From positions 1 through 64,000 of the IMG/VR virus record IMGVR_UViG_3300032116_000117: a stretch of 64,000 nucleotides of DNA; one strand, 5' to 3'. This DNA comes from a virus. A program made the position numbers and the translations under genes. Each line of letters starts with the position of its first letter. Within the stretch, counting starts at the first letter, position 1. The notes beneath the pieces are model-generated. The model made no database searches. It was not told the origin of the DNA and saw only the letters and a program-made list of their open reading frames with translations. Positions 1 to 64,000 of this stretch are shown piece after piece.

Positions 1-1
1 T

Positions 2-199
2 TTAAAATTTGAAATATATGATAATTTAATTGTTGGAATTATTAATAATAATCAATATAATAAAATATATCATGTCAAATCATTAACAAGCTTTAAATGT
101 CCAAAAATTATATTTAAATCTCATAATGATAAACTTTATATGTGTAATAATGTAGAGTCAGAGTGTTTGACTTGTTTTGCTGGAGCACAAGATGTCTAA
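2..199 (+). CDS. 3' end of unknown gene (cut by window edge)
   Basis: An open frame runs from the left edge (frame 2) to a TAA at 197-199, giving the last 65 residues of a protein. Four cysteines occur in its C-terminal half, including the motif ECLTCFAG. The stop overlaps the start of the next gene by 8 nt, as expected for translational coupling, and the next gene is also cysteine-rich, so the two probably belong to one functional unit. No family is recognised; the N-terminus lies outside the window. Confidence 0.6.
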   Translation, partial: LKFEIYDNLIVGIINNNQYNKIYHVKSLTSFKCPKIIFKSHNDKLYMCNNVESECLTCFAGAQDV

Positions 200-1838
200 A
201 ACCTATTTTGACAAAGATGGAACATTAAGATATGTAGCAAAGGATGAAACACACAAGTGTTTTGATGCATCTCAAACATGTTCGTCCAATAGCAATAATA
301 TGGCTTGTAGAACTAATTGGTGGTACAATGGATATTGGTTTGGTTGGTGGGGATGGCATGGTAATTGGGGAGTATATGGAGATAATTTAACATATTTATA
401 TACAGAAATAGATGCTCCAGAAGCATATAGGTGTGGAGCAATTGATAATTGTCCTACGGGCGGGTCACAAAATTGTGATGATATAAGTAAAAATTCTTGT
501 GGTAAGCCAAGAATAGCAAGATGCAAAACTTATGGATGTGTATCGGATTATAACGGTTATTATGGCAATTATAATTGTGATATAGTTAATGGTAAAGACA
601 GAGAAATAAGATGTTGCAAAGCTCCATCAAATTTTCAGTGCAAAGAGGGAGAATGTGATTATGATTATGAAATAGTAAAAAAAGAATATACTGTCGAGTA
701 TGAATTAGTAAGACCAGCTTATTCGTGCATAGAGGAATACGAATATCCAAAAGAAGCTTGTGCTCCTCACGATGCAATTCCATCGGACGGTACATTTTGT
801 GAACAAAATATTACTGAATGTTCAACAGAGCCGGAAGCAAAATGTGAAACAGGATATAATTGGTGGCTCAATAATAAATGTCCAGAAAATCCCGAAAAAC
901 CAAAAGAAGGATATAAGAAAGAAATATCTACATCAACATCTGTGGTTAATTTTTGGGAGTTAGACGATTGTAATTGTGGATATAATAATGGCTACTATTC
1001 ATGTCCATCTTGTTATAAATGCGAAGATTTTGAAGATTGTAATTATGATTTAAGAGGATATAATAATGGATGGTATTGGAATAATTATGGTTTTGGAGGC
1101 TACATAGGAGATGATTGCTGCAATAGTGGGCTTTGGGGATGGGGATGGTGGGGTTATTGGGGTTTTGGTCCGTGTCCGATTGATGCTGGGGACGGGTCTG
1201 ATAATCCGTGGTGGTGTGATGGTTCAGAATGTGTTCAAAAAGCGAGCGGACAACAATCAGAAACGGACGATGGGCCGTATACTACATATTTAAAATGTAT
1301 GGAAAATTGTCTAAAAGATGAAACAGGAAGCACAAATAAATGCATACCGGATGCTAAAACCTATACAAGAGGTTATTGTTGTGATTCAAATTTTATTGAA
1401 CAAATGCAGAATAATATTAAAGATGGATGTTATGAAGAAGGCCCCAAATATACAAAAAAGACCAAAGAAAAGCTATGCTCAGCATCTAGCTGCTCAAATG
1501 ATCTTATCGTTGAAAGAGATGATGATATGTGTACATATGGAACAAAATATTGTCCATCTCATAAAGTAATTCGGACAGATACTGGTGCGCTATACACATA
1601 TGATCCTCCGATACAAGAAAAAGCATATAATAGAATATGTAATAGTTGTGAAAAAGCGACCAATGATGAATGTGAGAAAGATCCTCAATCTAAATGTCCA
1701 GCTAATACAGAATTACCATTATTGAGAAATACAAAAAAATATTTTGAAGATGAAGTCCTAGGAACAGCATCCATTAAATTGACAATGGTATTTTGTAAGA
1801 TAACCACGAAAGAATGTGTTATTGACTATTCTGAATAA
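192..1838 (+). CDS. cysteine/tryptophan/tyrosine/glycine-rich protein, 548 aa
   Basis: The start is ATG at 192 with GGAG at 182-185; an in-frame TTG at 177 is less likely. I count about 47 cysteines in 548 residues, some paired as CC and many in CxxC or CxC spacing, spread along the whole protein. Two stretches (about residues 38-60 and 290-325) are almost only G, W, Y, N and F. There is no signal peptide or membrane segment. The composition suggests a disulfide-rich or metal-binding extracellular or virion protein such as a fibre or adhesin, but no family is recognised and the function is inference. It overlaps the preceding gene by 8 nt, and the next gene follows 29 nt later. Confidence 0.8.
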   Translation: MSKTYFDKDGTLRYVAKDETHKCFDASQTCSSNSNNMACRTNWWYNGYWFGWWGWHGNWGVYGDNLTYLYTEIDAPEAYRCGAIDNCPTGGSQNCDDISKNSCGKPRIARCKTYGCVSDYNGYYGNYNCDIVNGKDREIRCCKAPSNFQCKEGECDYDYEIVKKEYTVEYELVRPAYSCIEEYEYPKEACAPHDAIPSDGTFCEQNITECSTEPEAKCETGYNWWLNNKCPENPEKPKEGYKKEISTSTSVVNFWELDDCNCGYNNGYYSCPSCYKCEDFEDCNYDLRGYNNGWYWNNYGFGGYIGDDCCNSGLWGWGWWGYWGFGPCPIDAGDGSDNPWWCDGSECVQKASGQQSETDDGPYTTYLKCMENCLKDETGSTNKCIPDAKTYTRGYCCDSNFIEQMQNNIKDGCYEEGPKYTKKTKEKLCSASSCSNDLIVERDDDMCTYGTKYCPSHKVIRTDTGALYTYDPPIQEKAYNRICNSCEKATNDECEKDPQSKCPANTELPLLRNTKKYFEDEVLGTASIKLTMVFCKITTKECVIDYSE

Positions 1839-1849
1839 TATACTATTAT
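1822..1849 (+). promoter_or_regulatory. possible sigma70-like promoter for 1868-2395
   Basis: TTGACT at 1822-1827 and TATTAT at 1844-1849 are separated by 16 bp, the same spacing as the clearer minus-strand promoters in this window. The site overlaps the stop codon of the Cys-rich gene. A transcript starting near 1856 would have a leader of about 12 nt containing the AAAGGAAAT ribosome site. The sequence is AT-rich, so chance is a real alternative. Confidence 0.35.
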
Positions 1850-1867
1850 AAGTTAAAGGAAATAATT

Positions 1868-2395
1868 ATGGAGCCAACTATTTATTGTGTTTTTGAACAA
1901 TCAAATCTAAAGAATAATTTCTTGGTTTGTAAATATTGTCAATCTGTGATAGTGAAACCACAGGATTCAATGATGGTCTCTAAAGTATGTCCAGTTTTAT
2001 TAGACAGAGCATCTCAAAACCCGGAATATACACAAATTAATCTTAAAAAAATCACTGTTGAAAAACATGATGGAACATTGATTTCTGAAATAATTCCACA
2101 GGATAAAAAAACCCATCCTCATATTTTAAATGATTGGTGGTATGGTCATACGTTCTCAGATTTAAAACCAAACAATCCTCCTCAAATAAATCATGAACAA
2201 ATGATGCAAAGAGATCTCACCAATAAAAAACAATGTACACAGGAAGAAATTGATGCCAGGATGGATATATGTAAAGGCTGTGAATTTTTTAAGAATAATA
2301 CTTGTATGAAATGTGGTTGCGCATTATCTAGGGAAAAAAATTATATGAATAAATTACTATGGGCCGACCAGTCTTGTCCTATTAAAAAATGGTAA
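1868..2395 (+). CDS. protein with C-terminal four-cysteine zinc domain, 175 aa
   Basis: The ATG at 1868 is preceded by AAAGGAAATAATT. An N-terminal CxxC (about residues 22-25) is followed by an unrecognised middle region. Residues about 128-175 hold ICKGCEFF, CMKCGCALS and WADQSCPIKKW, a compact cysteine domain. The same C-terminal domain recurs in the 83-aa protein at 49915-50166 with the same order of motifs. Zinc binding is inferred from the cysteine spacing; the role is unknown. It ends exactly where the oppositely oriented gene ends, with adjacent stop codons. Confidence 0.75.
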   Translation: MEPTIYCVFEQSNLKNNFLVCKYCQSVIVKPQDSMMVSKVCPVLLDRASQNPEYTQINLKKITVEKHDGTLISEIIPQDKKTHPHILNDWWYGHTFSDLKPNNPPQINHEQMMQRDLTNKKQCTQEEIDARMDICKGCEFFKNNTCMKCGCALSREKNYMNKLLWADQSCPIKKW

Positions 2396-3391
2396 TTAAT
2401 AACCTGGCATTGCATCTCCCATTAATCTGTCCATGAGAGGACTAGAATTTGTAAGCGGCATCATCTTAGGAGGAGATCCAGAAGATTTTTTGGTAAAAGT
2501 AAATACCTTTATTGGCTCATCATGAGTAACAGTTATAGTTCTGTTTACAACCTTATCTCCAAAAAGCATTCTAACATCTACCTTCGTATTATATTTATTT
2601 TCCCAGTTTTTAAATCTGTGGATAAATACAGTATAATTTCCTGCTGGACATGATCCCTTTGGCCAAAATATATTTTCTACAGCCTCTTTTGTTGTTGGAT
2701 GAACATTGCAGTCCACATCTAACATACCTCCAAAAGCATCTGATCTATTTGTCCAAGATATATGATTAGAATATTGTCTACTTTCAACATAAACCCAAAC
2801 ATCAATATCGTTAAAATCGTCCCAAGATATTGATACCTGAACATCTCCTGTTTTTGCTCCTCTCTTTTTTAATCTTTCTTCCATTTTTTCGAATCTGCCA
2901 TTCCCTGCTGATCCGTTTCCTGTGCCTCCAGATCCTCTTCTGGATGGCTTTCCTTTCCCCGTTGTTTCAGGAGCCTCTGACCATGGATCAATAGCATTTT
3001 TTTGATTTTCAAAAGCAGCTAATAAATCTGATGGTGTAAATTCTTTAACTGGACTAACATCTATTGGCGTATCATAATCCAAATTTACTGACATTATTTC
3101 TTGGTCAGCAGGAGTATCTATCATATAGGCATCATCAGGAGGAGCGTCTAATACATCTCCCGCAATTTCTATTTTTATTTCTTCTTGTTCTGATAAATCA
3201 ATATCTTCAATTTCTTCTGGGGGAGAAAATACCAAAGATATTGGCATTATTTTTGAATCCATAGAAACAAAACTTAATGCTAATACTAGCAATACACTAG
3301 TATTAATAATAAAGCTTTGCCACAAACCCTTTTTATATCCCCAAATTACTAAATCTTCTACTTTGTATCTGAATCCTTTGGACCTTGCCAT
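2396..3391 (-). CDS. membrane-anchored protein with C-terminal YfaP/DUF2135-like domain
   Basis: Of 331 residues, about 20-45 form one transmembrane segment (LWQSFIINTSVLLVLALSFV), giving a short cytoplasmic N-terminus. A low-complexity acidic and Gly/Ser linker follows. The C-terminal third (about 180-300) matches the beta-sandwich seen in YfaP/DUF2135 proteins: SISWDDFNDIDVWV, a GGMLDVDCN motif, NIFWPKGSCPAGNYTVFIHR and a final strand region. It overlaps the next upstream gene by 34 nt. A surface or envelope role is inference from topology. Confidence 0.65.
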   Translation of the reverse strand: MARSKGFRYKVEDLVIWGYKKGLWQSFIINTSVLLVLALSFVSMDSKIMPISLVFSPPEEIEDIDLSEQEEIKIEIAGDVLDAPPDDAYMIDTPADQEIMSVNLDYDTPIDVSPVKEFTPSDLLAAFENQKNAIDPWSEAPETTGKGKPSRRGSGGTGNGSAGNGRFEKMEERLKKRGAKTGDVQVSISWDDFNDIDVWVYVESRQYSNHISWTNRSDAFGGMLDVDCNVHPTTKEAVENIFWPKGSCPAGNYTVFIHRFKNWENKYNTKVDVRMLFGDKVVNRTITVTHDEPIKVFTFTKKSSGSPPKMMPLTNSSPLMDRLMGDAMPGY

Positions 3392-3693
3392 TTATGCCAA
3401 CCTTTATTTTGTAACCAATTATTTTGATCGTCTTTGCGTCTTGGGAAAAGCGTTCCACCCTTCTTGTGTTGACCAAAAGCAAGGATGGCGCCGCAGTCCA
3501 TACATCTTAACTCATAGTAGTCGTTGCCGTCAACATTGCGAACAACAAATTTTAAATTCTGACTGCCACAGATTCCACACTTCTCTTCTCCAAATATCTC
3601 TTGCACAGCCGCAAGTTCCTTAAAGATTTCTTTTTGGCCATCGCCATCTAGCTCAAACTCTAACTTGTTGTTTACTTTGTATCTTAATTTCAT
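3358..3693 (-). CDS. small zinc-ribbon protein, 111 aa
   Basis: The start is taken as the ATG at 3693 with GGAG 8 nt upstream rather than an in-frame TTG at 3705. Two cysteine pairs, CGIC (about residue 38) and CMDC (about residue 65), flank a beta-rich segment and form a likely zinc ribbon; the C-terminus is rich in K, W and Q. It lies 2 nt after the recombination-like gene and was probably cotranscribed with it, which suggests a DNA-related partner role. No family is named with confidence. Confidence 0.7.
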   Translation of the reverse strand: MKLRYKVNNKLEFELDGDGQKEIFKELAAVQEIFGEEKCGICGSQNLKFVVRNVDGNDYYELRCMDCGAILAFGQHKKGGTLFPRRKDDQNNWLQNKGWHKWQGPKDSDTK

Positions 3694-3695
3694 AA

Positions 3696-4397
3696 TTATC
3701 TCCAACTAGACTCATAACCTAATAGACTTTTTGGTATAGAATCCAGATTTTGTTGATGTGTGGATAAAGACCTAATTACATTGACAGCATCATTATGTGT
3801 CATAGCATATATATTATCAGATGATATGTCCAATGAGGCAAGTAGTGATTTGACATTGATATTTAATCTTTGAGAAATACTATCTATAAAACTAATCTGA
3901 TTGCTACTAATTTTATTGACCGATTCATGATCAGGATTATCGTCTATAGAATTGGCCAATTCTTCTGCGGCCACTACTTTCCTCAGTCTTAATGCTCTTC
4001 TAAGTGCTCTTCCTTCGGCTCTGGTTTCAGCAACGGCCACAGGATGGTTTCTATAAACCTTGTCGCAATTACCCCAATAAACGTCCGCAGCGCCTGTGAC
4101 TGACCTGTGTTTAATTTCCTCGGGTGTTGACAGATCATTTAAAACATAATCAATCCTGTACACTACAGTTGCTCTTTTTTCGTTTTCTGGAGAAGGAGCC
4201 TGAACAACATCCGTACTAATATGAGTAACCGTGCAATTCATCGCTTTTTCAAAAATTCTTCTAAGTCCATCTGTTGTTGGATTTCCGTCTATTTTTTCAT
4301 CATCGCTCAATAAACCAAGAACATAGTCATTCCATCCTAGATCATTAGGTGTAACTTTTTCTTCTTGAGTGATTTTTACTTCGTCCTTTTTAGCCAT
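3696..4397 (-). CDS. probable single-strand annealing-type recombination protein (Rad52/ERF-like)
   Basis: ATG at 4397 has GGAG 8 nt upstream; the TTG at 4403 is rejected. The 233-aa protein has an N-terminal region with mixed strands and the motif VAVAETRAEGRALRRALRL at about residues 120-140, followed by VVAAEEL. A TRAeGRALR-type helix followed by acidic residues is typical of phage ERF/Sak/Rad52-like annealing proteins. A C-terminal region with repeated short helices may be an HTH or partner-binding part. A zinc-ribbon gene and an endonuclease gene flank it. The family assignment is inference from one motif. Confidence 0.5.
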   Translation of the reverse strand: MAKKDEVKITQEEKVTPNDLGWNDYVLGLLSDDEKIDGNPTTDGLRRIFEKAMNCTVTHISTDVVQAPSPENEKRATVVYRIDYVLNDLSTPEEIKHRSVTGAADVYWGNCDKVYRNHPVAVAETRAEGRALRRALRLRKVVAAEELANSIDDNPDHESVNKISSNQISFIDSISQRLNINVKSLLASLDISSDNIYAMTHNDAVNVIRSLSTHQQNLDSIPKSLLGYESSWR

Positions 4398-4399
4398 GA

Positions 4400-5194
4400 T
4401 CAATCTCCTATTTCTATTAATCTTTTTGATGGTTCTGGAAATTTTGCTGATATCAGTCCTAATTCTTCTACCAGTTTCTCACATATCAGAGATGCTCTGC
4501 TTTTGGAGAAATCTTTTGATTGCTTTATCCTAATCAACACAAGTCCTTTGCCCAAAATTAATCCATTCTTTTTATTATCATATTTTTGATTTTTCTTAAG
4601 AGCATCTTCACCCCACACAGGATTAAAATGAGATGGTCCGTCTACCTCAATAGCCACAGACATAGTAGGTAAGAAAAGGTCAATCTGCAACTTGGTATTT
4701 GATAAGGTCTGCTCTTTGTGAAAGTCAACCTTGTATCCTTTTTTTATCAATTGCTCTAAAAGAAACAATTCTAGCTTTGATCCTACATTACTAGATTTCC
4801 TTACAGCAGCATTTGCGCTTCTCAAAATATTTTGTTTTTCATCATCAGATAACTTTTCCCAATTGTCTTTAGCTGTTTGCTTACGTTTTTCTAATTCAAC
4901 GTCATCTAATTCCTCCCATGACTGTAAAACAGACATTCCTATTTTACTCTTAACATGATCTGGTCTTTCTGTGCCTTTTGTCGGATGAGTGTGTCTTCCG
5001 CTTGATAGGGCAACCTTTTGAGCTTTACTTTTGTCTCTTATGGATATGCTGAATTTGATAGCATCTCTTCTTACTCTATTAGAATATGTATTGTATTTTT
5101 TGGCTATTTCACCAAAACTTAACAGATTATTTTCATATTCTTTTTTGAGCATTTCTTTTTTTTGACTATCGTTAAAATCTTCATATGATTTCAT
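4400..5194 (-). CDS. Vsr/DUF559-like endonuclease with HTH and NUMOD-like N-terminus (putative homing type)
   Basis: Residues about 22-45 resemble a helix-turn-helix (FGEIAKKYNTYSNRVRRDAI). Around 65-90, GRHTHPTKGTERPDHVKSK resembles the NUMOD modules of homing endonucleases. Residues about 135-245 form a PD-(D/E)XK fold: LELFLLEQLIKKGYKV, then QIDLFLPTMSVAIEVDGPSH, with D and E-V-D as likely metal ligands and a final LIRIKQS strand. It probably cuts DNA and may be a free-standing mobile endonuclease. It ends 2 nt before the recombination-like gene. Confidence 0.65.
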   Translation of the reverse strand: MKSYEDFNDSQKKEMLKKEYENNLLSFGEIAKKYNTYSNRVRRDAIKFSISIRDKSKAQKVALSSGRHTHPTKGTERPDHVKSKIGMSVLQSWEELDDVELEKRKQTAKDNWEKLSDDEKQNILRSANAAVRKSSNVGSKLELFLLEQLIKKGYKVDFHKEQTLSNTKLQIDLFLPTMSVAIEVDGPSHFNPVWGEDALKKNQKYDNKKNGLILGKGLVLIRIKQSKDFSKSRASLICEKLVEELGLISAKFPEPSKRLIEIGD

Positions 5195-5636
5195 ATAGAG
5201 CCTCTGGTGTTACATCTAGTAGCTTGATTGGTTTCCAAGACAAATTGAAAATCTCTTGTATAGTAGCATCGTGTGTTAATATTTCAACTTTTGGATTATC
5301 AAAAAGCTGTGACCAATCTTCATAATTAATGTTGTATATTTTTGTCCATGGAATATCTTTATTTTGAAAATAATATATTTTATTAATATTTGGAAAATTA
5401 ATTGCCAACTCTAATGATAATATATCCCAAACAAAAAAATTACCATATTCATATTTTGCTTCGTAAATAGGTAGTATTGGAAACTTTTTATCAGCATTCA
5501 CAATATCAAATGAAGAAGAAAAAAACTTTAAGTTAATACTTCTGTCAATATCATTTAAGCTATTAAACCAAGAGATCATAGAAGAATCATATTCTGATTG
5601 TGGATGAATGGCTATTGCAGATAATTTTTTATTCAT
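5181..5636 (-). CDS. unknown protein in glycosylation block, 151 aa
   Basis: ATG at 5636 gives an 8-nt overlap with the upstream gene; the in-frame start at 5660 is a TTG and less likely. The protein is rich in aromatic residues and Asn, with no signal peptide, membrane segment or clear motif. It continues a run of overlapping genes (5181-11755) that includes two recognisable glycosyltransferases, so a sugar or surface-modification role is possible by context only. Confidence 0.6.
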   Translation of the reverse strand: MNKKLSAIAIHPQSEYDSSMISWFNSLNDIDRSINLKFFSSSFDIVNADKKFPILPIYEAKYEYGNFFVWDILSLELAINFPNINKIYYFQNKDIPWTKIYNINYEDWSQLFDNPKVEILTHDATIQEIFNLSWKPIKLLDVTPEALYEII

Positions 5637-6363
5637 ATTTTGACTTAATGTATTTAACAAGATTTGAAATTTTATTTTTATTTATTTGACTGGCTTCGTA
5701 ATTTACAGATGGATTTTTTATATCATCTAATGATGGCGTTTCCACAGTATCTAGCAATGTATTTTTTGTTAAATTTAATATGGGTTTATTCATATTCATA
5801 GCATCATAAACATATGTATTATCCATATTAATATATAATGAACATCCACTAAGAAGTTTCATCATGGTTTGTTCGTCAACAAGACCCAAATTTTGAACGT
5901 GACCAACCTTGTAACAATTTACTAATTTAACAGGAATTTCTTTGTTTTGTGGATATATAATTGGCTGTAATATTGTGTTTTTTTGTTCATCTTTACAGGT
6001 AAGGTCACATAGTATATAATTTTTATCTTTTAATTCTGTTTGAAAATATTCATTATATGGTAGATAGCTATCTTTACTGATATAATTTGTTCTTTTGCTA
6101 GAAAATGAATACTTTTTTTCACTAAAAGTTAAAACCATAAAAATAGTTTTGATAGAATCATCTATATTTTTCATAAATTTTTTGATATGATAATTAGACA
6201 GATCTCCTTCGTGAAGGATGACAAAATCTGGTTTTGATGCTAGAATAATTTCATAGATATTATCTGGCTCAAAAATTAATGTGTTCGATCCATATTCTTT
6301 GCTTAAAGCGTTAGCGAAAAGTTGTTCTGGTCTACTACTTATATTTGTTATGTATGTTAGCAT
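5629..6363 (-). CDS. possible diverged glycosyltransferase-like protein, 244 aa
   Basis: The C-terminal half has a GT-B-like pattern: KVGHVQNLGLVDEQTMMKLL, a serine-rich turn, then LYINMDNTYVYDAMNMNKPI, where a change from a donor-site loop to an E/D-xA-M-xxxKPI segment recalls the ExxxxGKP region of GT4/GT1 enzymes. The N-terminal half has a PDFVILHEGD strand-loop. The similarity is weak and by pattern only. It overlaps both neighbours, which fits translational coupling in the glycosylation operon. Confidence 0.55.
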   Translation of the reverse strand: MLTYITNISSRPEQLFANALSKEYGSNTLIFEPDNIYEIILASKPDFVILHEGDLSNYHIKKFMKNIDDSIKTIFMVLTFSEKKYSFSSKRTNYISKDSYLPYNEYFQTELKDKNYILCDLTCKDEQKNTILQPIIYPQNKEIPVKLVNCYKVGHVQNLGLVDEQTMMKLLSGCSLYINMDNTYVYDAMNMNKPILNLTKNTLLDTVETPSLDDIKNPSVNYEASQINKNKISNLVKYIKSKYE

Positions 6364-7033
6364 ATGTCTTATTTTTATAGTGTAAATATTTGTGTACTGT
6401 ATTTTTTTTAACTATCTCAAGATCAAAAACAATATCATTCTCAATAAGTCCGTTGATAGTTTCAAATAAAAATAGACTTTTAGCTTTGGATTCAAAAGTC
6501 TCAGATCCTATCAGAGACATTACTCTATCATAATCTTCCGACCCAATATAGGCTATCTCAGACCATGTATTCTCAAGATCATAAAACATATAAATTGCTT
6601 TGTTCTTTTGCGATCTAATTCCTATATTAAAATTAATATCGTTTGTCTTTATGACTCCTAGACTTGATACTTTAATATTCTTTGGCTTGTAGCAACCAAC
6701 AACGCCGCTTTGTACAATTAAAAAATTATTGCCACTTATATTTTTTAGAGCTTTAATTAATCCGTATGTATTATTTACAGAATCAAAATGATTATCGTAA
6801 ATAAAATTGATATTTTTATACTTGTATCTGTGTATAACTTTTTCTACTTTTTCGCACTCAAATCCATTTACTACATGTATAGCGTGTTTTGTAGAACCGT
6901 AGGTTAGTTTAATTTTTTTTATCTGTTTGATAACTAATGGTTCTTCTGGTTTTCCTATTGGAATAATAGCTCTTGGGCCATAAGATTTCATTCCTTTTGG
7001 AACCTCAGAAGATAATAATATGATATTGATCAT
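6335..7033 (-). CDS. nucleotidyltransferase-like protein (sugar-phosphate NTP transferase fold)
   Basis: The N-terminus reads LLSSEVPKGMKSYGPRAII then PIGKPEEPLVIKQI, an order like the LAAGxGxR...PKxLxxxxxxPLI loop of sugar-1-phosphate nucleotidyltransferases. NNTYGLIKAL and NFLIVQSGVV would be the base-recognition and mid-domain strands. The usual catalytic Asp after the LIV strand is not obvious (QSG replaces NGD), so it may be diverged or inactive. It would activate a sugar for the glycosyltransferases downstream; this is inference. Confidence 0.5.
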   Translation of the reverse strand: MINIILLSSEVPKGMKSYGPRAIIPIGKPEEPLVIKQIKKIKLTYGSTKHAIHVVNGFECEKVEKVIHRYKYKNINFIYDNHFDSVNNTYGLIKALKNISGNNFLIVQSGVVGCYKPKNIKVSSLGVIKTNDINFNIGIRSQKNKAIYMFYDLENTWSEIAYIGSEDYDRVMSLIGSETFESKAKSLFLFETINGLIENDIVFDLEIVKKNTVHKYLHYKNKTYANIHNKYK

Positions 7034-7752
7034 TGTAATGTTAATCTTATTGTTTCGTTGTCTTCTTCGAGACTCGACAAGGCCAAACCAAATCTTTCGT
7101 GAGTATTACTCCATAGATTCATAGGAATAACAATATTATGAAATGAAAAAATATCATTAGGCAAAAATACAACCTTATGATATCTTAATAGATTAAAAGT
7201 ATTTAGAACAGTATCAATTGAATCTAATAATATTTTATATTTATTATTTATAGTATAAATCAGATCTGTTTTAATAGAAGTACTAGATAAAATCATATCT
7301 ATAATTTCGCTCTCTGTCATCTCATCTTCTAGAATAGCATGTAATTTCCAGTTTTGAAATTCATTATTTTCTATGAATTCTATATATTGAGATTTATTAA
7401 TATCAAAAGAGTTTTTTATAACAAAATAAATATAATCATATTTTATATTCTTTAATATACTAAGATTAGTTGTAAAATTATCCCAATTATTATCAATAAA
7501 ATAGATAAAAGAAATCGTTGGACGAGACTCTAAAATTTCTTTCACAATGCCTGACTCGTCAACAATCTCCTTTTTTTGGGCCACCCATTCACTAGTTCTT
7601 GCATATGGACAGTAAAAATTATAAATCACATTATTTTGAATATTTTTTGAAGAAAATACCATAGGAAAATTATGTAGCAATGTTTGAGGTATATCAAATC
7701 CACAAACATTATCTTTATAAAAATAGCAATTTTCACATTTTGTTACTATCAT
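7030..7752 (-). CDS. unknown protein with N-terminal cysteine cluster, 240 aa
   Basis: The first 50 residues hold CENCYFYKDNVCGF and a later FYCPYAR, four cysteines that could bind a metal. The remainder (about 75-240) alternates beta strands and helices (ISFIYFIDNNWDNFTTNLSI, YDYIYFVIKNSF, HKVVFLPNDIFS), as in a GT-A or Rossmann-type domain, but no DxD is clear. An ATGA overlap joins it to both neighbours. Function unknown; a glycosyltransferase-like role is only suggested by context. Confidence 0.5.
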   Translation of the reverse strand: MIVTKCENCYFYKDNVCGFDIPQTLLHNFPMVFSSKNIQNNVIYNFYCPYARTSEWVAQKKEIVDESGIVKEILESRPTISFIYFIDNNWDNFTTNLSILKNIKYDYIYFVIKNSFDINKSQYIEFIENNEFQNWKLHAILEDEMTESEIIDMILSSTSIKTDLIYTINNKYKILLDSIDTVLNTFNLLRYHKVVFLPNDIFSFHNIVIPMNLWSNTHERFGLALSSLEEDNETIRLTLQ

Positions 7753-8162
7753 GCTCTTCTCTCTATAATCACATTCTCTGATAATCCATCGTACACTAAA
7801 CTTTTTATTGCAAAATTTGTACTATTGTTTAAAATTTGTTCTAAATGAGAATCATCTACTAAAGATTTAACATTAGCAATAATATTATTAAGCTGTTTTT
7901 CTTCTATTCTATCAAGATAACAGTTTTTACTAAATAATTTGAGATTAATAAATTTTAGATGTAGAGTTCCTCCTACCCGCAATTTTTTTAATAGTTCATT
8001 TGTTAAAACCGTTCTTTCAGAAATAGTAAATAAATCCAAACAGTCACACAAAATATTTTCCGATGACCCGTTGGATATCATATTAACATTAGAAATGTTT
8101 ATTTTTTCTGCGTCAGGAACGGGATTGTTGTCGCCAGCATGAACATAGATATATTTTGACAT
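7749..8162 (-). CDS. short methyltransferase-like protein, 137 aa
   Basis: The segment ILCDCLDLF followed by a helix and LLKKLRVGGTLHLKFINLKL resembles motifs IV-V of class I SAM-dependent methyltransferases, where an acidic strand is followed by a GG turn and a long strand. The SAM-binding GxGxG motif is missing; the N-terminal VHAGDNNPVP may be a reduced version. The protein is shorter than a normal methyltransferase domain, so it may be degenerate or regulatory. It is coupled to both neighbours by 4-nt and 1-nt overlaps. Confidence 0.45.
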   Translation of the reverse strand: MSKYIYVHAGDNNPVPDAEKINISNVNMISNGSSENILCDCLDLFTISERTVLTNELLKKLRVGGTLHLKFINLKLFSKNCYLDRIEEKQLNNIIANVKSLVDDSHLEQILNNSTNFAIKSLVYDGLSENVIIERRA

Positions 8163-9007
8163 TATATTACATATCTCCTATATTTTAATAGATCATATAT
8201 TGAGGCCAAGTCCAACCAACTGTTATTATTAACCTGATCATTTATTGTTTTTATATCATTATTGAATTGATTACTATTGTAAAGCTCTATTAGTTTATTA
8301 TAACTTTCATGATCTATATTATCTACGACATATAAATTATCATATTGATTTTCAATAAAATTACTTTTTTGGTAAAATTGTAAACAAACACATTTATTCT
8401 TTAATGCCAGAAGAGTGTCATGAATATTGATTGGATTAAAATCTATGCAAATTTTATATTCAGCAAATATATCTTCTAAATCGTTTATGCTGGATGGCAG
8501 GGTTTCTATAATGGTAGCATCTGGAATACCATCAGTTATATTTTTTTTAAGATTGTCATTTAATTTATTCAAATGATAATTGATAACCAAACAATCTTTA
8601 GTTTTTTCTTTTTCTGATATTTTAGAATTAATATTTATTGTATTTATACATATTAAATTTTCTTTATTGATTGGATTTAATGTATCATATAAAAATATGG
8701 TATTTTTTGGAACAGAATCATTGATCTTTTCTTTGTTATTAACATAATACAATATTGGTAGATGAAAAGCATTAGAAAGATTAATGATAGTATTATCTAT
8801 GAAATGAGTAAAAATAAAATCATAGTTAAACCATGTTAAATCTGAAACATTGGTTAGATTTTGATGTTTAATATTGGTGTTGCTAAAGTAGTTGACTGGA
8901 ATGTCTAATATTGGCATATCTATAGCAGACATAGAGGGAAAATATAAGACATTGATCTCTTTATTGCTAAATTTTGATAGCAAATTTTTTATTGTATATA
9001 CTGACAT
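8162..9007 (-). CDS. unknown protein, possibly GT-B-like, 281 aa
   Basis: Alternating strand-helix pattern: INVLYFPSM, FNYDFIFTHFIDN, LPILYYVNNK, DCLVINYHLN, then a C-terminal FAEYKICIDFNPINIHDTLL and ALKNKCVCLQF. The last part parallels the donor-binding half of GT-B glycosyltransferases, where the acidic loop is followed by an invariant-position Ala and Gly; here the Gly is absent. Assignment is weak. It sits between the methyltransferase-like gene and a clear GT4 gene. Confidence 0.5.
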   Translation of the reverse strand: MSVYTIKNLLSKFSNKEINVLYFPSMSAIDMPILDIPVNYFSNTNIKHQNLTNVSDLTWFNYDFIFTHFIDNTIINLSNAFHLPILYYVNNKEKINDSVPKNTIFLYDTLNPINKENLICINTININSKISEKEKTKDCLVINYHLNKLNDNLKKNITDGIPDATIIETLPSSINDLEDIFAEYKICIDFNPINIHDTLLALKNKCVCLQFYQKSNFIENQYDNLYVVDNIDHESYNKLIELYNSNQFNNDIKTINDQVNNNSWLDLASIYDLLKYRRYVI

Positions 9008-10116
9008 ATATTCTGTCCTATATTTTCATATGAAAATCTTGATAAATATTTTGAACTGTCAACCTGTGGCCTGTTTTCAAAAGCCAATCTCATTTGTCTT
9101 TTTAATTCTAAAACGCTTGGAATAGACCATGTTTCTTCTCCGTTGTACATATCAATTCCTCCAAGATAAGAATAGTCTTGCATTATAACTGGTTGTTCTT
9201 GGCATGAGACCAATCCAAAATCATTTGAATCGATCATTTCTTTTATTCCAACTCCTTCTGATAATATCACATAATTTCCAAAACATAGTGCTTCAGCGGC
9301 CGGTCTACAAAATGCTTCTCCATACGAACACACAACAAAACAATCGCAAGAATTATGTATTGCTAATAATTGTTCGTCTTGTAGTCTTTCTGTGATAGTC
9401 AAAATTGGAGCAAACTTTTTTCTTGTTCTAAGAGATTTTTGTATATTGTGGATCTCTTCTTGTGTTTTTTGTGAGGCTTGTGTTGCAGATAGTCCGGGTA
9501 TATTTGTTTTTAGGACAAAGCAAACATCATCTGTTTCGTCAAATTCTAAACAAAATGCAGCAATTAAATCTTTAATATTTTTTCTTTGTATATTTTCTCC
9601 AATATAATAAAATTTGTATGAATTTTTCACACGCTCTGCAAATTGAAGTTTATTATCATATTCTGAGAATTTTGATATGTTTTTTGTGCCGATTGGTTGC
9701 ATAATTGAATTAGCCTTTGTATTTACTCCGCTTCTTTTCAAGCACTCAACCTCTTTTTGAGTAGACACTAAAATCTGATTCATAGAATTTAATGGAAACA
9801 CTCCATCCGAAAATAGCTTGTTGTTTTCCAGAAATATTATAGCAATGTTTTGTGCGTAGTTACCATTGTAGGACAGGGCAGATGGCAATGCTTTTTGTAT
9901 TACAATATCATAACTATTGGATATATTTTTTTCTGCCTCTAATATATTTTTGTCAAGGATATCATATTTTGCGTTATAGTTTAGATAAACTGGAACAGCT
10001 GAAATATTGTGTCCAGTCGTTAGTAAAGATAGCAGACAGTCTCTTGCTGCTAATCCCCATCCGTCGTTTTGTCTATATGGACCAACATATAAAATATTTT
10101 TAGGCGATGTTAGCAT
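8989..10116 (-). CDS. GT4-family glycosyltransferase, 375 aa
   Basis: The N-terminus NILYVGPYRQNDGWGLAARD is a typical GT-B first strand and glycine-rich loop. YKFYYIGENIQRKNI starts the donor-binding domain, and CDCFVVCSYGEAFCRPAAE followed by GNYVILSEGVG is the ExFgxpxxEA-type donor motif. It should transfer a sugar from a nucleotide donor to a glycan, DNA base or protein. An overlap of 19 nt with the downstream gene and 17 nt with the upstream GT places it inside the operon. Confidence 0.85.
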   Translation of the reverse strand: MLTSPKNILYVGPYRQNDGWGLAARDCLLSLLTTGHNISAVPVYLNYNAKYDILDKNILEAEKNISNSYDIVIQKALPSALSYNGNYAQNIAIIFLENNKLFSDGVFPLNSMNQILVSTQKEVECLKRSGVNTKANSIMQPIGTKNISKFSEYDNKLQFAERVKNSYKFYYIGENIQRKNIKDLIAAFCLEFDETDDVCFVLKTNIPGLSATQASQKTQEEIHNIQKSLRTRKKFAPILTITERLQDEQLLAIHNSCDCFVVCSYGEAFCRPAAEALCFGNYVILSEGVGIKEMIDSNDFGLVSCQEQPVIMQDYSYLGGIDMYNGEETWSIPSVLELKRQMRLAFENRPQVDSSKYLSRFSYENIGQNICQYIQ

Positions 10117-11755
10117 ATTGTATATAATCTTCCTGTGTGAGCAAATGAGAATCTATTCTGCCAATTTCTGCTTGATTGTGATTATGAATCATACTATTGA
10201 TGTTGTCTATCATATCATTAATTGAAAATGGTTTGAGTTCCGCTCCATTTGCAACAAAACCATTTTGTACGCATTGAATTTGCTTTAAAATCCAATAGTC
10301 ACTAATTTTTAGTCCTATATTATCTAGTACTGATTTTTTGATAGTATAAATTATTTCATAAGCATCATTTACTTTAGGTAAATTATTCTTATCTATTTTT
10401 GATACAAAAACTGGGGTTGAATTCCATGACTTTTCATATTTATTAATGTTTATAGTGTCTATATATTTTATCCATTTTTCTACAGAATGTTTCCAACTAT
10501 AATGGTTTTCTGTTAATTGTCTAGTCTTAAATCCTTTTTGTTTTCTTATTGCTTCGGGCTGGTTCACAAGCTGCAATAACTGAGAGACTAAAGAATTTTG
10601 ATTTGGATAAACTCTCATAGCAGATGTTTCTAGTTCTTTAAAATAACATCCAACTTCTATTGGATAAGCATTGACTTTATTAATTACGTCTTCCATAGCG
10701 CTATATTTCACTGTTACAACTGGTACTCCACATGCTGATGCTTCTATTTGAGGCATACCAAATCCTTCGCATATAGAATATTGTACATATATATCAAACA
10801 TCCCAATAATTTTTGCTAAAATTGATTCGTCCACAGCATTAGAAACATTTGGAACAACAGCAGACTTCTGCTTACACTTATAGCATATTTGTGAGTGTCC
10901 AGATAAATTTGAGGCAAAAATGGCTGAACAATTTTTACATAAATATGTGAAAAAGATTTTATTACTAAATTCACTATCTTTTATAAGATTGGCCATGTCC
11001 CATCCCATATCAGGATAACTGGTATGCAGATATAGAATAGTATTGTGATATTTTTCAGATCCTGAATTTTTTAGCTCTCTTAATAAGAGCTCAAAACCTT
11101 TAATTAATTCTGGGAATAGCTTTCTCTTCTGATTTCTCATAACTGTGCCAATAACAGTACAGTTTGGATCTAATTTTAGCATATTTTTAATTTCGGCAGT
11201 ATTTGTTAGAGGAGAAAAAATATTTAGATCAGCACCAGGAGATACTGTGTCTATATATTTAATTGTGTTCGAAGTTTGTTTCATTAAAACTTCTTTTCCC
11301 CAATCCGAATATGTAAAGATTGCATCGGCATCAATATAAGTATCGAGCCACTCTTCTTGCTGTGGATAAGAATCAATAGTTGGCATCAATATCCAATGGA
11401 AATTTTTTCGCAATGGGGATCTTTTCTGATAGGAACTCATCCAATAATCTCTAACATCAATAACAATATGAGGCTTAAAATCTAATAAAACTCTGTCAAA
11501 ACGCCACCGTCCAAAATGGTTTTCTGGAGTAGAATTATATTCATTAATTCTTGGATCATTAGAATGAACAGCATTTGGATAATATTTCCATGGTATTTTA
11601 TGAGCCTCTTTATCTCCTATTAATCCATAAGAAGCAAATTCTGCTATATCATATTTATTAGTCTTATAAAGACCATCTAAAAGATATCTATTGTAAACAC
11701 CGAATCCGGAAGAAACTTTTGAAGATTCAGAACAAACTAGAATTTTTGGTTTCAT
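10100..11755 (-). CDS. GT4-family glycosyltransferase with inserted zinc ribbon, 551 aa
   Basis: GT-B features: KILVCSESSKVSSGFGVYNR at the N-terminus, TVIGTVMRNQKRKLFPELI entering the donor domain, and FDIYVQYSICEGFGMPQIEA followed by GVPVVTVKYSAM as donor motif. Between about residues 276 and 307 sits a CKNC...CYKC pair that is unusual for this family and may bind zinc. A C-terminal extension of about 110 residues has no recognised family. ATG at 11755 has no good Shine-Dalgarno sequence. It is the first gene after the ssb terminator. Confidence 0.85.
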   Translation of the reverse strand: MKPKILVCSESSKVSSGFGVYNRYLLDGLYKTNKYDIAEFASYGLIGDKEAHKIPWKYYPNAVHSNDPRINEYNSTPENHFGRWRFDRVLLDFKPHIVIDVRDYWMSSYQKRSPLRKNFHWILMPTIDSYPQQEEWLDTYIDADAIFTYSDWGKEVLMKQTSNTIKYIDTVSPGADLNIFSPLTNTAEIKNMLKLDPNCTVIGTVMRNQKRKLFPELIKGFELLLRELKNSGSEKYHNTILYLHTSYPDMGWDMANLIKDSEFSNKIFFTYLCKNCSAIFASNLSGHSQICYKCKQKSAVVPNVSNAVDESILAKIIGMFDIYVQYSICEGFGMPQIEASACGVPVVTVKYSAMEDVINKVNAYPIEVGCYFKELETSAMRVYPNQNSLVSQLLQLVNQPEAIRKQKGFKTRQLTENHYSWKHSVEKWIKYIDTININKYEKSWNSTPVFVSKIDKNNLPKVNDAYEIIYTIKKSVLDNIGLKISDYWILKQIQCVQNGFVANGAELKPFSINDMIDNINSMIHNHNQAEIGRIDSHLLTQEDYIQYANIA

Positions 11756-11762
11756 AAAATTG

Positions 11763-11803
11763 AAAAAAGATAAGGGGCTTATTCAGCCCCATTATCTCTT
11801 TTT
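11763..11803 (-). terminator. rho-independent terminator after ssb
   Basis: A GC-rich hairpin (AGATAA-GGGGC at 11768-11778 paired with GCCCC-ATTATCT at 11786-11797) is followed on the minus strand by a run of six T at 11768-11763. It lies 17 nt after the ssb stop codon. The opposite strand also carries a T-run (11799-11803), so it may work in both directions. Confidence 0.85.
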
Positions 11804-11819
11804 ATAGTCCTTATTATTA

Positions 11820-12191
11820 TCAGAAAGCGACCGCTTCTGGTTCCGATTGTCTATTCTTGGAAAGCTTAGTGATCTTAGAAAAATTATTAACCCTTACTCT
11901 TAGTGTGCTATGCTTCACACCGTCTTTTTCCCAACTGTCGTTTCGCAGAGAGCCTTCTACCATAACTAGGTCGCCCTTCTTGAAAGAGTCGGCAATAATC
12001 TCTGCTCCGCTATCCCATGCCTCACAATTGATAAAAGTGGTAACCTTATCCTTGTCTCCTGATGCCTTAGTATATTCTCTAGAAACAGCAACAGTAAAAT
12101 TTACTACTGATACTGATTTTCCATTATTGCTCTCAATCTTTCGTAGTTCAGGATCTCTTGTTAAGTTACCGCGTAATAAAGTTATATTCAT
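11820..12191 (-). CDS. ssb: single-stranded DNA-binding protein
   Basis: The 123-aa protein begins MNITLLRGNLTRDPELR, has VVNFTVAVSREYT, TTFINCEAWDSGAEII, FKKGDLVMVEGSLRNDSW and LRVRVNNFSKI, the standard SSB OB-fold order. It should coat ssDNA during replication and recombination. The C-terminal tail is short and ends EPEAVAF, with a terminal Phe but without the usual acidic DDDIPF tip, so partner binding may differ. AAGGGGA precedes the start. The gene has its own promoter (12236-12263) and terminator (11763-11803). Confidence 0.95.
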   Translation of the reverse strand: MNITLLRGNLTRDPELRKIESNNGKSVSVVNFTVAVSREYTKASGDKDKVTTFINCEAWDSGAEIIADSFKKGDLVMVEGSLRNDSWEKDGVKHSTLRVRVNNFSKITKLSKNRQSEPEAVAF

Positions 12192-12235
12192 ATAAATTCC
12201 CCTTAATAGTTTTTAAATTCCAATACCAACACCAT

Positions 12236-12263
12236 ATTATACCTTGAGCCCAACGCAAGTCAA
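12236..12263 (-). promoter_or_regulatory. sigma70-like promoter of ssb
   Basis: On the minus strand TTGACT (12263-12258), a 16-bp spacer and TATAAT (12241-12236) precede ssb by 44 nt. The -35 box overlaps the stop codon of the dnaE 3' half. A match this close to consensus with normal spacing is unlikely by chance even in AT-rich DNA. Confidence 0.8.
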
Positions 12264-13825
12264 GCCTTCGGTATAAAAGTTTTTTCTATAGACAACGAGT
12301 CTTTGTCTTTTGATCTGTTTCCTTTAACAATGATAATATTGCCTAAAAATAATTGATTTCTATATTTCCTATACGCTTCTGGAAAGTATACTATACTGTC
12401 CAATGATGCTGTACCATCGTTCAAAGTTATGAATGCCATTTCTGAACCAACACTTTTGCCCTTCTTGGTTTTGACTACTCTGATATTTTCTATTTCACCA
12501 GCTAAAATAATATTATTATTAGATGAGCATTTATTGTTCTTAAAATCTTTACAGGATGAAGAAACCATACTAATATCATACATATCAACCTTTGAGCAGG
12601 ATATGGAGCATCCTATCAGCATATTTTCTGTGTCAGCCAGCCACTCTATAGTATCTTCCAGAGAATAGGGTGGTTTTTTTAATGATTCTATAAGATTCAT
12701 TATGGTCAATTGTCTTTTTGAGGATATTTTAGACGATGATACTAGCATCTCCAAATTTTTTTGAAGGCTTTTATCTGTCTGCAAAACTTTCTGTAAATTT
12801 TCTGTTTCTTTCGCAGTTAATTCATTAAAGATATTATATTCAAACAACATTCTATTTCTATGAATCTTCAAAAAATCCAACGCCCCTGATTGTATCAGAG
12901 CTTTTGATGCTGTGCTATTGATATGACTGAATAAAAATAGATATTCCATCCATGTCATTGTTTTAAGATTGAGTTTTAAGCTTTCTATAGTATTTTTTAA
13001 CTTATCAAAAGCTGATTTTCCAACACCTTTAATGTCTGTCAATCCGAAATAGATACATTTTTTATCTAGTTCAACAAACTCATTTACCATTCTTATATCT
13101 GGATTGCAAACCACAATATTCATTTCCGTAGCATTTTGAACAAGTTCCTTTATCTCCATTTGTGGATCAATTTTATCTTTTGCAAATCTCAGATAAGAAG
13201 CAAAAAATACTCTAGCATAATGTGCTTTGGCATATGCTGAAAGATACGAATTCATAGCATAACTAATGGCGTGGCTCTTGTTAAAAGAATATCTTTGGCT
13301 TTTTTCGATCCAATTGAAAATTTCCTCCGCTTGAGACTTGTTGATTGAGCCAACTTTTTCGCATCCATCAATGAATGTAATTTTTAATTTAGCCATTTCT
13401 TCTGGCTTCTTTTTGCCAATAGCTTTTCTTAACATATCTGCTTCTTGCAAATTGAATCCCGCAATTACTCTGGCTATTTCCATTGCCTGTTCTTGATATA
13501 CCATTTCTCCATATGTTGTTTTTAAAATGGGTTCAAGAGATTCGTGGAAATAATCAACTGTTTCTAAACCATTTTTTTTATCTATATAATGATTGGTAAC
13601 ACTTTTGCCATCTCTAATTGCTTCCAAACATCCAGGACGCATAATACTAATTAATGCTGCAAGCTCCTCGATATTTGATGGCTTCAATTTTTTTGCTATA
13701 CTTCGTCCTAATCTGGACTCTAACTGAAAACATCCTTTGGTGTTTCCAGCAGATATAAGATCCCAAGTCAAAGGACACTCCAAATCCATAAGCGCAATAT
13801 CTGCATTAAATATTATTGAAGGCAT
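12260..13825 (-). CDS. dnaE: DNA polymerase III alpha subunit, C-terminal half (split dnaE)
   Basis: The 521-aa protein matches the fingers and C-terminal parts of DnaE: AGNTKGCFQLESRLGRSI, ALISIMRPGCLE, VYQEQAMEIARVIAGF, NKSHAISYAMNSYLSAY, a helix-hairpin-helix (GLTDIKGVGKSAFDKL) and an OB-fold near the end (ILAGEIENIRV, AFITLNDGTASLDSIVYF). It lacks the PHP and palm domains, which are encoded at 14674-16551. Together the two halves equal one DnaE. Start ATG at 13825 overlaps the exonuclease by 20 nt. It should form the leading and lagging-strand polymerase by association with the other half. Confidence 0.9.
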   Translation of the reverse strand: MPSIIFNADIALMDLECPLTWDLISAGNTKGCFQLESRLGRSIAKKLKPSNIEELAALISIMRPGCLEAIRDGKSVTNHYIDKKNGLETVDYFHESLEPILKTTYGEMVYQEQAMEIARVIAGFNLQEADMLRKAIGKKKPEEMAKLKITFIDGCEKVGSINKSQAEEIFNWIEKSQRYSFNKSHAISYAMNSYLSAYAKAHYARVFFASYLRFAKDKIDPQMEIKELVQNATEMNIVVCNPDIRMVNEFVELDKKCIYFGLTDIKGVGKSAFDKLKNTIESLKLNLKTMTWMEYLFLFSHINSTASKALIQSGALDFLKIHRNRMLFEYNIFNELTAKETENLQKVLQTDKSLQKNLEMLVSSSKISSKRQLTIMNLIESLKKPPYSLEDTIEWLADTENMLIGCSISCSKVDMYDISMVSSSCKDFKNNKCSSNNNIILAGEIENIRVVKTKKGKSVGSEMAFITLNDGTASLDSIVYFPEAYRKYRNQLFLGNIIIVKGNRSKDKDSLSIEKTFIPKA

Positions 13826-14498
13826 TCTTAAACTTTATCTTTGAGGAAAGATTTTTGTGTAACTTTAGAAATCTTAATAGAATATTTGCACAGTCTTTGA
13901 CATCTTTTAGAGCGTCGTGAGCATTTTCAGAAGATATGCTCATATATTCTCTAACATTATCTAACGAAAGACTTTTAACGTCATCAACATAAGCAAACCA
14001 ATAATATAATAAATTCATTATATCTAGAACATCTCTTGGATAAAAGATATTTGATTCTTCTTCTTTATTAGTATTTCCATATTTTTTTGCTAGTCTATGA
14101 ACAATTTTAAGATCAAATCTATTTATATTATATCCAGCCGCTATTGGTGCAGAGAATTGACTCTTTTTTGTTGTCCTACAGTGGTGTTTTTCCAGATAGT
14201 CGATAAACATTGACCATCCTTGTTTTTGAGATATTGAATCTTTCCAAGACTTTAAAATTTCTGATTGCTCACATCCTCTAACTTTAGCATGAAATCCCAG
14301 TATATCTGAATCATACGGATGGGATGGATCTTCTTCTAATTTATCTGGCTTGAGCATCAAATTAAATTCCGAATTTGGCACTACTTCTAATTTAATTGGA
14401 TCAATAATTAGTGCTGCTATCTGTACTGGACTACACACATTCGGATTCGCCCCGTCTGTTTCAAAATCGAACACACAAATTTTATTATATTGTTTCAT
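13806..14498 (-). CDS. DEDD-family 3'-5' exonuclease (DnaQ-like proofreader)
   Basis: FDFETDG near residue 10 is ExoI (D, E), AGYNINRFDLKIVHRLA is ExoII, and HDALKDVKDCANILLRFL is ExoIII with H-xxxx-D, so it is DEDDh-type. At 230 residues it is a stand-alone exonuclease domain. Its position between the two dnaE halves makes a proofreading role for the polymerase likely (inference). Start overlaps the TGA of the 59-aa gene (ATGA). Confidence 0.9.
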   Translation of the reverse strand: MKQYNKICVFDFETDGANPNVCSPVQIAALIIDPIKLEVVPNSEFNLMLKPDKLEEDPSHPYDSDILGFHAKVRGCEQSEILKSWKDSISQKQGWSMFIDYLEKHHCRTTKKSQFSAPIAAGYNINRFDLKIVHRLAKKYGNTNKEEESNIFYPRDVLDIMNLLYYWFAYVDDVKSLSLDNVREYMSISSENAHDALKDVKDCANILLRFLKLHKNLSSKIKFKNAFNNI

Positions 14499-14674
14499 GC
14501 TGTTTCTACTGTTACGTTCTCCAGTGGCAAAATCATAGTTTTTTCTTGAGTTTGGTTATTTATGGCATTATTTACATGACAGCAGCTAACTCTATCATCA
14601 TCTATTCTTGTATAGGAAATAGAATTGTGTATGAATTTTTCTCCAACCACAAGGTCTTTAAATTGCTTGTCCAT
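14495..14674 (-). CDS. small conserved-type phage protein, 59 aa, between dnaE halves
   Basis: ATG at 14674 overlaps the TAA of the polymerase N-terminal half (TAATG), has GGAG about 10 nt upstream, and its TGA at 14497-14495 overlaps the exonuclease ATG. The product starts MDKQFKDLVVGEKF and is a beta-rich polypeptide with a central CC pair. It resembles in layout the 82-aa protein at 50132-50380 (EELNSGDAF start), a common small-protein pattern in phages. Function unknown; coupling at both ends argues it is translated. Confidence 0.7.
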   Translation of the reverse strand: MDKQFKDLVVGEKFIHNSISYTRIDDDRVSCCHVNNAINNQTQEKTMILPLENVTVETA

Positions 14675-16551
14675 TAGTTTTCTCCTTTTTGTAAGAGTTC
14701 TTGAATAGTCATTATTTTATCTAACATTGCAATACCTAGAATATCAAATTTAATAATACCTATGCTCTCTAAGTCTTGCATTTCCATACCCGCTATGGTT
14801 TGATCGTTCCTATTATCATAGACCATTGGACACATTTCGCCAAGAGGTTTGGAACTAATAGCAACACCAGCAGCGTGTTTTGATTGGTTAGTTTTTGTGC
14901 CCTCTAGTCTAATTGCCTGTTCAAATCTTTTTGACAATGGACCTATTAATTCTCCTTTATCATCTATTGAGCACCATGGCGATAAATCGTCTTGATTATT
15001 CTCTAATGCCCATCGTATAATAGATGCTTCTCCGGTTTCCTCTTTCATTTCTTGTAGTTCATCTGCAATTTTAGCTTCATCCGGAATGAACTTAGTTATA
15101 TTGTTCATTTCATCAAATGTTATATTTCCATATACTCTTAACACATCTTTTAGTGCTCCCCTTCCTTTCATTGTATTAAAAGTAATCATTTGAGAAACCT
15201 TGTCTTCCCCATATTTTTGTTTTATATATGAGATAATATCTTCTCTTTTATTGATAGGCACATCTATATCTATATCTGGCATACTAATACGATCCTTAGT
15301 ATTTCTTCCAGCATTATAGAATCTGTCAAAGATCAAATTATATCTAATTGGATCTATTGCTGTTATTCCAACCAAATACGAAACCAGACATCCAGCAGCA
15401 CTGCCTCGTCCCGGTCCGGGTAGCCACTTATTATTCCTTACATAATTAACAATATCTTGTACTATTAGAAAGTAACTGCTAAGACCAGCCCCCTGTAAAA
15501 CATCAAGTTCGTATTTGATCCTATCAACATACTGTGTTTGTTGCTCTATAGGAACTATGTCTTTGATTTTATCTCTCCAGCCATTACGGCAAAGTTGTCT
15601 CAAATATTCTGCTTGATCAAAAGAATCTGGACAATCGAATTCTGGAAGATTCGGCTTCTGATTAATCTCAAAATTCTCACATAAACTATCAACAAATTGA
15701 GTATTTTCAATTTCTTCCTCTGTGTGCAAATTATTTATTTCTTCATTACTAAGTATATGGTAATTATCAGAGATAAAAAATGTGTCCATTCCAAAATTTT
15801 CTTTATTCAATATTTTAGAATTGACATCAATAAATGTGGTCTTTAAATTATTACACAGTAATACTCTTTGATCTATAGCATCTTCTCTTTCACAATAATG
15901 AGCATCTGGAGTTGCTATGACCTTTATCTTTTTTTGTTTGGCAATTTTTCTAATACAATCAGTTACATCTTTTTGAATAGGATTATGTTCCTGATCCATT
16001 AATTGGGCTTCTAAGAAAAAATTATCTTTACCAAAAATATTTTGGAGTTTATCAATAATTGGTATAGCATTATTTTCCCAATCGTTATTTATAGTATCGT
16101 TGGTCATAATTTTATTGGCCACAACCGATCCTAAGTGGCCAGCAAATCCTATTATATTTCCATCTAGTAGTTTGCCAAGCCTATCCAAATCCAATCTTGG
16201 CTTATAATAAAATAAGTCAGATCTATTTGATTCCGATATTATCTTAATCATCGTCTGCCATCCGGTATAATTTTTGGCTAAAATTACCAAATGACTTAGA
16301 TCTCTATTAGACGAGTCTTTTATTGATGCATCATTATTAGAGATATATAATTCGCAACCTAAAATGGGTTTAATGCCAGCAGACTTCATTGTCGAATGAA
16401 ACTTAACCGTGCCAGAGATATTACCATGGTCTGTTAAAGCGCACGAAGATACTCCTATTTTATTGCATCTCTCTGCTATTTGTTGAGGTTTGCTTAATCC
16501 ATCTAGCAAAGAATAATGACTGTGAACATGCAATGGAATATATTTTTTCAT
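14674..16551 (-). CDS. dnaE: DNA polymerase III alpha subunit, PHP and palm half (split dnaE)
   Basis: The 625-aa protein begins IPLHVHSHYSLLDGLSK, the PHP domain with metal ligands, and continues with ALTDHGNISG and GCELYIS. The palm has PGRGSAAGCLVSYLVG, then MPDIDIDVP at about residue 424 with the two catalytic Asp. The third palm Asp is in IIKFDILGIAMLDKI about 20 residues before the stop. So all three catalytic carboxylates are here and the fingers follow in a separate gene (12260-13825). No intein sequence is present at the end. It overlaps the 59-aa gene by 1 nt and the nuclease upstream by 4 nt. Confidence 0.9.
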   Translation of the reverse strand: MKKYIPLHVHSHYSLLDGLSKPQQIAERCNKIGVSSCALTDHGNISGTVKFHSTMKSAGIKPILGCELYISNNDASIKDSSNRDLSHLVILAKNYTGWQTMIKIISESNRSDLFYYKPRLDLDRLGKLLDGNIIGFAGHLGSVVANKIMTNDTINNDWENNAIPIIDKLQNIFGKDNFFLEAQLMDQEHNPIQKDVTDCIRKIAKQKKIKVIATPDAHYCEREDAIDQRVLLCNNLKTTFIDVNSKILNKENFGMDTFFISDNYHILSNEEINNLHTEEEIENTQFVDSLCENFEINQKPNLPEFDCPDSFDQAEYLRQLCRNGWRDKIKDIVPIEQQTQYVDRIKYELDVLQGAGLSSYFLIVQDIVNYVRNNKWLPGPGRGSAAGCLVSYLVGITAIDPIRYNLIFDRFYNAGRNTKDRISMPDIDIDVPINKREDIISYIKQKYGEDKVSQMITFNTMKGRGALKDVLRVYGNITFDEMNNITKFIPDEAKIADELQEMKEETGEASIIRWALENNQDDLSPWCSIDDKGELIGPLSKRFEQAIRLEGTKTNQSKHAAGVAISSKPLGEMCPMVYDNRNDQTIAGMEMQDLESIGIIKFDILGIAMLDKIMTIQELLQKGEN

Positions 16552-17585
16552 TGACCAGGAGCCTCATAATGACCAAAAGTATGGTTCTTGTGCTTGTAAT
16601 TCTTTGTTACTTCGTCTATCCCTAACAGTTCTATATCATGTTTAATTTGTTCGCATTTAGTCATTGTTGATCCTTTGGAACAAACTTGATTATTTCGATA
16701 TTCTATCGTGGGCAAAATATTAGTGTCTTCAAAAGTGGTTTTACCAAAATGACATAATTTGCTACACATCCATGTTTTTTTAAGTCTTGGCTTCTTGGTT
16801 TTCTTAATAATTTCAAATTTTTGCATTAACATTTGTTCTGTTTCTATAAGATCTTTGTCATCGAAAGACATAGAAAAGACACCCCCATCATTTATGAAAT
16901 TTATAGATACCATAAAATGTGCAATCTCAGGATACAAATGCCTTATTGCATAATGGTATATTCTTAATTGAGGATCTTTTTCCAATTTTTCTTGAGTTTT
17001 TTCTTGTCCAGTAGCCCAATCTAATCTTTTTCCAGTTTTCCAGTCTACAATCTCATAGAGATCATCGTTTACTTTTGTGATTAAATCTATTGTTCCTTTT
17101 AGTCCAAGATATCCTTCTAGTAAACCGTCTTCTGTTTTATAAGAATATTTGGCCCAAGGTTTTTCGATAATAAAATCAAAATGTTGCTCTGGTTGAACTA
17201 TGAATCTATTTCTAGGATCAAACATTCCTTTGTTGTAGTTCAAAGTTTTGTAGACCCAATTGTAACACTCCGAAAAGTCTTTGTCAACCCATTGGTGATG
17301 AGAATTGGCATTGGAATAGTGAGTATAAACCACTTTAATGATTTCGTCTAAATTATAATTAGATACATTTATTTTACCAACTATATCATCATCAATAAAT
17401 AATAATTTATCTTGTTCGGCTTTTTTAATAACCGCCAATACTTCTAATACTTTGTGGACTATGGTTCCTTTGTCTGCTTTTTTGTTAGACGGTCCTCTCC
17501 ATCCTAAAACGTATTCTAAAAAATATTGTTGCTCACACATGCTGTGTGCATTATACGAGGAACTACGGAAATATGTTATAATCAT
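16548..17585 (-). CDS. PD-(D/E)XK nuclease of RecB/Cas4 type, 345 aa
   Basis: CEQQYFLEYVLGWRG near the N-terminus, then DKGTIVHKVLEVL (helix with His), LKGTIDLITKVNDDLYEIVD-WKTGK (D, E-V-D-x-K catalytic core at about 160-185) and LRIYHYAI (QxxxY-like motif). The C-terminal part has CSKLCHFG and two more Cys (VCSKGSTMTKC), which fit the iron-sulfur cluster of Cas4/AddB-like nucleases. It probably acts in DNA end processing with the recombination genes nearby. An ATGA overlap joins it to the polymerase half. Confidence 0.8.
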   Translation of the reverse strand: MIITYFRSSSYNAHSMCEQQYFLEYVLGWRGPSNKKADKGTIVHKVLEVLAVIKKAEQDKLLFIDDDIVGKINVSNYNLDEIIKVVYTHYSNANSHHQWVDKDFSECYNWVYKTLNYNKGMFDPRNRFIVQPEQHFDFIIEKPWAKYSYKTEDGLLEGYLGLKGTIDLITKVNDDLYEIVDWKTGKRLDWATGQEKTQEKLEKDPQLRIYHYAIRHLYPEIAHFMVSINFINDGGVFSMSFDDKDLIETEQMLMQKFEIIKKTKKPRLKKTWMCSKLCHFGKTTFEDTNILPTIEYRNNQVCSKGSTMTKCEQIKHDIELLGIDEVTKNYKHKNHTFGHYEAPGQ

Positions 17586-18328
17586 TATTTTGCTGTTTCT
17601 TTTATTAGGATATCATATACCATGCCACATTGTTCTTCTATGTCTATATTTTGATTATCAATGACATAATTAAAATTTGACCAGTCGTATACATTAGGGT
17701 CCAGAGCCGTCTCTGATTTATGTTCTTCTATATTATTTTCATTGGATAATTTTCTTGTTAATCTAATAACAACTCCATTATTATTTTTTATGGCATCAAC
17801 CTCATTAGGAAAACGACAATCTGTAACAAGAGCTATATTTGGTTTGTCTTTCATTATTTTTCTGATTAAAGACTCTGGCCATATATTTGGTTTTATTGTC
17901 CTAAAAAAGTCTGTTCCAATCAATTGCATCATGTCTCTTCCAGACAATGGTTTATTATCATAACTCATATCTGTTAATTGATTTTTTTGATCATCTGTTC
18001 CATAGCATTGCTCATAACTTAAACCAAACATATCTATACAAATATCTTGTTTGAGAGGATCAGCAAAACTATAAATCTTAATATGAGAACTCAATTGCTG
18101 AATAACATCAAATATTTCTTGATCAATATATCCAATGTTATTATAGTATTTTACAATATCTACATCTATATATTCTTGATTTGTTTTTTTTATTCTTATG
18201 GTGCCATTATCCGTTAGCATAACTTCTGGAAAGATTTCTTTTCCTGCTAAGCCTATACAATATAAAAAATTTGCACATGTTGTTTTACCAGACTGTTTTT
18301 TCCCAGAAAAGCCTAAAATCAAAGTCAT
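17585..18328 (-). CDS. deoxynucleoside monophosphate kinase (T4 gp1-like)
   Basis: A P-loop GFSGKKQSGKTTCANFL at residues about 5-21, IKIYSFADPLKQDI with the DPLK signature, GRDMMQLIGTDFFR and VTDCRFPNEVDAI are the usual order of phage dNMP kinases. The enzyme makes dNDPs from dNMPs and feeds replication, fitting its place between the nuclease and the primase. Length 247 aa is normal. It ends one base into the start of the nuclease gene. Confidence 0.85.
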   Translation of the reverse strand: MTLILGFSGKKQSGKTTCANFLYCIGLAGKEIFPEVMLTDNGTIRIKKTNQEYIDVDIVKYYNNIGYIDQEIFDVIQQLSSHIKIYSFADPLKQDICIDMFGLSYEQCYGTDDQKNQLTDMSYDNKPLSGRDMMQLIGTDFFRTIKPNIWPESLIRKIMKDKPNIALVTDCRFPNEVDAIKNNNGVVIRLTRKLSNENNIEEHKSETALDPNVYDWSNFNYVIDNQNIDIEEQCGMVYDILIKETAK

Positions 18329-19437
18329 AATATAATCCTTGGTGATATAATTTTTTTAATCTCTTCGACGGTCATCTCCGCAACGTCGTTTGTTTGAATC
18401 TGTATGTGATCTATGTTATATATTTTAGCACATTTTTTTTGAATTTGTTCTCTGGCTTTTATCCCAGCATCATCATTGTCCATAATTGTGATTATCTTCA
18501 TTGCTCCTGAAATGTCCAAAAGCATCTTTTGTTTATCATTAAGGTTTGCACCAAAAATAGCAACTCCATTATGTATTCCGGCCTCTTCTAATCTCCAGAC
18601 ATTGCCCGGACTTTCTACGACAACAACCACTTTTGATTGCTTTATATGATCTTTGGCGTACCAAAAATTATACAAACACTCTTCTGCTCTAAATCCTTCG
18701 CTATGTTTCCATTTTGGTTTTATATTGTCAACAATTGATCTTCCTGTGCATCCAACCATATACTCGTGGTTGGCGTCATAAATAGGAGCCACAGCACGGT
18801 TATACATCTCCTTGCCGTCTGTGATGCAGTCTCCAACGTCATATTTAATCAGTACCTCTGCCGAGAAGCCGCGATTTAAAAAATAAGGACTTGGTATCTT
18901 TAAGGCTCTTTGAATATGTTCCCTTTTGACCGTATTAGATACTTTATTTTGTTTTTGGGTTAATATATTAGTATTAGAAACAAATGATTGTTTGTCTTTT
19001 TCAACTCTAGAAACAGATATTTTAGTTGGATCTATTTTGGAAAATTCTTTAATGAAATCTAATGTTTGACCAAAAGATACAGTATCGTCTCCACTCTCTA
19101 GCCAATTCATCTCTTTATGAGATAATAAACCACGAATAAAGCCAATAATAGAACCCTTAAATATTTTTTCGCACTGATGAGTTCTACATTTCCAATTTCC
19201 TCTATATGAATCACCAATATGATATATATTTAATGCGGATGGATTGTCTCCTCCGTGTATGGGACAACACATACTATAAAATTTGCCATTATTTTTGTAG
19301 TCTAAATTAAAATAATCAAATAGATCTTCTATGTTATCACAAAGTTGATCACAGACTATCTTTAGTTTATTTTGATCAATCGAATGGTATGCTGTCTTGT
19401 TCTTCGACTGTAAATCCATTGTCTGTGTCTGTTCCAT
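18325..19437 (-). CDS. DnaG-like DNA primase, 370 aa
   Basis: Zinc-binding N-terminal domain: CCPIHGGDNPSALNI (about 57-71) and WKCRTHQCEKIFKGS. Toprim domain: VVVVESPGNVWRLEEAG with catalytic Glu and ITIMDNDDAGIKAREQ with DxD. It makes RNA primers for the DnaB-type helicase encoded directly upstream. ATG at 19437 gives a 62-nt overlap with the helicase gene; a second in-frame ATG at 19419 is also possible. The C-terminal helicase-binding domain of cellular DnaG is absent or reduced. Confidence 0.85.
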   Translation of the reverse strand: MEQTQTMDLQSKNKTAYHSIDQNKLKIVCDQLCDNIEDLFDYFNLDYKNNGKFYSMCCPIHGGDNPSALNIYHIGDSYRGNWKCRTHQCEKIFKGSIIGFIRGLLSHKEMNWLESGDDTVSFGQTLDFIKEFSKIDPTKISVSRVEKDKQSFVSNTNILTQKQNKVSNTVKREHIQRALKIPSPYFLNRGFSAEVLIKYDVGDCITDGKEMYNRAVAPIYDANHEYMVGCTGRSIVDNIKPKWKHSEGFRAEECLYNFWYAKDHIKQSKVVVVVESPGNVWRLEEAGIHNGVAIFGANLNDKQKMLLDISGAMKIITIMDNDDAGIKAREQIQKKCAKIYNIDHIQIQTNDVAEMTVEEIKKIISPRIIL

Positions 19438-20821
19438 TTAAAATTTCCAATCTTGTTTTACCTTCTGTTATTTTTGCACACCAACCCTTCATATGGCAGT
19501 TTATGTAGTCATTATCATCTAACCCTGAGCCATGTCGGCTTATTAGGGGTAAAAGTTTTCGGTTTCCATTAGTGGGACCGTCTTCTGCCATTTCTTCATC
19601 GCTTTTTCTTTTGAATATACTAAAATTGCTGCATAGCCAAATAATTCTATCGGATCCAGATGCTGTGTCCGTACTTTCTTTGGTTATACCATCTCTGTTC
19701 AATTGTACAAAAGCCATAATAGGAATCTGATATTTGACAGCAAAGTTATGGAGTGTTGTCATCATAAATCCTAAGACCTGATACTCTTTCATATCCTGAG
19801 ATATTCCAGCACTATCCATGAGTTTTAGATAGTCATAAAATATAACACACTGTTTTGCTGTTCCATCACTATTTAATCCAACATGTTTCATAATCCATCT
19901 TCTCATGATAGATAATTGTTCTTCAAAAGATTTGCCAGCAATACTTTTATGATAAAGTGGTATCTTCTCTAATTCTTTTGCTGCTAATTCTATTTTATTT
20001 GATAAAGATGGTACTTCGGCAAATTTTCCTGTTTCAATCTTATTGATCTCGATTTCTGTTATCATTGCCAGAATACGATGAATGTGATCATTTTTTGTCA
20101 TTTCGGTATCCATGTTTAATACTGGAATACCCATTTTTGCTATATTATATCCCATATTATCAGACAATAGCGTTTTTCCGGTCTTTGGTCTTGCGGCGAT
20201 CACATTAATTGTGCTTTTCCTTAAGCCTCCACCTATAGCAAAATCATAAGCAGGAAATCCCGTGGATATGCCAACTTGATCTATGGGATTATTTTTAAGA
20301 TGATCTAAATAATCACTTAGTCCTTGTGATATCTGCACAGGGTTATTATCTGCATCGTCTAGAGTTGAACTAAAATTCAGAATAGGATCTTCTGCTATGC
20401 TGAGAATATGTGTTATAGATTCTGAACCATTTATTTGGTTAACTTTTTGTTGAATATCTTTTAATTGACTTTGCAATTTTCTTGCAATTTGTAGCTTTTT
20501 TAATTTGACACAAAATTGCATCAAATTCGAATAATCGGCAGGAAATTCTAGTATAGCTTTTAGATGCTGAGTCTCCTCTTTCTTTTGCAAAATAGAGTCG
20601 AAGCCCAGGTCTTTTGCTGTAGAATATATTGAAGCTATATCTATAGCTTTTTGTCCATTGTCTGTAAAAATTTTCTTAATACACTTAAATATCAGAATAT
20701 TACTATCTATTGTGAAAGAATGCTCGTCCACAATATCTGCAACTTCGATATATGATTGTTCTCCTGTTTTGCACAATATTGCCAAAACAGCTCTTTCAAT
20801 AGCAGGGTCTGATAATGTCAT
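19376..20821 (-). CDS. DnaB-like replicative helicase
   Basis: The 481-aa protein has an N-terminal helical domain (ERAVLAILCKTGEQ) and a RecA-like core: INVIAARPKTGKTLLSDNM (Walker A), VLNMDTEM, CVIFYDYLKLMD (Walker B), IMAFVQLNRDG and a DRIIWLCSN segment. It should unwind dsDNA ahead of the phage polymerase and bind the primase encoded next. It is the upstream partner of a helicase-primase pair, with the zinc-finger gene 3 nt upstream. Confidence 0.9.
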   Translation of the reverse strand: MTLSDPAIERAVLAILCKTGEQSYIEVADIVDEHSFTIDSNILIFKCIKKIFTDNGQKAIDIASIYSTAKDLGFDSILQKKEETQHLKAILEFPADYSNLMQFCVKLKKLQIARKLQSQLKDIQQKVNQINGSESITHILSIAEDPILNFSSTLDDADNNPVQISQGLSDYLDHLKNNPIDQVGISTGFPAYDFAIGGGLRKSTINVIAARPKTGKTLLSDNMGYNIAKMGIPVLNMDTEMTKNDHIHRILAMITEIEINKIETGKFAEVPSLSNKIELAAKELEKIPLYHKSIAGKSFEEQLSIMRRWIMKHVGLNSDGTAKQCVIFYDYLKLMDSAGISQDMKEYQVLGFMMTTLHNFAVKYQIPIMAFVQLNRDGITKESTDTASGSDRIIWLCSNFSIFKRKSDEEMAEDGPTNGNRKLLPLISRHGSGLDDNDYINCHMKGWCAKITEGKTRLEILNGTDTDNGFTVEEQDSIPFD

Positions 20822-20824
20822 AAT

Positions 20825-21214
20825 TTATCCAGCGGATATGGAGCACTTGTTACATTTATATCGGTCTTGTTCTATGAGAAGTCCAGGATTTATTTTCTCT
20901 TTTCTTCCACAACATCTGCATTGTACCGTGATACTTTCAAAATGTCTATTCCTCTCTGTGGGGGGATACCTATTTAATTTTTGATCAATAATGGTATCCT
21001 CTTTATGAGAATCTTTTTCTCTCATAGTATCAAAAAAATTGATGCCATCAGACTTTGCTTTGCTTTTGTTGGTCTTGATAGCGCTCGATTGTTTGGGTTT
21101 GCTTTTTCTTTTTTGAGTAACCTTATTTGAAGTTGCTTCTTCGTTTGGTAAAAGTTTAGATAGTATATTGATGATATCTTTTATTTGATCTGGTTTTAAG
21201 TCATTGAGATCCAT
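20825..21214 (-). CDS. C-terminal zinc-finger protein, 129 aa
   Basis: A helical N-terminus (LKPDQIKDIINILSKLLP), a basic low-complexity linker rich in K and S, and a C-terminal CRCC...CNKC cysteine cluster (VQCRCCGRKEKI and YKCNKCSIS). It lies between the helicase and an unknown gene in the replication block, so a DNA or helicase-loading role is possible. No family recognised. Confidence 0.65.
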   Translation of the reverse strand: MDLNDLKPDQIKDIINILSKLLPNEEATSNKVTQKRKSKPKQSSAIKTNKSKAKSDGINFFDTMREKDSHKEDTIIDQKLNRYPPTERNRHFESITVQCRCCGRKEKINPGLLIEQDRYKCNKCSISAG

Positions 21215-21695
21215 TTTTCACCTTATTCCTTTGAATGGCTAAGATAATATCTGATAAATTTTTGATACTATTTGCTATATATGATAGTCTGTCTGATCTT
21301 TGTTTGGCATATTTTTTTATATTATTCAATGAGGATGCTTTATCATTATGTTTTATAGCTTGTAATGATTTTTCAACAAAACCATAGCCTTTGTAATTAT
21401 TAATTTCATCCGCAATTGTTTCTTTTATCGCTTCATCTGCCCAGTTGTATCTTGCTATTTCTCTATTAATTGTTCTTTGAATATGAAAAGTAAATTGTCC
21501 CAAACGATAAGCAATCTGACCACAATCTTCCGGGGTCAAAGTCTCTAGAACTTTTCTATCCATAGTCAAATAAGAATTCAATTCTGTTTCTGGCAATTGT
21601 TCAACATTTGAAGCATATCTACTTAGTCCTATGCCCTGTTCATATTCATCAAGAATATTATCCCAGTGTTGTAGTTCTTCTTTAGCAGTTTTCAT
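21201..21695 (-). CDS. unknown helical protein, 164 aa, next to endonuclease and recA
   Basis: ATG at 21695 (MKTAKEELQHWDN) is preferred; an in-frame ATG at 21719 has no ribosome site either and would increase the overlap to 38 nt. The protein is all-helical by pattern, with a C-terminal SDRLSYIANSIKNLSDIIL segment. In phages, small helical proteins near RecA/UvsX are often UvsY-like mediators, but no UvsY motif is clear, so this stays a guess. It overlaps the downstream zinc-finger gene by 14 nt. Confidence 0.55.
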   Translation of the reverse strand: MKTAKEELQHWDNILDEYEQGIGLSRYASNVEQLPETELNSYLTMDRKVLETLTPEDCGQIAYRLGQFTFHIQRTINREIARYNWADEAIKETIADEINNYKGYGFVEKSLQAIKHNDKASSLNNIKKYAKQRSDRLSYIANSIKNLSDIILAIQRNKVKNGSQ

Positions 21696-22092
21696 GATTA
21701 ATAATCGACTCCCATTCATGTACTTTATTATATGGTAATTCGCAATATTCGATATTGTTAAGATAACACCATTCTTTTTTATCTCTATCTCTTTTTTGAG
21801 CTTTTACGAAAGATAATACATTGTTATGATAAAATGGAATAAACTTATAATGCTGTTCACCATGGACCTCTATGCATTTTTTAAGCAAAGGGATATAAAA
21901 ATCCATATACATAACTTCATTTTTACGAGCATATATAGTAATTTCTTCAAGAATTTGCATAGTTGGGTAAAGCCTTTTAATCAAATTTCTTGCTTCTAAA
22001 TGTAATGCGGATTTATTTACCGCAGAACCCTTAGATATTCCACCTTTTAAATTTAATGTTGAAACCGATCCGTCTAATCCTTTGACTAGCAT
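21682..22092 (-). CDS. small Vsr/DUF559-like endonuclease, 136 aa
   Basis: A helical start is followed by a PD-(D/E)XK core: MYMDFYIPLLKKCIEVHGEQ (D, then E-V-H), HYKFIPFYHNN, a KRDRDKKEWCYLNNIEYCEL helix-strand, as in Vsr-type nucleases. It could be a mismatch-repair, resolvase-like or mobile endonuclease. It sits 1 nt after recA and probably belongs to the recombination unit. No homing-specific HTH is visible, in contrast to 4400-5194. Confidence 0.6.
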   Translation of the reverse strand: MLVKGLDGSVSTLNLKGGISKGSAVNKSALHLEARNLIKRLYPTMQILEEITIYARKNEVMYMDFYIPLLKKCIEVHGEQHYKFIPFYHNNVLSFVKAQKRDRDKKEWCYLNNIEYCELPYNKVHEWESIINHENC

Positions 22093-22093
22093 A

Positions 22094-23119
22094 TTAAAAC
22101 TTTGTTCCTAGCATTTGTTTAACTTGCTTATAAAGCTCAGTATATGCTTCGTCATTTTCTAATAGAAAGTTTCTAATCTTTTCTGTTCCTTGAAACTTAT
22201 TTTTTTCATCTTTTAAAAATGATAGAGTGTACCATGCCCCAGCCTTATTAATGAGACCAATATCTGTAGCCAAAGTAATAAGTTCCATATATCTATCAAT
22301 ACCTTGGCCATATCTAAGATAAGAAGTTATGATTCCTCCGGGCGGACTTAAAGCAGAGCATATAACTTGCCACTCAACTTCTTGACCAATTTGAGTATTG
22401 TCTGTTCCTAACAACCATGGTTTAAAAGTTTTTGCTCTTAGTTTTATATCTGTTTGATAAGCAATAGCCTGACCACTCTTCTCTTTAAATTCTGCACCAT
22501 ATCCTGTGGGATTACCCATTAAGTGAGTAATTCCTATAACAACATTTTTATTTACTGGAATTACATTAGCAACCTTTCGACAAAATTTTGCCAGTAATTT
22601 TGCTCCATCTGCTCTTTGCATTTTATCCATATCTGTTGTAATTTCTGCTTCTGTGCATAGAGCAGAATACGAGTCGATGATTAGTACACTTCCTGGCTCT
22701 TGGTTGATAATTCTTTCAGCAATTTGTAGATATTCTTCTGCGTGTAAAATTTTTCCGGTCTGAGATCCTATTACCTGAAACTTATCTAAGTTTAATCCTG
22801 GTATTCCTTCTAAGTCTCTTTTCTTCAATCTACCTTCAATGTTAAGGTAGTACACGTTTCTGCCATCAGCAAAAGAATCCGAACCATATTCTGGCTGTTG
22901 AGCAGTAGCGGCGAATGCTAAACTTGTTGTTGTTTTACCACATTTGGGCTGGCCAGTCAAAACAACAAAACTTCCTTCTGGAATTCCTCCTCCTAAAACC
23001 ATGTCTAAAGACGGACTGACAGGGATGACAACAGACTTCTTGTCCACAACAGCCGCAGCACTAACAATAATGTTTGCTCCAAAATCTTTTGTTACACTGT
23101 CTTTTAATTTAGTGCTCAT
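22094..23119 (-). CDS. recA: RecA/UvsX-family recombinase, 341 aa
   Basis: ATG at 23119 with AAGGAAA 7 nt upstream is chosen over a TTG at 23125. The core has VVLTGQPKCGKTTTSLAFA (Walker A) at about residue 54, YLNIEG, SVLIIDSYSAL (Walker B), KNVVIGITHLMGNP and a GQAIAYQTDIKLR region. It should form a nucleoprotein filament on ssDNA for strand exchange and replication restart. Length and domain order fit phage RecA. It sits in a run of replication genes with 1 to 11-nt overlaps. Confidence 0.9.
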   Translation of the reverse strand: MSTKLKDSVTKDFGANIIVSAAAVVDKKSVVIPVSPSLDMVLGGGIPEGSFVVLTGQPKCGKTTTSLAFAATAQQPEYGSDSFADGRNVYYLNIEGRLKKRDLEGIPGLNLDKFQVIGSQTGKILHAEEYLQIAERIINQEPGSVLIIDSYSALCTEAEITTDMDKMQRADGAKLLAKFCRKVANVIPVNKNVVIGITHLMGNPTGYGAEFKEKSGQAIAYQTDIKLRAKTFKPWLLGTDNTQIGQEVEWQVICSALSPPGGIITSYLRYGQGIDRYMELITLATDIGLINKAGAWYTLSFLKDEKNKFQGTEKIRNFLLENDEAYTELYKQVKQMLGTKF

Positions 23120-23528
23120 TATCAATTTCCTTTATAAGATCTAAGATATTTTTTGATTTAATTTTTTGTTGACCGGCAGAATTCTCTACTCTTTTTATAT
23201 CTGTTACTTTTTCGTCTTTCTGCTTTTCCAGCTTTTCCTGCTCCTGTTGTATTATAGCAACAAGGTGCGGAGCCCTCAACGAATAAATTTTTTGTGCTTT
23301 CGTTGTTTTTAAGGCATTAATTATTGCTTTTGGCAAATAGGTTTTTAAGAGTTTATTTGCTGTAAAAATTTGAGATTTGTAAAAACTTGCCCATTCTTTA
23401 TTAAGCCAAAATCTATAATGAAGATCTTTCTTATTTTTGTTGGCTAAATGCTCACATATAATCTCTGTTATATATTGAGCAGCAGAGACGGTTTTGCCAT
23501 TCGAATATTTCGAAATATATTTTTGCAT
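23109..23528 (-). CDS. unknown basic helical protein, 139 aa
   Basis: Composition is rich in K, N, E and I. The first half has helices with YRFWLNKEWASFYKSQI, the second half a coiled-coil-like stretch (IIQQEQEKLEKQKDEKV). It has no metal motif. It overlaps recA by 11 nt and probably shares its mRNA. No family recognised. Confidence 0.6.
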   Translation of the reverse strand: MQKYISKYSNGKTVSAAQYITEIICEHLANKNKKDLHYRFWLNKEWASFYKSQIFTANKLLKTYLPKAIINALKTTKAQKIYSLRAPHLVAIIQQEQEKLEKQKDEKVTDIKRVENSAGQQKIKSKNILDLIKEIDNEH

Positions 23529-23531
23529 TGA

Positions 23532-23855
23532 TCAGCGAGGTCTGTAGATATGATCAGAATTTTGTTTTAGAGTATTATTTTGCTTTGAGGCGTCTGCCAA
23601 CTCTGATGCCTCTTTGGTCATAATGGCAACGCTATTTGTTTTCTTGTCCCTAGTATGTCTTATCATTAAATCACTAGCAGTAACTTTGGATGTTGTCGCT
23701 GGTATATTATTTTCTTTAGATGCTATCTGATTTTTTTCTACATATTTTTGAACAATATCTACTGGTAGTTTAAGTTCTGTTGATATATCTAAGGCGTTTT
23801 TATCTTGAGTCAATAAATATTGTATCGCATACGATTGAGTCTTATTCAATTTCAT
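23532..23855 (-). CDS. small HTH-like protein, 107 aa
   Basis: The start is ATG at 23855 (MKLNKTQSY) with AAGGGA 8 nt upstream; an in-frame ATG at 23912 has no ribosome site. The first 45 residues (QYLLTQDKNALDISTELKLP, then VDIVQKYVEK) resemble a helix-turn-helix. The remainder is disordered and polar. ATGA overlap with the upstream gene indicates coupling. A DNA-binding role is inference. Confidence 0.6.
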   Translation of the reverse strand: MKLNKTQSYAIQYLLTQDKNALDISTELKLPVDIVQKYVEKNQIASKENNIPATTSKVTASDLMIRHTRDKKTNSVAIMTKEASELADASKQNNTLKQNSDHIYRPR

Positions 23856-24226
23856 CGTAGTTCCCTTTCTGCTATATTGAGATGAGCAATGTTTTTTGTT
23901 CTTAAAAAGCACAAATATATATCAAATATTTTTTGATTTACTTCTGTAAATTCCCATTCTGGCTTTCCGCTTCTTTTGGAAAAATTATTTCCTCTTCCTT
24001 CAGAAAAAATTCCGATTGGATTGTATACTCTACCATGCGGACCAACCTTTATCAAGTATCTTGTTTTAGTATCAGAGCTTACTATTTTTTTTGCTAGGAC
24101 ATCTTTTGACTCTTCGTCTATTACAGGATTGTTATCTTCGTCAAAAGAGTCGTGTTTACCTAAAATTGTATAAGTGTATACTTTTCTTGTTTTTTCTTCT
24201 TCTGGTCTAGGGTTAAATATCCCCAT
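23852..24226 (-). CDS. unknown protein, 124 aa
   Basis: An N-terminal MGIFNPRPEEEKTRKVYTY is followed by YLIKVGPHGRVYNPIGIFSE and a C-terminal FTEVNQKIFDIYLCFLRTKN helix. A charged middle part may be flexible. Overlaps: 4 nt with the HTH-like gene and 14 nt with the gene upstream. It lies in the replication block; no motif reveals function. Confidence 0.55.
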   Translation of the reverse strand: MGIFNPRPEEEKTRKVYTYTILGKHDSFDEDNNPVIDEESKDVLAKKIVSSDTKTRYLIKVGPHGRVYNPIGIFSEGRGNNFSKRSGKPEWEFTEVNQKIFDIYLCFLRTKNIAHLNIAERELR

Positions 24227-24629
24227 CGGTGTTCTCCTGTTTAAAGACCTTGGAACATGTTTCTTCCAATACTGATTGTATGGAATTATAAAATTCTTCT
24301 ATAAATGGACGATAATTTTGTATAGAAAAATCTATAAGATAATCATTACTAATTTGCTCTATTTTTATTGGTTCTTTATATTTATCGTTAACACCTTGAA
24401 TAACCTCTGTTGTTACATTGATTTTAACAGTGTATGGCAAAGGAGTTTCGCTATCTGTAATAACACGACTCTCATATAATTGTTTATTTACTTCGTATTC
24501 TTTTTCCGCAAGTAATATTTCTGCTTTTTTTATTTTGTTTTCTAGCTCAACAAATTTTATTATATCTTCGGCAGATATGATTGAGGAGATAATATCTTGA
24601 GCTTGTTTATCTTCTAAGATTTTGTCCAT
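24213..24629 (-). CDS. unknown coiled-coil protein, 138 aa
   Basis: Residues about 24-54 are a heptad-like charged helix (FVELENKIKKAEILLAEKEY), followed by beta-rich LPYTVKINVTTEVIQGV and a terminal helix. ATG at 24629 overlaps the zinc-ribbon gene by 16 nt. No family recognised; the position suggests a replication or late-transcription partner but nothing in the sequence proves it. Confidence 0.55.
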   Translation of the reverse strand: MDKILEDKQAQDIISSIISAEDIIKFVELENKIKKAEILLAEKEYEVNKQLYESRVITDSETPLPYTVKINVTTEVIQGVNDKYKEPIKIEQISNDYLIDFSIQNYRPFIEEFYNSIQSVLEETCSKVFKQENTDGDI

Positions 24630-24964
24630 TTGATTTTCTCTGGTTTTTTCATACGAGACATCCCTTTTGGTAATGGCTTGTCTGATTGTTCTTCTTTGTA
24701 AGAATTGTGCTTTTTGTATAAGTGCATTTTTTGATCATCACTCATTTTATCTCTGTTTCTATTGGCCAAATCTCCAATAGTTTTTAGCTCGGTATCAGAC
24801 TTTTTAACCGATGTGTTCTGTGTTGCCACATCCTTGACATACTCTCTAGACGTATTTATAGAATTGCATCTAATACAAATTGGTTTTTCTACATAATCTT
24901 TTATGTAAAAAAACAGTTCAAAAGATGTATTACATTCTTCACAGACGTATGAATAAGTAGGCAT
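24614..24964 (-). CDS. FmdB-type zinc-ribbon protein, 116 aa
   Basis: ATG at 24964 (MPTYSYVCEECNTSFELFF) overlaps the TAA of the HNH gene (TAATG); an upstream in-frame start at 25000 would lie within it. The CEEC ... CIRC pair is the FmdB putative regulatory zinc ribbon. The C-terminus ends with a charged, proline-poor tail (LPKGMSRMKKPEKI). Such proteins are common in phages and often linked to nucleic-acid work, but function is not settled. Confidence 0.75.
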   Translation of the reverse strand: MPTYSYVCEECNTSFELFFYIKDYVEKPICIRCNSINTSREYVKDVATQNTSVKKSDTELKTIGDLANRNRDKMSDDQKMHLYKKHNSYKEEQSDKPLPKGMSRMKKPEKIKWTKS

Positions 24965-25551
24965 TATATTGAATATGACTCTGGCAAATAAACAAACCAC
25001 TCTTCCGGTATCTCTGCTCTTATTTTAATCAGGTGGTGGGTGATTGGCAAGTATTTTGAATGCTTCTGTGGTACTGTTGGCAACTTTTTAAGTGGCATAT
25101 TAGCCTGTTTGGGCGTTCTATTTCCTTTCCTTCTATTACATATGACACACGCCGTAACTATATTTGTCCAATTTGTAGGACTGCCTCCATTTTCATAGTT
25201 CCATAATGATTTTGGTATTACATGGTCGTATGTTAATTGATTGATTTCAAATTTATTTCCACAATATTGACAAACATGATCGTCACGAATAAATAAGTTT
25301 TTACGAGAAAATTTTACTCTTTGACTCGATATCTTAAAATATCTTGCTGTCTTTGCAACAGCTGGTATTGGATATTTTTTATTGTTTGCTCCTATGATAC
25401 AATCATCCTTATAGAAGTCTACAATTTCTATTCCACAATTTTTATTTTTTTCATGCTTTAATGCCCAAATTATTGCTTTCGTCCAATCAATAATAGCCAA
25501 TGGAGAATAGTCGGCATTTAAAACGAGACATTTACTGTTTTTGCTCTGCAT
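24964..25551 (-). CDS. HNH endonuclease, 195 aa
   Basis: CLVLNADYSPLAIIDWTKAI is the usual N-terminal strand of the McrA-type HNH family. RKNLFIRDDHVCQYCGNKF, LTYDHVIPKSLWNYENGG, TNIVTACVICNRRKGNRTP are the zinc-binding CxxC...CxxC and HxxP...N catalytic motif. It should cleave DNA; free-standing HNH genes in phages may be homing or genome-processing enzymes. It overlaps phoH by 20 nt. Confidence 0.85.
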   Translation of the reverse strand: MQSKNSKCLVLNADYSPLAIIDWTKAIIWALKHEKNKNCGIEIVDFYKDDCIIGANNKKYPIPAVAKTARYFKISSQRVKFSRKNLFIRDDHVCQYCGNKFEINQLTYDHVIPKSLWNYENGGSPTNWTNIVTACVICNRRKGNRTPKQANMPLKKLPTVPQKHSKYLPITHHLIKIRAEIPEEWFVYLPESYSI

Positions 25552-26266
25552 GTTCGTAAGAATCTAATCTTGCTAATATTTTTACAATTATAGGATTTCT
25601 AACAATATCTGATCCATTTAGTTCTGATATACCTATGCCATCAACATTATTCAGAGCGGACATTATGTCTGTAAATCCACCCCTCATGTGTCTGTGAAGA
25701 TCGCTTTGTCCAGCATCTCCAGTTAGAACCATTTTACTGTCTGTGCCAGTTCTAGTCAATAACATTTTTAATTGTTCATAGGTTGCGTTTTGACATTCGT
25801 CTGCTACAATAAAACTATTATGGAAGTTTCTTCCTCTCATTAATCCAAGAGGAACAACTTCTATTTTATTATTTAATTTTAACGTTGCATAAAGAGCGGG
25901 GCTTATGAAATGATTGATTTCGTCCAATATAGGCAATAAATATGGATGCAGCTTTTCTTCTGCGGTTCCTGGAAGATAACCAATTTTTTCTCCTGCTTCT
26001 ATAACTGGTCTAGTTATAATAATCTTTTTTACTTTATTTTCAAGCAAATATTCCAATGCCATGCCAATAGCAATGTGGGTTTTCCCGCTACCAGCCAAAC
26101 CTTGACAGAATGTAATAGTATTCTCTGCTATGGTACGAATATATTCTTTTTGATTTTCTGTTCTAGGTTTTAATCTATTCCTGTATGCGGCAGCATTCTC
26201 ATTAATAATGGGATTGGTAGCGTCAATCACTTTATTCTTTTTTTGTTTTTTAGTATTTTTTCTCAA
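25532..26266 (-). CDS. phoH: PhoH-like ATPase
   Basis: CQGLAGSGKTHIAIGMAL (Walker A), KKIIITRPVIEAGEKIGYLP, FIVADECQNATYEQLKMLL (Walker B) and KMVLTGDAGQSDL are diagnostic of PhoH. There is no ATG at the N-terminus: the frame opens with TTG at 26266, preceded by AAGGGC at 6-7 nt, and an in-frame GTG comes 12 codons later. PhoH is frequent in phages; its RNA or phosphate-stress role is unresolved. It is 22 nt from the ribonucleotide reductase gene. Confidence 0.9.
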   Translation of the reverse strand: MRKNTKKQKKNKVIDATNPIINENAAAYRNRLKPRTENQKEYIRTIAENTITFCQGLAGSGKTHIAIGMALEYLLENKVKKIIITRPVIEAGEKIGYLPGTAEEKLHPYLLPILDEINHFISPALYATLKLNNKIEVVPLGLMRGRNFHNSFIVADECQNATYEQLKMLLTRTGTDSKMVLTGDAGQSDLHRHMRGGFTDIMSALNNVDGIGISELNGSDIVRNPIIVKILARLDSYEHAEQKQ

Positions 26267-26288
26267 GTTTTGCCCTTTACGGAAAGAG

Positions 26289-28484
26289 TTAAATTAGACA
26301 TGCTCCACCAGCACAACTAACTTCCTCTATCCCAGCAGTATTATCTTCCGTTTCTGATAGTTGTGTATAATCAACTTTTTGAAAGCTATCAAATAAATCA
26401 CAATATAATTTCCAATTATGTACATCTTTCATACAATATGTGAGTCTTTTGACATCTCCGTCGAAATATTTACCAGCAAAATTTTTCATCTTGGTTATGA
26501 ATAACAACTTATCTTGATTGTCTGTCTCTTTAGCCTGATTCATATTGACATAATCACAGGCTGCCCACAAGTTATTATGGAATGCATTTAGGGCAAGTTC
26601 TATTAAACCAGAACACCATAATGCAGCATCTCCGTATTCCTTTACTATTTCTCTACTAGTATAGACAGTAGTAAATGGCGCTTGTGGATAGTCTTTATCT
26701 CCACTTTGAGGAATAAGACTAATTCCAGCAAAGTATTTTCTATTATCAAAGATATAATTGGTCACATCATCCCACTCGTCTGGTTTAACGGTAACAGTAT
26801 TGCTCACATTATGACTTAAATATTCTTGTGTGCATAATGATTTATTTTTACCATTGTTAACCCAGTGCTTTTGTGTTTCTTTGACAACAGAAAGCATCTC
26901 TACTGCTGGTAATTGGTTTTTTAATTTGGCTCCGTCTGGAACCTCAATTGGAAATTTAATTACCTCATCCGTATTATTGGCTGACCACGATGATTTCTCA
27001 CAGGCTTGTGGATTTATCTTTTTAAAGTGTTGGTATGGTGCCTCTAAAACATTTGCCTGTACATGGCGTATATATCGCTTGGCGTGATGTGGGTGGATAC
27101 CTGAACTAGTACCAAGCATACTTGAACTTGTGCCTTCTGGTTTTAAACAAGTTACCCTTGCGGCCTGATTGATATTTATTTTTTTAGCCATCTCTTTATT
27201 GGTTTCAACAGCAATCTTTGCTCCGTTCTTTAATACTTTTTCAGTAAGAACAAGATCGTGTTTCTCCATTGTGCCAGTTAATGACACACCGAGCAGAGAC
27301 TCTCTTGCAAAAATCTTTTCGCTAACATTTCCAAGATATGCTAGTGTTGTGAATCCTGCTTGTAGAGTACCAATTATTGAAGCAGCACGGCATCTCTCAT
27401 AAAAATCATCTTCGTCTACTACGCTAGAGCAATTAATGGTGGACAAGTTGCATCCTTGCCAACCGCTCTTGCCAGTTTCCTCGTCTACTGGCCACATGCC
27501 AATTTCTACACAAGGATTAAAAATCATTTCTGTTGATTCGCTCCAAATAAATCCTGGTTCACCAAACTCTTTAACGCTTTCCATTAACATCTGGAACTCT
27601 TCAAGAGTTGTTTCGTTTTTAAGCAAGAGTGCAGAATTATTGCTTCGTGCTCTTTGTGGATTTTCGACATACCAATTACCAGTTTTAGCTTTGGCCATGT
27701 CTTCATCGTCTGGACTAAACAATGCCAGACTAGCGCTTCTACGAACACCTCCGCTTAATACGGCATCGCTACTATGCATAACAATATCATATGCATCAAT
27801 TGGGCGTAGTTTTTTTTGTCCATTTGATACGCAACGGTCTAACAAATTTCGTATCTTTTCTAGACCATTTTGTAAAGGCTCAAATCCTGGAGCTTTTCCT
27901 ACTCCACTTGCTAGAGGAGAACCTTTTGGACGAATATTAGAATAGTCAAATACAACGTAGCTATTCTTATAGATTTTAAACTCTTCAATAGGTTTACTAA
28001 AATAACTACTCAAAAGAACACCAAGAGCATCTGCCCAGCCTTCTATGCTATCTTCTATAACATATTTTATACCCTGATTATTATTTGGAACTTCATGTTC
28101 TAGTGTTGGTAGTTTAGAGACATGGTGTTTTTGAACACTAAAACCGGTGCCACTCCCACACAATAGAAGCCAAAAACATTCTTGAAAAAATCGTAATCTG
28201 TCACAATAAGAACTTGTGCAATTATAGATTTTTGCGTGTCTCTTTAAGATTGGATCTCCACCAAATTGGAGTCCTCTTTGGGATCCTAAAACCTTCTTTT
28301 TATGCATAATATCATATGCCCAATCTATTTCGTCAGAAATACCAAATTTGTCATACTGAACATGCATCATATCTCTAACGCGGTCTACTGCTTCTTTCCA
28401 TGTTTCTCTACGATTTTTGTCTTCTAGCCAACGAGCATATTTGCTAACAAATGTATAATTCTGAAGTTCTTGAAGCGCAGACAT
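26289..28484 (-). CDS. nrdJ: adenosylcobalamin-dependent (class II) ribonucleotide reductase, monomeric
   Basis: Length 731 aa is close to the Lactobacillus leichmannii type. The core has GSQRGLQFGGDPIL, KIYNCTSSYCD, LLLCGSGTGFSVQ, FNPCVEIGMWPV and WQGCNLSTINC with the radical and redox cysteines. The C-terminus SCAGGACLI has the CxxxxC pair that re-reduces the active site. It makes dNTPs from NTPs using vitamin B12 and needs no oxygen, which suggests a host with cobalamin access. It lies directly after a small membrane gene and dCMP deaminase. Confidence 0.95.
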   Translation of the reverse strand: MSALQELQNYTFVSKYARWLEDKNRRETWKEAVDRVRDMMHVQYDKFGISDEIDWAYDIMHKKKVLGSQRGLQFGGDPILKRHAKIYNCTSSYCDRLRFFQECFWLLLCGSGTGFSVQKHHVSKLPTLEHEVPNNNQGIKYVIEDSIEGWADALGVLLSSYFSKPIEEFKIYKNSYVVFDYSNIRPKGSPLASGVGKAPGFEPLQNGLEKIRNLLDRCVSNGQKKLRPIDAYDIVMHSSDAVLSGGVRRSASLALFSPDDEDMAKAKTGNWYVENPQRARSNNSALLLKNETTLEEFQMLMESVKEFGEPGFIWSESTEMIFNPCVEIGMWPVDEETGKSGWQGCNLSTINCSSVVDEDDFYERCRAASIIGTLQAGFTTLAYLGNVSEKIFARESLLGVSLTGTMEKHDLVLTEKVLKNGAKIAVETNKEMAKKININQAARVTCLKPEGTSSSMLGTSSGIHPHHAKRYIRHVQANVLEAPYQHFKKINPQACEKSSWSANNTDEVIKFPIEVPDGAKLKNQLPAVEMLSVVKETQKHWVNNGKNKSLCTQEYLSHNVSNTVTVKPDEWDDVTNYIFDNRKYFAGISLIPQSGDKDYPQAPFTTVYTSREIVKEYGDAALWCSGLIELALNAFHNNLWAACDYVNMNQAKETDNQDKLLFITKMKNFAGKYFDGDVKRLTYCMKDVHNWKLYCDLFDSFQKVDYTQLSETEDNTAGIEEVSCAGGACLI

Positions 28485-28485
28485 A

Positions 28486-28641
28486 TTATCTCCTATGTAA
28501 ATTATCCAGTAAATAAAACGTGCTTATAAAGCCAAGTATTACTAATCCTTTAAATGATCTATCCATCATTTCGATATTTCCAGTAATACTGTTGTAGAGA
28601 AAATTAAATAAAAATAAATAAAATATGATTATGTATATCAT
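28486..28641 (-). CDS. small membrane protein, 51 aa
   Basis: The start is ATG at 28641 (MIYIIIFYLFLFNFLY), which overlaps the TGA of dCMP deaminase (ATGA). Two hydrophobic stretches (about residues 2-17 and 31-46) separated by a polar loop predict two membrane passes with a short hairpin. It is 1 nt from the reductase gene. Function unknown. Confidence 0.55.
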   Translation of the reverse strand: MIYIIIFYLFLFNFLYNSITGNIEMMDRSFKGLVILGFISTFYLLDNLHRR

Positions 28642-29108
28642 AATACACCAGTCAGTTGTTTCAACCAAGAAAGATCCGGCGTTACTTTTTCGATTTTTAG
28701 ACCACTTAGTTTCACAAACTGATCAAAAATTGTTTTTTGATTTTCATCAAACTTATGAGTTCCATGACTGTCAGACATAATTATCTGGGTCACTCCTTCT
28801 TGCCACAATGCCATAACACAATCATTGCAGCACTGTCCTGTAACATACGCTATGCCGTTATCTGGTCTAACAACACAATTACTAAGAGCATTTCTTTCAG
28901 CATGAATCATCCAAGCATATTTTTCTGGACGAGTTAATGGCAAATAACTATCATCTAGTCCTTTTGGAAATCCATTGTATCCAACACCCAATATGCGGTT
29001 AGACCTATCGGTTATAACGCATCCGTGCTGAGTGTGTATATCATGACTTCTTTGAGAAGCCACTTTTGCTAAGCCTAAAAAATAATTTGTCCACGTTGGT
29101 CTGCTCAT
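28638..29108 (-). CDS. dCMP deaminase
   Basis: SRPTWTNYFLGLAKVASQRS, HGCVITDRSNRILGVGYNGFP, WMIHAERNALSNC (HAE catalytic motif) and YVTGQCCNDCVMALWQ (CxxC zinc site) are the standard dCMP deaminase order. It gives dUMP for thymidylate synthesis. A consensus promoter at 29115-29142 ends right before ATG 29108, so the transcript would have almost no leader, and no Shine-Dalgarno sequence is seen: a candidate leaderless mRNA. Confidence 0.9.
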   Translation of the reverse strand: MSRPTWTNYFLGLAKVASQRSHDIHTQHGCVITDRSNRILGVGYNGFPKGLDDSYLPLTRPEKYAWMIHAERNALSNCVVRPDNGIAYVTGQCCNDCVMALWQEGVTQIIMSDSHGTHKFDENQKTIFDQFVKLSGLKIEKVTPDLSWLKQLTGVL

Positions 29109-29114
29109 GGAGTT

Positions 29115-29142
29115 ATTATAGGCTATATGGTCAAGAAGTCAA
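29115..29142 (-). promoter_or_regulatory. sigma70-like promoter, dCMP deaminase
   Basis: TTGACT (29142-29137), 16-bp spacer, TATAAT (29120-29115), minus strand. The start site predicted 6-8 nt downstream falls at 29107-29109, at the ATG itself. Confidence 0.75.
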
Positions 29143-29144
29143 GA

Positions 29145-29393
29145 CTACTTTTTGGTCACCTTGTTATATAGAACAAGCGTTAAAATACCACCAGCGATTC
29201 CCATTAATATGCCAGCAGGAGATACTGCATTATATTGCCCAAGCATATAAAGAATAGCTCCTCCCATATATGAGCCAGCAACGCCCAATGCTACTGTTTT
29301 TACAAAACCGAAATTTTCTTCGCCAGGAACTATGCTTTTTGCTATAGAACCAACAAATAAACCATAAACACACCACACTAATATATTAAACAT
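29145..29393 (-). CDS. small three-pass membrane protein of GlsB/YeaQ (transglycosylase-associated) type
   Basis: The 82-aa protein has three hydrophobic stretches: VWCVYGLFVGSIAKSIVPG, VALGVAGSYMGGAILYMLG and AGILMGIAGGILTLVLY. The Gly-rich spacing and VGSIAKSIVPG motif fit the YeaQ/YmgE/GlsB family. Role in the phage is unknown; membrane or stress effect on the host is possible. ATG overlaps the next gene by 8 nt. Confidence 0.7.
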   Translation of the reverse strand: MFNILVWCVYGLFVGSIAKSIVPGEENFGFVKTVALGVAGSYMGGAILYMLGQYNAVSPAGILMGIAGGILTLVLYNKVTKK

Positions 29394-29790
29394 TTGCTGC
29401 CTCCACTAAGGTAATAACTTCATCATCCTTGAGATTTTCTCCTGCATCTAGCATTGCTTCAACTATTTTTATTCCATATTTATTGTAATCTTCTGGGCTA
29501 AGTTCTCTCTTGACAATTCTTTTCATTCTCAATCTTGTGAACCACCCTCTTTTTTTACTAAAGGTTCTGATTTCTGCCCCATAAACAGCATATTTGTCTT
29601 GAGATGTCATGTCTTTAGTTTTATTTTTATTGCATTCTTGCAGCACTCTTATGACTGTTAAGATAATGCTGATCATCATCAAAACAGCAATAACGCTGCC
29701 AAATTTTTGGTCTTGAGGAACATTGGCTTTAGCCAATACTCTCTGCGATATTTCTTTTAGTTTTTGATTTTTTTCTTCATCATTTGTCAT
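29386..29790 (-). CDS. single-pass membrane protein, 134 aa
   Basis: A polar N-terminus of about 25 residues, a membrane helix (SVIAVLMMISIILTVIRVLQ, about 32-50), then a basic cytoplasmic part with KKRGWFTRLRMKRIVKR and an acidic C-terminus. No family recognised. It is one of a row of membrane and exported proteins (29145-34114) that may act in lysis, envelope modification or virion entry. Confidence 0.6.
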   Translation of the reverse strand: MTNDEEKNQKLKEISQRVLAKANVPQDQKFGSVIAVLMMISIILTVIRVLQECNKNKTKDMTSQDKYAVYGAEIRTFSKKRGWFTRLRMKRIVKRELSPEDYNKYGIKIVEAMLDAGENLKDDEVITLVEAANV

Positions 29791-29793
29791 ATA

Positions 29794-30123
29794 TCACCTT
29801 GTTGTTGGTCTGCACACACCATCTGGACACGACTGTTTTATTGTTGCTGGTGGATGGACTATAATTTTTGGTGGCTCTGTTTTAGTTTCTGGTTCGCAAT
29901 ATCCGCAGTCCACTTTTTTGATACCATCGCCACTCCAATACCATCCGGCACCCTTACATACTGGACAATCTTTTCTTTTGTATTTTTTACCAGTATTATC
30001 AACATTACGAGCTTTTATTATACTTCCAGCAACCGTGACAGCAGCAGTTGTTGATACATCTAATGATGCATAATTGCCAATAAACATAGAGGCTACGATA
30101 ATAGTTGCTAAAATACTTTTCAT
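29794..30123 (-). CDS. exported cysteine-rich protein, 109 aa
   Basis: ATG at 30123 has GGAGAAAG about 9 nt upstream. The first 20 residues (MKSILATIIVASMFIGNYAS) form a signal peptide. The mature part has CPVCKGAGWYW and CGYCEP, a DnaJ-type CxxCxGxG element with a second CxxC, and a late CPDGVCRP. Zinc binding or disulfides outside the cytoplasm are possible. The start overlaps the TGA of the 52-aa gene (ATGA). Confidence 0.65.
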   Translation of the reverse strand: MKSILATIIVASMFIGNYASLDVSTTAAVTVAGSIIKARNVDNTGKKYKRKDCPVCKGAGWYWSGDGIKKVDCGYCEPETKTEPPKIIVHPPATIKQSCPDGVCRPTTR

Positions 30124-30278
30124 TTTTTCTTTCTCCATCTTGGAAAGATTTTTTTGTCTGGCTTAGGAATTTCTATTTCATCTAAAACTTTTGGATTAAA
30201 AATTTTGATTAAACTCAAAATAAAATTTGATACTATACTTATTAATCTATTTAATACTATTTTATCTAATAGTTTCAT
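30120..30278 (-). CDS. small basic protein, 52 aa
   Basis: ATG at 30278 overlaps the upstream TGA (ATGA) and its own TGA overlaps the downstream ATG (ATGA), so it is coupled at both ends. The N-terminal half is an amphipathic to hydrophobic helix (IVLNRLISIVSNFILSLIKI) and the C-terminus is strongly basic (RWRKKK). It could be a membrane-associated peptide of the lysis cassette. Unknown function; too short to assign. Confidence 0.6.
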   Translation of the reverse strand: MKLLDKIVLNRLISIVSNFILSLIKIFNPKVLDEIEIPKPDKKIFPRWRKKK

Positions 30279-31051
30279 AAACCATACCTATTATTCATTT
30301 CAGTTAAACTAGAAGAAATTTGTGATGCTGTCAAGGCTGCGTTTCTATAAACTTTTAATAAACTTATGTAACCAGTATAAAATTCCGATACATTATGTGC
30401 TGAGTAACCTAGTAATAAGCCCTGAGAAGGATTAACAGAAGCAGGAGCGGAACCATCAACAACCAGCGTATCTCCAACATACAGTTTCACGTTTGTGCCA
30501 GATTTCACAATTGCTATCTGGGTCCATTCGTTCAAAGGCAAATTGACAGTAGAGTTCCAATCGTAAGCTGTTCCTGCTATGTATAGGGAATCAGGTGATG
30601 ATATATCATTCCACCTTAACATGACTCCATTTTCATAAGTGCCAATATTAAGAATTGTATGGAAAGATAGTAAATTTCCAGCTATTCTAGTCCATACTAA
30701 AATACTAAATGAATCTGTGCCAAAGTTTAAATAACCATTATAATTATTATCATAAACACTTTCGGCACCATTAAACAGCATAGCACTACCATAAGTTGTA
30801 GTATACATGCCTCCATAGCTTAGTGTCAAATCATTACTAGGAGCGGCCAAATCATACCATGTTGTTCCGGTTCCAGGATAACTAGTTGAATTATCAGCAT
30901 CTACGCTTAAAACTAGCGAGCCACCGGGTTGAGCAGAATAAACATAAAATGCGTTTTCATTGTATGAATAATCGCTATAATCTATATGAAAGGTCTGAGC
31001 TTTTCTAATATAAAAAGAAGAATTATTTTTTCTAACAAAATAATCTGTCAT
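30275..31051 (-). CDS. LamG/concanavalin-like lectin protein, 258 aa
   Basis: From about residue 45 the protein is a beta sandwich: GGSLVLSVDADNSTSYPG and TWYDLAAPSNDLTL at the start, FSILVWTRIAGN, NEWTQIAIVKSGTNVKLYVG, then YTGYISLLKVYRNAALTASQ at the end, the LamG repeat order. It probably binds glycan or protein and could be a virion decoration or tail protein. No signal peptide. It overlaps the papain-like gene by 4 nt and the 52-aa gene by 4 nt. Confidence 0.75.
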   Translation of the reverse strand: MTDYFVRKNNSSFYIRKAQTFHIDYSDYSYNENAFYVYSAQPGGSLVLSVDADNSTSYPGTGTTWYDLAAPSNDLTLSYGGMYTTTYGSAMLFNGAESVYDNNYNGYLNFGTDSFSILVWTRIAGNLLSFHTILNIGTYENGVMLRWNDISSPDSLYIAGTAYDWNSTVNLPLNEWTQIAIVKSGTNVKLYVGDTLVVDGSAPASVNPSQGLLLGYSAHNVSEFYTGYISLLKVYRNAALTASQISSSLTEMNNRYGL

Positions 31052-31977
31052 AAATAATCCTCAAAACCATAAGAAGGAAGTTTTTGTACTGGAAATCCAT
31101 CAAAATTACTAAACGCATAACTACCATTTTGAGCTAGCATTCCAGCAGCAACATCTGAGCGTATTAAAAATGAGCCATCTGGAATTGGACCCCATTCTGG
31201 ATGACCGCCATCATTCCATTTGCCCCAACTATTTTGTACTAAGAATAATGGTTCACTACCAGTATCATCACACGCTATCCAAGCCATGCAATGAGCCCAA
31301 CTACCACTAACATTAGATATTCCCTTTTTATCTCTCTTATTGCTAAATCCATAACTAGAACATACTGCTAAACCATAACCGTTTGCTAGCGCATCTCTTG
31401 CTTCGTCTATTGTTTTTACTAAACTGACTGTTTTAATTTGATGATCGTTTGCAGCATCTATTACAACATCTGGTAGACCTCTCGCTCCCCATCCTGCTCC
31501 AAGGTTACCATTATATTTACTAAAATCAGCTACTCCCTTATAGTTCTTACGCAAAAGGATTCCTCCATTTTTACTAACAAATTCTGCTGCTCTTGAGCAA
31601 CTCATTCCTTGGCCTCCATGACCCCTAGCGCCATAAATAGCTTCTGTTGCACCTCTAGCAATCCATGCTTCTCTTTCTCCATGCACATCTATTTCTACTG
31701 CTCTACTAACATCACAAGCACTTCGTGTTCCATGACTAACACAATCTCCAGTGGTTTGTCTTTCTTCATAAGCTTTTTTATCAAATTTTAATACACTCTT
31801 ATATGGCGTTGATAATTTCCCCTTACCACTCCCTACTATTTTTTTGTTTGCTCCATCTCCAAATAGTGGATATTTGCTTACCTCCATCAGATGGTCAAAA
31901 ACATGCTGTTCCCATAAGCAACCACTAAAACCTTTTCTATAATTGTTATATAACTCTTCAGGAGTGTATCTTGCCAT
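31048..31977 (-). CDS. papain-like (C1A) cysteine protease, 309 aa
   Basis: ATG at 31977 overlaps the upstream TAA (TAATG). TTGDCVSHGTRSACD at about residues 75-90 gives the catalytic Cys, GSWAHCMAWIACDD gives His, and LVQNSWGKWNDGG gives Asn: the full C1A triad in order. There is no signal peptide or propeptide that I can see. It could act on host or virion proteins or on peptidoglycan crosslinks; papain-fold enzymes do all of these. It sits between a LamG protein and membrane-anchored proteins. Confidence 0.85.
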   Translation of the reverse strand: MARYTPEELYNNYRKGFSGCLWEQHVFDHLMEVSKYPLFGDGANKKIVGSGKGKLSTPYKSVLKFDKKAYEERQTTGDCVSHGTRSACDVSRAVEIDVHGEREAWIARGATEAIYGARGHGGQGMSCSRAAEFVSKNGGILLRKNYKGVADFSKYNGNLGAGWGARGLPDVVIDAANDHQIKTVSLVKTIDEARDALANGYGLAVCSSYGFSNKRDKKGISNVSGSWAHCMAWIACDDTGSEPLFLVQNSWGKWNDGGHPEWGPIPDGSFLIRSDVAAGMLAQNGSYAFSNFDGFPVQKLPSYGFEDYL

Positions 31978-32474
31978 TATTTGCTTCCTTCGTTGCAAGC
32001 CCATGATAAAGCACGAAATCCGTCTACAGACTTTGTTCTTAAAGTATCTGTAAGTGGAACAGAATCATCACCAATAATACTAACAATAAGATCATTACAT
32101 GATTTTGCAAGATTAGAGTACTTGCCTTTTATATCCATCTTTAACATTAGTCCGGCCAAAGAATTAGCTTGACGAATTTCTTCTGTATTTTTTATAACAG
32201 CATCTTCACCATTCAGAGATATCAATGTTGCTAAATCATTGTATAATTCAGCTAATTTAACTCCATCTACTTTTCTTCCTGACCCGCCAGATCTTAAAGC
32301 ATCCACAACTTTTAAAGCCATAATTTCTAAATCTTTATCTGATGGTTTTTCAATAACAACAACAGATGGTCTTGTTACTGTACCGCCAGTATTGATCCAG
32401 TTTGATAAATCTGGTTTAAAAAGTCCTATGGCTATTAATGCAACACCAACTCCTAGTAAAAGCTTGTTATTCAT
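31977..32474 (-). CDS. membrane-anchored or exported protein, 165 aa
   Basis: ATG at 32474 (MNNKLLLGVGVALIAIG) follows the upstream stop by overlap (TGATG); a GTG one codon earlier is possible. A hydrophobic N-terminal stretch (about 3-20) is a signal anchor. The rest is helical with Ala and Leu and no motif (KVVDALRSGGSGRKVDG). It is coupled to the papain-like gene by TAATG. Unknown. Confidence 0.6.
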   Translation of the reverse strand: MNNKLLLGVGVALIAIGLFKPDLSNWINTGGTVTRPSVVVIEKPSDKDLEIMALKVVDALRSGGSGRKVDGVKLAELYNDLATLISLNGEDAVIKNTEEIRQANSLAGLMLKMDIKGKYSNLAKSCNDLIVSIIGDDSVPLTDTLRTKSVDGFRALSWACNEGSK

Positions 32475-32851
32475 CACACATTCTCCTTGTTTGATCCGCA
32501 GATATTAGGACTCAGATATGGAAACATTTGATCGGCAACCTTTACTGCTTCTATGCAATTGCTTTTAGCCGCCAAATCTCTTGTTTGTTTCCATGATACA
32601 ATAAGATCGAAGAACACGGCCTCTTTATCTGTTGTGTCAGAAGAAGATGGAACAACGGGGGTTACATTTAACTTATTGGTGGCGGGTATTTTACTCTTGA
32701 CATTAGTTACAATGTCGGAAATAATTTTTTGGACGGGGCTAAGTTTGTCCTTAAATAAGGCCCATAAAACTAATCCTGCTCCAGCATATAAAGCCAGATC
32801 TAAAGTAGAGACTGACTTGCTAAATTCTTCAAAAGTTTGTGTGTAGTTCAT
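32474..32851 (-). CDS. membrane-anchored protein, 125 aa
   Basis: One hydrophobic helix near residues 17-32 (LDLALYAGAGLVLWALF) is followed by a soluble helical domain with Cys pairs (SNCIEAVKVADQMFPYLSPN). The layout mirrors the next gene and suggests a pair, perhaps of spanin or channel type. Overlap 23 nt with the upstream gene. No family recognised. Confidence 0.55.
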   Translation of the reverse strand: MNYTQTFEEFSKSVSTLDLALYAGAGLVLWALFKDKLSPVQKIISDIVTNVKSKIPATNKLNVTPVVPSSSDTTDKEAVFFDLIVSWKQTRDLAAKSNCIEAVKVADQMFPYLSPNICGSNKENV

Positions 32852-33245
32852 TTTTTTCCTCTTTGTTAAAACCTTTTTTGATAAAAACTCCGGTATTTCT
32901 GAAAATAGTTACTGTAGCATCTATGGACGCGGCAACCATAATCATTAATATGCCTTTAACATACCTATGTATAATAGGTTCTATGAGCTGAGGAACAAAA
33001 GGAATATCAATGACTATAAAAACTCTATCATAAAAACTATTTAAGCAACTAAGCGCCAATGTTTTTTTATCTGATCCCGCTAAATCATTAGCAGTATGTT
33101 CTATTACTTGGACTATGCTCGCTGTAGCCAACTGCAACAGTTTCCACGCTTCACCAATGGCTATTTTTTTTACATGTCCTATGGATTCTTGAGTTTGTGA
33201 AATTAAAATTTCAGATTCTTTTTGAACTATTTCTTTTGGTGTCAT
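32829..33245 (-). CDS. helical membrane-associated protein, 138 aa
   Basis: Mostly helical with a hydrophobic part at about 92-118 (YVKGILMIMVAASIDATVTI). A charged N-terminus (TPKEIVQKESEILISQTQES) is amphipathic. It overlaps the holin-like gene upstream by 35 nt. Position within the cassette suggests lysis or membrane function, unproven. Confidence 0.5.
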   Translation of the reverse strand: MTPKEIVQKESEILISQTQESIGHVKKIAIGEAWKLLQLATASIVQVIEHTANDLAGSDKKTLALSCLNSFYDRVFIVIDIPFVPQLIEPIIHRYVKGILMIMVAASIDATVTIFRNTGVFIKKGFNKEEKNELHTNF

Positions 33246-33552
33246 TTTTTTTACTTCTTTTTTTCCTAGTTTTGATTATCGCTGGCTTTGGAGTTGGCTC
33301 TACTGATGGCTTTGTTTCTGGTTGATTTGTCCGCCAAATTTTTTTGATTTCTGTTCTGCCTTTTATGTATCTAAAAAGTACGGTTAATTGTCCAACTATT
33401 AGTATTAAAGCTTCTAGACCTCTACTTGTTTCACTTATCAGATCTTCTTTTTGACTATTACTATCCAATAATCCTAGTAAATACAATCCACTAAATAAAA
33501 AGCTCACTAAAGTGAACCAAAATTCACTGGTTTTGTACCCTGGTTTGATCAT
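33211..33552 (-). CDS. holin-like two-pass membrane protein, 113 aa
   Basis: ATG at 33552 follows the preceding gene's TGA by 5 nt; an in-frame TTG at 33561 overlaps it. Two hydrophobic helices (FWFTLVSFLFSGLYLLGLL at about 11-29 and ALILIVGQLTVLFRYI) with a short polar loop, and a Lys/Arg-rich C-terminus (KKRSKKNDTKRNSSKR), are the usual holin plan. No endolysin gene is certain nearby, so holin remains inference. Confidence 0.55.
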   Translation of the reverse strand: MIKPGYKTSEFWFTLVSFLFSGLYLLGLLDSNSQKEDLISETSRGLEALILIVGQLTVLFRYIKGRTEIKKIWRTNQPETKPSVEPTPKPAIIKTRKKRSKKNDTKRNSSKRI

Positions 33553-33557
33553 TGTTA

Positions 33558-33761
33558 TCAAGTGCCTTGAGTGCCGTCGCCATGGTAGTAACTTGGATCA
33601 TCAAATCTAACATCAAATTTTGCTTGAATATCTGTTATTACCGGAGTATTATTCACATAAGCATCATATTTAGAATATTGTCCTGTCCATGAGGTAGTAG
33701 TTATCATGGTTCCATTTTTAATATTATTAGCTGAAATTGCTTTTTGAATATCATTTGCCAT
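33558..33761 (-). CDS. small unknown protein, 67 aa
   Basis: Polar beta-rich protein with repeated Asn, Thr and Asp (MITTTSWTGQYSKYDAYV) and no Cys. A Shine-Dalgarno sequence (GGAG, about 7 nt upstream) precedes the ATG. It could be a virion-linked small protein. No family recognised. Confidence 0.55.
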   Translation of the reverse strand: MANDIQKAISANNIKNGTMITTTSWTGQYSKYDAYVNNTPVITDIQAKFDVRFDDPSYYHGDGTQGT

Positions 33762-33793
33762 ATTTATTTCTCCATAAATTTATTTACACCAAA

Positions 33794-34114
33794 CTATCTG
33801 TGCTCTATTCTATCTTCTAGTGCTTCTAATGTTTTGCCTAAAGTGGCAATTTGTATTTTTAATTCATTCATAACTTCTGTATTTTTTTGCAACATTTGGG
33901 TCAAAGCATTTTGTGTTTCTTTATTAATAGCCAATCTTTCCATTATAAACTGACGATCATGTAAATATGGAGATTTAGTTTCTATCATATCTGCAACTTC
34001 TGATCTGGTTGCCATATTCTTCCCAATAGTAAACCAAAAACCTATCATTGTTACAATGATCCCTATGCTGGTCGTTGCTATATTTTCCCAGAAATGAATT
34101 ATAGTTTCATTCAT
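33794..34114 (-). CDS. membrane-anchored coiled-coil protein, 106 aa
   Basis: A membrane helix at about 12-31 (ATTSIGIIVTMIGFWFTIG) is followed by a long charged helix with heptad pattern (ATLGKTLEALEDRIEHR). This is the plan of an anchored coiled-coil or spanin-type protein. It is the first gene after the 34132-34167 terminator, so it probably has a promoter in the intergenic part, though none is clear. Confidence 0.55.
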   Translation of the reverse strand: MNETIIHFWENIATTSIGIIVTMIGFWFTIGKNMATRSEVADMIETKSPYLHDRQFIMERLAINKETQNALTQMLQKNTEVMNELKIQIATLGKTLEALEDRIEHR

Positions 34115-34131
34115 AGTTTTAACCTTTCAAG

Positions 34132-34167
34132 AAAAAAAGCCACCAATACTTTGCAGTACGATGGCTT
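34132..34167 (-). terminator. rho-independent terminator downstream of 34195-34761
   Basis: On the minus strand AAGCCATC (34167-34160) pairs with GGTGGCTT (34144-34137), with one G·U, followed by a run of seven T at 34138-34132. It lies 28 nt after the stop codon of the upstream gene, suggesting that gene is a strongly expressed late gene. Confidence 0.8.
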
Positions 34168-34194
34168 GATTCCTTTGTAAAGCCTTAAGAATAA

Positions 34195-34761
34195 TTACCA
34201 GTTGGTTTTTGCTTTGTATTCTGAGTTAGCATCACTACCATAAACAGGATTTTTTGCACCAGCCATATAGACAATCTGACCAGGAGCGGACTGAGTTGGT
34301 GTTGCTGCAACGTCTGTTGCTAGAGCGTCGGTAGCAACTGTTGGATTCTGGGTGGCACCGCTTTGGTTGTTGGCAAATTGACCAGTGTAGATATTCCATA
34401 GACCAGCTCTAATTGCAGTAGTAAATCTGCGTGTACGAAGTGTTTCAAGTTTATGAATACTTCTAACTAATGATGGCTGAGACGCGCCACTTTGTAATAC
34501 GCTATTGCTAACACCAGATAGTGTAGTGGTTAGTCTTTTTGCAATTGGTTTGGGATTGTCATATTTAAAAGTACCAGCGGATACGGCCTCGTCTGCCCAA
34601 CTATTATCAATAACGGTTGAGCCAAAACCAGTATCCTGTGTTTTGCCTAATGTTACTTGATCTACTAGAGTGGTGGTAGAACCAACATTTATTGCTGCAC
34701 CACCAGTATTTTTTGTGGATGTGGCTGTCGTACTACTGCCATTTTGTTGAATTGAGGCCAT
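34195..34761 (-). CDS. probable abundant virion-associated protein, 188 aa
   Basis: ATG at 34761 is preferred since GGAG lies 6 nt upstream; an in-frame ATG at 34773 lacks it. The protein is rich in Ser, Thr, Ala and Gly (TTTLVDQVTLGKTQDTGFG), soluble, without motifs, and ends in a helical tail. Alone between an intergenic region and a strong terminator, it looks like a highly expressed late protein such as a decoration or tail-tube component. This is inference from context. Confidence 0.55.
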   Translation of the reverse strand: MASIQQNGSSTTATSTKNTGGAAINVGSTTTLVDQVTLGKTQDTGFGSTVIDNSWADEAVSAGTFKYDNPKPIAKRLTTTLSGVSNSVLQSGASQPSLVRSIHKLETLRTRRFTTAIRAGLWNIYTGQFANNQSGATQNPTVATDALATDVAATPTQSAPGQIVYMAGAKNPVYGSDANSEYKAKTNW

Positions 34762-34856
34762 TTTAATCTCCATGAAAGATGGTATTGTAGTTCCATATCT
34801 ATAATACCCCTAAAATTTGATTTTGATGGTATTTTAGTGTAAATTAATTTGACCTA

Positions 34857-35528
34857 TTATTTATTTATATGCAAACGACCAACTACTCTACTTAAACTAT
34901 TGATAGTAAAGCATTTTAAACCATATATATCAGAATTTTTACAAACATTAATTGCTTGCTTATCATTCCATATATTACCATTAGCAATAATTTTTAGTTC
35001 TGGAACTTTTTTATTTACTAAAACTGTTGCTATGATATTATCTGATATATCGTCTAAAAATTGACCAGTTGAGGGGTAGATAGTTTGTATTTTAAATCCA
35101 GATAAGATTTGAGCAACTTTATACATTAAATCTAGAGTAAAAACCCTGTACTCAAGAACATATCTTATTTCCACACTTTGTGATTCACAAAAATCTCTTA
35201 TGGTAGAAATATCCTCTCTAAATTTGTCATATTTTCTATTGCATAAATAATAATTTGGAGCGACCATCTCTATGATCTTTGCCCCATTTTTAATTGCAAA
35301 CTCTACATTAGATAATCTGGTTTTTAGATCAGATTGCCCATACGGATAGTCTATTATAGAAGATAATTTTGTATGAGAATTTTCTGGAATCAAAGTTTTA
35401 GCTAATTTTAAATTGTGAGGAAACAAAGATATTGTTTGTGGTGAAAATTTAAGAGCTTGCAAAATAATTTCTTTTATTTCATTATCATTACTTGCTATGT
35501 CATAATGACCAAATTCAATTTGTTTCAT
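34857..35528 (-). CDS. DeoC-like (deoxyribose-phosphate aldolase fold) protein, 223 aa
   Basis: The middle matches DeoC: SSIIDYPYGQSDLKTRLSNV, EFAIKNGAKIIEMVAPNY, then IRYVLEYRVFTLDLMYKVA and TIYPSTGQFLDDI. The usual Schiff-base Lys of the KTSTG strand is absent (QTIYPSTG), but a Lys remains in ELKIIANGNI, where SGGI is normal. So it keeps the TIM-barrel but may lack aldolase activity. A role in deoxyribose-phosphate or another substrate is open. Confidence 0.6.
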   Translation of the reverse strand: MKQIEFGHYDIASNDNEIKEIILQALKFSPQTISLFPHNLKLAKTLIPENSHTKLSSIIDYPYGQSDLKTRLSNVEFAIKNGAKIIEMVAPNYYLCNRKYDKFREDISTIRDFCESQSVEIRYVLEYRVFTLDLMYKVAQILSGFKIQTIYPSTGQFLDDISDNIIATVLVNKKVPELKIIANGNIWNDKQAINVCKNSDIYGLKCFTINSLSRVVGRLHINK

Positions 35529-35529
35529 T

Positions 35530-36216
35530 TTATTTTTTCTTTACATAGGTTTTTAGATAATCAATATTAGGAAACTGTTTAGTTCCTAATACACCATCTG
35601 CAAACCCATATTGAACAGCTTCCTCTGCTGTTAATATCCAATCACACCTATTATTTAGTTGTGATTCTATGTGCTTTTTAACCATCATCTTTTTCCAATT
35701 TTTATGTTTACACAGAGGGCCTTCCATACACCTGTCTGTAAAAATATCTATCATTTTATGACATTCTTTTTCATTCCATTCAATGGAACTGGCCGCGGCC
35801 TTTGAGTGTTCTCCATCCAGACTCAAAAATCCATAATGAATTAATAGATTTGTATTAGGCATTAGTATTCTGAGATTTGCGGACTGCAATAGTACTCCGC
35901 TGGAAGATTCTGCTTTTGCATATGCCAAGATGATAATCTTTGCTTTAGATAATTTAATTGTATCATACATACCAAGACAATCTTGCCAGTCTCCTCCTGG
36001 TAAATGCATATGTATTAGTATTGGCTCTAAAGATAATGTATTTAAGTATCTAATATTTTTTTCCAAAGTTACAGCACTTCTGTAATCAACACCACCTTCT
36101 TCTTCGTCTCCATGGTATGAGTGAAGATAAATTTCTCTATTACAAACATCAATATTGTACAGATGTATGGAGTTAAGAGAGGTCTCTATTGCTGTTTTTT
36201 CATTTGTATTTGTCAT
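35530..36216 (-). CDS. ClpP/S14-type serine protease
   Basis: EPILIHMHLPGGDWQDCLGM (strand and GG turn), KAKIIILAYAKAESSSGVLL (Ser nucleophile in the ExSSG segment) and NTNLLIHYGFLSLDG (His) are the ClpP order, followed by a DWILTAEEAVQYGFAD segment with the late Asp region. The length, 228 aa, is close to ClpP. In phages such genes may cleave prohead scaffold or regulate host proteolysis. Position among late genes fits a maturation protease. Confidence 0.75.
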   Translation of the reverse strand: MTNTNEKTAIETSLNSIHLYNIDVCNREIYLHSYHGDEEEGGVDYRSAVTLEKNIRYLNTLSLEPILIHMHLPGGDWQDCLGMYDTIKLSKAKIIILAYAKAESSSGVLLQSANLRILMPNTNLLIHYGFLSLDGEHSKAAASSIEWNEKECHKMIDIFTDRCMEGPLCKHKNWKKMMVKKHIESQLNNRCDWILTAEEAVQYGFADGVLGTKQFPNIDYLKTYVKKK

Positions 36217-36623
36217 ATATTACACAGTTTTTTTTCTATAGATTGCATGACCTGTCTGTCTTGAAACGCCTTTCCTATTCCTATTCTAAATCTGTATCTT
36301 GTAAAGATATCTAATGTTTCAACACCATCTGTTGTTTCTATTAAATATGCAATACTATCTACAATAGTAAAATTTGTATGTCCTGTCCAGAAATTGAATA
36401 TTTTGCTACTAGCAGTATATTCATTATATGGAATGATACCCATTGGGGTTGCTATAACTCTTACTGGATCTGATCTTTTTACCAAGTTTTCTTGATCGTC
36501 ATCAGTTTCTTCTGAAAAATCTCCGTCCTCAAAGAAATTATCATCATCAACATTTATTTCATTTTCATCATAGCCGATAAAAGGATCTCTCCATTTTTCC
36601 CATATTATTTTTTTATCATTCAT
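36213..36623 (-). CDS. acidic conserved-type phage protein, 136 aa
   Basis: ATG at 36623 (MNDKKIIWEKWRDPF) follows the upstream stop by 4 nt; ATG at 36647 is an alternative. An acidic stretch (about 22-45) precedes a structured part VRVIATPMGIIPYNEYTASS, FWTGHTNFTIVDSIAYLIE. It ends with a Q-rich helix. The acidic insertion suggests interaction with basic partners. Overlaps the ClpP-like gene by 4 nt. No family certain. Confidence 0.6.
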   Translation of the reverse strand: MNDKKIIWEKWRDPFIGYDENEINVDDDNFFEDGDFSEETDDDQENLVKRSDPVRVIATPMGIIPYNEYTASSKIFNFWTGHTNFTIVDSIAYLIETTDGVETLDIFTRYRFRIGIGKAFQDRQVMQSIEKKLCNI

Positions 36624-36627
36624 GATA

Positions 36628-37041
36628 TTACTTATTTTTAAAGACATTAATAGGTCTAATGACTGGCATCTTATTTTTTTTCTCTTCTTGTTTTTTAACT
36701 TGGTATTTTGCTTTCCAGAAAAACAAAACATTAGTCATAAATAAATTATCGTTTTCTGAATTTTTTGATAGAACCTCCATTGATTCCAATATCAAGTCTT
36801 TGATATAATTATTATCACCACAAAAATCATTTAGTAAAGCGGCGAAACTCTCCGCTTGCTCCAAAAAATCTTTTTCTTTCTCCACAAAGCTATAGGGATG
36901 AATTTTTATTAAAGGAATTATATTTTCTGTTTTCAGATCAAATATAAAGTGTAATTCAATTATATCTTTATTATTATGTGAAAGAATAATATTATTTGTT
37001 TTATTTTTTGGAAATATTATATTCTTGATATGTGATATCAT
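36628..37041 (-). CDS. unknown protein, 137 aa
   Basis: Mixed-strand N-terminus (SHNNKDIIELHFIFDL) and helical middle with an EQAESFAALLNDFCGD segment. The C-terminus is basic (KKQEEKKNKMPVIRPINVFK). It precedes the acidic protein. Late-block context; function unknown. Confidence 0.5.
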   Translation of the reverse strand: MISHIKNIIFPKNKTNNIILSHNNKDIIELHFIFDLKTENIIPLIKIHPYSFVEKEKDFLEQAESFAALLNDFCGDNNYIKDLILESMEVLSKNSENDNLFMTNVLFFWKAKYQVKKQEEKKNKMPVIRPINVFKNK

Positions 37042-37042
37042 C

Positions 37043-37405
37043 TTATAACTTTTTTAGTATAGAACTAGTTTTTAACAAAGTATCCGAATTGATCCAAAAG
37101 GACTTGTATATTTTTGTATCAAATGGCACCATACAGCCATAAAATATTTTTGTCATTATATTCTGTCCATCCGATACAATCTCATAATCAATTAATTTAA
37201 TATTCAACCATCTATGATCTAAATAAACATGTTTCGACAATAGTTCTTCAATAAAAAATTCTTTATTTCGATCCATTAACTTATTAGGATCTATTTTGGA
37301 TACATCTAAATAAGGTAGTATCAATTCATTTTCAGCAGTGGATAGCAAATAAAAAGCATTATTTTTTACAGAATAAACTAATAGCTCTATTGATACGTTT
37401 AACAT
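37043..37405 (-). CDS. unknown protein, 120 aa
   Basis: Beta strands VSIELLVYSVKNNAFYLLST and LPYLDVSK open the protein; the late KIFYGCMVPFDTKIYKSFW forms another sheet. The opening is faintly like a NUDIX domain start but the NUDIX box is missing, so that is not called. Overlaps the sigma factor by 7 nt and is probably cotranslated with it. Confidence 0.5.
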   Translation of the reverse strand: MLNVSIELLVYSVKNNAFYLLSTAENELILPYLDVSKIDPNKLMDRNKEFFIEELLSKHVYLDHRWLNIKLIDYEIVSDGQNIMTKIFYGCMVPFDTKIYKSFWINSDTLLKTSSILKKL

Positions 37406-37959
37406 AATGTTTTTAATATTTTAAGACCCTTATTGATATTTTGTCTTACAGCTTCTCTTGTAACGCCGTATTTCTTTCCTATATCAGACAAGGTTTTATC
37501 ATCATAATAATATAGTCTAATCTGTTCTCTTTGTTTAACAGAAAGTGGGGCTATATCGAGAAGAATTTTAACATCTCTGATCAGATTGTTTTCAGCTTCT
37601 TGTTTTTCTACAACTTTTGATGGATTATCATAGTCAATATATTCTGAATTTTCTATTATATGATCCATTTGTTTTTTTTGTTTTTTGTTCTTTTTATACT
37701 TTTGCGTTACATAAGTTTTAATTGCCCATATAGCGCATTGATTTCTGTAAGAATATAAACTTTTACCTTTTCCAGATTTTGTTCCTTTTCTATCCTTATC
37801 CCAATTCCAATCCGCCATCATGATCGCTTCTGCTATCTCATAAACTGTTTCGTCGTTAGATAGCATTTCTTTCACTAAAGATGGATACATTTTAGATCCA
37901 AATTTAGATATCGTTTTTTTAGCTATAGTCGTATAATTAGACAGAGTATCAAATTCCAT
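37399..37959 (-). CDS. sigma70-like factor, likely late (T4 gp55-type), 186 aa
   Basis: The C-terminal helix-turn-helix (LSVKQREQIRLYYYDDKTLS, then DIGKKYGVTREAVRQNINKG and LKIL) is region 4 of sigma70 factors. The upstream part YSYRNQCAIWAIKTYVTQKY resembles region 2. It would redirect host RNA polymerase to late promoters. A near-perfect AAGGAGG site 5 nt from ATG 37959 marks high translation. One TATAAATA site is noted at 39030. Confidence 0.8.
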   Translation of the reverse strand: MEFDTLSNYTTIAKKTISKFGSKMYPSLVKEMLSNDETVYEIAEAIMMADWNWDKDRKGTKSGKGKSLYSYRNQCAIWAIKTYVTQKYKKNKKQKKQMDHIIENSEYIDYDNPSKVVEKQEAENNLIRDVKILLDIAPLSVKQREQIRLYYYDDKTLSDIGKKYGVTREAVRQNINKGLKILKTLC

Positions 37960-37996
37960 AGTTCCTCCTTATAAGTCCTTCGGTCAATTAATATAA

Positions 37997-38482
37997 TTAC
38001 TTGGTTAGTTTTTTCCACTGATCACTATCTGGTCTGTCCTTATCTCCAGGCTTTGCTGGCTTATAATTCTTTCCCATTTTTTCTTTTTTCTTACGAATAT
38101 TTTCCCATAATCCCGGAAGATTCTTTGCTGCTTCCGCACCCTCTGTATCGGTTTCTGTTTCGCCATACATTAGAAAATTATGGATCGTAAGCATATAATC
38201 TTCTGTTACAGCGATTTTACCCTGTAACCAACTTTCGGTCAAGCCTTCTTTTACAGAGCCGCTCTCTACAGCGTCCACTATGGCTTGTGCGTGTTGAGCA
38301 ATAGATTTGATTGACCCTAGGCTCATTGTATAAAAATCATATTTATATTCCATAAGTTCCATTTCTGGACTTTCAACTTCTATTTCTTCTACTTTTGTAA
38401 AGTCATTTTCTGCTTTTGTTTTTTGTGCAGTCTCTGAGACTGTCTTTGTAATTGATTTTAGTATTTCATGAATTCTATCCAT
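37997..38482 (-). CDS. phage protein of prohead/structural neighbourhood, 161 aa
   Basis: A helical middle MSLGSIKSIAQHAQAIVDAV, and LTESWLQGKIAVTEDYMLTI, then a basic, proline-rich C-terminus (KPAKPGDKDRPDSDQWKKLT). The W-x-Q-x-K-I-x-x-A/T-x-D-Y pattern is common in proteins near phage prohead genes. Function not proven. 14-nt-plus gaps to neighbours are short. Confidence 0.6.
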   Translation of the reverse strand: MDRIHEILKSITKTVSETAQKTKAENDFTKVEEIEVESPEMELMEYKYDFYTMSLGSIKSIAQHAQAIVDAVESGSVKEGLTESWLQGKIAVTEDYMLTIHNFLMYGETETDTEGAEAAKNLPGLWENIRKKKEKMGKNYKPAKPGDKDRPDSDQWKKLTK

Positions 38483-38506
38483 TATATTATCTCCGTATTA
38501 ATAAAA

Positions 38507-39016
38507 TTACCACGCTTTACAAGACCAATATCTTGCTTTCCATTTTGGGCCTGGATTGTCGCAATTGTGTCTGGCTCTAAAACTTCTGCGTCTTTCTGGA
38601 ATATTTTTTTTGATTGTCATATTAGGATCACCAAAATTGACCTTGACAACATTTCCGCTTTCATTTTTGACATAAACACTAAATTTTTTGGGACCATCTG
38701 GTGTTCTGAAAGGCTTGTTCAAGGTCACTTTGCGTCCATTTTTTTCAGCCGCTATTACCTTTCCATCTTCATCATAAATTTCTGATGCTTCAATTTCCCA
38801 TACAAATTCATCCCATTCATCATCCCACGAACAATTATTAGCAAAAAGTTCATCGTGAACTTCTTCTAATAAATTTCCTTTGGTTCTGGTACCACCCAAA
38901 CAAATAGCAACTCTTTGCTTGCTATCTGGATAGTCTTTTTTCATTATTTCGCTACTCATGCAGCGACTAACATATTTCTGCTTGTCTTCGTTTGGTTTTT
39001 TTTCTGGAATGGGCAT
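38507..39016 (-). CDS. conserved phage protein with Cys/Trp-rich C-terminus, 169 aa
   Basis: N-terminal MKKDYPDSKQRVAICLG is a short element found in many phage prohead-related proteins. Near the C-terminus, VNFGDPNMTIKKNIPERRRS, FRARHNCDNPGPKWKARYWS and CKAW give a compact cysteine/tryptophan module. An acidic middle contains DDEWDEFVWEIEAS. It may be a capsid or head-maturation protein; the function remains unknown. A late-type box lies upstream at 39030-39037. Confidence 0.6.
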   Translation of the reverse strand: MPIPEKKPNEDKQKYVSRCMSSEIMKKDYPDSKQRVAICLGGTRTKGNLLEEVHDELFANNCSWDDEWDEFVWEIEASEIYDEDGKVIAAEKNGRKVTLNKPFRTPDGPKKFSVYVKNESGNVVKVNFGDPNMTIKKNIPERRRSFRARHNCDNPGPKWKARYWSCKAW

Positions 39017-39029
39017 ATATTATCTCCTA

Positions 39030-39037
39030 TATTTATA
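39030..39037 (-). promoter_or_regulatory. possible late promoter box TATAAATA
   Basis: TATAAATA on the minus strand lies 14 nt before the ATG of 38507-39016, with TAGGAGATAAT as ribosome site between. TATAAATA is the T4 late promoter box recognised through gp55, and a gp55-like sigma is encoded at 37399-37959. One AT-rich octamer is weak evidence. Confidence 0.35.
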
Positions 39038-40121
39038 TACACTTTAAAAGTTGATCGACAGAATTCTTCCAAGAAAACTTTTGGCCTGTTTTTATGCCTT
39101 CTGGATTTTTTCTGGTTTTGGCTTTATACATCTGTCTCATTAATTCTACAGCATGATCTAATTGACTATCTCCTAATTTAGCCCAATTCCCTGTTCCAAA
39201 GAACCATTTTCCGTCATATGCTGGTTCAAGTTCTGTAATGTCAATTAGATTAGCATTATCTTTATTACAAAATTCTGTATGCGCAGAATAATTTGTCGTA
39301 ATAATTGGCTTACCCATGCTCATCATTTCCAGCAACTCCAAATTCCATCCTTCTGCTCTTGAAAGAAAAATACCACAATCAGCCCTAGACATTTTTTCTG
39401 CAACATCTTTTTGTGTTTTGACTCGGGGAATAATAGTGATTTTATCTTTTAAAGGAGATGTTAGATAATAATTATGCCAATCTGTTAATTCTTTTTCAGA
39501 AAAACATGTTTTATCCGACGATGCCGCTATCCATAATTCTACATTGTCATCTTTAGTAAATGCTTTAGTAAAAACTTGTAATAAAACGTCATATGCTTTT
39601 CTTATTTCCCATTTTCCTCCAACCATAAAAATATATGGATCATCATCATTTTTGTCTTTACAAATGTTATGATCAAAAATATCTGTATTAACACCCAGAG
39701 GTACTACATCTATCTGAGAATTTATATTTTGATTAATTAATATGTCTTTTGCCCACTGTGATGCAACAATCAGTCTATCAGGAACTTTGAGATGGATTAA
39801 TTCTCTAGGATTAAAAGTATCCAATTCAAAAAATGGAAAAGCAATATATTTACCAGTTCCTATTCTTTCTGCAAGATCAAATTGGTGCCAAATTTTGATA
39901 CAGGTTCCTTTAGGGTCAAAATTTTTTACTACCATATCATGTAACTGTTTGCTTTCCTCTTCTGAATCCAGTTTTGGCACGTCTCCAAATTTCTGGACAC
40001 TAATTGGAAATACTGTGAGATCTATATCTTTTCTACCATATAGCTCTTTAGCTATATTCCAACCAACGACTCCATAACCAGTATACCCTATTGGACTATT
40101 TATCAGTATTGATTTATTCAT
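39033..40121 (-). CDS. GT4-family glycosyltransferase, 362 aa
   Basis: ILINSPIGYTGYGVVGWNIA opens the GT-B fold, DPYIFMVGGKWEIRKAYDVL the second domain, and CGIFLSRAEGWNLELLEMMS then GKPIITTNYSAH give the donor motif. VKTQKDVAEKMSRAD precedes it as expected. It transfers a nucleotide-activated sugar; its target (virion glycan or DNA) is unknown. It ends 16 nt before gene 39016's start. Confidence 0.85.
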   Translation of the reverse strand: MNKSILINSPIGYTGYGVVGWNIAKELYGRKDIDLTVFPISVQKFGDVPKLDSEEESKQLHDMVVKNFDPKGTCIKIWHQFDLAERIGTGKYIAFPFFELDTFNPRELIHLKVPDRLIVASQWAKDILINQNINSQIDVVPLGVNTDIFDHNICKDKNDDDPYIFMVGGKWEIRKAYDVLLQVFTKAFTKDDNVELWIAASSDKTCFSEKELTDWHNYYLTSPLKDKITIIPRVKTQKDVAEKMSRADCGIFLSRAEGWNLELLEMMSMGKPIITTNYSAHTEFCNKDNANLIDITELEPAYDGKWFFGTGNWAKLGDSQLDHAVELMRQMYKAKTRKNPEGIKTGQKFSWKNSVDQLLKCI

Positions 40122-41223
40122 ATAATTTATTGTGTGTATTGTTTACTTGGATGAAAGTTGTTTTTTTGCCAAAATCTTTAATTTTATTGGCGCCAATATA
40201 AGTGCAAGCACTTCTTATGCCTCCGTAAATATCTTGAATAATTTTTTCTGCTTTACCTTTATATTGGACAATGGCACATTTGCCTTCTGCTGTTCTGTAA
40301 TCAGCGATGCCATTATGATGTTTCTCCATAGCATTTTTACTACTCATACCATAGTATTGCAAAGATGCCTTACGTTTAGTATTGTTGTTTTTAGGATCAA
40401 TCGGTTGCCACGAACCTAATGAGGTAAGGTATTCATACGTCCATTCTCCTTCACACTCATCCACTCCTGCAAACATACTTCCCAACATAACAAAATCACT
40501 GTTACCTCCAAATGCTTTGCAAACATCTCCTACTACTTTGCATCCTCCATCAGAACAGATATGACCACCAAGACCATGAGCAGCATCAGAGCATTCCATT
40601 ACAGCACTCAGTTGTGGGTATCCTACGCCCGTTTTTAAACGAGTGGTACATACACTACCCGAACCTATACCAACCTTGACTATATCAACTTTGCCATGAA
40701 TGATCAATTCTTCGGTCATTTCTGGAGTAACAACATTTCCAGCCATAATAACTGACTCTGGAAATAAGCTACGAAGTTTATGTGCTGTTTTTACAAATTG
40801 TTCTGTGTAACCATTGGCTACGTCTAGGCAGATATTAGGAGTATCAAAATTGTATTTTTTGATTTGACCAAATACTTCTATTGCTTTATTGATATCTTTT
40901 TCACTAGTACCAACAGAATAAAAGGCAAGATTTTTGTTTACAATACTAGGATCTGTATAAAAAGCGACATATTCATTGGTCTTATAGTGTTTATGCAAAC
41001 AGGTTATTGCTCCTTGAAGCCCTAATGATTTTGCCATAGCAAAAGTTCCAACAGTATCCATATTAGCAACCATGATTGGCACTGCTAATAATTTTCTTGG
41101 AGAATACTTAAATTTAAACTCTCGTTGGATACAAACTTCTGAGCGACTGTTCAGTGTTGATCTTTTTGGACGAATTAATACATCATCAAAATCTAATTTT
41201 GTTTCATTAATTATTTTTTGCAT
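40114..41223 (-). CDS. guaC: GMP reductase
   Basis: The TIM-barrel reads [83 protein letters not shown] with the active-site Cys, and [19 protein letters not shown]. The GVGYPQLSA and SVCTTR segments fit GMP reductase better than IMP dehydrogenase, and there is no CBS insert. It converts GMP to IMP with NADPH. Its place next to GDP-sugar genes may reflect purine balance. Confidence 0.85.
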
Positions 41224-41224
41224 T

Positions 41225-42130
41225 TTATATTCTTATATTTGGATAGTTACTTATAAAATAATTTACAGTCTCTTTGATACCTTGCTCAATTGAAGTAAAT
41301 TCATATTCAGGAAAATAGGACTTAAACACACTGTTGTCCGAGGATCTTCTTTTTGCCCCTTCTGGTTTTGTTTTATCAAAAATAATGTTTCCAGAAAATT
41401 CCATGTATTCACTTATTAATTGAACTATATGTTTTATTCTTACAGTATTTTTTGGAGATATTATCATAAGATCGCTTGTATCATTTTGGCGATAACACAT
41501 ATTTTTTATTATATCGGCTACGTCTGCAGCATAAACAAACTCTCTTTCTGCTTCTCCGGATCCCCAAATTATAAAATCTTCTCTTTTTTGTTTTGCTACA
41601 AAACATTTATGTATTAGTCCAGGAATTACATGGCTATTTTCCAGATCGAAATTATCGTACATTCCATACATATTACACGGGACTATTCTTTTTACTTTGA
41701 CTCCATATTGGTTATATACGCATCTTGCTCCTATGTCAAGCATTCTTTTTGCGTATCCATAACCCAAGTTTGTGGCGTGTGGTTCTGCTGTATGAAGATC
41801 GGATTCTGTAATTGGCTTATCATCATAATTTGGAAACACACATATAGATAATAATAAAATTGTATCATTTAATTTATACTCGGCACAGGCCCTTAAGATA
41901 TTTAAATTAATCAATGCGTTCTCCATAAAAAAATCATATGGATACTTTGAATTGGCAGAGACTCCTCCTACCTTAGCGGCACAATGTATTATTTGACTGA
42001 TTTCATTTTTTTCAATGTACCTACACAAATCGTCATAATCTTTATAATCCAATTCACTTTTGCTTGGTTTTAATCCAAAATTTATATATGATCCAAGCAT
42101 TCCACCGGATCCTGTTATTAATATGCTCAT
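41225..42130 (-). CDS. fcl: GDP-L-fucose synthase-like SDR
   Basis: ATG at 42130 overlaps the TGA of the GT2 gene (ATGA). SILITGSGGMLGSYI (NAD(P) loop), AAKVGGVSANSKYPYDFF, LLLSICVFPNY with the catalytic Ser, HATNLGYGYAKRMLDIGAR (YxxxK), VPCNMYGMYDNFDLENSHVI and IWGSGEAEREFVYAADVADI follow the GDP-fucose synthase (WcaG/Fcl) order. It would reduce and epimerise GDP-4-keto-6-deoxymannose. The residue after the Ser is I rather than S, a minor change. Confidence 0.8.
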   Translation of the reverse strand: MSILITGSGGMLGSYINFGLKPSKSELDYKDYDDLCRYIEKNEISQIIHCAAKVGGVSANSKYPYDFFMENALINLNILRACAEYKLNDTILLLSICVFPNYDDKPITESDLHTAEPHATNLGYGYAKRMLDIGARCVYNQYGVKVKRIVPCNMYGMYDNFDLENSHVIPGLIHKCFVAKQKREDFIIWGSGEAEREFVYAADVADIIKNMCYRQNDTSDLMIISPKNTVRIKHIVQLISEYMEFSGNIIFDKTKPEGAKRRSSDNSVFKSYFPEYEFTSIEQGIKETVNYFISNYPNIRI

Positions 42131-42972
42131 ATGATATTTAATTTTTCGTTTCTTAATCCCCAATTCTCATCATTTGCTGCAAAATTTGAACATCTCATAT
42201 TTGCATTCATAAATTGAACATCATAATGGTCATGATGATTTAGATGAAAAAATACTATCCCTATGTCTTCTAAATCTCCAGCCAAAGTATATATTCTGGA
42301 TAATCTATCATTGAATTCTATATCTTGAACGCCCCAATATGGAAGTTCTTCCCACCATCCCGTGCTTGATATTGCCATATCTTTGTGGATTAGGAGAGCC
42401 ATGGCCCTTCCATCAAATCCATTAAGAAATATCTTATCGTGTTTGATAGATAAAAGATTTATATTATCAAAATATGGTATTAAATTTTTATATGAATCAG
42501 CATCGTTCCATATTTCTCTTGGAACATGATATCTTGAACCCCAATAATACTGATTGTATATTTTTTGATTATTTAGTTCTTTAACAAAATTATATAGTCT
42601 TTCTAAATCTTCATATCTAATCCAACAGTCAGAATCCCAATATATTACATATTCGCCCGAACTATGTCTAAATGCTACATTATATGCATGGCTTATAGAA
42701 TAGTTGGCTTTTTTACTATATTTTTTGCCAGTTTCATGATCAACATATACGCACTTAAAAAAAGATGGTTTATCTTCTAATAAATGATCCACTATTTTTT
42801 TATCAGATCCCCAATCGCATAGAACAATTTCTATATCATTTTTATTTAACTTTTTTACGTTAGATACCAATTGATTTAGTGTTAGTCTTAACCTTTGATC
42901 TACTCCACCGTTGCCGGATGTGTCTGAGCCATACTTATCATTTTTCCCTTGTATTAATATTGACAAAAGCAT
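42127..42972 (-). CDS. GT2-like glycosyltransferase, 281 aa
   Basis: MLLSILIQGKNDKYG opens, IEIVLCDWGSDKKIVDHL gives the first acidic strand, VAFRHSSGEYVIYWDSDCWI gives the DxD (WDSD) and GFDGRAMALLI with WGVQDIEFNDRLS provide the catalytic QD region. It makes glycan bonds from a nucleotide sugar. Its N-terminus has a glycine-rich GSDTSGNGGVDQRLR insertion. It overlaps neighbours by 1-4 nt. Confidence 0.75.
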   Translation of the reverse strand: MLLSILIQGKNDKYGSDTSGNGGVDQRLRLTLNQLVSNVKKLNKNDIEIVLCDWGSDKKIVDHLLEDKPSFFKCVYVDHETGKKYSKKANYSISHAYNVAFRHSSGEYVIYWDSDCWIRYEDLERLYNFVKELNNQKIYNQYYWGSRYHVPREIWNDADSYKNLIPYFDNINLLSIKHDKIFLNGFDGRAMALLIHKDMAISSTGWWEELPYWGVQDIEFNDRLSRIYTLAGDLEDIGIVFFHLNHHDHYDVQFMNANMRCSNFAANDENWGLRNEKLNII

Positions 42973-43994
42973 TATACTAGTTCCTTAATAAATTTTGCCC
43001 ACAATATTGTATTTTTAATACCATTATTTATATTTTCTTCATTAATTTTGCCAAACTCTTTTTCATATTTATCTATACTAACAGAAACAACTGCTGGATT
43101 TCCTTCTATTGGTTGAGATCCATATGTTATTTCGCATGAGAGATCATCTGATATGATATTAGCTATATCTTTGATAGATATTTTGGTTGTTCCAGTAAGA
43201 TTATATATTATGTCTGATCCATTTAAAGTAATCTCGCAAATCATTTCTATGAGATTTTTTATATAGCATAAGGTTCTAATTGATTCTCCATTATCTAACA
43301 GATCAATTTTACCAAATTTCAATCCTTTATTTATTAAAGAGCTTATAACTCTAGTATCGTCCGCTTTAACTCCTGGACCATATGTTGTACTAATTCTTCC
43401 AATCTTAATATTATATTGATCCATCATACTAAGACATATTGTTTCTCCGCATTTCTTTGATTCTATATAACAGGCTCTAGGATGAGTAGGCGTAGTGGTT
43501 CCTATTTCTTCTTCTTTGACAAGACACCTATTTAGTCCACTATATATTTCGCTACTACTAGCATAAAAAAATGTTCCATTTTTATTTAAAAGTCTGAATA
43601 GATTCATAGTACATGTTGTGTTTAATTTTATTGTAGATATTTTATCTTTGGTAAATCTATTAGGCTGAGCGTATCCTGCTGTATGAAAAATTATATCAGC
43701 ACCAAATGACCTATCAGCAAAATAATTTTCTATTTTTGATACAGACTGCTCTAGGGTCAGGTCTCCAATAAAAACTGTACAATCTTTAAATAAAGCTTCT
43801 GTATATTTTTCTGGCTTTGAATTTACAGAACACACTATATCAATAGTATAGAATTTTTTTAAATAAACTAGAAAGGCTAATAAATTGAGACCAATTAGTC
43901 CATTAGCTCCTGTTATTAACACAGTTTTATTATTGAATTTTTTAAATTTTGTATGGTCTATAGTTTTATATTGATCAGATATTAGGTTAAGCAT
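42972..43994 (-). CDS. NAD-dependent epimerase/dehydratase (SDR), 340 aa
   Basis: TVLITGANGLIGLNLLAFLV is the nucleotide loop, IFHTAGYAQPNRFTK, FFYASSSEIYSGL with the Ser, ACYIESKKCGETICLSM (YxxxK), and GRISTTYGPGVKADDTRVIS complete the SDR-extended order. NDP-hexose 4,6-dehydratase or epimerase activity is likely. It lies between the GT2 gene and a transketolase half. Confidence 0.8.
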   Translation of the reverse strand: MLNLISDQYKTIDHTKFKKFNNKTVLITGANGLIGLNLLAFLVYLKKFYTIDIVCSVNSKPEKYTEALFKDCTVFIGDLTLEQSVSKIENYFADRSFGADIIFHTAGYAQPNRFTKDKISTIKLNTTCTMNLFRLLNKNGTFFYASSSEIYSGLNRCLVKEEEIGTTTPTHPRACYIESKKCGETICLSMMDQYNIKIGRISTTYGPGVKADDTRVISSLINKGLKFGKIDLLDNGESIRTLCYIKNLIEMICEITLNGSDIIYNLTGTTKISIKDIANIISDDLSCEITYGSQPIEGNPAVVSVSIDKYEKEFGKINEENINNGIKNTILWAKFIKELV

Positions 43995-44857
43995 GAAAGT
44001 ATTCTTTTTCTAATGGATTGAGAGTCTAATCCTAAAGAGACATCGTGGTCTAATTTTGAACCATAATTATATAAAAATTTTCTTGGTATTCCAATATTTG
44101 TTATCGAACATTTGTTTTGAGATAAACTATTTGATATCAGATAGTTTGTCGTTCCCTGATAGAACGGCTCGCATATAATAACATTTTCATTAAAATTGTC
44201 AACAAGAGTTTTGCTGTCAAATGGATATATCGTTGTATAATATAAAATAGTTACATCAATATCTGATACAGCGTCCATAACAGATTGCAGCATTGGTCCG
44301 TAGCATATTATGGTTGCTTTGTTTCCAGTTTTTATAACATTTGCTTTTGAACATTCGATATTAAAAGAAACATTGTTTTCTGTTTCACTTAGTCTAAAAT
44401 ATTTTGGATAGTTATTTTTATATTGTGTTGATATTAATGAATGTAGTTCTTCTGATGATCCAGGGATAAAGACATGCATATTTTCTATAGTTAACAAAAG
44501 AGATACATCGCCAGGACAATGGTGGGTACAGCCTAATCCGGCATAATCATAAGACGATCCTACGCTTATGAAATTTCCGTTCAATTGTTGATATCCAAAA
44601 TCAATTTTTATTTGTTCAAATCCTCTCTCTACCATGAACGGCGCTATTGTATGAATAAAAGGAATAATACCCTGTTTACTTAATCCTGCAGCAAGACTAA
44701 TTGTTGATTGTTCTAGTATCCCAATATTATATACTCTGTTTGATAGTTTTTCTATTTCATCTCTAAAACCATATACTCCTATATCTCCAAGCAACAAAGA
44801 AGTAGAATTATCGCTATGTAAAATATTTTTTAGCGTTTTAGTAAACTGATGTCTCAT
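43982..44857 (-). CDS. transketolase C-terminal half (pyrimidine-binding and C domains)
   Basis: LLLGDIGVYGFRDEIEKL, VYNIGILEQSTISLAAGLS with the invariant Glu, IPFIHTIAPFMVERGFEQIK, and YAGLGCTHHCPGDVSLLL match the PYR domain; ATIICYGPMLQSVMDAVSDI and VIICEPFYQGTTNYLI belong to the C-terminal domain. The TPP-binding half is encoded at 45402-46178. A SAM methyltransferase gene lies between the halves, so the pair is not a simple frameshift. Confidence 0.85.
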   Translation of the reverse strand: MRHQFTKTLKNILHSDNSTSLLLGDIGVYGFRDEIEKLSNRVYNIGILEQSTISLAAGLSKQGIIPFIHTIAPFMVERGFEQIKIDFGYQQLNGNFISVGSSYDYAGLGCTHHCPGDVSLLLTIENMHVFIPGSSEELHSLISTQYKNNYPKYFRLSETENNVSFNIECSKANVIKTGNKATIICYGPMLQSVMDAVSDIDVTILYYTTIYPFDSKTLVDNFNENVIICEPFYQGTTNYLISNSLSQNKCSITNIGIPRKFLYNYGSKLDHDVSLGLDSQSIRKRILSCLT

Positions 44858-45405
44858 AGCCTATATACCCAACTATTATCACAAAATGTTTTATCTGGCT
44901 CTTTATTAAGTATATCAATAACTGCTTTTTTTACTGAGGGCCAATCATAGTCGTGTCCTGATAAAAAACCACCATCTTTAATTTTTGGAATCCATATTGA
45001 TATATCTTCTTTAACTGATGAATATTGATGATTACCATCTATATATATAAAATCTATAGACTTGTTGTTTATATATTTTACATATTCATTACTCTGCATT
45101 TTGTTTTTATTGATATTAGGATATTTGGTTTTTATTTTATCAAATATTATTTCAGCTTCTTTTAATTCTAATTCCTGAGCATCTAAATTATAGGATGAAC
45201 AATCTTCAACATATTTTGCCCAAGGGTCTACACAATTTATTTGACTTGTAATAAATTTATTAGCAATAATTTCAGTGCTGGCGCCACAATAGGATCCTAT
45301 TTCAATAATTTTTAAATTATCTCCTATGATAGAATGAACATATTCACATAAATGATTTAATCCTAATGCTGACTGTTCATGTCTCATATTGTGTGTTAAT
45401 GTCAT
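44854..45405 (-). CDS. class I SAM-dependent methyltransferase, 183 aa
   Basis: IIEIGSYCGASTEIIANKF is motif I, NCVDPWAKY motif II, and SIDFIYIDGNHQYSSVKEDI then LSGHDYDWPSV the catalytic side, as in Methyltransf_24-type enzymes. Inserted between the transketolase halves, it probably methylates a sugar or glycan intermediate, by context. Coupled by ATGA overlaps at both ends. Confidence 0.75.
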   Translation of the reverse strand: MTLTHNMRHEQSALGLNHLCEYVHSIIGDNLKIIEIGSYCGASTEIIANKFITSQINCVDPWAKYVEDCSSYNLDAQELELKEAEIIFDKIKTKYPNINKNKMQSNEYVKYINNKSIDFIYIDGNHQYSSVKEDISIWIPKIKDGGFLSGHDYDWPSVKKAVIDILNKEPDKTFCDNSWVYRL

Positions 45406-46178
45406 TTAAGTATTTCCTTTATTATTTCTTTATGGTTTATTTCATTCGGTATTTTATGATGCCATTCTGGATTATTTTCCATTATTGGTATTCCATATCC
45501 TTTTATAGTATTTGCTAATATAAATGTAGGTTTCTGATTATTTTCTTCTTTCAAAATATTTTTAAATATATAGGTAATATCATACATATCGTGTCCATTC
45601 ATACTATATGTATTCCATCCAAAACTATCAAACTTGTCTATATATGAGTCCATTACCAAGGCTCTGTCTGTTGAATGATTATGATCTAGTATGCAAAAAA
45701 AGTTATTTAACTTATGCTGAGATGCTAATAGTGCCGTTTCCCATATAGTACCTTCATTAGATTCTCCATCTCCTATTAAGCAAAATACTTTTCCTGACTG
45801 TTGCTTTATTTTTTGGGAGATAGCGACTCCTGCTGCAATAGGCATTCCGTGACCTAAAGATCCTGTTGATGCTTCAACTCCGGGTATTTTAGATGTAGGA
45901 TGACCACCCAATAAAGAATCATATTTACAAAATGTATATAAAATATCATCAGATATAAATCCAAATTCATTTAATATGACATATAATCCTATTGCGGCAT
46001 GGCCTTTTGACAAGAAAAATTTATTATCAGAATTAATAATCTCACTATATAAATAGTATAATATATCTAATATAGATAGTGAGCTTGGAATATGACCTTC
46101 TTTTGATAGATATGCAAGATCAATTATTTTTGATACTAATTTTTTGCGTATATTAGGATAGTCTATTAAATTTAACAT
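45402..46178 (-). CDS. transketolase N-terminal half (TPP-binding)
   Basis: LAYLSKEGHIPSSLSILDIL, FFLSKGHAAIGLYVILNEFG, LLGGHPTSKIPGVEASTGSL, GHGMPIAAGVAISQKI and CLIGDGESNEGTIWETALLA (GDG...N Mg/TPP site) are characteristic. The 258-aa size equals the small subunit of two-part transketolases. With the half at 43982-44857 it would transfer a two-carbon ketol group; see findings for a possible branched-sugar route. Confidence 0.9.
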   Translation of the reverse strand: MLNLIDYPNIRKKLVSKIIDLAYLSKEGHIPSSLSILDILYYLYSEIINSDNKFFLSKGHAAIGLYVILNEFGFISDDILYTFCKYDSLLGGHPTSKIPGVEASTGSLGHGMPIAAGVAISQKIKQQSGKVFCLIGDGESNEGTIWETALLASQHKLNNFFCILDHNHSTDRALVMDSYIDKFDSFGWNTYSMNGHDMYDITYIFKNILKEENNQKPTFILANTIKGYGIPIMENNPEWHHKIPNEINHKEIIKEILK

Positions 46179-47326
46179 GAGTATTCATTTATAATATAAC
46201 TTATTTTTACAATGTCTTCATTGGATAATTCTGGATTGTTAGGAACATATAAGCCATATTCATGTATTATATCAGCAAAAGAGTATTCTTGTTTGCCATA
46301 CCTGTCATAAAAATATGGCTGTTTAGCTATATTGCCACAAACCAATGGTCTACACTCAATATTATTTTCTTGTAATTTTAAAGATACCATCTTTTTATTT
46401 GGATGTATCACTGGATATGCAAAATTACTTATAAAATTTGAGAATTGTATCTTCCAATAGTTGTTGTTTATCAATTTATCATACATCAATAAATTATTAT
46501 ATCTAATGATATTTTTTTTGTCTAATGTTTTTAATTGCTCTATTCCTAGAAATGCTTGTAAGTCTGTTGATCTTATATTAAATCCAGGATAATAAAATGT
46601 ATATAGATTATTAAATTCATCAATATCATATTTACTTTTAAGTTCGTCCTGAGTTTCTATAGATAAATCACGCGACCATCCATGAGATCTTATGGACTTT
46701 AAAATTTCATACAACTTAAAATTATTTGTAGAAATTAAACCACCTTCTATCGTAGAAAAATGATGTCCAAAATATGTGGAGAATGATGACATATCTCCAA
46801 AGGTTCCTAGTTTTTTAGATTCATAATATGATCCAACGCTTTCGCACGTATCTTCTAGAAGCATAATTCCATATTTATTGCATATATCAACTATATTCTG
46901 CATATCATTTGGAAAACCAAGAATATGAGCTAGTATAAGAATGCTTGGATTATATTTTTTGCATAAATCTTCCAACATATTTGTATCCAGGCCAAGATCA
47001 TTTTTACTAGCATCACATAATTTAATATCAAAACCTAATTGAATAAATGGACTAACAGTAGTTGCCCAAGATAAACAAGGAGCTATAACTATATCATTCT
47101 TTAATATTCCAGATAATTTTGCAGAGTAGGCCATTGCTAAATTAGCAGACGATCCAGAATTAACAAAAACAGAATATTTGCAACCAAGCCAATCTGACCA
47201 TTTTGATTCAAAAGTTTCTGTATGTTCGCCTTTTGTTAGCTTTGGATATGTTTTAAGCCATGCACAAAGATTATCAATTTCTTGGTGACTTATTGTATTG
47301 TTGACTAATTTAATTCTATTGTTCAT
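46172..47326 (-). CDS. DegT/DnrJ/EryC1-type PLP enzyme of ColD/RfbH (dehydratase) kind
   Basis: FVNSGSSANLAMAYSAKLSG, VIAPCLSWATTVSPFIQLGF, MLLEDTCESVGSYYESKKLG, FGDMSSFSTYFGHHFSTIEG and GFNIRSTDLQAFLG match the aspartate-aminotransferase-fold sugar enzymes. The usual PLP Lys of SxxxxKxxxxGEGG is His here (FGHHFSTIEGG), as in ColD and RfbH/E1, which dehydrate a keto-sugar instead of transaminating it. So a 3-deoxygenation of a 4-keto-sugar is likely. Confidence 0.8.
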   Translation of the reverse strand: MNNRIKLVNNTISHQEIDNLCAWLKTYPKLTKGEHTETFESKWSDWLGCKYSVFVNSGSSANLAMAYSAKLSGILKNDIVIAPCLSWATTVSPFIQLGFDIKLCDASKNDLGLDTNMLEDLCKKYNPSILILAHILGFPNDMQNIVDICNKYGIMLLEDTCESVGSYYESKKLGTFGDMSSFSTYFGHHFSTIEGGLISTNNFKLYEILKSIRSHGWSRDLSIETQDELKSKYDIDEFNNLYTFYYPGFNIRSTDLQAFLGIEQLKTLDKKNIIRYNNLLMYDKLINNNYWKIQFSNFISNFAYPVIHPNKKMVSLKLQENNIECRPLVCGNIAKQPYFYDRYGKQEYSFADIIHEYGLYVPNNPELSNEDIVKISYIINEYSC

Positions 47327-48027
47327 AGTGCGTCATCAGATGTGTATGGGCTGCGATGGTTCATATTATGAAAATTTGGATCTTGTACCCATGTTCCATT
47401 TTCAGCTCCTATATTTTGTATTCTAGAAATTAAAGGAGTAATTTGATAAAGATTATTTGGAATAAACACATTATCATTTAAGTAACTATCCCATGAAATA
47501 GATTTATTCTCTCTGTTCATGGTAGGTATCCAATTATTCAATAGTATATCGCTTTTGTGTTTCCAAAATCCACAACCCCAGCAAGTAAAACCGCATCGTT
47601 TTGCTGTTTGATTTAATAATGTTTTATCTAATTCAGTTGTTCTTGTGTATCCTCCTATACAATACACTGTTTCATCATCTTTATATCTTATAAGGTTGTC
47701 AATAAAAAAATTGATAGCATCTTTTGTTGGAACAGTATCGTCTTCTAAATGAATTATGGCGTCATACTCTTGAAGACCCATTGATATGGCAAGTTTAGTA
47801 TTTTTATTACATCCAATGCTGGGCTTGTTGATAATTATGCTTATATCTGCCCAATTTATATTTCTTATATAGTTTGGTATATTGTCATCATAATGGTCTA
47901 CACAAAAAAAAATAGGCAAAGAAGTATTGCAATATTCAAAACTTCTCCTCAAGCCATCTAATACCTGTTGTAAATAATCTAGCCTTTTATAACAAGTAAA
48001 AGTAATTGCTACATTAAGATTACTCAT
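47323..48027 (-). CDS. GT2-like glycosyltransferase, 234 aa
   Basis: VAITFTCYKRLDYLQQVLDG opens the GT-A fold, NKPSIGCNKNTKLAISMGLQ, IIHLEDDTVPTKDAINFFID (EDD donor motif) and GFTCWGCGFWKHKSDILL follow. It probably adds a sugar from a nucleotide donor to the glycan built by this cluster. An 8-nt overlap joins it to the SET gene. Confidence 0.8.
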   Translation of the reverse strand: MSNLNVAITFTCYKRLDYLQQVLDGLRRSFEYCNTSLPIFFCVDHYDDNIPNYIRNINWADISIIINKPSIGCNKNTKLAISMGLQEYDAIIHLEDDTVPTKDAINFFIDNLIRYKDDETVYCIGGYTRTTELDKTLLNQTAKRCGFTCWGCGFWKHKSDILLNNWIPTMNRENKSISWDSYLNDNVFIPNNLYQITPLISRIQNIGAENGTWVQDPNFHNMNHRSPYTSDDAL

Positions 48028-48496
48028 TTGAGATGCTTTCTACTACTACTTTTTCTCTATTTTTGAAATATTTATCTCCATATGTTACAAAAATTTCTTT
48101 TCCTTCTTTTATATGTCTGTTGGCAACAATATCTACATAAAAATTTTTATGATTAAATTTCATATGGGCATTATTATCGTCTTGATGGTTATATATCATA
48201 CCATGTCCTAAAACCATGTAGAACACGAATCCGTGGTTTTTACACTCTGAGCAATCACACACTGGCTTTGTATAACAATATCTCCATATAGAAGGATCTG
48301 AATGGTATTTAGATCTATATTCAAAAGGGACCAGTGGACACCTTTCTATTAGTTCTCCTTCTTCTATGTCTTTTGTGGCAAATACTCCTCTGCCTCCAAC
48401 AGAAGAATGTCCAAATCTAATTTTATATTCAGAAACAAAATCAAACTCTTTGGAAACATTTGTGTCTCCATTTATTGTTATTATTTTATCAGTCAT
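48020..48496 (-). CDS. SET-domain protein (lysine methyltransferase fold), 158 aa
   Basis: VGGRGVFATKDIEEGELIER is the SAM-binding SET-N motif, LGHGMIYNHQDDNNAHMKFN replaces the RFINHSxxPN motif, and EGKEIFVTYGDKYF is the terminal GEELxxxY motif. CDCSECKNHG may bind zinc. It could methylate a lysine of a host or phage protein, or be a structural remnant: the N-H-Q at the NHS site is a variant. Phage SET genes are rare. Confidence 0.75.
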   Translation of the reverse strand: MTDKIITINGDTNVSKEFDFVSEYKIRFGHSSVGGRGVFATKDIEEGELIERCPLVPFEYRSKYHSDPSIWRYCYTKPVCDCSECKNHGFVFYMVLGHGMIYNHQDDNNAHMKFNHKNFYVDIVANRHIKEGKEIFVTYGDKYFKNREKVVVESISNE

Positions 48497-49040
48497 GATT
48501 AAAGAAATACCACCTATTAAAAGTTTTGATTGTACATTGACCGTTTACTTCAATAAGATAATTTTTAATGTCATTCCAAGAAGAAAAAATCATTTCATGT
48601 GGAATTGTTCCAAATAACCAATCTGGTGCAGATTGTTTTCCTTGAACCATATGAACTATAATAGGTTTCTTCTGTCTATTTGCCCAAAAAATTTCTTCAT
48701 ACGTTCCACATGGATGGATTTCTAAATCTAGATTAACTATTAAAAAATCACTTATATCTACTAGCCTTAAGTCAACAGATCTTATTGTTTTCATTAACGA
48801 AGATAAAACATCATATTTTTGTTCTGCTTTTAGTTGAATTTTTAACTTGTGGGTATCGCTATCTTCTTTTCCAATAGTTGTGGGTTTTTTTATTGGATTG
48901 AATACGATAATGCCCAATTCTTCTAAAAATGGTGTGATATTATCTCTCCATCCATTTCCTCTGTCGGCAACTCTATCCATAGCACCAGCTAAATAGACCC
49001 TTTGATTATTAAGTCTACTTGTTGGCTTGATGTAGTCCAT
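48489..49040 (-). CDS. nucleoside 2-deoxyribosyltransferase-like protein
   Basis: QRVYLAGAMDRVADRGNGWR, VFNPIKKPT, SVDLRLVDISDFLIVNLDLE and HPCGTYEEIFWANRQKKPII are the family pattern (first strand, D in DISDFLIV, catalytic Glu in GTYEEI). The fold cleaves or moves the sugar-base bond of nucleosides; relatives act on NAD-derived signals. Next to a macro-domain gene, a nucleotide-signal role is conceivable but inferred. Confidence 0.75.
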   Translation of the reverse strand: MDYIKPTSRLNNQRVYLAGAMDRVADRGNGWRDNITPFLEELGIIVFNPIKKPTTIGKEDSDTHKLKIQLKAEQKYDVLSSLMKTIRSVDLRLVDISDFLIVNLDLEIHPCGTYEEIFWANRQKKPIIVHMVQGKQSAPDWLFGTIPHEMIFSSWNDIKNYLIEVNGQCTIKTFNRWYFFNHD

Positions 49041-49101
49041 GAATAACTCCTAATATAATCATGACAGAAAAGATAAAATATAGTCTGGTATCAATATTCA
49101 T
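49015..49101 (-). CDS. possible 28-aa membrane peptide
   Basis: ATG at 49101 overlaps the TGA of 49098-49373 (ATGA) and the frame ends TAG at 49017-49015, overlapping the start of the deoxyribosyltransferase gene by 26 nt. The product is largely hydrophobic (RLYFIFSVMIILGVIHGL). No ribosome site of its own. It could also simply be leader sequence for the next gene. Confidence 0.3.
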   Translation of the reverse strand: MNIDTRLYFIFSVMIILGVIHGLHQANK

Positions 49102-49373
49102 GGATTTGATAAAGTATAAATGAATCCATTTTTATTTGCAGGATTTGTTACTTCAATGGTAACTATATTTTTTATTGAAGACAAATCCGCTATTACAGCC
49201 TCCACAGCACCAACAGTTGCATGACTATGCTGTTTCATAATGTCAGACATTTTATTGAAATCTTCCATATGACTTCTAACACTAGATTCTTGATCAGCGG
49301 ATGATATTGTCACAATCCTAAAGTTCATTGTTGGTAATGCAAAATTAGTTATTATTTCTTTTTTTAATATCAT
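49098..49373 (-). CDS. unknown protein, 91 aa
   Basis: A beta-strand/helix protein: TMNFRIVTISSADQESSVRS at the start, MKQHSHATVGAVEAVIADL in the middle and IVTIEVTNPANKNGFIYTLS at the end, like a small ferredoxin-fold. It sits between the macro-domain and deoxyribosyltransferase genes. No recognised family. Confidence 0.5.
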   Translation of the reverse strand: MILKKEIITNFALPTMNFRIVTISSADQESSVRSHMEDFNKMSDIMKQHSHATVGAVEAVIADLSSIKNIVTIEVTNPANKNGFIYTLSNP

Positions 49374-49378
49374 GTTAT

Positions 49379-49918
49379 TTACTTAATATAAATGAAGGTT
49401 TTGTATTTTTTCCATGTGTCCACAATGAGTTCTTGTATAAAAGTCCAATCTCCACCAGAAAGGCCAGAGCCAAATTTAGGTGCGTGAATTTCTAATGTAC
49501 TAGATTCTAAATTATTCACTAACGAATAGCAGTAATTTCTAACATCTGTCATGCAAAAAGCCAGTGCAGCATAATTAAGAGGTCTAGGATTTTTTGTGTT
49601 TATGGTCCCATCTTGGGCAATCATATTTGCTATGATTAATTTATAGCCATAAGTTTGATTCTTTTCAACTTCTATATATTGCACTTTGCCAAGTTTAGCT
49701 GAGTTCCCTAAAAGGTGAAAATTCTCTTTTACCATAGGATATCTTTCTGATAAATCTTTGGTAAATCCACCACCAAAAATATTAATGTTGTTGCAAACGT
49801 GCGGGATTATAACATGACATCCTATCTTTCCAGCATTAATTCTATTTAAAGTATTTTGAAAAATATCCATCTTTAACAGAGGAAACTTGTTCTCGTTATT
49901 TCTATTTTTTAATCTCAT
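49379..49918 (-). CDS. macro-domain (ADP-ribose binding) protein, 179 aa
   Basis: ATG at 49918 overlaps the upstream TGA (ATGA). CHVIIPHVCNNINIFGGGFT with NxxxFGGGF, ERYPMVKENFHL, YKLIIANMIAQDG, LNYAALAFCMTDVRNYC and EIHAPKFGSGLSGGDWTFIQ (PxxGxGxxGGxW) are the macro-domain ADP-ribose loops. It may remove ADP-ribose from proteins or degrade ADP-ribose-type signals, consistent with anti-defence roles known for macro domains. Function inferred. Confidence 0.8.
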   Translation of the reverse strand: MRLKNRNNENKFPLLKMDIFQNTLNRINAGKIGCHVIIPHVCNNINIFGGGFTKDLSERYPMVKENFHLLGNSAKLGKVQYIEVEKNQTYGYKLIIANMIAQDGTINTKNPRPLNYAALAFCMTDVRNYCYSLVNNLESSTLEIHAPKFGSGLSGGDWTFIQELIVDTWKKYKTFIYIK

Positions 49919-50166
49919 GTTATTTTTTTCCATTTTTTCATTGGACATTCTTGATCTGCCCATGCCAATTTATTCATAAAAATTTTTTTAGTTGACAAGT
50001 TACATCCACACACCAAACATTGACTATTTTTTGCATCAAACATTTCGCAATTAAGGCATATTTCATATCTTTGTTTTATTTGCTCTAATGTGGATTTTGG
50101 AAATCCAGACCATATATGCCAAAATAAAGATTTAAAAAATGTTCGTATTTTCTTTAGATTTATCAT
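49915..50166 (-). CDS. small C-terminal zinc-domain protein, 83 aa (paralogue of 1868-2395 domain)
   Basis: An amphipathic basic N-terminus (NLKKIRTFFKSLFWHIWSG) is followed by a helix and ICLNCEMF, CLVCGCNLS and LAWADQECPMKKWKK. The order and spacing repeat the C-terminal domain of 1868-2395 (same CxxC, CxxCGC, WADQxCPxKKW). It is coupled to the macro gene by ATGA. Zinc binding and protein-interaction role are inference. Confidence 0.7.
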   Translation of the reverse strand: MINLKKIRTFFKSLFWHIWSGFPKSTLEQIKQRYEICLNCEMFDAKNSQCLVCGCNLSTKKIFMNKLAWADQECPMKKWKKIT

Positions 50167-50380
50167 CTGAGGTTTTTATTTTGATAATATTATTGTTTTT
50201 GTCTAACATAAAGAGATCTATAAACTCACACATACAATTAGCATCAAACCATTTGCACATTCCATCATTCAAATTAATGGCTTTCCTTGCTCCATTATTT
50301 TTAAAATCAGAAGTCAATACAAAAGATTGGTCCTTAACAACAAAAGCATCTCCAGAATTTAATTCCTCAACGTATTTCAT
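50132..50380 (-). CDS. small beta-rich protein, 82 aa
   Basis: YVEELNSGDAFVVKDQSFVL then GMCKWFDANCMCEFIDLF; the last 15 residues are charged and overlap the next gene by 35 nt. The EELxxGDAF opening resembles the 59-aa protein at 14495-14674 (KDLVVGEKF) and many small phage proteins. Three Cys lie in KWFDANCMCEF. Function unknown. Confidence 0.6.
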   Translation of the reverse strand: MKYVEELNSGDAFVVKDQSFVLTSDFKNNGARKAINLNDGMCKWFDANCMCEFIDLFMLDKNNNIIKIKTSDDKSKENTNIF

Positions 50381-50564
50381 TCTCCCACTCTTCCCAAAGT
50401 TCTTCTTGTTCCATTTCTTCTATTCTGGATCTGTATTCTTTTTTGATCTTCTTAACATCTCTGTAAGATTGATCAAAGTCTTTGTCGGTCTTTTTTTTAT
50501 TAGTCAATTTCTCTCTGCGAGAAGTTTTTCTATCATCAAAATCGTTATTATTATGCATCTTCAT
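50367..50564 (-). CDS. small highly charged protein, 65 aa
   Basis: Two in-frame ATGs (50564 and 50558) precede a very charged helix (RRSKL-type basic N-half, then EEMEQEELWEEWENEIR acidic C-half). Its own promoter lies at 50593-50620 inside the protease gene's end. It resembles small regulatory or inhibitor peptides by composition only. Confidence 0.55.
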   Translation of the reverse strand: MKMHNNNDFDDRKTSRREKLTNKKKTDKDFDQSYRDVKKIKKEYRSRIEEMEQEELWEEWENEIR

Positions 50565-50567
50565 TCA

Positions 50568-51371
50568 TCACTTTGTAGCACTATTCAATACTATTGTAGC
50601 AGAAGGTAGATCTGTGTCAAGTCCATTTGCTTCGATTTCAATTATCTGTTGTATCCAATCAAAATGATCGCTAACTCTGGTGTGTCCTGACTCATCTGTG
50701 TACGAAGAATCTGTTACATTGTCTGTTGCCATAACACAAGAATTTATTCCAGCTAATTTTTTATTGATAAATAGTCCTCCTCCACTATCTCCGCTAGATA
50801 TTAAAAACTCCAAAGAAGTTCTATCTCTAGCACTAGGAGTACAAATCAATAATCCTCTATCAATATGTTCTATTTTGTTTGATCCTGCTCTCCTTTGCCC
50901 ATCATATTTGCTAGACCCTGTGTCAAAAGTTCCAAAAATGCCAAATCCACATATTGCAGATATTTGTCCTACTTCGTCTCTGTCAGAATATAATTCTGGA
51001 TAAAAATCTAACTCAAAGTCTTGATCTGTAAATCCTATTGCTAAATCATTATAACCAAAAATATTTTCTTGAAAATTTGAAGGCATGATTATTTTTCTCA
51101 AAGGAATTTTTTTTCCATCAAGGACCGCAAAACATTCCTGACTATCTGCAATTACATGAGCCGCAGTCAAAATAACTTTTGGTCTGATAATAATGGCAGA
51201 AGCAGCATACTGATGGTTATTTTTGTATCTTCCAATAAGTCTACTAATACATCTAAATTTTTTACCATACTCCACATATTTGTTATCTGGAACATCTGGG
51301 TGCATTGTTCCAGCACTCGCTGAACAAATAGAGACAAAAATAGTTAATAGTAATACTAATACTTGTCTCAT
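50568..51371 (-). CDS. exported trypsin-like (S1) serine protease, 267 aa
   Basis: A signal peptide (RQVLVLLLTIFVSICSASAG) with a likely cleavage after about residue 20 is followed by ASAIIIRPKVILTAAHVI (catalytic His in TAAH), FGYNDLAIGF (Asp) and LISSGDSGGGLFINKKLAGI (Ser in GDSGG). Several Cys pairs may form disulfides. Exported by the host Sec system, it could process an envelope or virion target. Phage-encoded exported S1 proteases are rare. AAGGAAC precedes the ATG. Confidence 0.85.
   Translation of the reverse strand: MRQVLVLLLTIFVSICSASAGTMHPDVPDNKYVEYGKKFRCISRLIGRYKNNHQYAASAIIIRPKVILTAAHVIADSQECFAVLDGKKIPLRKIIMPSNFQENIFGYNDLAIGFTDQDFELDFYPELYSDRDEVGQISAICGFGIFGTFDTGSSKYDGQRRAGSNKIEHIDRGLLICTPSARDRTSLEFLISSGDSGGGLFINKKLAGINSCVMATDNVTDSSYTDESGHTRVSDHFDWIQQIIEIEANGLDTDLPSATIVLNSATK
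50593..50620 (-). promoter_or_regulatory. sigma70-like promoter within the end of the protease gene
   Basis: TTGACA (50620-50615), 16-bp spacer and TACAAT (50598-50593) on the minus strand, overlapping the last codons of 50568-51371. It would start a transcript about 24 nt before the 65-aa gene. Confidence 0.7.
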
Positions 51372-51393
51372 TTTATGTTCCTTTATTAAGGAG

Positions 51394-52395
51394 TTACAAA
51401 ACTTTTGACGCTATTAAGCAGCCCTTTGCTACAGCGTGTAGAGCATCTTTTGCATGAATAACTTCTTTTATCTGTAGAGGAAAATTATTTTCATTTAATT
51501 TTTCTTGAAATTTTTCAATATATCCGTTGGCCTGAGAAGTTCCTCCTGCAACAACAATCTTTAATGGATCTTTAAATTTTGGTAAAGATTTGTGACCTGT
51601 TAAAGCAACGCTTAATTGTTTTGTAGTATAATCAATTAACCTATCATAATACGCTGATACGGCAGCAAGCACCGGGTTTTCGTTGGACTCCCCGATTTTA
51701 AAACCACCGCCCTCTTTCTCTGCTTGAACAACACTGTCGGGTTCTCCGGTGGCTACAGCACTCATACGGTCAATCCAATCTCCAGACTTGGTAGTGCTGA
51801 ATACAACAGTTGGTTCACCGTTCAGCATGACGCATACATTGGTCATACCAGCACCACAACTTATGCCTATTCCAGTATAATCGGTATCTTCTAGTTCAGC
51901 ATAACATAATGCTTCTGCTTCATTAATTGCTCTTGCATCATATCCACATTCGCCAAGAATAGTCTTTACAACATCTTCGTGATATCCAACATCAAAATCT
52001 TCATCCTCTTGATCAACTGGTTGTGCTGGTATGCAAAATACTATTTTTTCTCCCTCAGTTTCTGCTTTACCGGCAACTTCTTTCAGAATAAAAGCTAAGA
52101 TTTTTTTTGCATCTTTTTCTTTTGCTGAGACTACTCCTTTGAACATTGGTCTTTTTGCTGTGTCGTTTCTTTCTATTGCTTTCTCAATAGCGTCTTTGCC
52201 TAATAGAATGAATGACCCATCGCTGTCCTTAATAAAGACTTTTCCGGACAATCCTTTTTCTATCATTTTTGTTGCAACTGGTGTCGTTGGCTTTATGATA
52301 TAAAAAGCATCACGAAAATCTTTGTATGTTATGCCATCTGTTGATTCAGAAGATAGCACAATAAAACTAGTCCCAACATCCAGGCCCTTTGACAT
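51394..52395 (-). CDS. actin/Hsp70-like ATPase (ParM-like), 333 aa
   Basis: KGLDVGTSFIVLSSEST is phosphate-1, IGISCGAGMTNVCVMLNGEP phosphate-2 and PLKIVVAGGTSQANGYIEKF the adenosine loop of the actin ATPase superfamily. The N-terminal region and GFKIG extensions differ from host MreB. It may polymerise and move or centre phage DNA, or act as a chaperone-like factor. Neighbours: trypsin-like gene and a short membrane gene. Confidence 0.75.
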   Translation of the reverse strand: MSKGLDVGTSFIVLSSESTDGITYKDFRDAFYIIKPTTPVATKMIEKGLSGKVFIKDSDGSFILLGKDAIEKAIERNDTAKRPMFKGVVSAKEKDAKKILAFILKEVAGKAETEGEKIVFCIPAQPVDQEDEDFDVGYHEDVVKTILGECGYDARAINEAEALCYAELEDTDYTGIGISCGAGMTNVCVMLNGEPTVVFSTTKSGDWIDRMSAVATGEPDSVVQAEKEGGGFKIGESNENPVLAAVSAYYDRLIDYTTKQLSVALTGHKSLPKFKDPLKIVVAGGTSQANGYIEKFQEKLNENNFPLQIKEVIHAKDALHAVAKGCLIASKVL

Positions 52396-52397
52396 AA

Positions 52398-52706
52398 TTA
52401 TCCTCGCATATTTTTAAGTTTATTTATTGCTGTTGATATTTGTTCTTGACTCTGTTTGGTGTCTCCTAGAGAGTCATACTTTTTTTCTAGATTGTCTGTT
52501 TTTATGTCTATAACTACTTTTGAAGAATCAATATCTATCTTTTTTGATTCTTTTTGCTCTATTTTCTGTTTATCAAAGAAAGAAACATTTTTTTCCTGAG
52601 TATAATATACACCATTTTGATTTTTTAATTGTCCAATAATATAGCCAAATAGAAAAAAGACAATATTAAAAGTAATTAGTATAATGTATATTATATATTC
52701 TTGCAT
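52398..52706 (-). CDS. membrane-anchored protein, 102 aa
   Basis: One membrane helix (IIYIILITFNIVFFLFGYII) at the N-terminus is followed by a polar, coiled-coil-like tail with Lys and Gln (EKNVSFFDKQKIEQKESKKI). It lies between ruvB and the actin-like gene. Unknown function; may anchor a partner. Confidence 0.55.
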   Translation of the reverse strand: MQEYIIYIILITFNIVFFLFGYIIGQLKNQNGVYYTQEKNVSFFDKQKIEQKESKKIDIDSSKVVIDIKTDNLEKKYDSLGDTKQSQEQISTAINKLKNMRG

Positions 52707-52707
52707 A

Positions 52708-53598
52708 TTATATTTTACCCAGGACTCTGCCCTTATGTGTTCTTTGTATAAATCCTTTTCTTACAAGATATGGCTCTATACTATTCTCGATAGTATCTAT
52801 AGCAATACCGGTCAATGAGGATATAGATTTTAGACCAAGAGGATTTCCAATATTTTTCTTTAATACACTGATGTAGTCTCTATCATAGATATCAAATCCA
52901 TTAGAGTCTATTCCTTGTATATTAAATATTTCATCCACAGTCATTGATTTTTTTTGAGTTAACACACAGTTTTTATACCACTGCAACCTAGCATTTAAAA
53001 TTCTTGGAGTTCCTTTGCTTCTACGAGCAATCTCAAAAAGATCAGACTCTGAAACATTTAGTCCGAACTTTTTTGCGTTTAACCCTGCTAGTTTGGCTAA
53101 CTCATCCTCAGTGTAGAACGACAAATGCTCTTTAATAGAGAACCTATCATAAAACGGTTGACTCAAACTTCCACCACTAGTTGTTGCACCAACAAGAGTA
53201 AATAGTGGGATCTCGATAGTCTCTGGTTCATCTTTATTTGATAAAGTCAAAACAAAATCTTCCATTACCGGATACAAGAATTCTTCAACTAGTTTTGGAA
53301 GCCTATGAATTTCATCTATAAAAAGAACTGATCTTGGTGCAAGTCCGATTAGGTATGGAATTAAATTTTTTATACTTCTAAGATTTGCAGCATTTAAAGT
53401 ATATAGATTTGCATTTAATTCATTAGCAATTGCACTAGCAATAGTAGTTTTGCCCAAACCCGGAGGCCCATCAATTAAGATATGAGGCACTACACTGTTG
53501 GTTATGTTGCATCCACCAATTATTATTTGCAATCTATTGATTACTTCTGATTGACCAATAATATCTTCAAAATTTGTAGGACGAATAGAATTTGACAT
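52708..53598 (-). CDS. ruvB: RuvB-like Holliday-junction helicase
   Basis: NFEDIIGQSEVINRLQIII, PHILIDGPPGLGKTTIASAI (Walker A), SVLFIDEIHRLPKLVEEFLY (Walker B), IPLFTLVGATTSGGSLSQPF (sensor 1), FYDRFSIKEHLSFYTEDELA, RRSKGTPRILNARLQWY (sensor 2) and a C-terminal winged-helix with PYLVRKGFIQRTHKGRVLG are all RuvB. RuvA is not present in the window. It should branch-migrate junctions made by RecA, with endonuclease VII as likely resolvase. At 296 aa it is slightly short. Confidence 0.9.
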   Translation of the reverse strand: MSNSIRPTNFEDIIGQSEVINRLQIIIGGCNITNSVVPHILIDGPPGLGKTTIASAIANELNANLYTLNAANLRSIKNLIPYLIGLAPRSVLFIDEIHRLPKLVEEFLYPVMEDFVLTLSNKDEPETIEIPLFTLVGATTSGGSLSQPFYDRFSIKEHLSFYTEDELAKLAGLNAKKFGLNVSESDLFEIARRSKGTPRILNARLQWYKNCVLTQKKSMTVDEIFNIQGIDSNGFDIYDRDYISVLKKNIGNPLGLKSISSLTGIAIDTIENSIEPYLVRKGFIQRTHKGRVLGKI

Positions 53599-53609
53599 AT
53601 TTTCTCCAA

Positions 53610-54008
53610 TTATTTATCTTTGATCCAAAACACAAAATCATTTACCTCATCATCAAATGCCATCTCAACCAATCCCTTGTTGACTAGCCCGTTCAAAATA
53701 TTACTAGTCATTCTGTCTCCTAAAGCAAGAAGTATTTCTTCAAATATTTTATCATTAATTATGTATGATATTTTTTTTGTCTTTTTATTTTTTTCACTTT
53801 TTGCTAACGATTTTATTATTAATTCTGACTCCGAATAAGACAAGACTCTATCCAGTTCTTCTTGTTCTTCTTGCGAAAGTTTGGCATATAGTTCTTCTGT
53901 ATTATGGTTATTTTTACCAAAATTATTGAATAGCATTAATCGGGTAGAATTAATAAAACCATCTAGATCTTTTACTTTGTACCAGTTATCATCATTTATA
54001 GAACTCAT
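53610..54008 (-). CDS. unknown protein, 132 aa
   Basis: N-terminal MSSINDDNWYKVKDLDGFIN, a helical middle with ELYAKLSQEEQEELDRVLSY and a C-terminal HTH-like part (DRMTSNILNGLVNKGLVEMA). It could be a winged-helix DNA-binding protein. It is 11 nt from ruvB. Confidence 0.55.
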   Translation of the reverse strand: MSSINDDNWYKVKDLDGFINSTRLMLFNNFGKNNHNTEELYAKLSQEEQEELDRVLSYSESELIIKSLAKSEKNKKTKKISYIINDKIFEEILLALGDRMTSNILNGLVNKGLVEMAFDDEVNDFVFWIKDK

Positions 54009-54016
54009 AGTATTTC

Positions 54017-54385
54017 CTAATTAAGTATTTCGTACAATCCCTTATAATAATTTGGTTGAGATAAAAAATGCCCAGCATGACTTTGTAAATGTTTGACATA
54101 TTCGCTCGCTAGTTTGTCTTGTATAAAGTGTTTCTTTTTCCACACTCCTTCATTCCAATAGTTGTTCCCCAAGTATAGGGAGGTTTTATCCTCCGCTATA
54201 CTGGAGAGCCAACTACTCACAGGTAACGAAATCGGCTTGAATCCTTCTGGTAACAATGGCGTCTCATAGGATTCTGACAGTTTTTTAATCAGACTATCCA
54301 TATATTTCTGTATCCAATCAGTATCTATCTGAAAATAGAATTTGTATGGATCATCGTTGTATTCTGGATCATCTGGATTATTCAT
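54017..54385 (-). CDS. unknown protein, 122 aa
   Basis: ATG at 54385 follows the stop of the AEP-like gene by 2 nt; the TTG at 54400 is rejected. A short acidic start, then FYFQIDTDWIQKYMDSLIKK and a W-rich C-terminal region (NYWNEGVWKKKHFIQ). Its position behind the primase-like gene suggests a partner. Function unknown. Confidence 0.55.
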   Translation of the reverse strand: MNNPDDPEYNDDPYKFYFQIDTDWIQKYMDSLIKKLSESYETPLLPEGFKPISLPVSSWLSSIAEDKTSLYLGNNYWNEGVWKKKHFIQDKLASEYVKHLQSHAGHFLSQPNYYKGLYEILN

Positions 54386-54387
54386 TT

Positions 54388-55605
54388 TCAGCCTACACAA
54401 AACTTGTCGCTAATCTGATTTGCCAAGTCTCTGGCAGCACCAGAAAGGAATCGGTTGTTGCTGAAATACAACGCTGTGGACGCTTGGTTGAGGTACTCGA
54501 CCACCGTTTTTAAAAGTTTGGCTTGCTCCCCAGTGAGAACTAAACCAGCACCAGCGGGACCACCAAGATCATCCGTACCAGTGTGGTTAACTGGCATAGG
54601 ATCACCATAAGACTTCTCGTACTTGTTATTATAAGCCTTAGATAGATCCTGATTGTAAGAATCTGGAACATTATCGTAAGATGCCCAAGCACTACTCTTA
54701 AAATTATCTAATGAACTCTTGCTATTCTTTTGACCACAATAATCAGCACTACTGTTAGTATAAACAGCCTTCTGGTCATTGAGTGTATTCAGAATCTTTT
54801 GGGCAGCATCAACACTCACAGGAAGTCCAGTAGAGTCAGAATTCTTGTAGGTTTTCCTCCACTGTTCAAACCAAGCATCACTAGTAGCATTAGGAACAAT
54901 AGTTACTGTTGCTGGCTGACCATTTAATGCAGAGATTAGCTCCTTCACATTAATTCTATGACCAGTTGAGCCGGTCAGAATACTGGTAAAGTAAGGAGCC
55001 TTCTTCTCCCAGCACTTACGCCACCAAGTATAAGGAACTCGGTAAATCTGGTTGATCTTGATGGCTCGTGCATCTCCACCAAAGTAATTTACCAGTTTCT
55101 TTTGAATACCATTCCAATTGGTTTTATTAAGAAGAGTTCGACTCTCATCATCCAAAATCCAATACATCTGATAGCCATTACGAGTATCAACTACCCAACT
55201 TGGCTTAACAGTAAAGTTATTGATCTTATCAAGAGCAGACTGCTTAAACTTCATAACCTCTTTACTAGGTAGATAGTTTCCGCTGGAGTCTCGTCCAGCA
55301 TCAATATCCACAAAGCAACAACTGATTGTGTTAATAGCATACTGCTTGCGTCCACCATTAACATAGAAGTAAGCATCAGAGTTGCCATTCTCATTAGCAT
55401 CATGTACTTCATTTAGATTACTGGTATGCCTCATACTGCTAATCTTTCTACGAGGATCTCCATTGTAGCAAAAGATATGACCAGCATTTAGATTAAAAGA
55501 ATCTAGAAACTGCTTTTGAATTCGATTCCAAGAATTAGCATGACGCTTTCCGGTATTGCTGTTAGCCTTATCGTACGGATTAAAACCAAGTTCCATCTTA
55601 AACAT
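54388..55605 (-). CDS. archaeo-eukaryotic primase (AEP/PrimPol)-like protein, 405 aa
   Basis: AINTISCCFVDIDAGRDSSG has a DID metal pair, FTVKPSWVVDTRNGYQMYWI the following strand with sxxG, and NYFGGDARAIKINQIYRVPY the D and RxP...K part of the AEP core, as in prim-pol and viral D5-linked primases. The C-terminal 200 residues are polar and of low complexity, with a final helix. It would make primers or synthesise DNA. A second primase (DnaG-like) is at 18325-19437. ATG at 55605 is used; a GGTG precedes it. Confidence 0.7.
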   Translation of the reverse strand: MFKMELGFNPYDKANSNTGKRHANSWNRIQKQFLDSFNLNAGHIFCYNGDPRRKISSMRHTSNLNEVHDANENGNSDAYFYVNGGRKQYAINTISCCFVDIDAGRDSSGNYLPSKEVMKFKQSALDKINNFTVKPSWVVDTRNGYQMYWILDDESRTLLNKTNWNGIQKKLVNYFGGDARAIKINQIYRVPYTWWRKCWEKKAPYFTSILTGSTGHRINVKELISALNGQPATVTIVPNATSDAWFEQWRKTYKNSDSTGLPVSVDAAQKILNTLNDQKAVYTNSSADYCGQKNSKSSLDNFKSSAWASYDNVPDSYNQDLSKAYNNKYEKSYGDPMPVNHTGTDDLGGPAGAGLVLTGEQAKLLKTVVEYLNQASTALYFSNNRFLSGAARDLANQISDKFCVG

Positions 55606-55645
55606 ATTTCACCATTACCTGTAATTGTAAACAACCTCAAAAATA

Positions 55646-55678
55646 GCCGGGATAATAAACACTACTATCATGATCGGC
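55646..55678 (-). terminator. possible terminator after the tRNA-like gene
   Basis: GCCG (55678-55675) pairs with CGGC (55649-55646) and GATA with TATC inside it, followed by TATTTTTG on the minus strand. The stem has an internal loop, so it is weak. Confidence 0.35.
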
Positions 55679-55680
55679 AA

Positions 55681-55766
55681 AAGGGAGTTAGGGAATCGAA
55701 CCCTAAGAGATTCTGATGATCTTTAACAAGACAATCCTTGAATCTGCTAGTCCCAGACTACTCCAT
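55681..55766 (-). tRNA. tRNA-like gene, class II-like variable arm, isotype uncertain
   Basis: Minus strand: acceptor ATGGAGT/ACTCCCT (one mismatch), D arm TCTG..CAGA, T arm TAGGG-TTCGATT-CCCTA and a variable hairpin AGAT..ATCT. The anticodon arm is abnormal: the best stem CAAG/CTTG encloses only 6 nt (GATTGT) instead of 7. So I cannot name an anticodon. Length 85 nt plus discriminator fits class II. It may be a decayed or recoding tRNA. It lies between rIIB and the primase-like gene. Confidence 0.55.
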
Positions 55767-55773
55767 TAATTAA

Positions 55774-56658
55774 TCACCCAGGATAAGAGTTGTCGTACTC
55801 GTCATCCTCATCTTCATCATCGGCATAGTATTCTTCGTCAATATCTTCTTCCTCATCATTCCAGCCCCAATCATAATCACGATCATACTCATCCTCATCT
55901 CCGTCATTATAATCGTCATCAGCAAACGTGGCCGAATAAAGAGGCTTGAGAAGTTCGCCTTGATACTCTCCGACTACTTCATATCGGCAAGTGCGAAGTT
56001 TCTCACAGTTACAATCACTAGGAACACTCACAACATCCTTGGGATTGATTTTAACAATCACAATTTTGTCGCCAGCCTCAAGACTACCATAACCGGCCAC
56101 ATAATTCAATGCACCAGCATGAAGCCCATTAGAACAACCCCTACCACGATCATCATCAACCTTTGATCGGGTCATTTCGCAAACCTTGCCAACATGATTG
56201 TCGAATGTACCACGATACTTATCCATATAATCTGCTCTGACTGCCTTATAGGCGAGGAAATGACCATCCTCAGTAATGGGCAGATGCTCATGCTCAAGGA
56301 AATCATAGAGTTCCTTTTGACTCTGCATACTAGGATTCTCCATGAGATTATTCAGGAAATTGACAAGAGGCTGAAATGGCAAACCCTTGCTCATAAATTC
56401 CAGAATTCTCTTGCTAATCGACCCATGCACAACCTCGCCCTCATAAGTTACCTGACCGTTCTTGATCTCAACAAGACCATCACTAAAAGCAGCAACAGCC
56501 TTTTCAACATCAACAATTTCCAGCAACTCATCAGCGGTTGCAGTTGGCAACCTTTCCAGAATCATCTTGTAGTTAATATGATCAGGAAGAACCTGATAAC
56601 TCTTATTATTCAGAACAACCGTGAGGTTGCCATCAACAAACATAAACGGAACGGCCAT
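55774..56658 (-). CDS. rIIB: RIIB-like protein, 294 aa
   Basis: LEHEHLPITEDGHFLAYKAV, DKYRGTFDNHVGKVCEMTRS and CSNGLHAGALNYVAGYGSLE, then CRYEVVGEYQGE are the RIIB core, with H-E-H-L-P-I-T the usual start. The C-terminus is a very acidic tail (EEEDIDEEYYADDEDEDDEY). RIIB of T4 works with RIIA in membrane-linked exclusion and lysis control; its biochemistry is unsettled. CACAGGTAATTAGGAG lies upstream. Confidence 0.85.
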   Translation of the reverse strand: MAVPFMFVDGNLTVVLNNKSYQVLPDHINYKMILERLPTATADELLEIVDVEKAVAAFSDGLVEIKNGQVTYEGEVVHGSISKRILEFMSKGLPFQPLVNFLNNLMENPSMQSQKELYDFLEHEHLPITEDGHFLAYKAVRADYMDKYRGTFDNHVGKVCEMTRSKVDDDRGRGCSNGLHAGALNYVAGYGSLEAGDKIVIVKINPKDVVSVPSDCNCEKLRTCRYEVVGEYQGELLKPLYSATFADDDYNDGDEDEYDRDYDWGWNDEEEDIDEEYYADDEDEDDEYDNSYPG

Positions 56659-56694
56659 AATATAAACTCCTAATTACCTGTGAAAAATGTGAAA

Positions 56695-59364
56695 TTACTT
56701 AATGAGACTACTCAACTGAATCTTAAACAAATCGACCATATCATCACTCATCTTACAAGCCCAATCGTTACTTCTATTGTAACTGTCAGTGGAATTGGTG
56801 ATAGGATTCTTTGAGGTCAAATTCCTAATCCCCGACTTTACACTGACGGTTCCCATAATATACTTGAGCATCGGGTTGTTGTCAACCTCTGCTTTCATAG
56901 TTTTTCTAAGTTCACTCGCTTTGGGCAAGTTATACTTGGTCTTATCATTTGATGCAATAAGATTCGTGTATTCTTTAGAATCGCTCTTTAGATACAAACG
57001 ATTAACAATTGCATTAGTCAAATGAATATATGCCACATTGGTTTTCTTGATGTTTTCAGCATCAACACTATCAATACCAATCCCATTAAGTAGACCATTG
57101 ATATGAGCATAATAGTCAGCCATCTTGAATCCATTAATATCATACTTGTGTCTATGCACAGTATCGCTAAAGAATTCCATGATCAAATAGTTGTCAACGA
57201 CCTTGACTAGTTTATCGTTCTTCATAAACTTACCATAATCAAGACCAAAGAAGTTAAGAGCATGAAAACAGAACTGACCAAGAACATCTCCGTAGTTGTT
57301 CCAGTAATAACGATCAGTGTTATCCCTATCGCTAAATTCATTCTTGCAAAATTCTACAACATCGTTGAAGCAAGAAACCTTTTTAAAGTGGTCTTTTGCA
57401 ATAGTCTTTAGTTTATTCTTAAAGAAGGTGTTGAATGGAATCATAGTATGATCACCATTTTCAACCATCTTCTTTGCAATGCTACTCTTAATAGCATAAA
57501 CCTTAGTCTTACCAAAGAGTTCCTTAACAATATCGGCTAGACTAGGCTCATTAAACATAAAATTGAGACTCTCAATATCCGGCAGACCTTCTCCCTCATT
57601 TACTGCATATCGAGTAATAGGAATGTAAACAATCTCGTCGCTATCATCAAAAGCCTCAAGTTCATCTGATGTAAGAGTCTTTAGATGCGGAGCATCATTA
57701 TACTCAACTGTGAGACTGCCGCTATCCTTAGAAGCACCATAAATAAAGAATACATCTTGATCGCTAACACTACCCTTGCTAGAACGAGTCCCAACTTTTC
57801 GTGGACTATTGCTCTTAATAAGATCCTTATAGTCAGAGACTTTCATGATCTTATCAGAACCAACGTCCGCAATAAGTTGATCAAATCCTTCGTCTGACTT
57901 TGATACGTCCTTAGTATCAACCATCAAATAAGCAAAACAATCGTTCTCATTGCAATAACGAGTCACAATCTTTTTAGCAGTTTCTTCGCTCTTAATATCG
58001 CAAACAAAGAAACTAAGCGGCCCAGTTTTGCGACCACTAGCACTCCAATAATATTCACCCTTACCAGTAAGAGTGTTGTGGTGAAGTTTATCTGTGAGAT
58101 AAACCATGCGACGAGAACGATAGCCAGCACTTCTATAGTTAAAAACATACAGACTCTTACCAGCAGAAATCTTATATTCCAGATCTTCTCCGCTGTTGAT
58201 ATTGTGTACCTTGCCCTGAGCATCCTTCCAAGATGCACCAACGCCCCAGCCACCAGCAAGATCATTCAACTGGTAATAAGTTGTGATTGCTTCGATCTTT
58301 GTTTTTGCAGCCTCAATCTTCTTGCTGAATTCTTCCTTCATCTCAAGATAAATACCCTGAGTCTTTTCACGCAGAGTCTTAATCACAGACTTTGTATACT
58401 GCAAACCTTCACGGGAAACATCCATCTCAAGTTCACCGATACCAAAGTCAAGTTCCAGATAAAGATTCTGGTTGAGAATTTCTGTGATGAAACTCTTCCA
58501 AGAATCAATATCTGCCTTACCAAAGGCACGATTCCACTTGGCAATATGATCTGGTTGCTCCGCTTTCTGCTCTCCCACAAGTTGAGGAGCATTAACAGGG
58601 TACGCAATATTGCCCATAAGAGCAATAATCCCGCTATCAATCTTGTGATAAACGCTAGGATAATGATTGGTATCATTAGACAAACGACAAACTCTCCAGC
58701 CATCACCGCTGATAATAATATTCTTGTTGCTATAAGCATGATCCTTGAGACTAGGAATAACACCCCCCTCAATAATCGGCTTCATCTTAAAGTAATGGAA
58801 AATGCGAATAGCCTTCTGACTAAACTCAGAGAAATCGTACTGCTTAACAGCAAAACTAATCTCAAGACCATTAGGCTCATCTGTTTCACAAGAATTGAAC
58901 AGATTAAGAGTAGGCACACCATTATCGTCAATAGCGGCGATATAGGTATACTTCATACCGTTGTAATAAGAACTGGTGGTAAAACTCTTGGTATAAGCAA
59001 ATGGACTCTTACTACCAAGACCAAGACAACCCACAAAATCGTTGCTATCATTTTTGTTACTAGCACCGTAGGTTGTATACAGGTTCTCCATATCAGTCTG
59101 ACTAAGACCAGTACCATAATCACGCACCGCAAAATTAGGATTAGCAGCGGTTGGCAACGTCACCTTAAACGGATTTTTATTACCAGCACTAACATGACTG
59201 TCATAAGCATTAGTAGACAGTTCACGAATAACCGCCATTACCTTATCGGAATAAAGAGAATCCGAAAGGATCTTAAACATTTTGCTGGTTTGTGCGATTG
59301 TGAATCCTGACGCACTTTGAACACCAGCACTATGAGTCTCAATAACACGATCTGCCAACTTCAT
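56695..59364 (-). CDS. rIIA: RIIA-like protein (GHKL ATPase N-terminus), 889 aa
   Basis: VMAVIRELSTNAYDSHVSAG (N-box with E and N), FAVRDYGTGLSQTDMENLYT (G1), SNDFVGCLGLGSKSPFAYTK (G2) are the ATP site of GHKL enzymes, here at about residues 40-130 with RIIA order. The long C-terminal part is unassigned. It pairs with RIIB (36 nt downstream). A TTGACA...TATGAT promoter at 59409-59436 precedes it, with two TCACAGGA repeats in the leader. Confidence 0.9.
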   Translation of the reverse strand: MKLADRVIETHSAGVQSASGFTIAQTSKMFKILSDSLYSDKVMAVIRELSTNAYDSHVSAGNKNPFKVTLPTAANPNFAVRDYGTGLSQTDMENLYTTYGASNKNDSNDFVGCLGLGSKSPFAYTKSFTTSSYYNGMKYTYIAAIDDNGVPTLNLFNSCETDEPNGLEISFAVKQYDFSEFSQKAIRIFHYFKMKPIIEGGVIPSLKDHAYSNKNIIISGDGWRVCRLSNDTNHYPSVYHKIDSGIIALMGNIAYPVNAPQLVGEQKAEQPDHIAKWNRAFGKADIDSWKSFITEILNQNLYLELDFGIGELEMDVSREGLQYTKSVIKTLREKTQGIYLEMKEEFSKKIEAAKTKIEAITTYYQLNDLAGGWGVGASWKDAQGKVHNINSGEDLEYKISAGKSLYVFNYRSAGYRSRRMVYLTDKLHHNTLTGKGEYYWSASGRKTGPLSFFVCDIKSEETAKKIVTRYCNENDCFAYLMVDTKDVSKSDEGFDQLIADVGSDKIMKVSDYKDLIKSNSPRKVGTRSSKGSVSDQDVFFIYGASKDSGSLTVEYNDAPHLKTLTSDELEAFDDSDEIVYIPITRYAVNEGEGLPDIESLNFMFNEPSLADIVKELFGKTKVYAIKSSIAKKMVENGDHTMIPFNTFFKNKLKTIAKDHFKKVSCFNDVVEFCKNEFSDRDNTDRYYWNNYGDVLGQFCFHALNFFGLDYGKFMKNDKLVKVVDNYLIMEFFSDTVHRHKYDINGFKMADYYAHINGLLNGIGIDSVDAENIKKTNVAYIHLTNAIVNRLYLKSDSKEYTNLIASNDKTKYNLPKASELRKTMKAEVDNNPMLKYIMGTVSVKSGIRNLTSKNPITNSTDSYNRSNDWACKMSDDMVDLFKIQLSSLIK

Positions 59365-59373
59365 CTTATGTCT

Positions 59374-59402
59374 CCAAATTTCCTGTGAATCGTTCCTGTG
59401 AT
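59374..59402 (-). repeat. duplicated TCACAGGA leader motif before rIIA
   Basis: On the minus strand TCACAGGA occurs at 59401-59394 and 59388-59381, between the promoter and the GGAG ribosome site of rIIA. Related TTCACAGGTAATT occurs before rIIB (56683-56676) and TTACAGGTAATG before the primase-like gene (55624-55617). They may be a shared regulatory or RNA-binding site. Confidence 0.4.
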
Positions 59403-59408
59403 AGTCCC

Positions 59409-59436
59409 ATCATACCATACGTTATCGGCTTGTCAA
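59409..59436 (-). promoter_or_regulatory. sigma70-like promoter of rIIA
   Basis: TTGACA (59436-59431), 16-bp spacer and TATGAT (59414-59409), minus strand. It shares TTGACAAGnCGATA with the promoters at 61959-61986 and 62745-62773. Confidence 0.8.
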
Positions 59437-59437
59437 C

Positions 59438-59674
59438 TCACGTTTCTTTAGATTTGATCGCAACCCATCCTAAATATGCTGTAAGCAAGCCAAAAATTTT
59501 GAGTACGTTTACAGGAAGAAAAAACCAATATATTCCTATAAAAATACTTGCTAATCCCATTATCCATATAATAAAACGTGGAATAAATCTAGATTTACTT
59601 AATAACCAAGTTGCTGGCCCAAGTAGCACCACAAATAAAAACATTAGCGATACTAATAGTGCTAAACTAGCCAT
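59438..59674 (-). CDS. small membrane protein, 78 aa
   Basis: Hydrophobic helices at about 2-24 (ASLALLVSLMFLFVVLLG) and 33-52 (FIIWIMGLASIFIGIYWFF), then a third at 55-72 (VLKIFGLLTAYLGWVAI). Overlaps the acidic gene by 1 nt. Early-block context. Confidence 0.6.
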   Translation of the reverse strand: MASLALLVSLMFLFVVLLGPATWLLSKSRFIPRFIIWIMGLASIFIGIYWFFLPVNVLKIFGLLTAYLGWVAIKSKET

Positions 59675-60006
59675 TAATAATCTTCTTTATCATTATCTTC
59701 GTCATCATCATATTTGTAGTATTCCTCATAGTGAGAATCTGTCCCGTAAGGATTCCAAGAGTCCTCATTATCTTCATCGGAATCTAATTCTCCTTGATCT
59801 TCTACTTCTTCCAGAAAAATGGATATTGTATTTAAAATATCAAACATTTTATTTACGGTATCATCAATATGATAAATTTTTTCTTCAATATTTTTGATTG
59901 ACTTTTTAATTCCAGATATATCTTTTGATATACCTATGTCTGTATTATGAAGAGTTTGGTGATTTTTTGTGATTTGTTTAATTATATCTTCATAAGAATC
60001 AGACAT
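59674..60006 (-). CDS. coiled-coil protein with acidic tail, 110 aa
   Basis: Residues about 28-65 form a charged coiled coil (GIKKSIKNIEEKIYHIDDTV). The C-terminal third is very acidic with Tyr (YKYDDDEDNDKEDY). A DNA-mimic-like tail is possible, but nothing more can be said. Confidence 0.6.
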   Translation of the reverse strand: MSDSYEDIIKQITKNHQTLHNTDIGISKDISGIKKSIKNIEEKIYHIDDTVNKMFDILNTISIFLEEVEDQGELDSDEDNEDSWNPYGTDSHYEEYYKYDDDEDNDKEDY

Positions 60007-60039
60007 AAAGTTCTCCTTTTAATAATCTATATTACACCA

Positions 60040-60573
60040 CTACCCACATCTACATTGGTATTTATTACAATAGTTGCATTTTGGGCCTGGGCTATTAAAT
60101 CCCCAAGCATTAGCATCTCTATTAAAACTCTCAGATCCAGTATCAATACAAACCAGTTTGGCCTTATTATTTCGTTTAATGTATCCCATGTTGTAGTAAT
60201 GGCAATCCCAAAATTTTAGTTTGGTTTTCTTCTCAATAGATTGCACAAGAGATTGTATTTCTTTTAGTCTTTTCTTCATTACTGTTTCATCAGCAATTCT
60301 GGCTCGTTCTGTAACATATCCCCAGTTAGTTTGATCTGGATATGTATAGTCTCCATAGCCTCCCACCGTTACTACTATTTCAAGTTTGCAAATTTTACCA
60401 TAAACTTTAGGGGCAAGACCAAATTTGCTCAATAATTTTTGCTTGTTGTAAGCATTGGTCGCTGATTTTTTACTACGAAATTGCTTAAATCCAAGATTTT
60501 TATTTTCTTTGATGTTGTAGAATTCCGCACTACCACCCTCATCAAACCTATTAAGATCAATTGTGTATTTCAT
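60040..60573 (-). CDS. protein-kinase-fold-like protein with C-terminal Cys cluster, 177 aa
   Basis: ATG at 60573 is chosen; a GTG at 60594 is possible. FKQFRSKKSATNAYNKQKLL has a Lys strand and helix, and LKFWDCHYYNMGYIKRNN with KLVCIDTGSESF mirrors the HRD and DFG parts of RIO/ABC1-type kinases (D and N, then D). The C-terminus GPKCNYCNKYQCRCG may bind zinc. Phosphotransfer is inference; the P-loop is not clear. Overlap 17 nt with the upstream gene. Confidence 0.5.
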   Translation of the reverse strand: MKYTIDLNRFDEGGSAEFYNIKENKNLGFKQFRSKKSATNAYNKQKLLSKFGLAPKVYGKICKLEIVVTVGGYGDYTYPDQTNWGYVTERARIADETVMKKRLKEIQSLVQSIEKKTKLKFWDCHYYNMGYIKRNNKAKLVCIDTGSESFNRDANAWGFNSPGPKCNYCNKYQCRCG

Positions 60574-60889
60574 CTTCCTTAACCTTATTACCACTCAATT
60601 GTTCAACAATATAAACTGCTACTTTTAAATCTGGGGTTTCAAATATTTTAATCGGACCTCTTGGTATATCCATCTTAAATGTTGCATAAACAGCGTAGTA
60701 CGTTTCGTTTAATCCTAAACCATCCACATTAAAGTATTCCTCTAGAGAATTTACTTCTTCTGGAATCGTTCCGCCATTATAGTCACTAATATCTCGCAGA
60801 GTATAAATATGATAATGAAGAATATTAGATCGTTTATTACCTTCATTAGAACACCATCCCTTAAAATATTTATTTGGATAACTTACCAT
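60557..60889 (-). CDS. unknown protein, 110 aa
   Basis: Mixed alpha/beta protein with LHYHIYTLRDISDYNGGTIP and MDIPRGPIKIFETPDLKVAV. No Cys cluster besides one early Cys. It overlaps the HNH gene by 20 nt and the kinase-like gene by 17 nt. No family recognised. Confidence 0.55.
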   Translation of the reverse strand: MVSYPNKYFKGWCSNEGNKRSNILHYHIYTLRDISDYNGGTIPEEVNSLEEYFNVDGLGLNETYYAVYATFKMDIPRGPIKIFETPDLKVAVYIVEQLSGNKVKEDEIHN

Positions 60890-61415
60890 ATTTTTCTTTA
60901 AACTCCTTTTCGTTTCGATACAAAGGAATCAGAGCATCTTGATTAGCGAACTGATTATAAATCATTGTGAGATTAAACATATCTCCTCTATCATTAATAG
61001 TTGCCCAAGCAATATTTTTATATTCTGAATTACTGTTAATTTCTTTCGAGTGATTTTCTAAATATTCTATGGCTCTTTTCATTCTAGGAATATCTTCGTT
61101 AAAGTTTCCTATCGCTCTATTACAGTTATGGCATAAATGTCCTCTAAAAATATCAGAAGCATGATTGTGATCTGCTGTCCATACGGTTTTTGATCGTCCC
61201 CCTATTCCCTCAAGGTCTGTTTTATTTTTTAAACAAACTGGGCAGATATAATCTTCTGTGGGTTGACCATGTAACTCTCTAATTTGTTTTCTCTTCTTAT
61301 TAAGCATATTATTACATTTCTTACATTCTGGTCTTTTATAGTTACCTCCACCAGAAGGAGAAAAGAAAGACAAATCTAATACTTGATGACATTTATTACA
61401 CTTTTTTGTAGACAT
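60870..61415 (-). CDS. endonuclease VII-type HNH enzyme, 181 aa
   Basis: An N-terminal treble-clef-like Cys pair (CNKCHQVLDLSFF and CKKCNNMLNKK) is followed by CPVCLKNKTDLEG, WTADHNHASDIFRGHLCHNC and NRAIGNFNEDIPRMKRAIEY, the recombination endonuclease VII (T4 gp49-like) pattern with DHNH. It could resolve junctions, matching RuvB and RecA, or be a mobile HNH enzyme. It precedes tRNA-Leu. Confidence 0.8.
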   Translation of the reverse strand: MSTKKCNKCHQVLDLSFFSPSGGGNYKRPECKKCNNMLNKKRKQIRELHGQPTEDYICPVCLKNKTDLEGIGGRSKTVWTADHNHASDIFRGHLCHNCNRAIGNFNEDIPRMKRAIEYLENHSKEINSNSEYKNIAWATINDRGDMFNLTMIYNQFANQDALIPLYRNEKEFKEKYGKLSK

Positions 61416-61430
61416 TGTTTACCTTTCTAA

Positions 61431-61503
61431 TAGGAGTGGTGGGAGTCGAACCCACACTGTATGGATTTTAAGTCCACTGTCTCTGCCATTGGACTACACT
61501 CCC
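61431..61503 (-). tRNA. tRNA-Leu(UAA) on a class I scaffold
   Basis: Acceptor GGGAGTG/CACTCCT, D arm GTCC-AATGGCAGA-GAC, anticodon stem GTGGA/TCCAT with loop CTTAAAA (anticodon TAA), variable loop ACAGT of 5 nt, T arm GTGGG-TTCGACT-CCCAC, discriminator A, no encoded CCA. Leucine tRNAs normally have a long variable arm; here it is short. It would read UUA codons, frequent in AT-rich genes. Confidence 0.9.
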
Positions 61504-61505
61504 AT

Positions 61506-61589
61506 ATGATAATCGACCACAACAATCAATGATTTGAGGTTGATTTTCTGTGTGCCTCTACCATTTAAACTGTTGTGATCGACTATCAT
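61506..61589 (-). ncRNA. structured RNA with 19-bp stem and anti-ribosome-site loop
   Basis: On the minus strand ATGATAGTCGATCACAACA (61589-61571) pairs with its partner (61524-61506): all 19 positions, two as G·U. In a plus-strand transcript those two would be mismatches, so the functional RNA is the minus transcript. The 46-nt loop holds a GTTTAAATGGTAGAGGC D-arm-like piece and AATCAACCTCAAATCATT (61545-61528), the complement of the ribosome site of 61601-61882 with one missing base. It ends 2 nt before tRNA-Leu. Function inferred. Confidence 0.6.
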
Positions 61590-61600
61590 TGGTTTAAAAA

Positions 61601-61882
61601 TCAGCCGTTAGCATGAGCCTTGATTCGACGAACAACCTCTGCCATAGCCTCTACATTATCAACCGTCTTGGTTGGCTTCGCACGTTCCATAGAGGGAAGA
61701 TCAATACCCTTGGCCTTTAGTGCTTCTTTGGTACGAGCATAACGAGCCATCGTACTAGCAACCTTTTGACCAGTCTTTGACGCAATCTCAGCATACGTCT
61801 TAGACGAATAAACAGCCTCAAGAAACTGCTCGTCGCTGCAACGAACACGGGTCTGCTTCTCAACAACATTAACTTCAGCCAT
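61601..61882 (-). CDS. small HTH-type DNA-binding protein, 93 aa
   Basis: ATG at 61882 has GGAGG 7 nt upstream; an in-frame start at 61906 is rejected. FLEAVYSSKTYAEIASKTGQ, KVASTMARYARTKEALKAKG is a helix-turn-helix-like helical pair, followed by a basic C-terminus with EAMAEVVRRIKAHANG. Strong promoter and ribosome site suggest a regulator made early. Its mRNA 5' region is complementary to the structured RNA just downstream. Confidence 0.75.
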   Translation of the reverse strand: MAEVNVVEKQTRVRCSDEQFLEAVYSSKTYAEIASKTGQKVASTMARYARTKEALKAKGIDLPSMERAKPTKTVDNVEAMAEVVRRIKAHANG

Positions 61883-61958
61883 AATCAACCTCCAAATCAT
61901 TTCCAATTTTATCTTTGCGAGTCAGTCGCTCGACTGATCCTCTCGCATCGACTACTTC

Positions 61959-61986
61959 ATTCTATCACACTGTATCGACTTGTCAA
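61959..61986 (-). promoter_or_regulatory. sigma70-like promoter of 61601-61882
   Basis: TTGACA (61986-61981), 16-bp spacer and TAGAAT (61964-61959), minus strand; shares TTGACAAGnCGATA with two others. The leader from about 61952 to the ATG is near 70 nt and carries the complementary ribosome site. Confidence 0.8.
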
Positions 61987-62007
61987 CACCACAGACTTGA
62001 ATTTTTC

Positions 62008-62709
62008 TCATTCAAGCACATAACTCCAATATCGACTATCTTCTTTATTCTGAAGAGCATCCCAATAGATAGATCGTGCAATATAAGAAGGAACTTTGAG
62101 TATTCCACAATTAACCATCCAATGACGCTCCATCTTCTTATAGGTAGTTGAACCGCTCTTACTCTTATTATACTTGAGATGTTCCATATCGTAAAGGCGA
62201 AGTTGATGAACATCTCCACACAATACTCGTGCCTCATTAGGATGAATCATTTCAAGAGCAAAACTAATTTTAGCCAACCCAATTCCACTAATCTTATTCA
62301 GAATACTATCACGCTTCTTAACATGACCCTTCTTAGATGTAAAATAAAAGTCTTTAGGATTAGCCCAAAACTTCTCACTAAAATCCCAGATATAATTGGT
62401 GCGATTGTTATGCAACCCGACGCCGCTCTTGTGAAGTTTATTCAGCAAAGTTTCCTTGCTGTCAATCCACTCGTTAAAATTCTTGATAGCATTATATCCG
62501 GCACAATTACCCTTCCAAGTAGTATGTACGCTGCAATAGGCAAAGAGATAGCGACGGAAAATATCCTCAACATTCTGAGGACGAACACTCTCCCAATATT
62601 GCTTGTATGAAACAACCTTGTCTTTGGGGAAGTTCTCAAAGAAAATATCTGCCTTGGTCTTGTCCAAAGTGGTATTCTGAACAGGAATAACTGTGTTCTC
62701 AACAATCAT
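62008..62709 (-). CDS. helix-hairpin-helix DNA-repair-like protein, 233 aa
   Basis: ATG at 62709 with GGAG 7 nt upstream. The centre has NKISGIGLAKISFALEMI, a helix-hairpin-helix, then RVLCGDVHQLRLYDMEHLKY with an Asp in place of the GPD part of DNA glycosylases. A W/Y-rich N-terminal half includes YLFAYCSVHTTWKGNCAGYN. This recalls HhH-GPD glycosylases of the Ogg-like type; no K/D catalytic pair is certain. DNA repair is inference. Confidence 0.55.
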   Translation of the reverse strand: MIVENTVIPVQNTTLDKTKADIFFENFPKDKVVSYKQYWESVRPQNVEDIFRRYLFAYCSVHTTWKGNCAGYNAIKNFNEWIDSKETLLNKLHKSGVGLHNNRTNYIWDFSEKFWANPKDFYFTSKKGHVKKRDSILNKISGIGLAKISFALEMIHPNEARVLCGDVHQLRLYDMEHLKYNKSKSGSTTYKKMERHWMVNCGILKVPSYIARSIYWDALQNKEDSRYWSYVLE

Positions 62710-62744
62710 GGGTTTCTCCAAAAGTTTTCAAGTGTGATGCTACG

Positions 62745-62773
62745 ATTCTACACTACTTGTATCGTCTTGTCAA
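62745..62773 (-). promoter_or_regulatory. sigma70-like promoter of 62008-62709
   Basis: TTGACA (62773-62768), 17-bp spacer and TAGAAT (62750-62745), minus strand. The -35 side shares TTGACAAGaCGATAC with the 59.4 and 62.0 kb promoters. Confidence 0.75.
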
Positions 62774-62775
62774 GA

Positions 62776-63252
62776 CTAATCTCTTGAGTCTGCAAACAGC
62801 AAATTTTTATATTTCAATATTCTTTCTTGAACTTTTTTTATTTTAATATCATAATTAGAAAATGATTCTTTGTAATTATGATTAATAAGTTGCAAATATC
62901 TAGTATTTATATCACAACTTTTGATTTTATTATTGTTTCCAAGATCTATATCAACTGTGCTAATATCAGTTTGTAATAAAGTTTTTACTAAAATATCAAT
63001 TTGAATACTATTATATAAATATCTGTTTAGTAGATGACTATCTTTTTTATGTTTTAATGAGTAGATTAAATTAAATTTTTCTTTTGGTAAATCAATAGCA
63101 TAAAAATTATTGGCTTCGACTATAATATCAATATCTTCTATATCATTATATCCTATATTAAACATATCAGAACAACTACCAGTAAGTATCCAATAGTCGT
63201 ATAACTCAGATAATTCTGTTAGAATATTTATAATACTAATACGATCAATCAT
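62776..63252 (-). CDS. nucleotidyltransferase-fold protein, 158 aa
   Basis: WILTGSCSDMFNIGYNDIED, then IDIIVEANNF, and SIQIDILVKTLL give the GS...DxD...D order of the pol-beta type nucleotidyltransferases (MNT/AbiEii-like). The usual G-G-x-A is GSCSD. The enzyme could transfer a nucleotide to a protein or RNA; several such proteins are toxins or defence factors. It overlaps the ligase by 1 nt. Family is inference. Confidence 0.55.
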   Translation of the reverse strand: MIDRISIINILTELSELYDYWILTGSCSDMFNIGYNDIEDIDIIVEANNFYAIDLPKEKFNLIYSLKHKKDSHLLNRYLYNSIQIDILVKTLLQTDISTVDIDLGNNNKIKSCDINTRYLQLINHNYKESFSNYDIKIKKVQERILKYKNLLFADSRD

Positions 63253-64000
63253 TATATTGACCTGCTACTACCATGCAATATCTTAAATGTTGGAAAACGC
63301 AGACTAATTCCACCGTCTTGGTTTTTAGTTTCTTCAAAGTATTGAACAGTAATAATTTTGCCAAGAATCTTTTTAGGATTCTTATAAAACTCCTGTCGTT
63401 GCTCAATACTGAATCCACTTCCAACCCTAACCTTGTGTTTTTTATGTTCAATAGTTACACAACTCAACATAGTTTCTTCTTGTTCTTTTCCATCAAGCAC
63501 ATAACGAAATGGCCCCATTTCTGTGTCGATAACTGTGTATTCATCATCAAAAAACTTCTTAACCTTGAGCAAATCTTTGCTACGCTTACCTTTATATGGT
63601 TCATCTGCTCGTAGCATAACTCCCTCCCAACCATAATCAGCAGCCTTTTTAACCCATTCTTGGAAATGGTCATCATCCTTAATTTTTTCCTGAGCAAGAA
63701 TACTAAGACAAGCACAAGAATTATCCTTCATAACTTCTCGTAGATTATTATATCTGTGGCTATAAATCTTATGTTTCTCGCCTTTCTTGCTATAGAATTC
63801 GTCATGGCTAATCATATCAAAAATTTTGAATGACGGATTACTAATAGTATGATCCTTCTTACGAAGTTCTTTCATTACTCCTTGAAAATCCTCATTGCCA
63901 TCTTCATCCACAAGACAAAGTTCGCCATCAAAAACTACGTTAGTAACGCCCAAATTCTTGATGCCAGTAGCAACAATATCAAGAGTATCAAAGATTTTTC
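63252..64000 (-). CDS. ATP-dependent DNA ligase, C-terminal part (cut by window edge)
   Basis: The frame remains open to the right edge, so the N-terminal part including the KxDG lysine is missing. VVFDGELCLVDEDGNEDFQG (motif III), FKIFDMISHDEFY, WEGVMLRADEPYKGKRSKDL and LKVKKFFDDEYTVIDTE (motifs IV-V) and a C-terminal OB-fold with VTIEHKKHKVRVGSGFS are characteristic. It seals nicks with ATP. It is the last replication-type gene of the window. Confidence 0.9.
   Translation of the reverse strand, partial: KIFDTLDIVATGIKNLGVTNVVFDGELCLVDEDGNEDFQGVMKELRKKDHTISNPSFKIFDMISHDEFYSKKGEKHKIYSHRYNNLREVMKDNSCACLSILAQEKIKDDDHFQEWVKKAADYGWEGVMLRADEPYKGKRSKDLLKVKKFFDDEYTVIDTEMGPFRYVLDGKEQEETMLSCVTIEHKKHKVRVGSGFSIEQRQEFYKNPKKILGKIITVQYFEETKNQDGGISLRFPTFKILHGSSRSI

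Follow-up and report, generated by a model that had tools for sequence, protein, structure and literature searches.

Few cases of pairing between the 3' and 5' untranslated regions of one and the same bacterial mRNA have been described, and icaR of Staphylococcus aureus is the main example that we found. The long icaR 3' UTR carries a short UCCCCUG motif that has been demonstrated to pair with the Shine-Dalgarno sequence of its own mRNA, and cleavage by RNase III has been shown (PMC3868564). The phage locus described here resembles icaR in having a 3'-UTR motif complementary to its own Shine-Dalgarno sequence, and action in cis or in trans is open in the icaR case as well. The icaR gene codes for a transcription regulator, the phage gene for a predicted helix-turn-helix (HTH) protein. 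The phage locus differs in that the motif sits in a compact, covarying hairpin adjoining a tRNA, with another sequence and another host, and in that its pairing is predicted from sequence.

The hok message encodes a toxin, is activated by 3' trimming and is regulated by Sok, and its 3' part folds back on the translation start region. This 3'-to-5' long-range folding of hok mRNA is named in PMC3868564. Parts of the hok kind were not found at the locus studied here. In phages P1 and P7, the c4 RNA lies upstream of ant in the transcript. It is presented in PMC12197685, which cites Citron and Schuster (1990), as an antisense RNA with loops complementary to an RBS region and with a structure-dependent function. 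The present hairpin is likewise a phage RNA with a loop complementary to an RBS region; in contrast to c4, which targets another gene (ant), it is complementary to the RBS of its own gene and lies downstream of the target, and it gave no Rfam match to the c4 or P4 CI antisense RNA families. In autogenous translational repression of the T4 gp32 type, a phage protein binds its own mRNA (PMC535899). Feedback on a phage protein at its own message would be common to both systems, whereas the proposed repressor here is RNA. While the class of mechanism is known, the phage element, the RNA family and the tRNA-adjacent arrangement are undescribed in Rfam and in the literature searched: no phage element with such an arrangement was found in either, and no description of 3'-UTR/5'-UTR self-pairing in phages was found in that literature.

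Layout of the locus and the encoded protein

The window, the whole 64,000-nt stretch of DNA that was analysed, comes from an IMG/VR phage record of 77.6 kb with an RIIA-like gene and genes for DNA polymerase, primase, helicase and ribonucleotide reductase. A promoter, a leader hairpin, a strong ribosome-binding site (RBS), a 93-aa open reading frame, a 3' hairpin and tRNA-Leu(UAA) follow one another on the minus strand (Table 1). The coordinates and sequences that an earlier note on this DNA had given for the RBS, the start, the antisense segment and the hairpin arms were all exact. Leader hairpins are similar in relatives, their aligned core consisting of five pairs with some covariation. The copy of tRNA-Leu(UAA) in the window is uninterrupted.

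Table 1. Features of the HTH gene locus, with positions in the window
Feature	Position	Strand	Basis
Sigma-70-type promoter, TTGACA-16-TAGAAT, with embedded CGATA motif	61959..61986	-	kept upstream of the gene at homologous loci
5'-leader hairpin GCGAG...CUCGC, just past the inferred transcription start	61917..61946	-	fold
RBS, AATGATTTGGAGGTTGATT (61901-61883); conserved core GAGGUUGAUU at 61892-61883; ATG at 61882	61883..61901	-	
Gene for 93-aa protein, predicted HTH	61601..61882	-	no significant PHROG/Pfam match
3'-UTR hairpin: outer stem of ~20 bp, internal loop, GAGG/CCUC inner helix, apical loop	61506..61589	-	fold, compensatory changes
Antisense segment against the RBS, AATCAACCTCAAATCATT; core UCAACCUC at 61543-61536	61528..61545	-	complementarity
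GAGG of inner helix; local partner CCUC at 61536-61539; competitor of the RBS for CCUC	61555..61558	-	fold, covariation
tRNA-Leu(UAA); 5' end (RNase P site) 1 nt from hairpin base	61430..61504	-	

Searches of PHROG and Pfam with the 93-aa product returned only weak, sub-threshold matches, and no credible homologue was present among 50,697 phage records. An AlphaFold2 model made with 30 homologues has a three-helix HTH-like bundle and a C-terminal helix (mean pLDDT 83), and most matches in a PDB search were DNA-binding domains of the HTH kind (LysR, MarR, response regulators), with E > 0.2 for every match. From the modelled fold and the mostly-HTH matches it is therefore reasonable to regard the protein as a probable DNA-binding HTH regulator, with no family assignment. 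The host-type promoter, kept at homologous loci, is the sole ground for regarding the gene as putatively early. At one homologous locus (L166) the gene is frameshifted near the N-terminus, which may be a sequencing error; the hairpin and the anti-RBS loop are intact there.

The 3' hairpin is a conserved RNA structure

The 19-nt arms at 61506-61524 and 61571-61589 pair fully only as minus-strand RNA, as had been proposed. The minus-strand fold reaches -41.3 kcal/mol (z -6.85, 0 of 200 shuffles), against -28.7 kcal/mol (z -4.14) for the plus strand. Relatives were collected by five protein-based viral scans, one genome scan and pattern matches. Because many of the fetched loci were the same contig fetched repeatedly, the 367 loci with a usable homologue were treated as ~105 distinct RBS/3'-UTR contexts.

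Three hairpin architectures occupy the same spot downstream of the gene. Type I (84 contexts, including the window) follows the pattern GAGG...(A)AUCAACCUC. Type II (L285, L294, L320, L391, L284 and L583) has a different stem and carries the anti-Shine-Dalgarno (anti-SD) loop, CAACCUCCAA, in a wholly apical position. Type III (eight contexts: L381, L207, L244, L248, L346, L580, L588 and L590) keeps the hairpin and has lost most or all of the anti-SD; its loop is like that of type I without CCUC, with UCAACC still present in L590. A hairpin-less outgroup (L280, L340, L282, L330, L332, L392 and L398) has the tRNA within a few nt of the stop codon, and the RBS spacers of the 10 hairpin-less contexts differ. 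Where the pattern GAGGCACA..CAACCTC was found with a surrounding stem, the HTH gene stood upstream; most hits of this pattern on viral contigs were due to chance. The MAG matches at L279 and L280 were not accepted as host identification, as both could be contigs of phages that were sorted into the MAGs during binning.

An 18-bp outer stem was recovered unguided by RNAalifold from 42 distinct type I hairpins. Over the stem and inner helix of these hairpins 94.1% of cells were paired, with slid controls of the stem at 51% or less. Compensatory changes in the arms were present among relatives, with double changes at 14 pairs and 115 cells changed on both sides, and none of 500 shuffles reached any of these measures. 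The stem is an RNA structure conserved across a broad group of uncultivated phages. One pair of the outer stem (columns 11/84 of alignment A2) is G.U in 28 of the 42 hairpins, otherwise mostly A-U and never G-C.

The hairpin model fitted to these data gave the window 83 bits on its minus strand against 22 on the plus strand, and it found a single locus in each genome carrying the hairpin; this one copy per genome in the carrier records speaks against a mobile or dispersed repeat. Apart from the tRNA, no Rfam family reached its gathering score, and the matches below it were at chance level. A terminator-like site, sought as a G+C-rich stem followed by a U-tract, was absent at 61506-61589; U-tracts do follow the stem in some relatives in which no tRNA adjoins it (L035, L218).

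Extent and strength of the RBS complementarity

The match of 18 of 19 nt with one bulged G, on which the earlier note had built its proposal, is the duplexfold optimum (-22.1 kcal/mol, 0 of 200 shuffles); the longest ungapped Watson-Crick run in the window is 10 nt (16 of 3,000 dinucleotide shuffles). Ungapped runs elsewhere measured 13 nt in L306 and 12 nt in L375 (0 of 3,000 each), 10 nt in L378 (4 of 3,000) and 10 nt in L294 (25 of 3,000). The 8-nt run of L284 (306 of 3,000) was not significant, and runs in type III and hairpin-less contexts were mostly at background. The 18-nt complementarity is present in the window, but conservation covers a core of 8-13 nt, UCAACCUC and in many cases the longer CAUAAUCAACCUC, because the upstream half (AAATCATT with AATGATTT; AAUCAUU with AAUGAUU) is variable among relatives and constrained by a local stem, which largely explains the latter match. 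The complementarity to GAGGUUGA, which comprises the Shine-Dalgarno sequence and the spacer, runs on through the AUG in many relatives.

The description of the complement as lying in the loop holds for one part of it. Inside the 46-nt loop the MFE structure forms two local helices, AAUGGU/AUCAUU and GAGG/CCUC, so that CCUC and AUCAUU are locally paired and only AAUCAA is apical and single-stranded. Opening the antisense segment costs ~5-9 kcal/mol in most type I contexts. The net pairing energy after accessibility costs, computed for ungapped runs only, was -4.2 kcal/mol for the window and -5.5 to -12.6 kcal/mol for type II, and it came to ~0 for the UUCAACC clade (UUCAACCUC). It is marginal in some clades, and it is underestimated in those that pair past the bulged G because only ungapped runs were counted.

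Conservation of the pairing and target specificity

Shuffled controls pair worse than the RBS and the hairpin, the duplex energy having a median z of -3.0 over 99 contexts; z is ~0 in most members of the hairpin-less outgroup. Across 53 type I pairs of RBS and loop, 87.4% of cells were paired, against 23-50% in slid controls, and double changes were seen in 11 cells where 5.9 were expected (3 of 500 shuffles). The pairing is kept among relatives, including two compensated changes: in two deep lineages, L375 (six fetched loci) and L378, the RBS reads GAGGUUUA and the loop UAAACCUC, a G/C to U/A change at one position. The genes of L375 and L378 are 77% identical and stand apart in the tree, and their placement as one clade was not rejected (AU p 0.108).

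The RBS core GAGGUUGA, opposite the loop sequence UCAACCUC, is kept in 79 of the 84 type I contexts and compensated in two more, and it is kept in two of six type II, three of eight type III and none of the 10 hairpin-less contexts. For the association of RBS and loop, an earlier count that ignored kinship gave a Fisher p of 1e-11; tree-based independent-pair tests of the coupling had 1-5 usable pairs and were underpowered. Changed RBSs without compensation were seen in L341, L297, L285 and L284.

When the 1,489 possible start contexts of the 77.6-kb record were ranked as partners of the loop, the gene's own RBS came first (-22.1 kcal/mol). Second was a TTG that lies upstream and in frame at this same site, and the next unrelated start reached -16.3 kcal/mol. 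The sequence GAGGTTGATTATG occurs in six of 12 related records (up to 224 kb), once in each as the RBS, and its sole extra match in the 12 records is the complement of the loop. The idea of a loop aimed at many phage RBSs was rejected, as each genome offers a single best site. Over the whole window, sequences close to that of the loop were no more frequent than background.

The hairpin and the tRNA

At nearly all loci with a tRNA close by, 0-8 nt (median 3) separate the hairpin base from the tRNA 5' end as placed by ARAGORN. At five loci (L251, L351, L035, L347 and L380) an inserted HNH-like gene separates the hairpin from the tRNA, and no tRNA was found at three others (L355, L218 and L284); the hairpin and the anti-RBS loop remain at all of these. 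Since the pairing is kept at loci with a displaced tRNA or none found, the element appears linked to the gene and not to the tRNA, and the same loci disfavour a hairpin that belongs to the tRNA. The inserted gene lies on the opposite strand and is HNH endonuclease-like by eye. Downstream of the hairpin, the tRNA-Leu(UAA) of many relatives (L135, L294, L374, L036, L299 and L264) appears to contain a group I intron (Rfam RF00028, 52-69 bits), which resembles the situation in cyanobacteria, where tRNA-Leu(UAA) also has an intron.

A candidate feedback element and its alternatives

We consider it reasonably probable that the antisense hairpin in the 3' UTR gives negative feedback on the translation of its own gene. 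The gene and the hairpin likely share one transcript, because a promoter lies upstream, no terminator-like site follows the gene and the tRNA is immediately downstream. The hairpin would then make up the folded 3' UTR of the message for the HTH protein, with its apical core antisense to the Shine-Dalgarno sequence and spacer of the same message. Pairing, within one message or across two, would mask the start site and damp translation of the regulator. The GAGG/CCUC inner helix would hold the antisense segment half closed, so that pairing would nucleate at AAUCAA, which is exposed, and go on to open the helix. RNase P is established as the enzyme of tRNA 5' processing and, as the hairpin base adjoins the tRNA 5' end, its cleavage of the co-transcript at tRNA-Leu would leave the hairpin as the 3' end of the mRNA, which is probably made in this way. 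Masking and repression, feedback, action in cis or in trans and processing to a small RNA are all what we infer from the sequence and its comparison. A more elaborate version, in which the half-sequestered antisense is combined with an RNase P-made 3' end, so that tRNA processing would switch the feedback on, and in which the loop arose more than once in unrelated hairpins, is offered tentatively.

The hairpin might instead be mainly a 3'-end or processing structure, protecting an RNase P-made end, providing an RNase III site or, at loci with no tRNA behind it, forming a terminator-like end, with the anti-SD of minor importance. The closeness of the hairpin base to the tRNA in most loci and the long, uninterrupted stem are consistent with such a role, as are the U-tracts after the stem at several loci without an adjacent tRNA (L035, L218). 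Type III has the hairpin but little or nothing of the anti-SD, and the hairpin therefore has at least one other role. As the main function, however, a 3'-end structure seems unlikely: it leaves unexplained the complement of the own RBS in two differently built hairpins, the coupled changes of L375 and L378 and the fixed RBS spacer, and the hairpin is also present at loci whose tRNA is displaced or undetected.

We find it harder still to favour excision of the hairpin as a small RNA that acts in trans on further copies of the mRNA or on host mRNAs. The structure is stable and discrete (84 nt) with a natural 3' end at the tRNA, and within the phage it matches the own RBS best, but neither the 77.6-kb record nor the 12 related records yielded a further target with extended pairing. 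It is improbable, to a greater degree, that the apical sequence is a protein-binding site, for instance for the HTH protein itself, with the complementarity as a by-product. The gene product may bind nucleic acid, and bases beyond the RBS complement (GAGGC, CACA) are also conserved, partly in type III too; however, a protein site fails to predict the RBS covariation, the type II loops and a match that reaches the spacer and start codon. Chance complementarity of a strong Shine-Dalgarno sequence with a C/U-rich loop is highly improbable, for although any gene with GGAGG matches any ACCUC and near-matches to the loop sequence are at background across the window, the shuffle controls, the conservation in ~90 contexts, the compensated changes and the absence in outgroups speak against it.

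If translational feedback by the 3' hairpin is correct, the locus represents an evolutionarily conserved self-pairing system with natural variants in which the pairing is compensated, rebuilt (type II) or lost (type III); with so many natural variants the rules of self-pairing would be directly testable. Rfam would gain a family that it now lacks, and the processing of a tRNA might prove to be linked to the regulation of the phage gene beside it.

Other features of the record

The exact motif TTGACAAGNCGATA together with a good -10 box is common to three minus-strand promoters, at 59436-59409, 61986-61959 and 62773-62745, which precede the RIIA gene, the HTH gene and an Ogg-HhH-like gene, respectively. 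The motif is also found upstream of the HTH gene at homologous loci. All three are probably versions of one early promoter whose spacer contains CGATA as an operator-like element. The gene for the DNA polymerase (phrog_405) comes in two minus-strand open reading frames, 12260-13825 and 14674-16551, that lie ~850 bp apart, which could reflect an intron, an intein or a true split.
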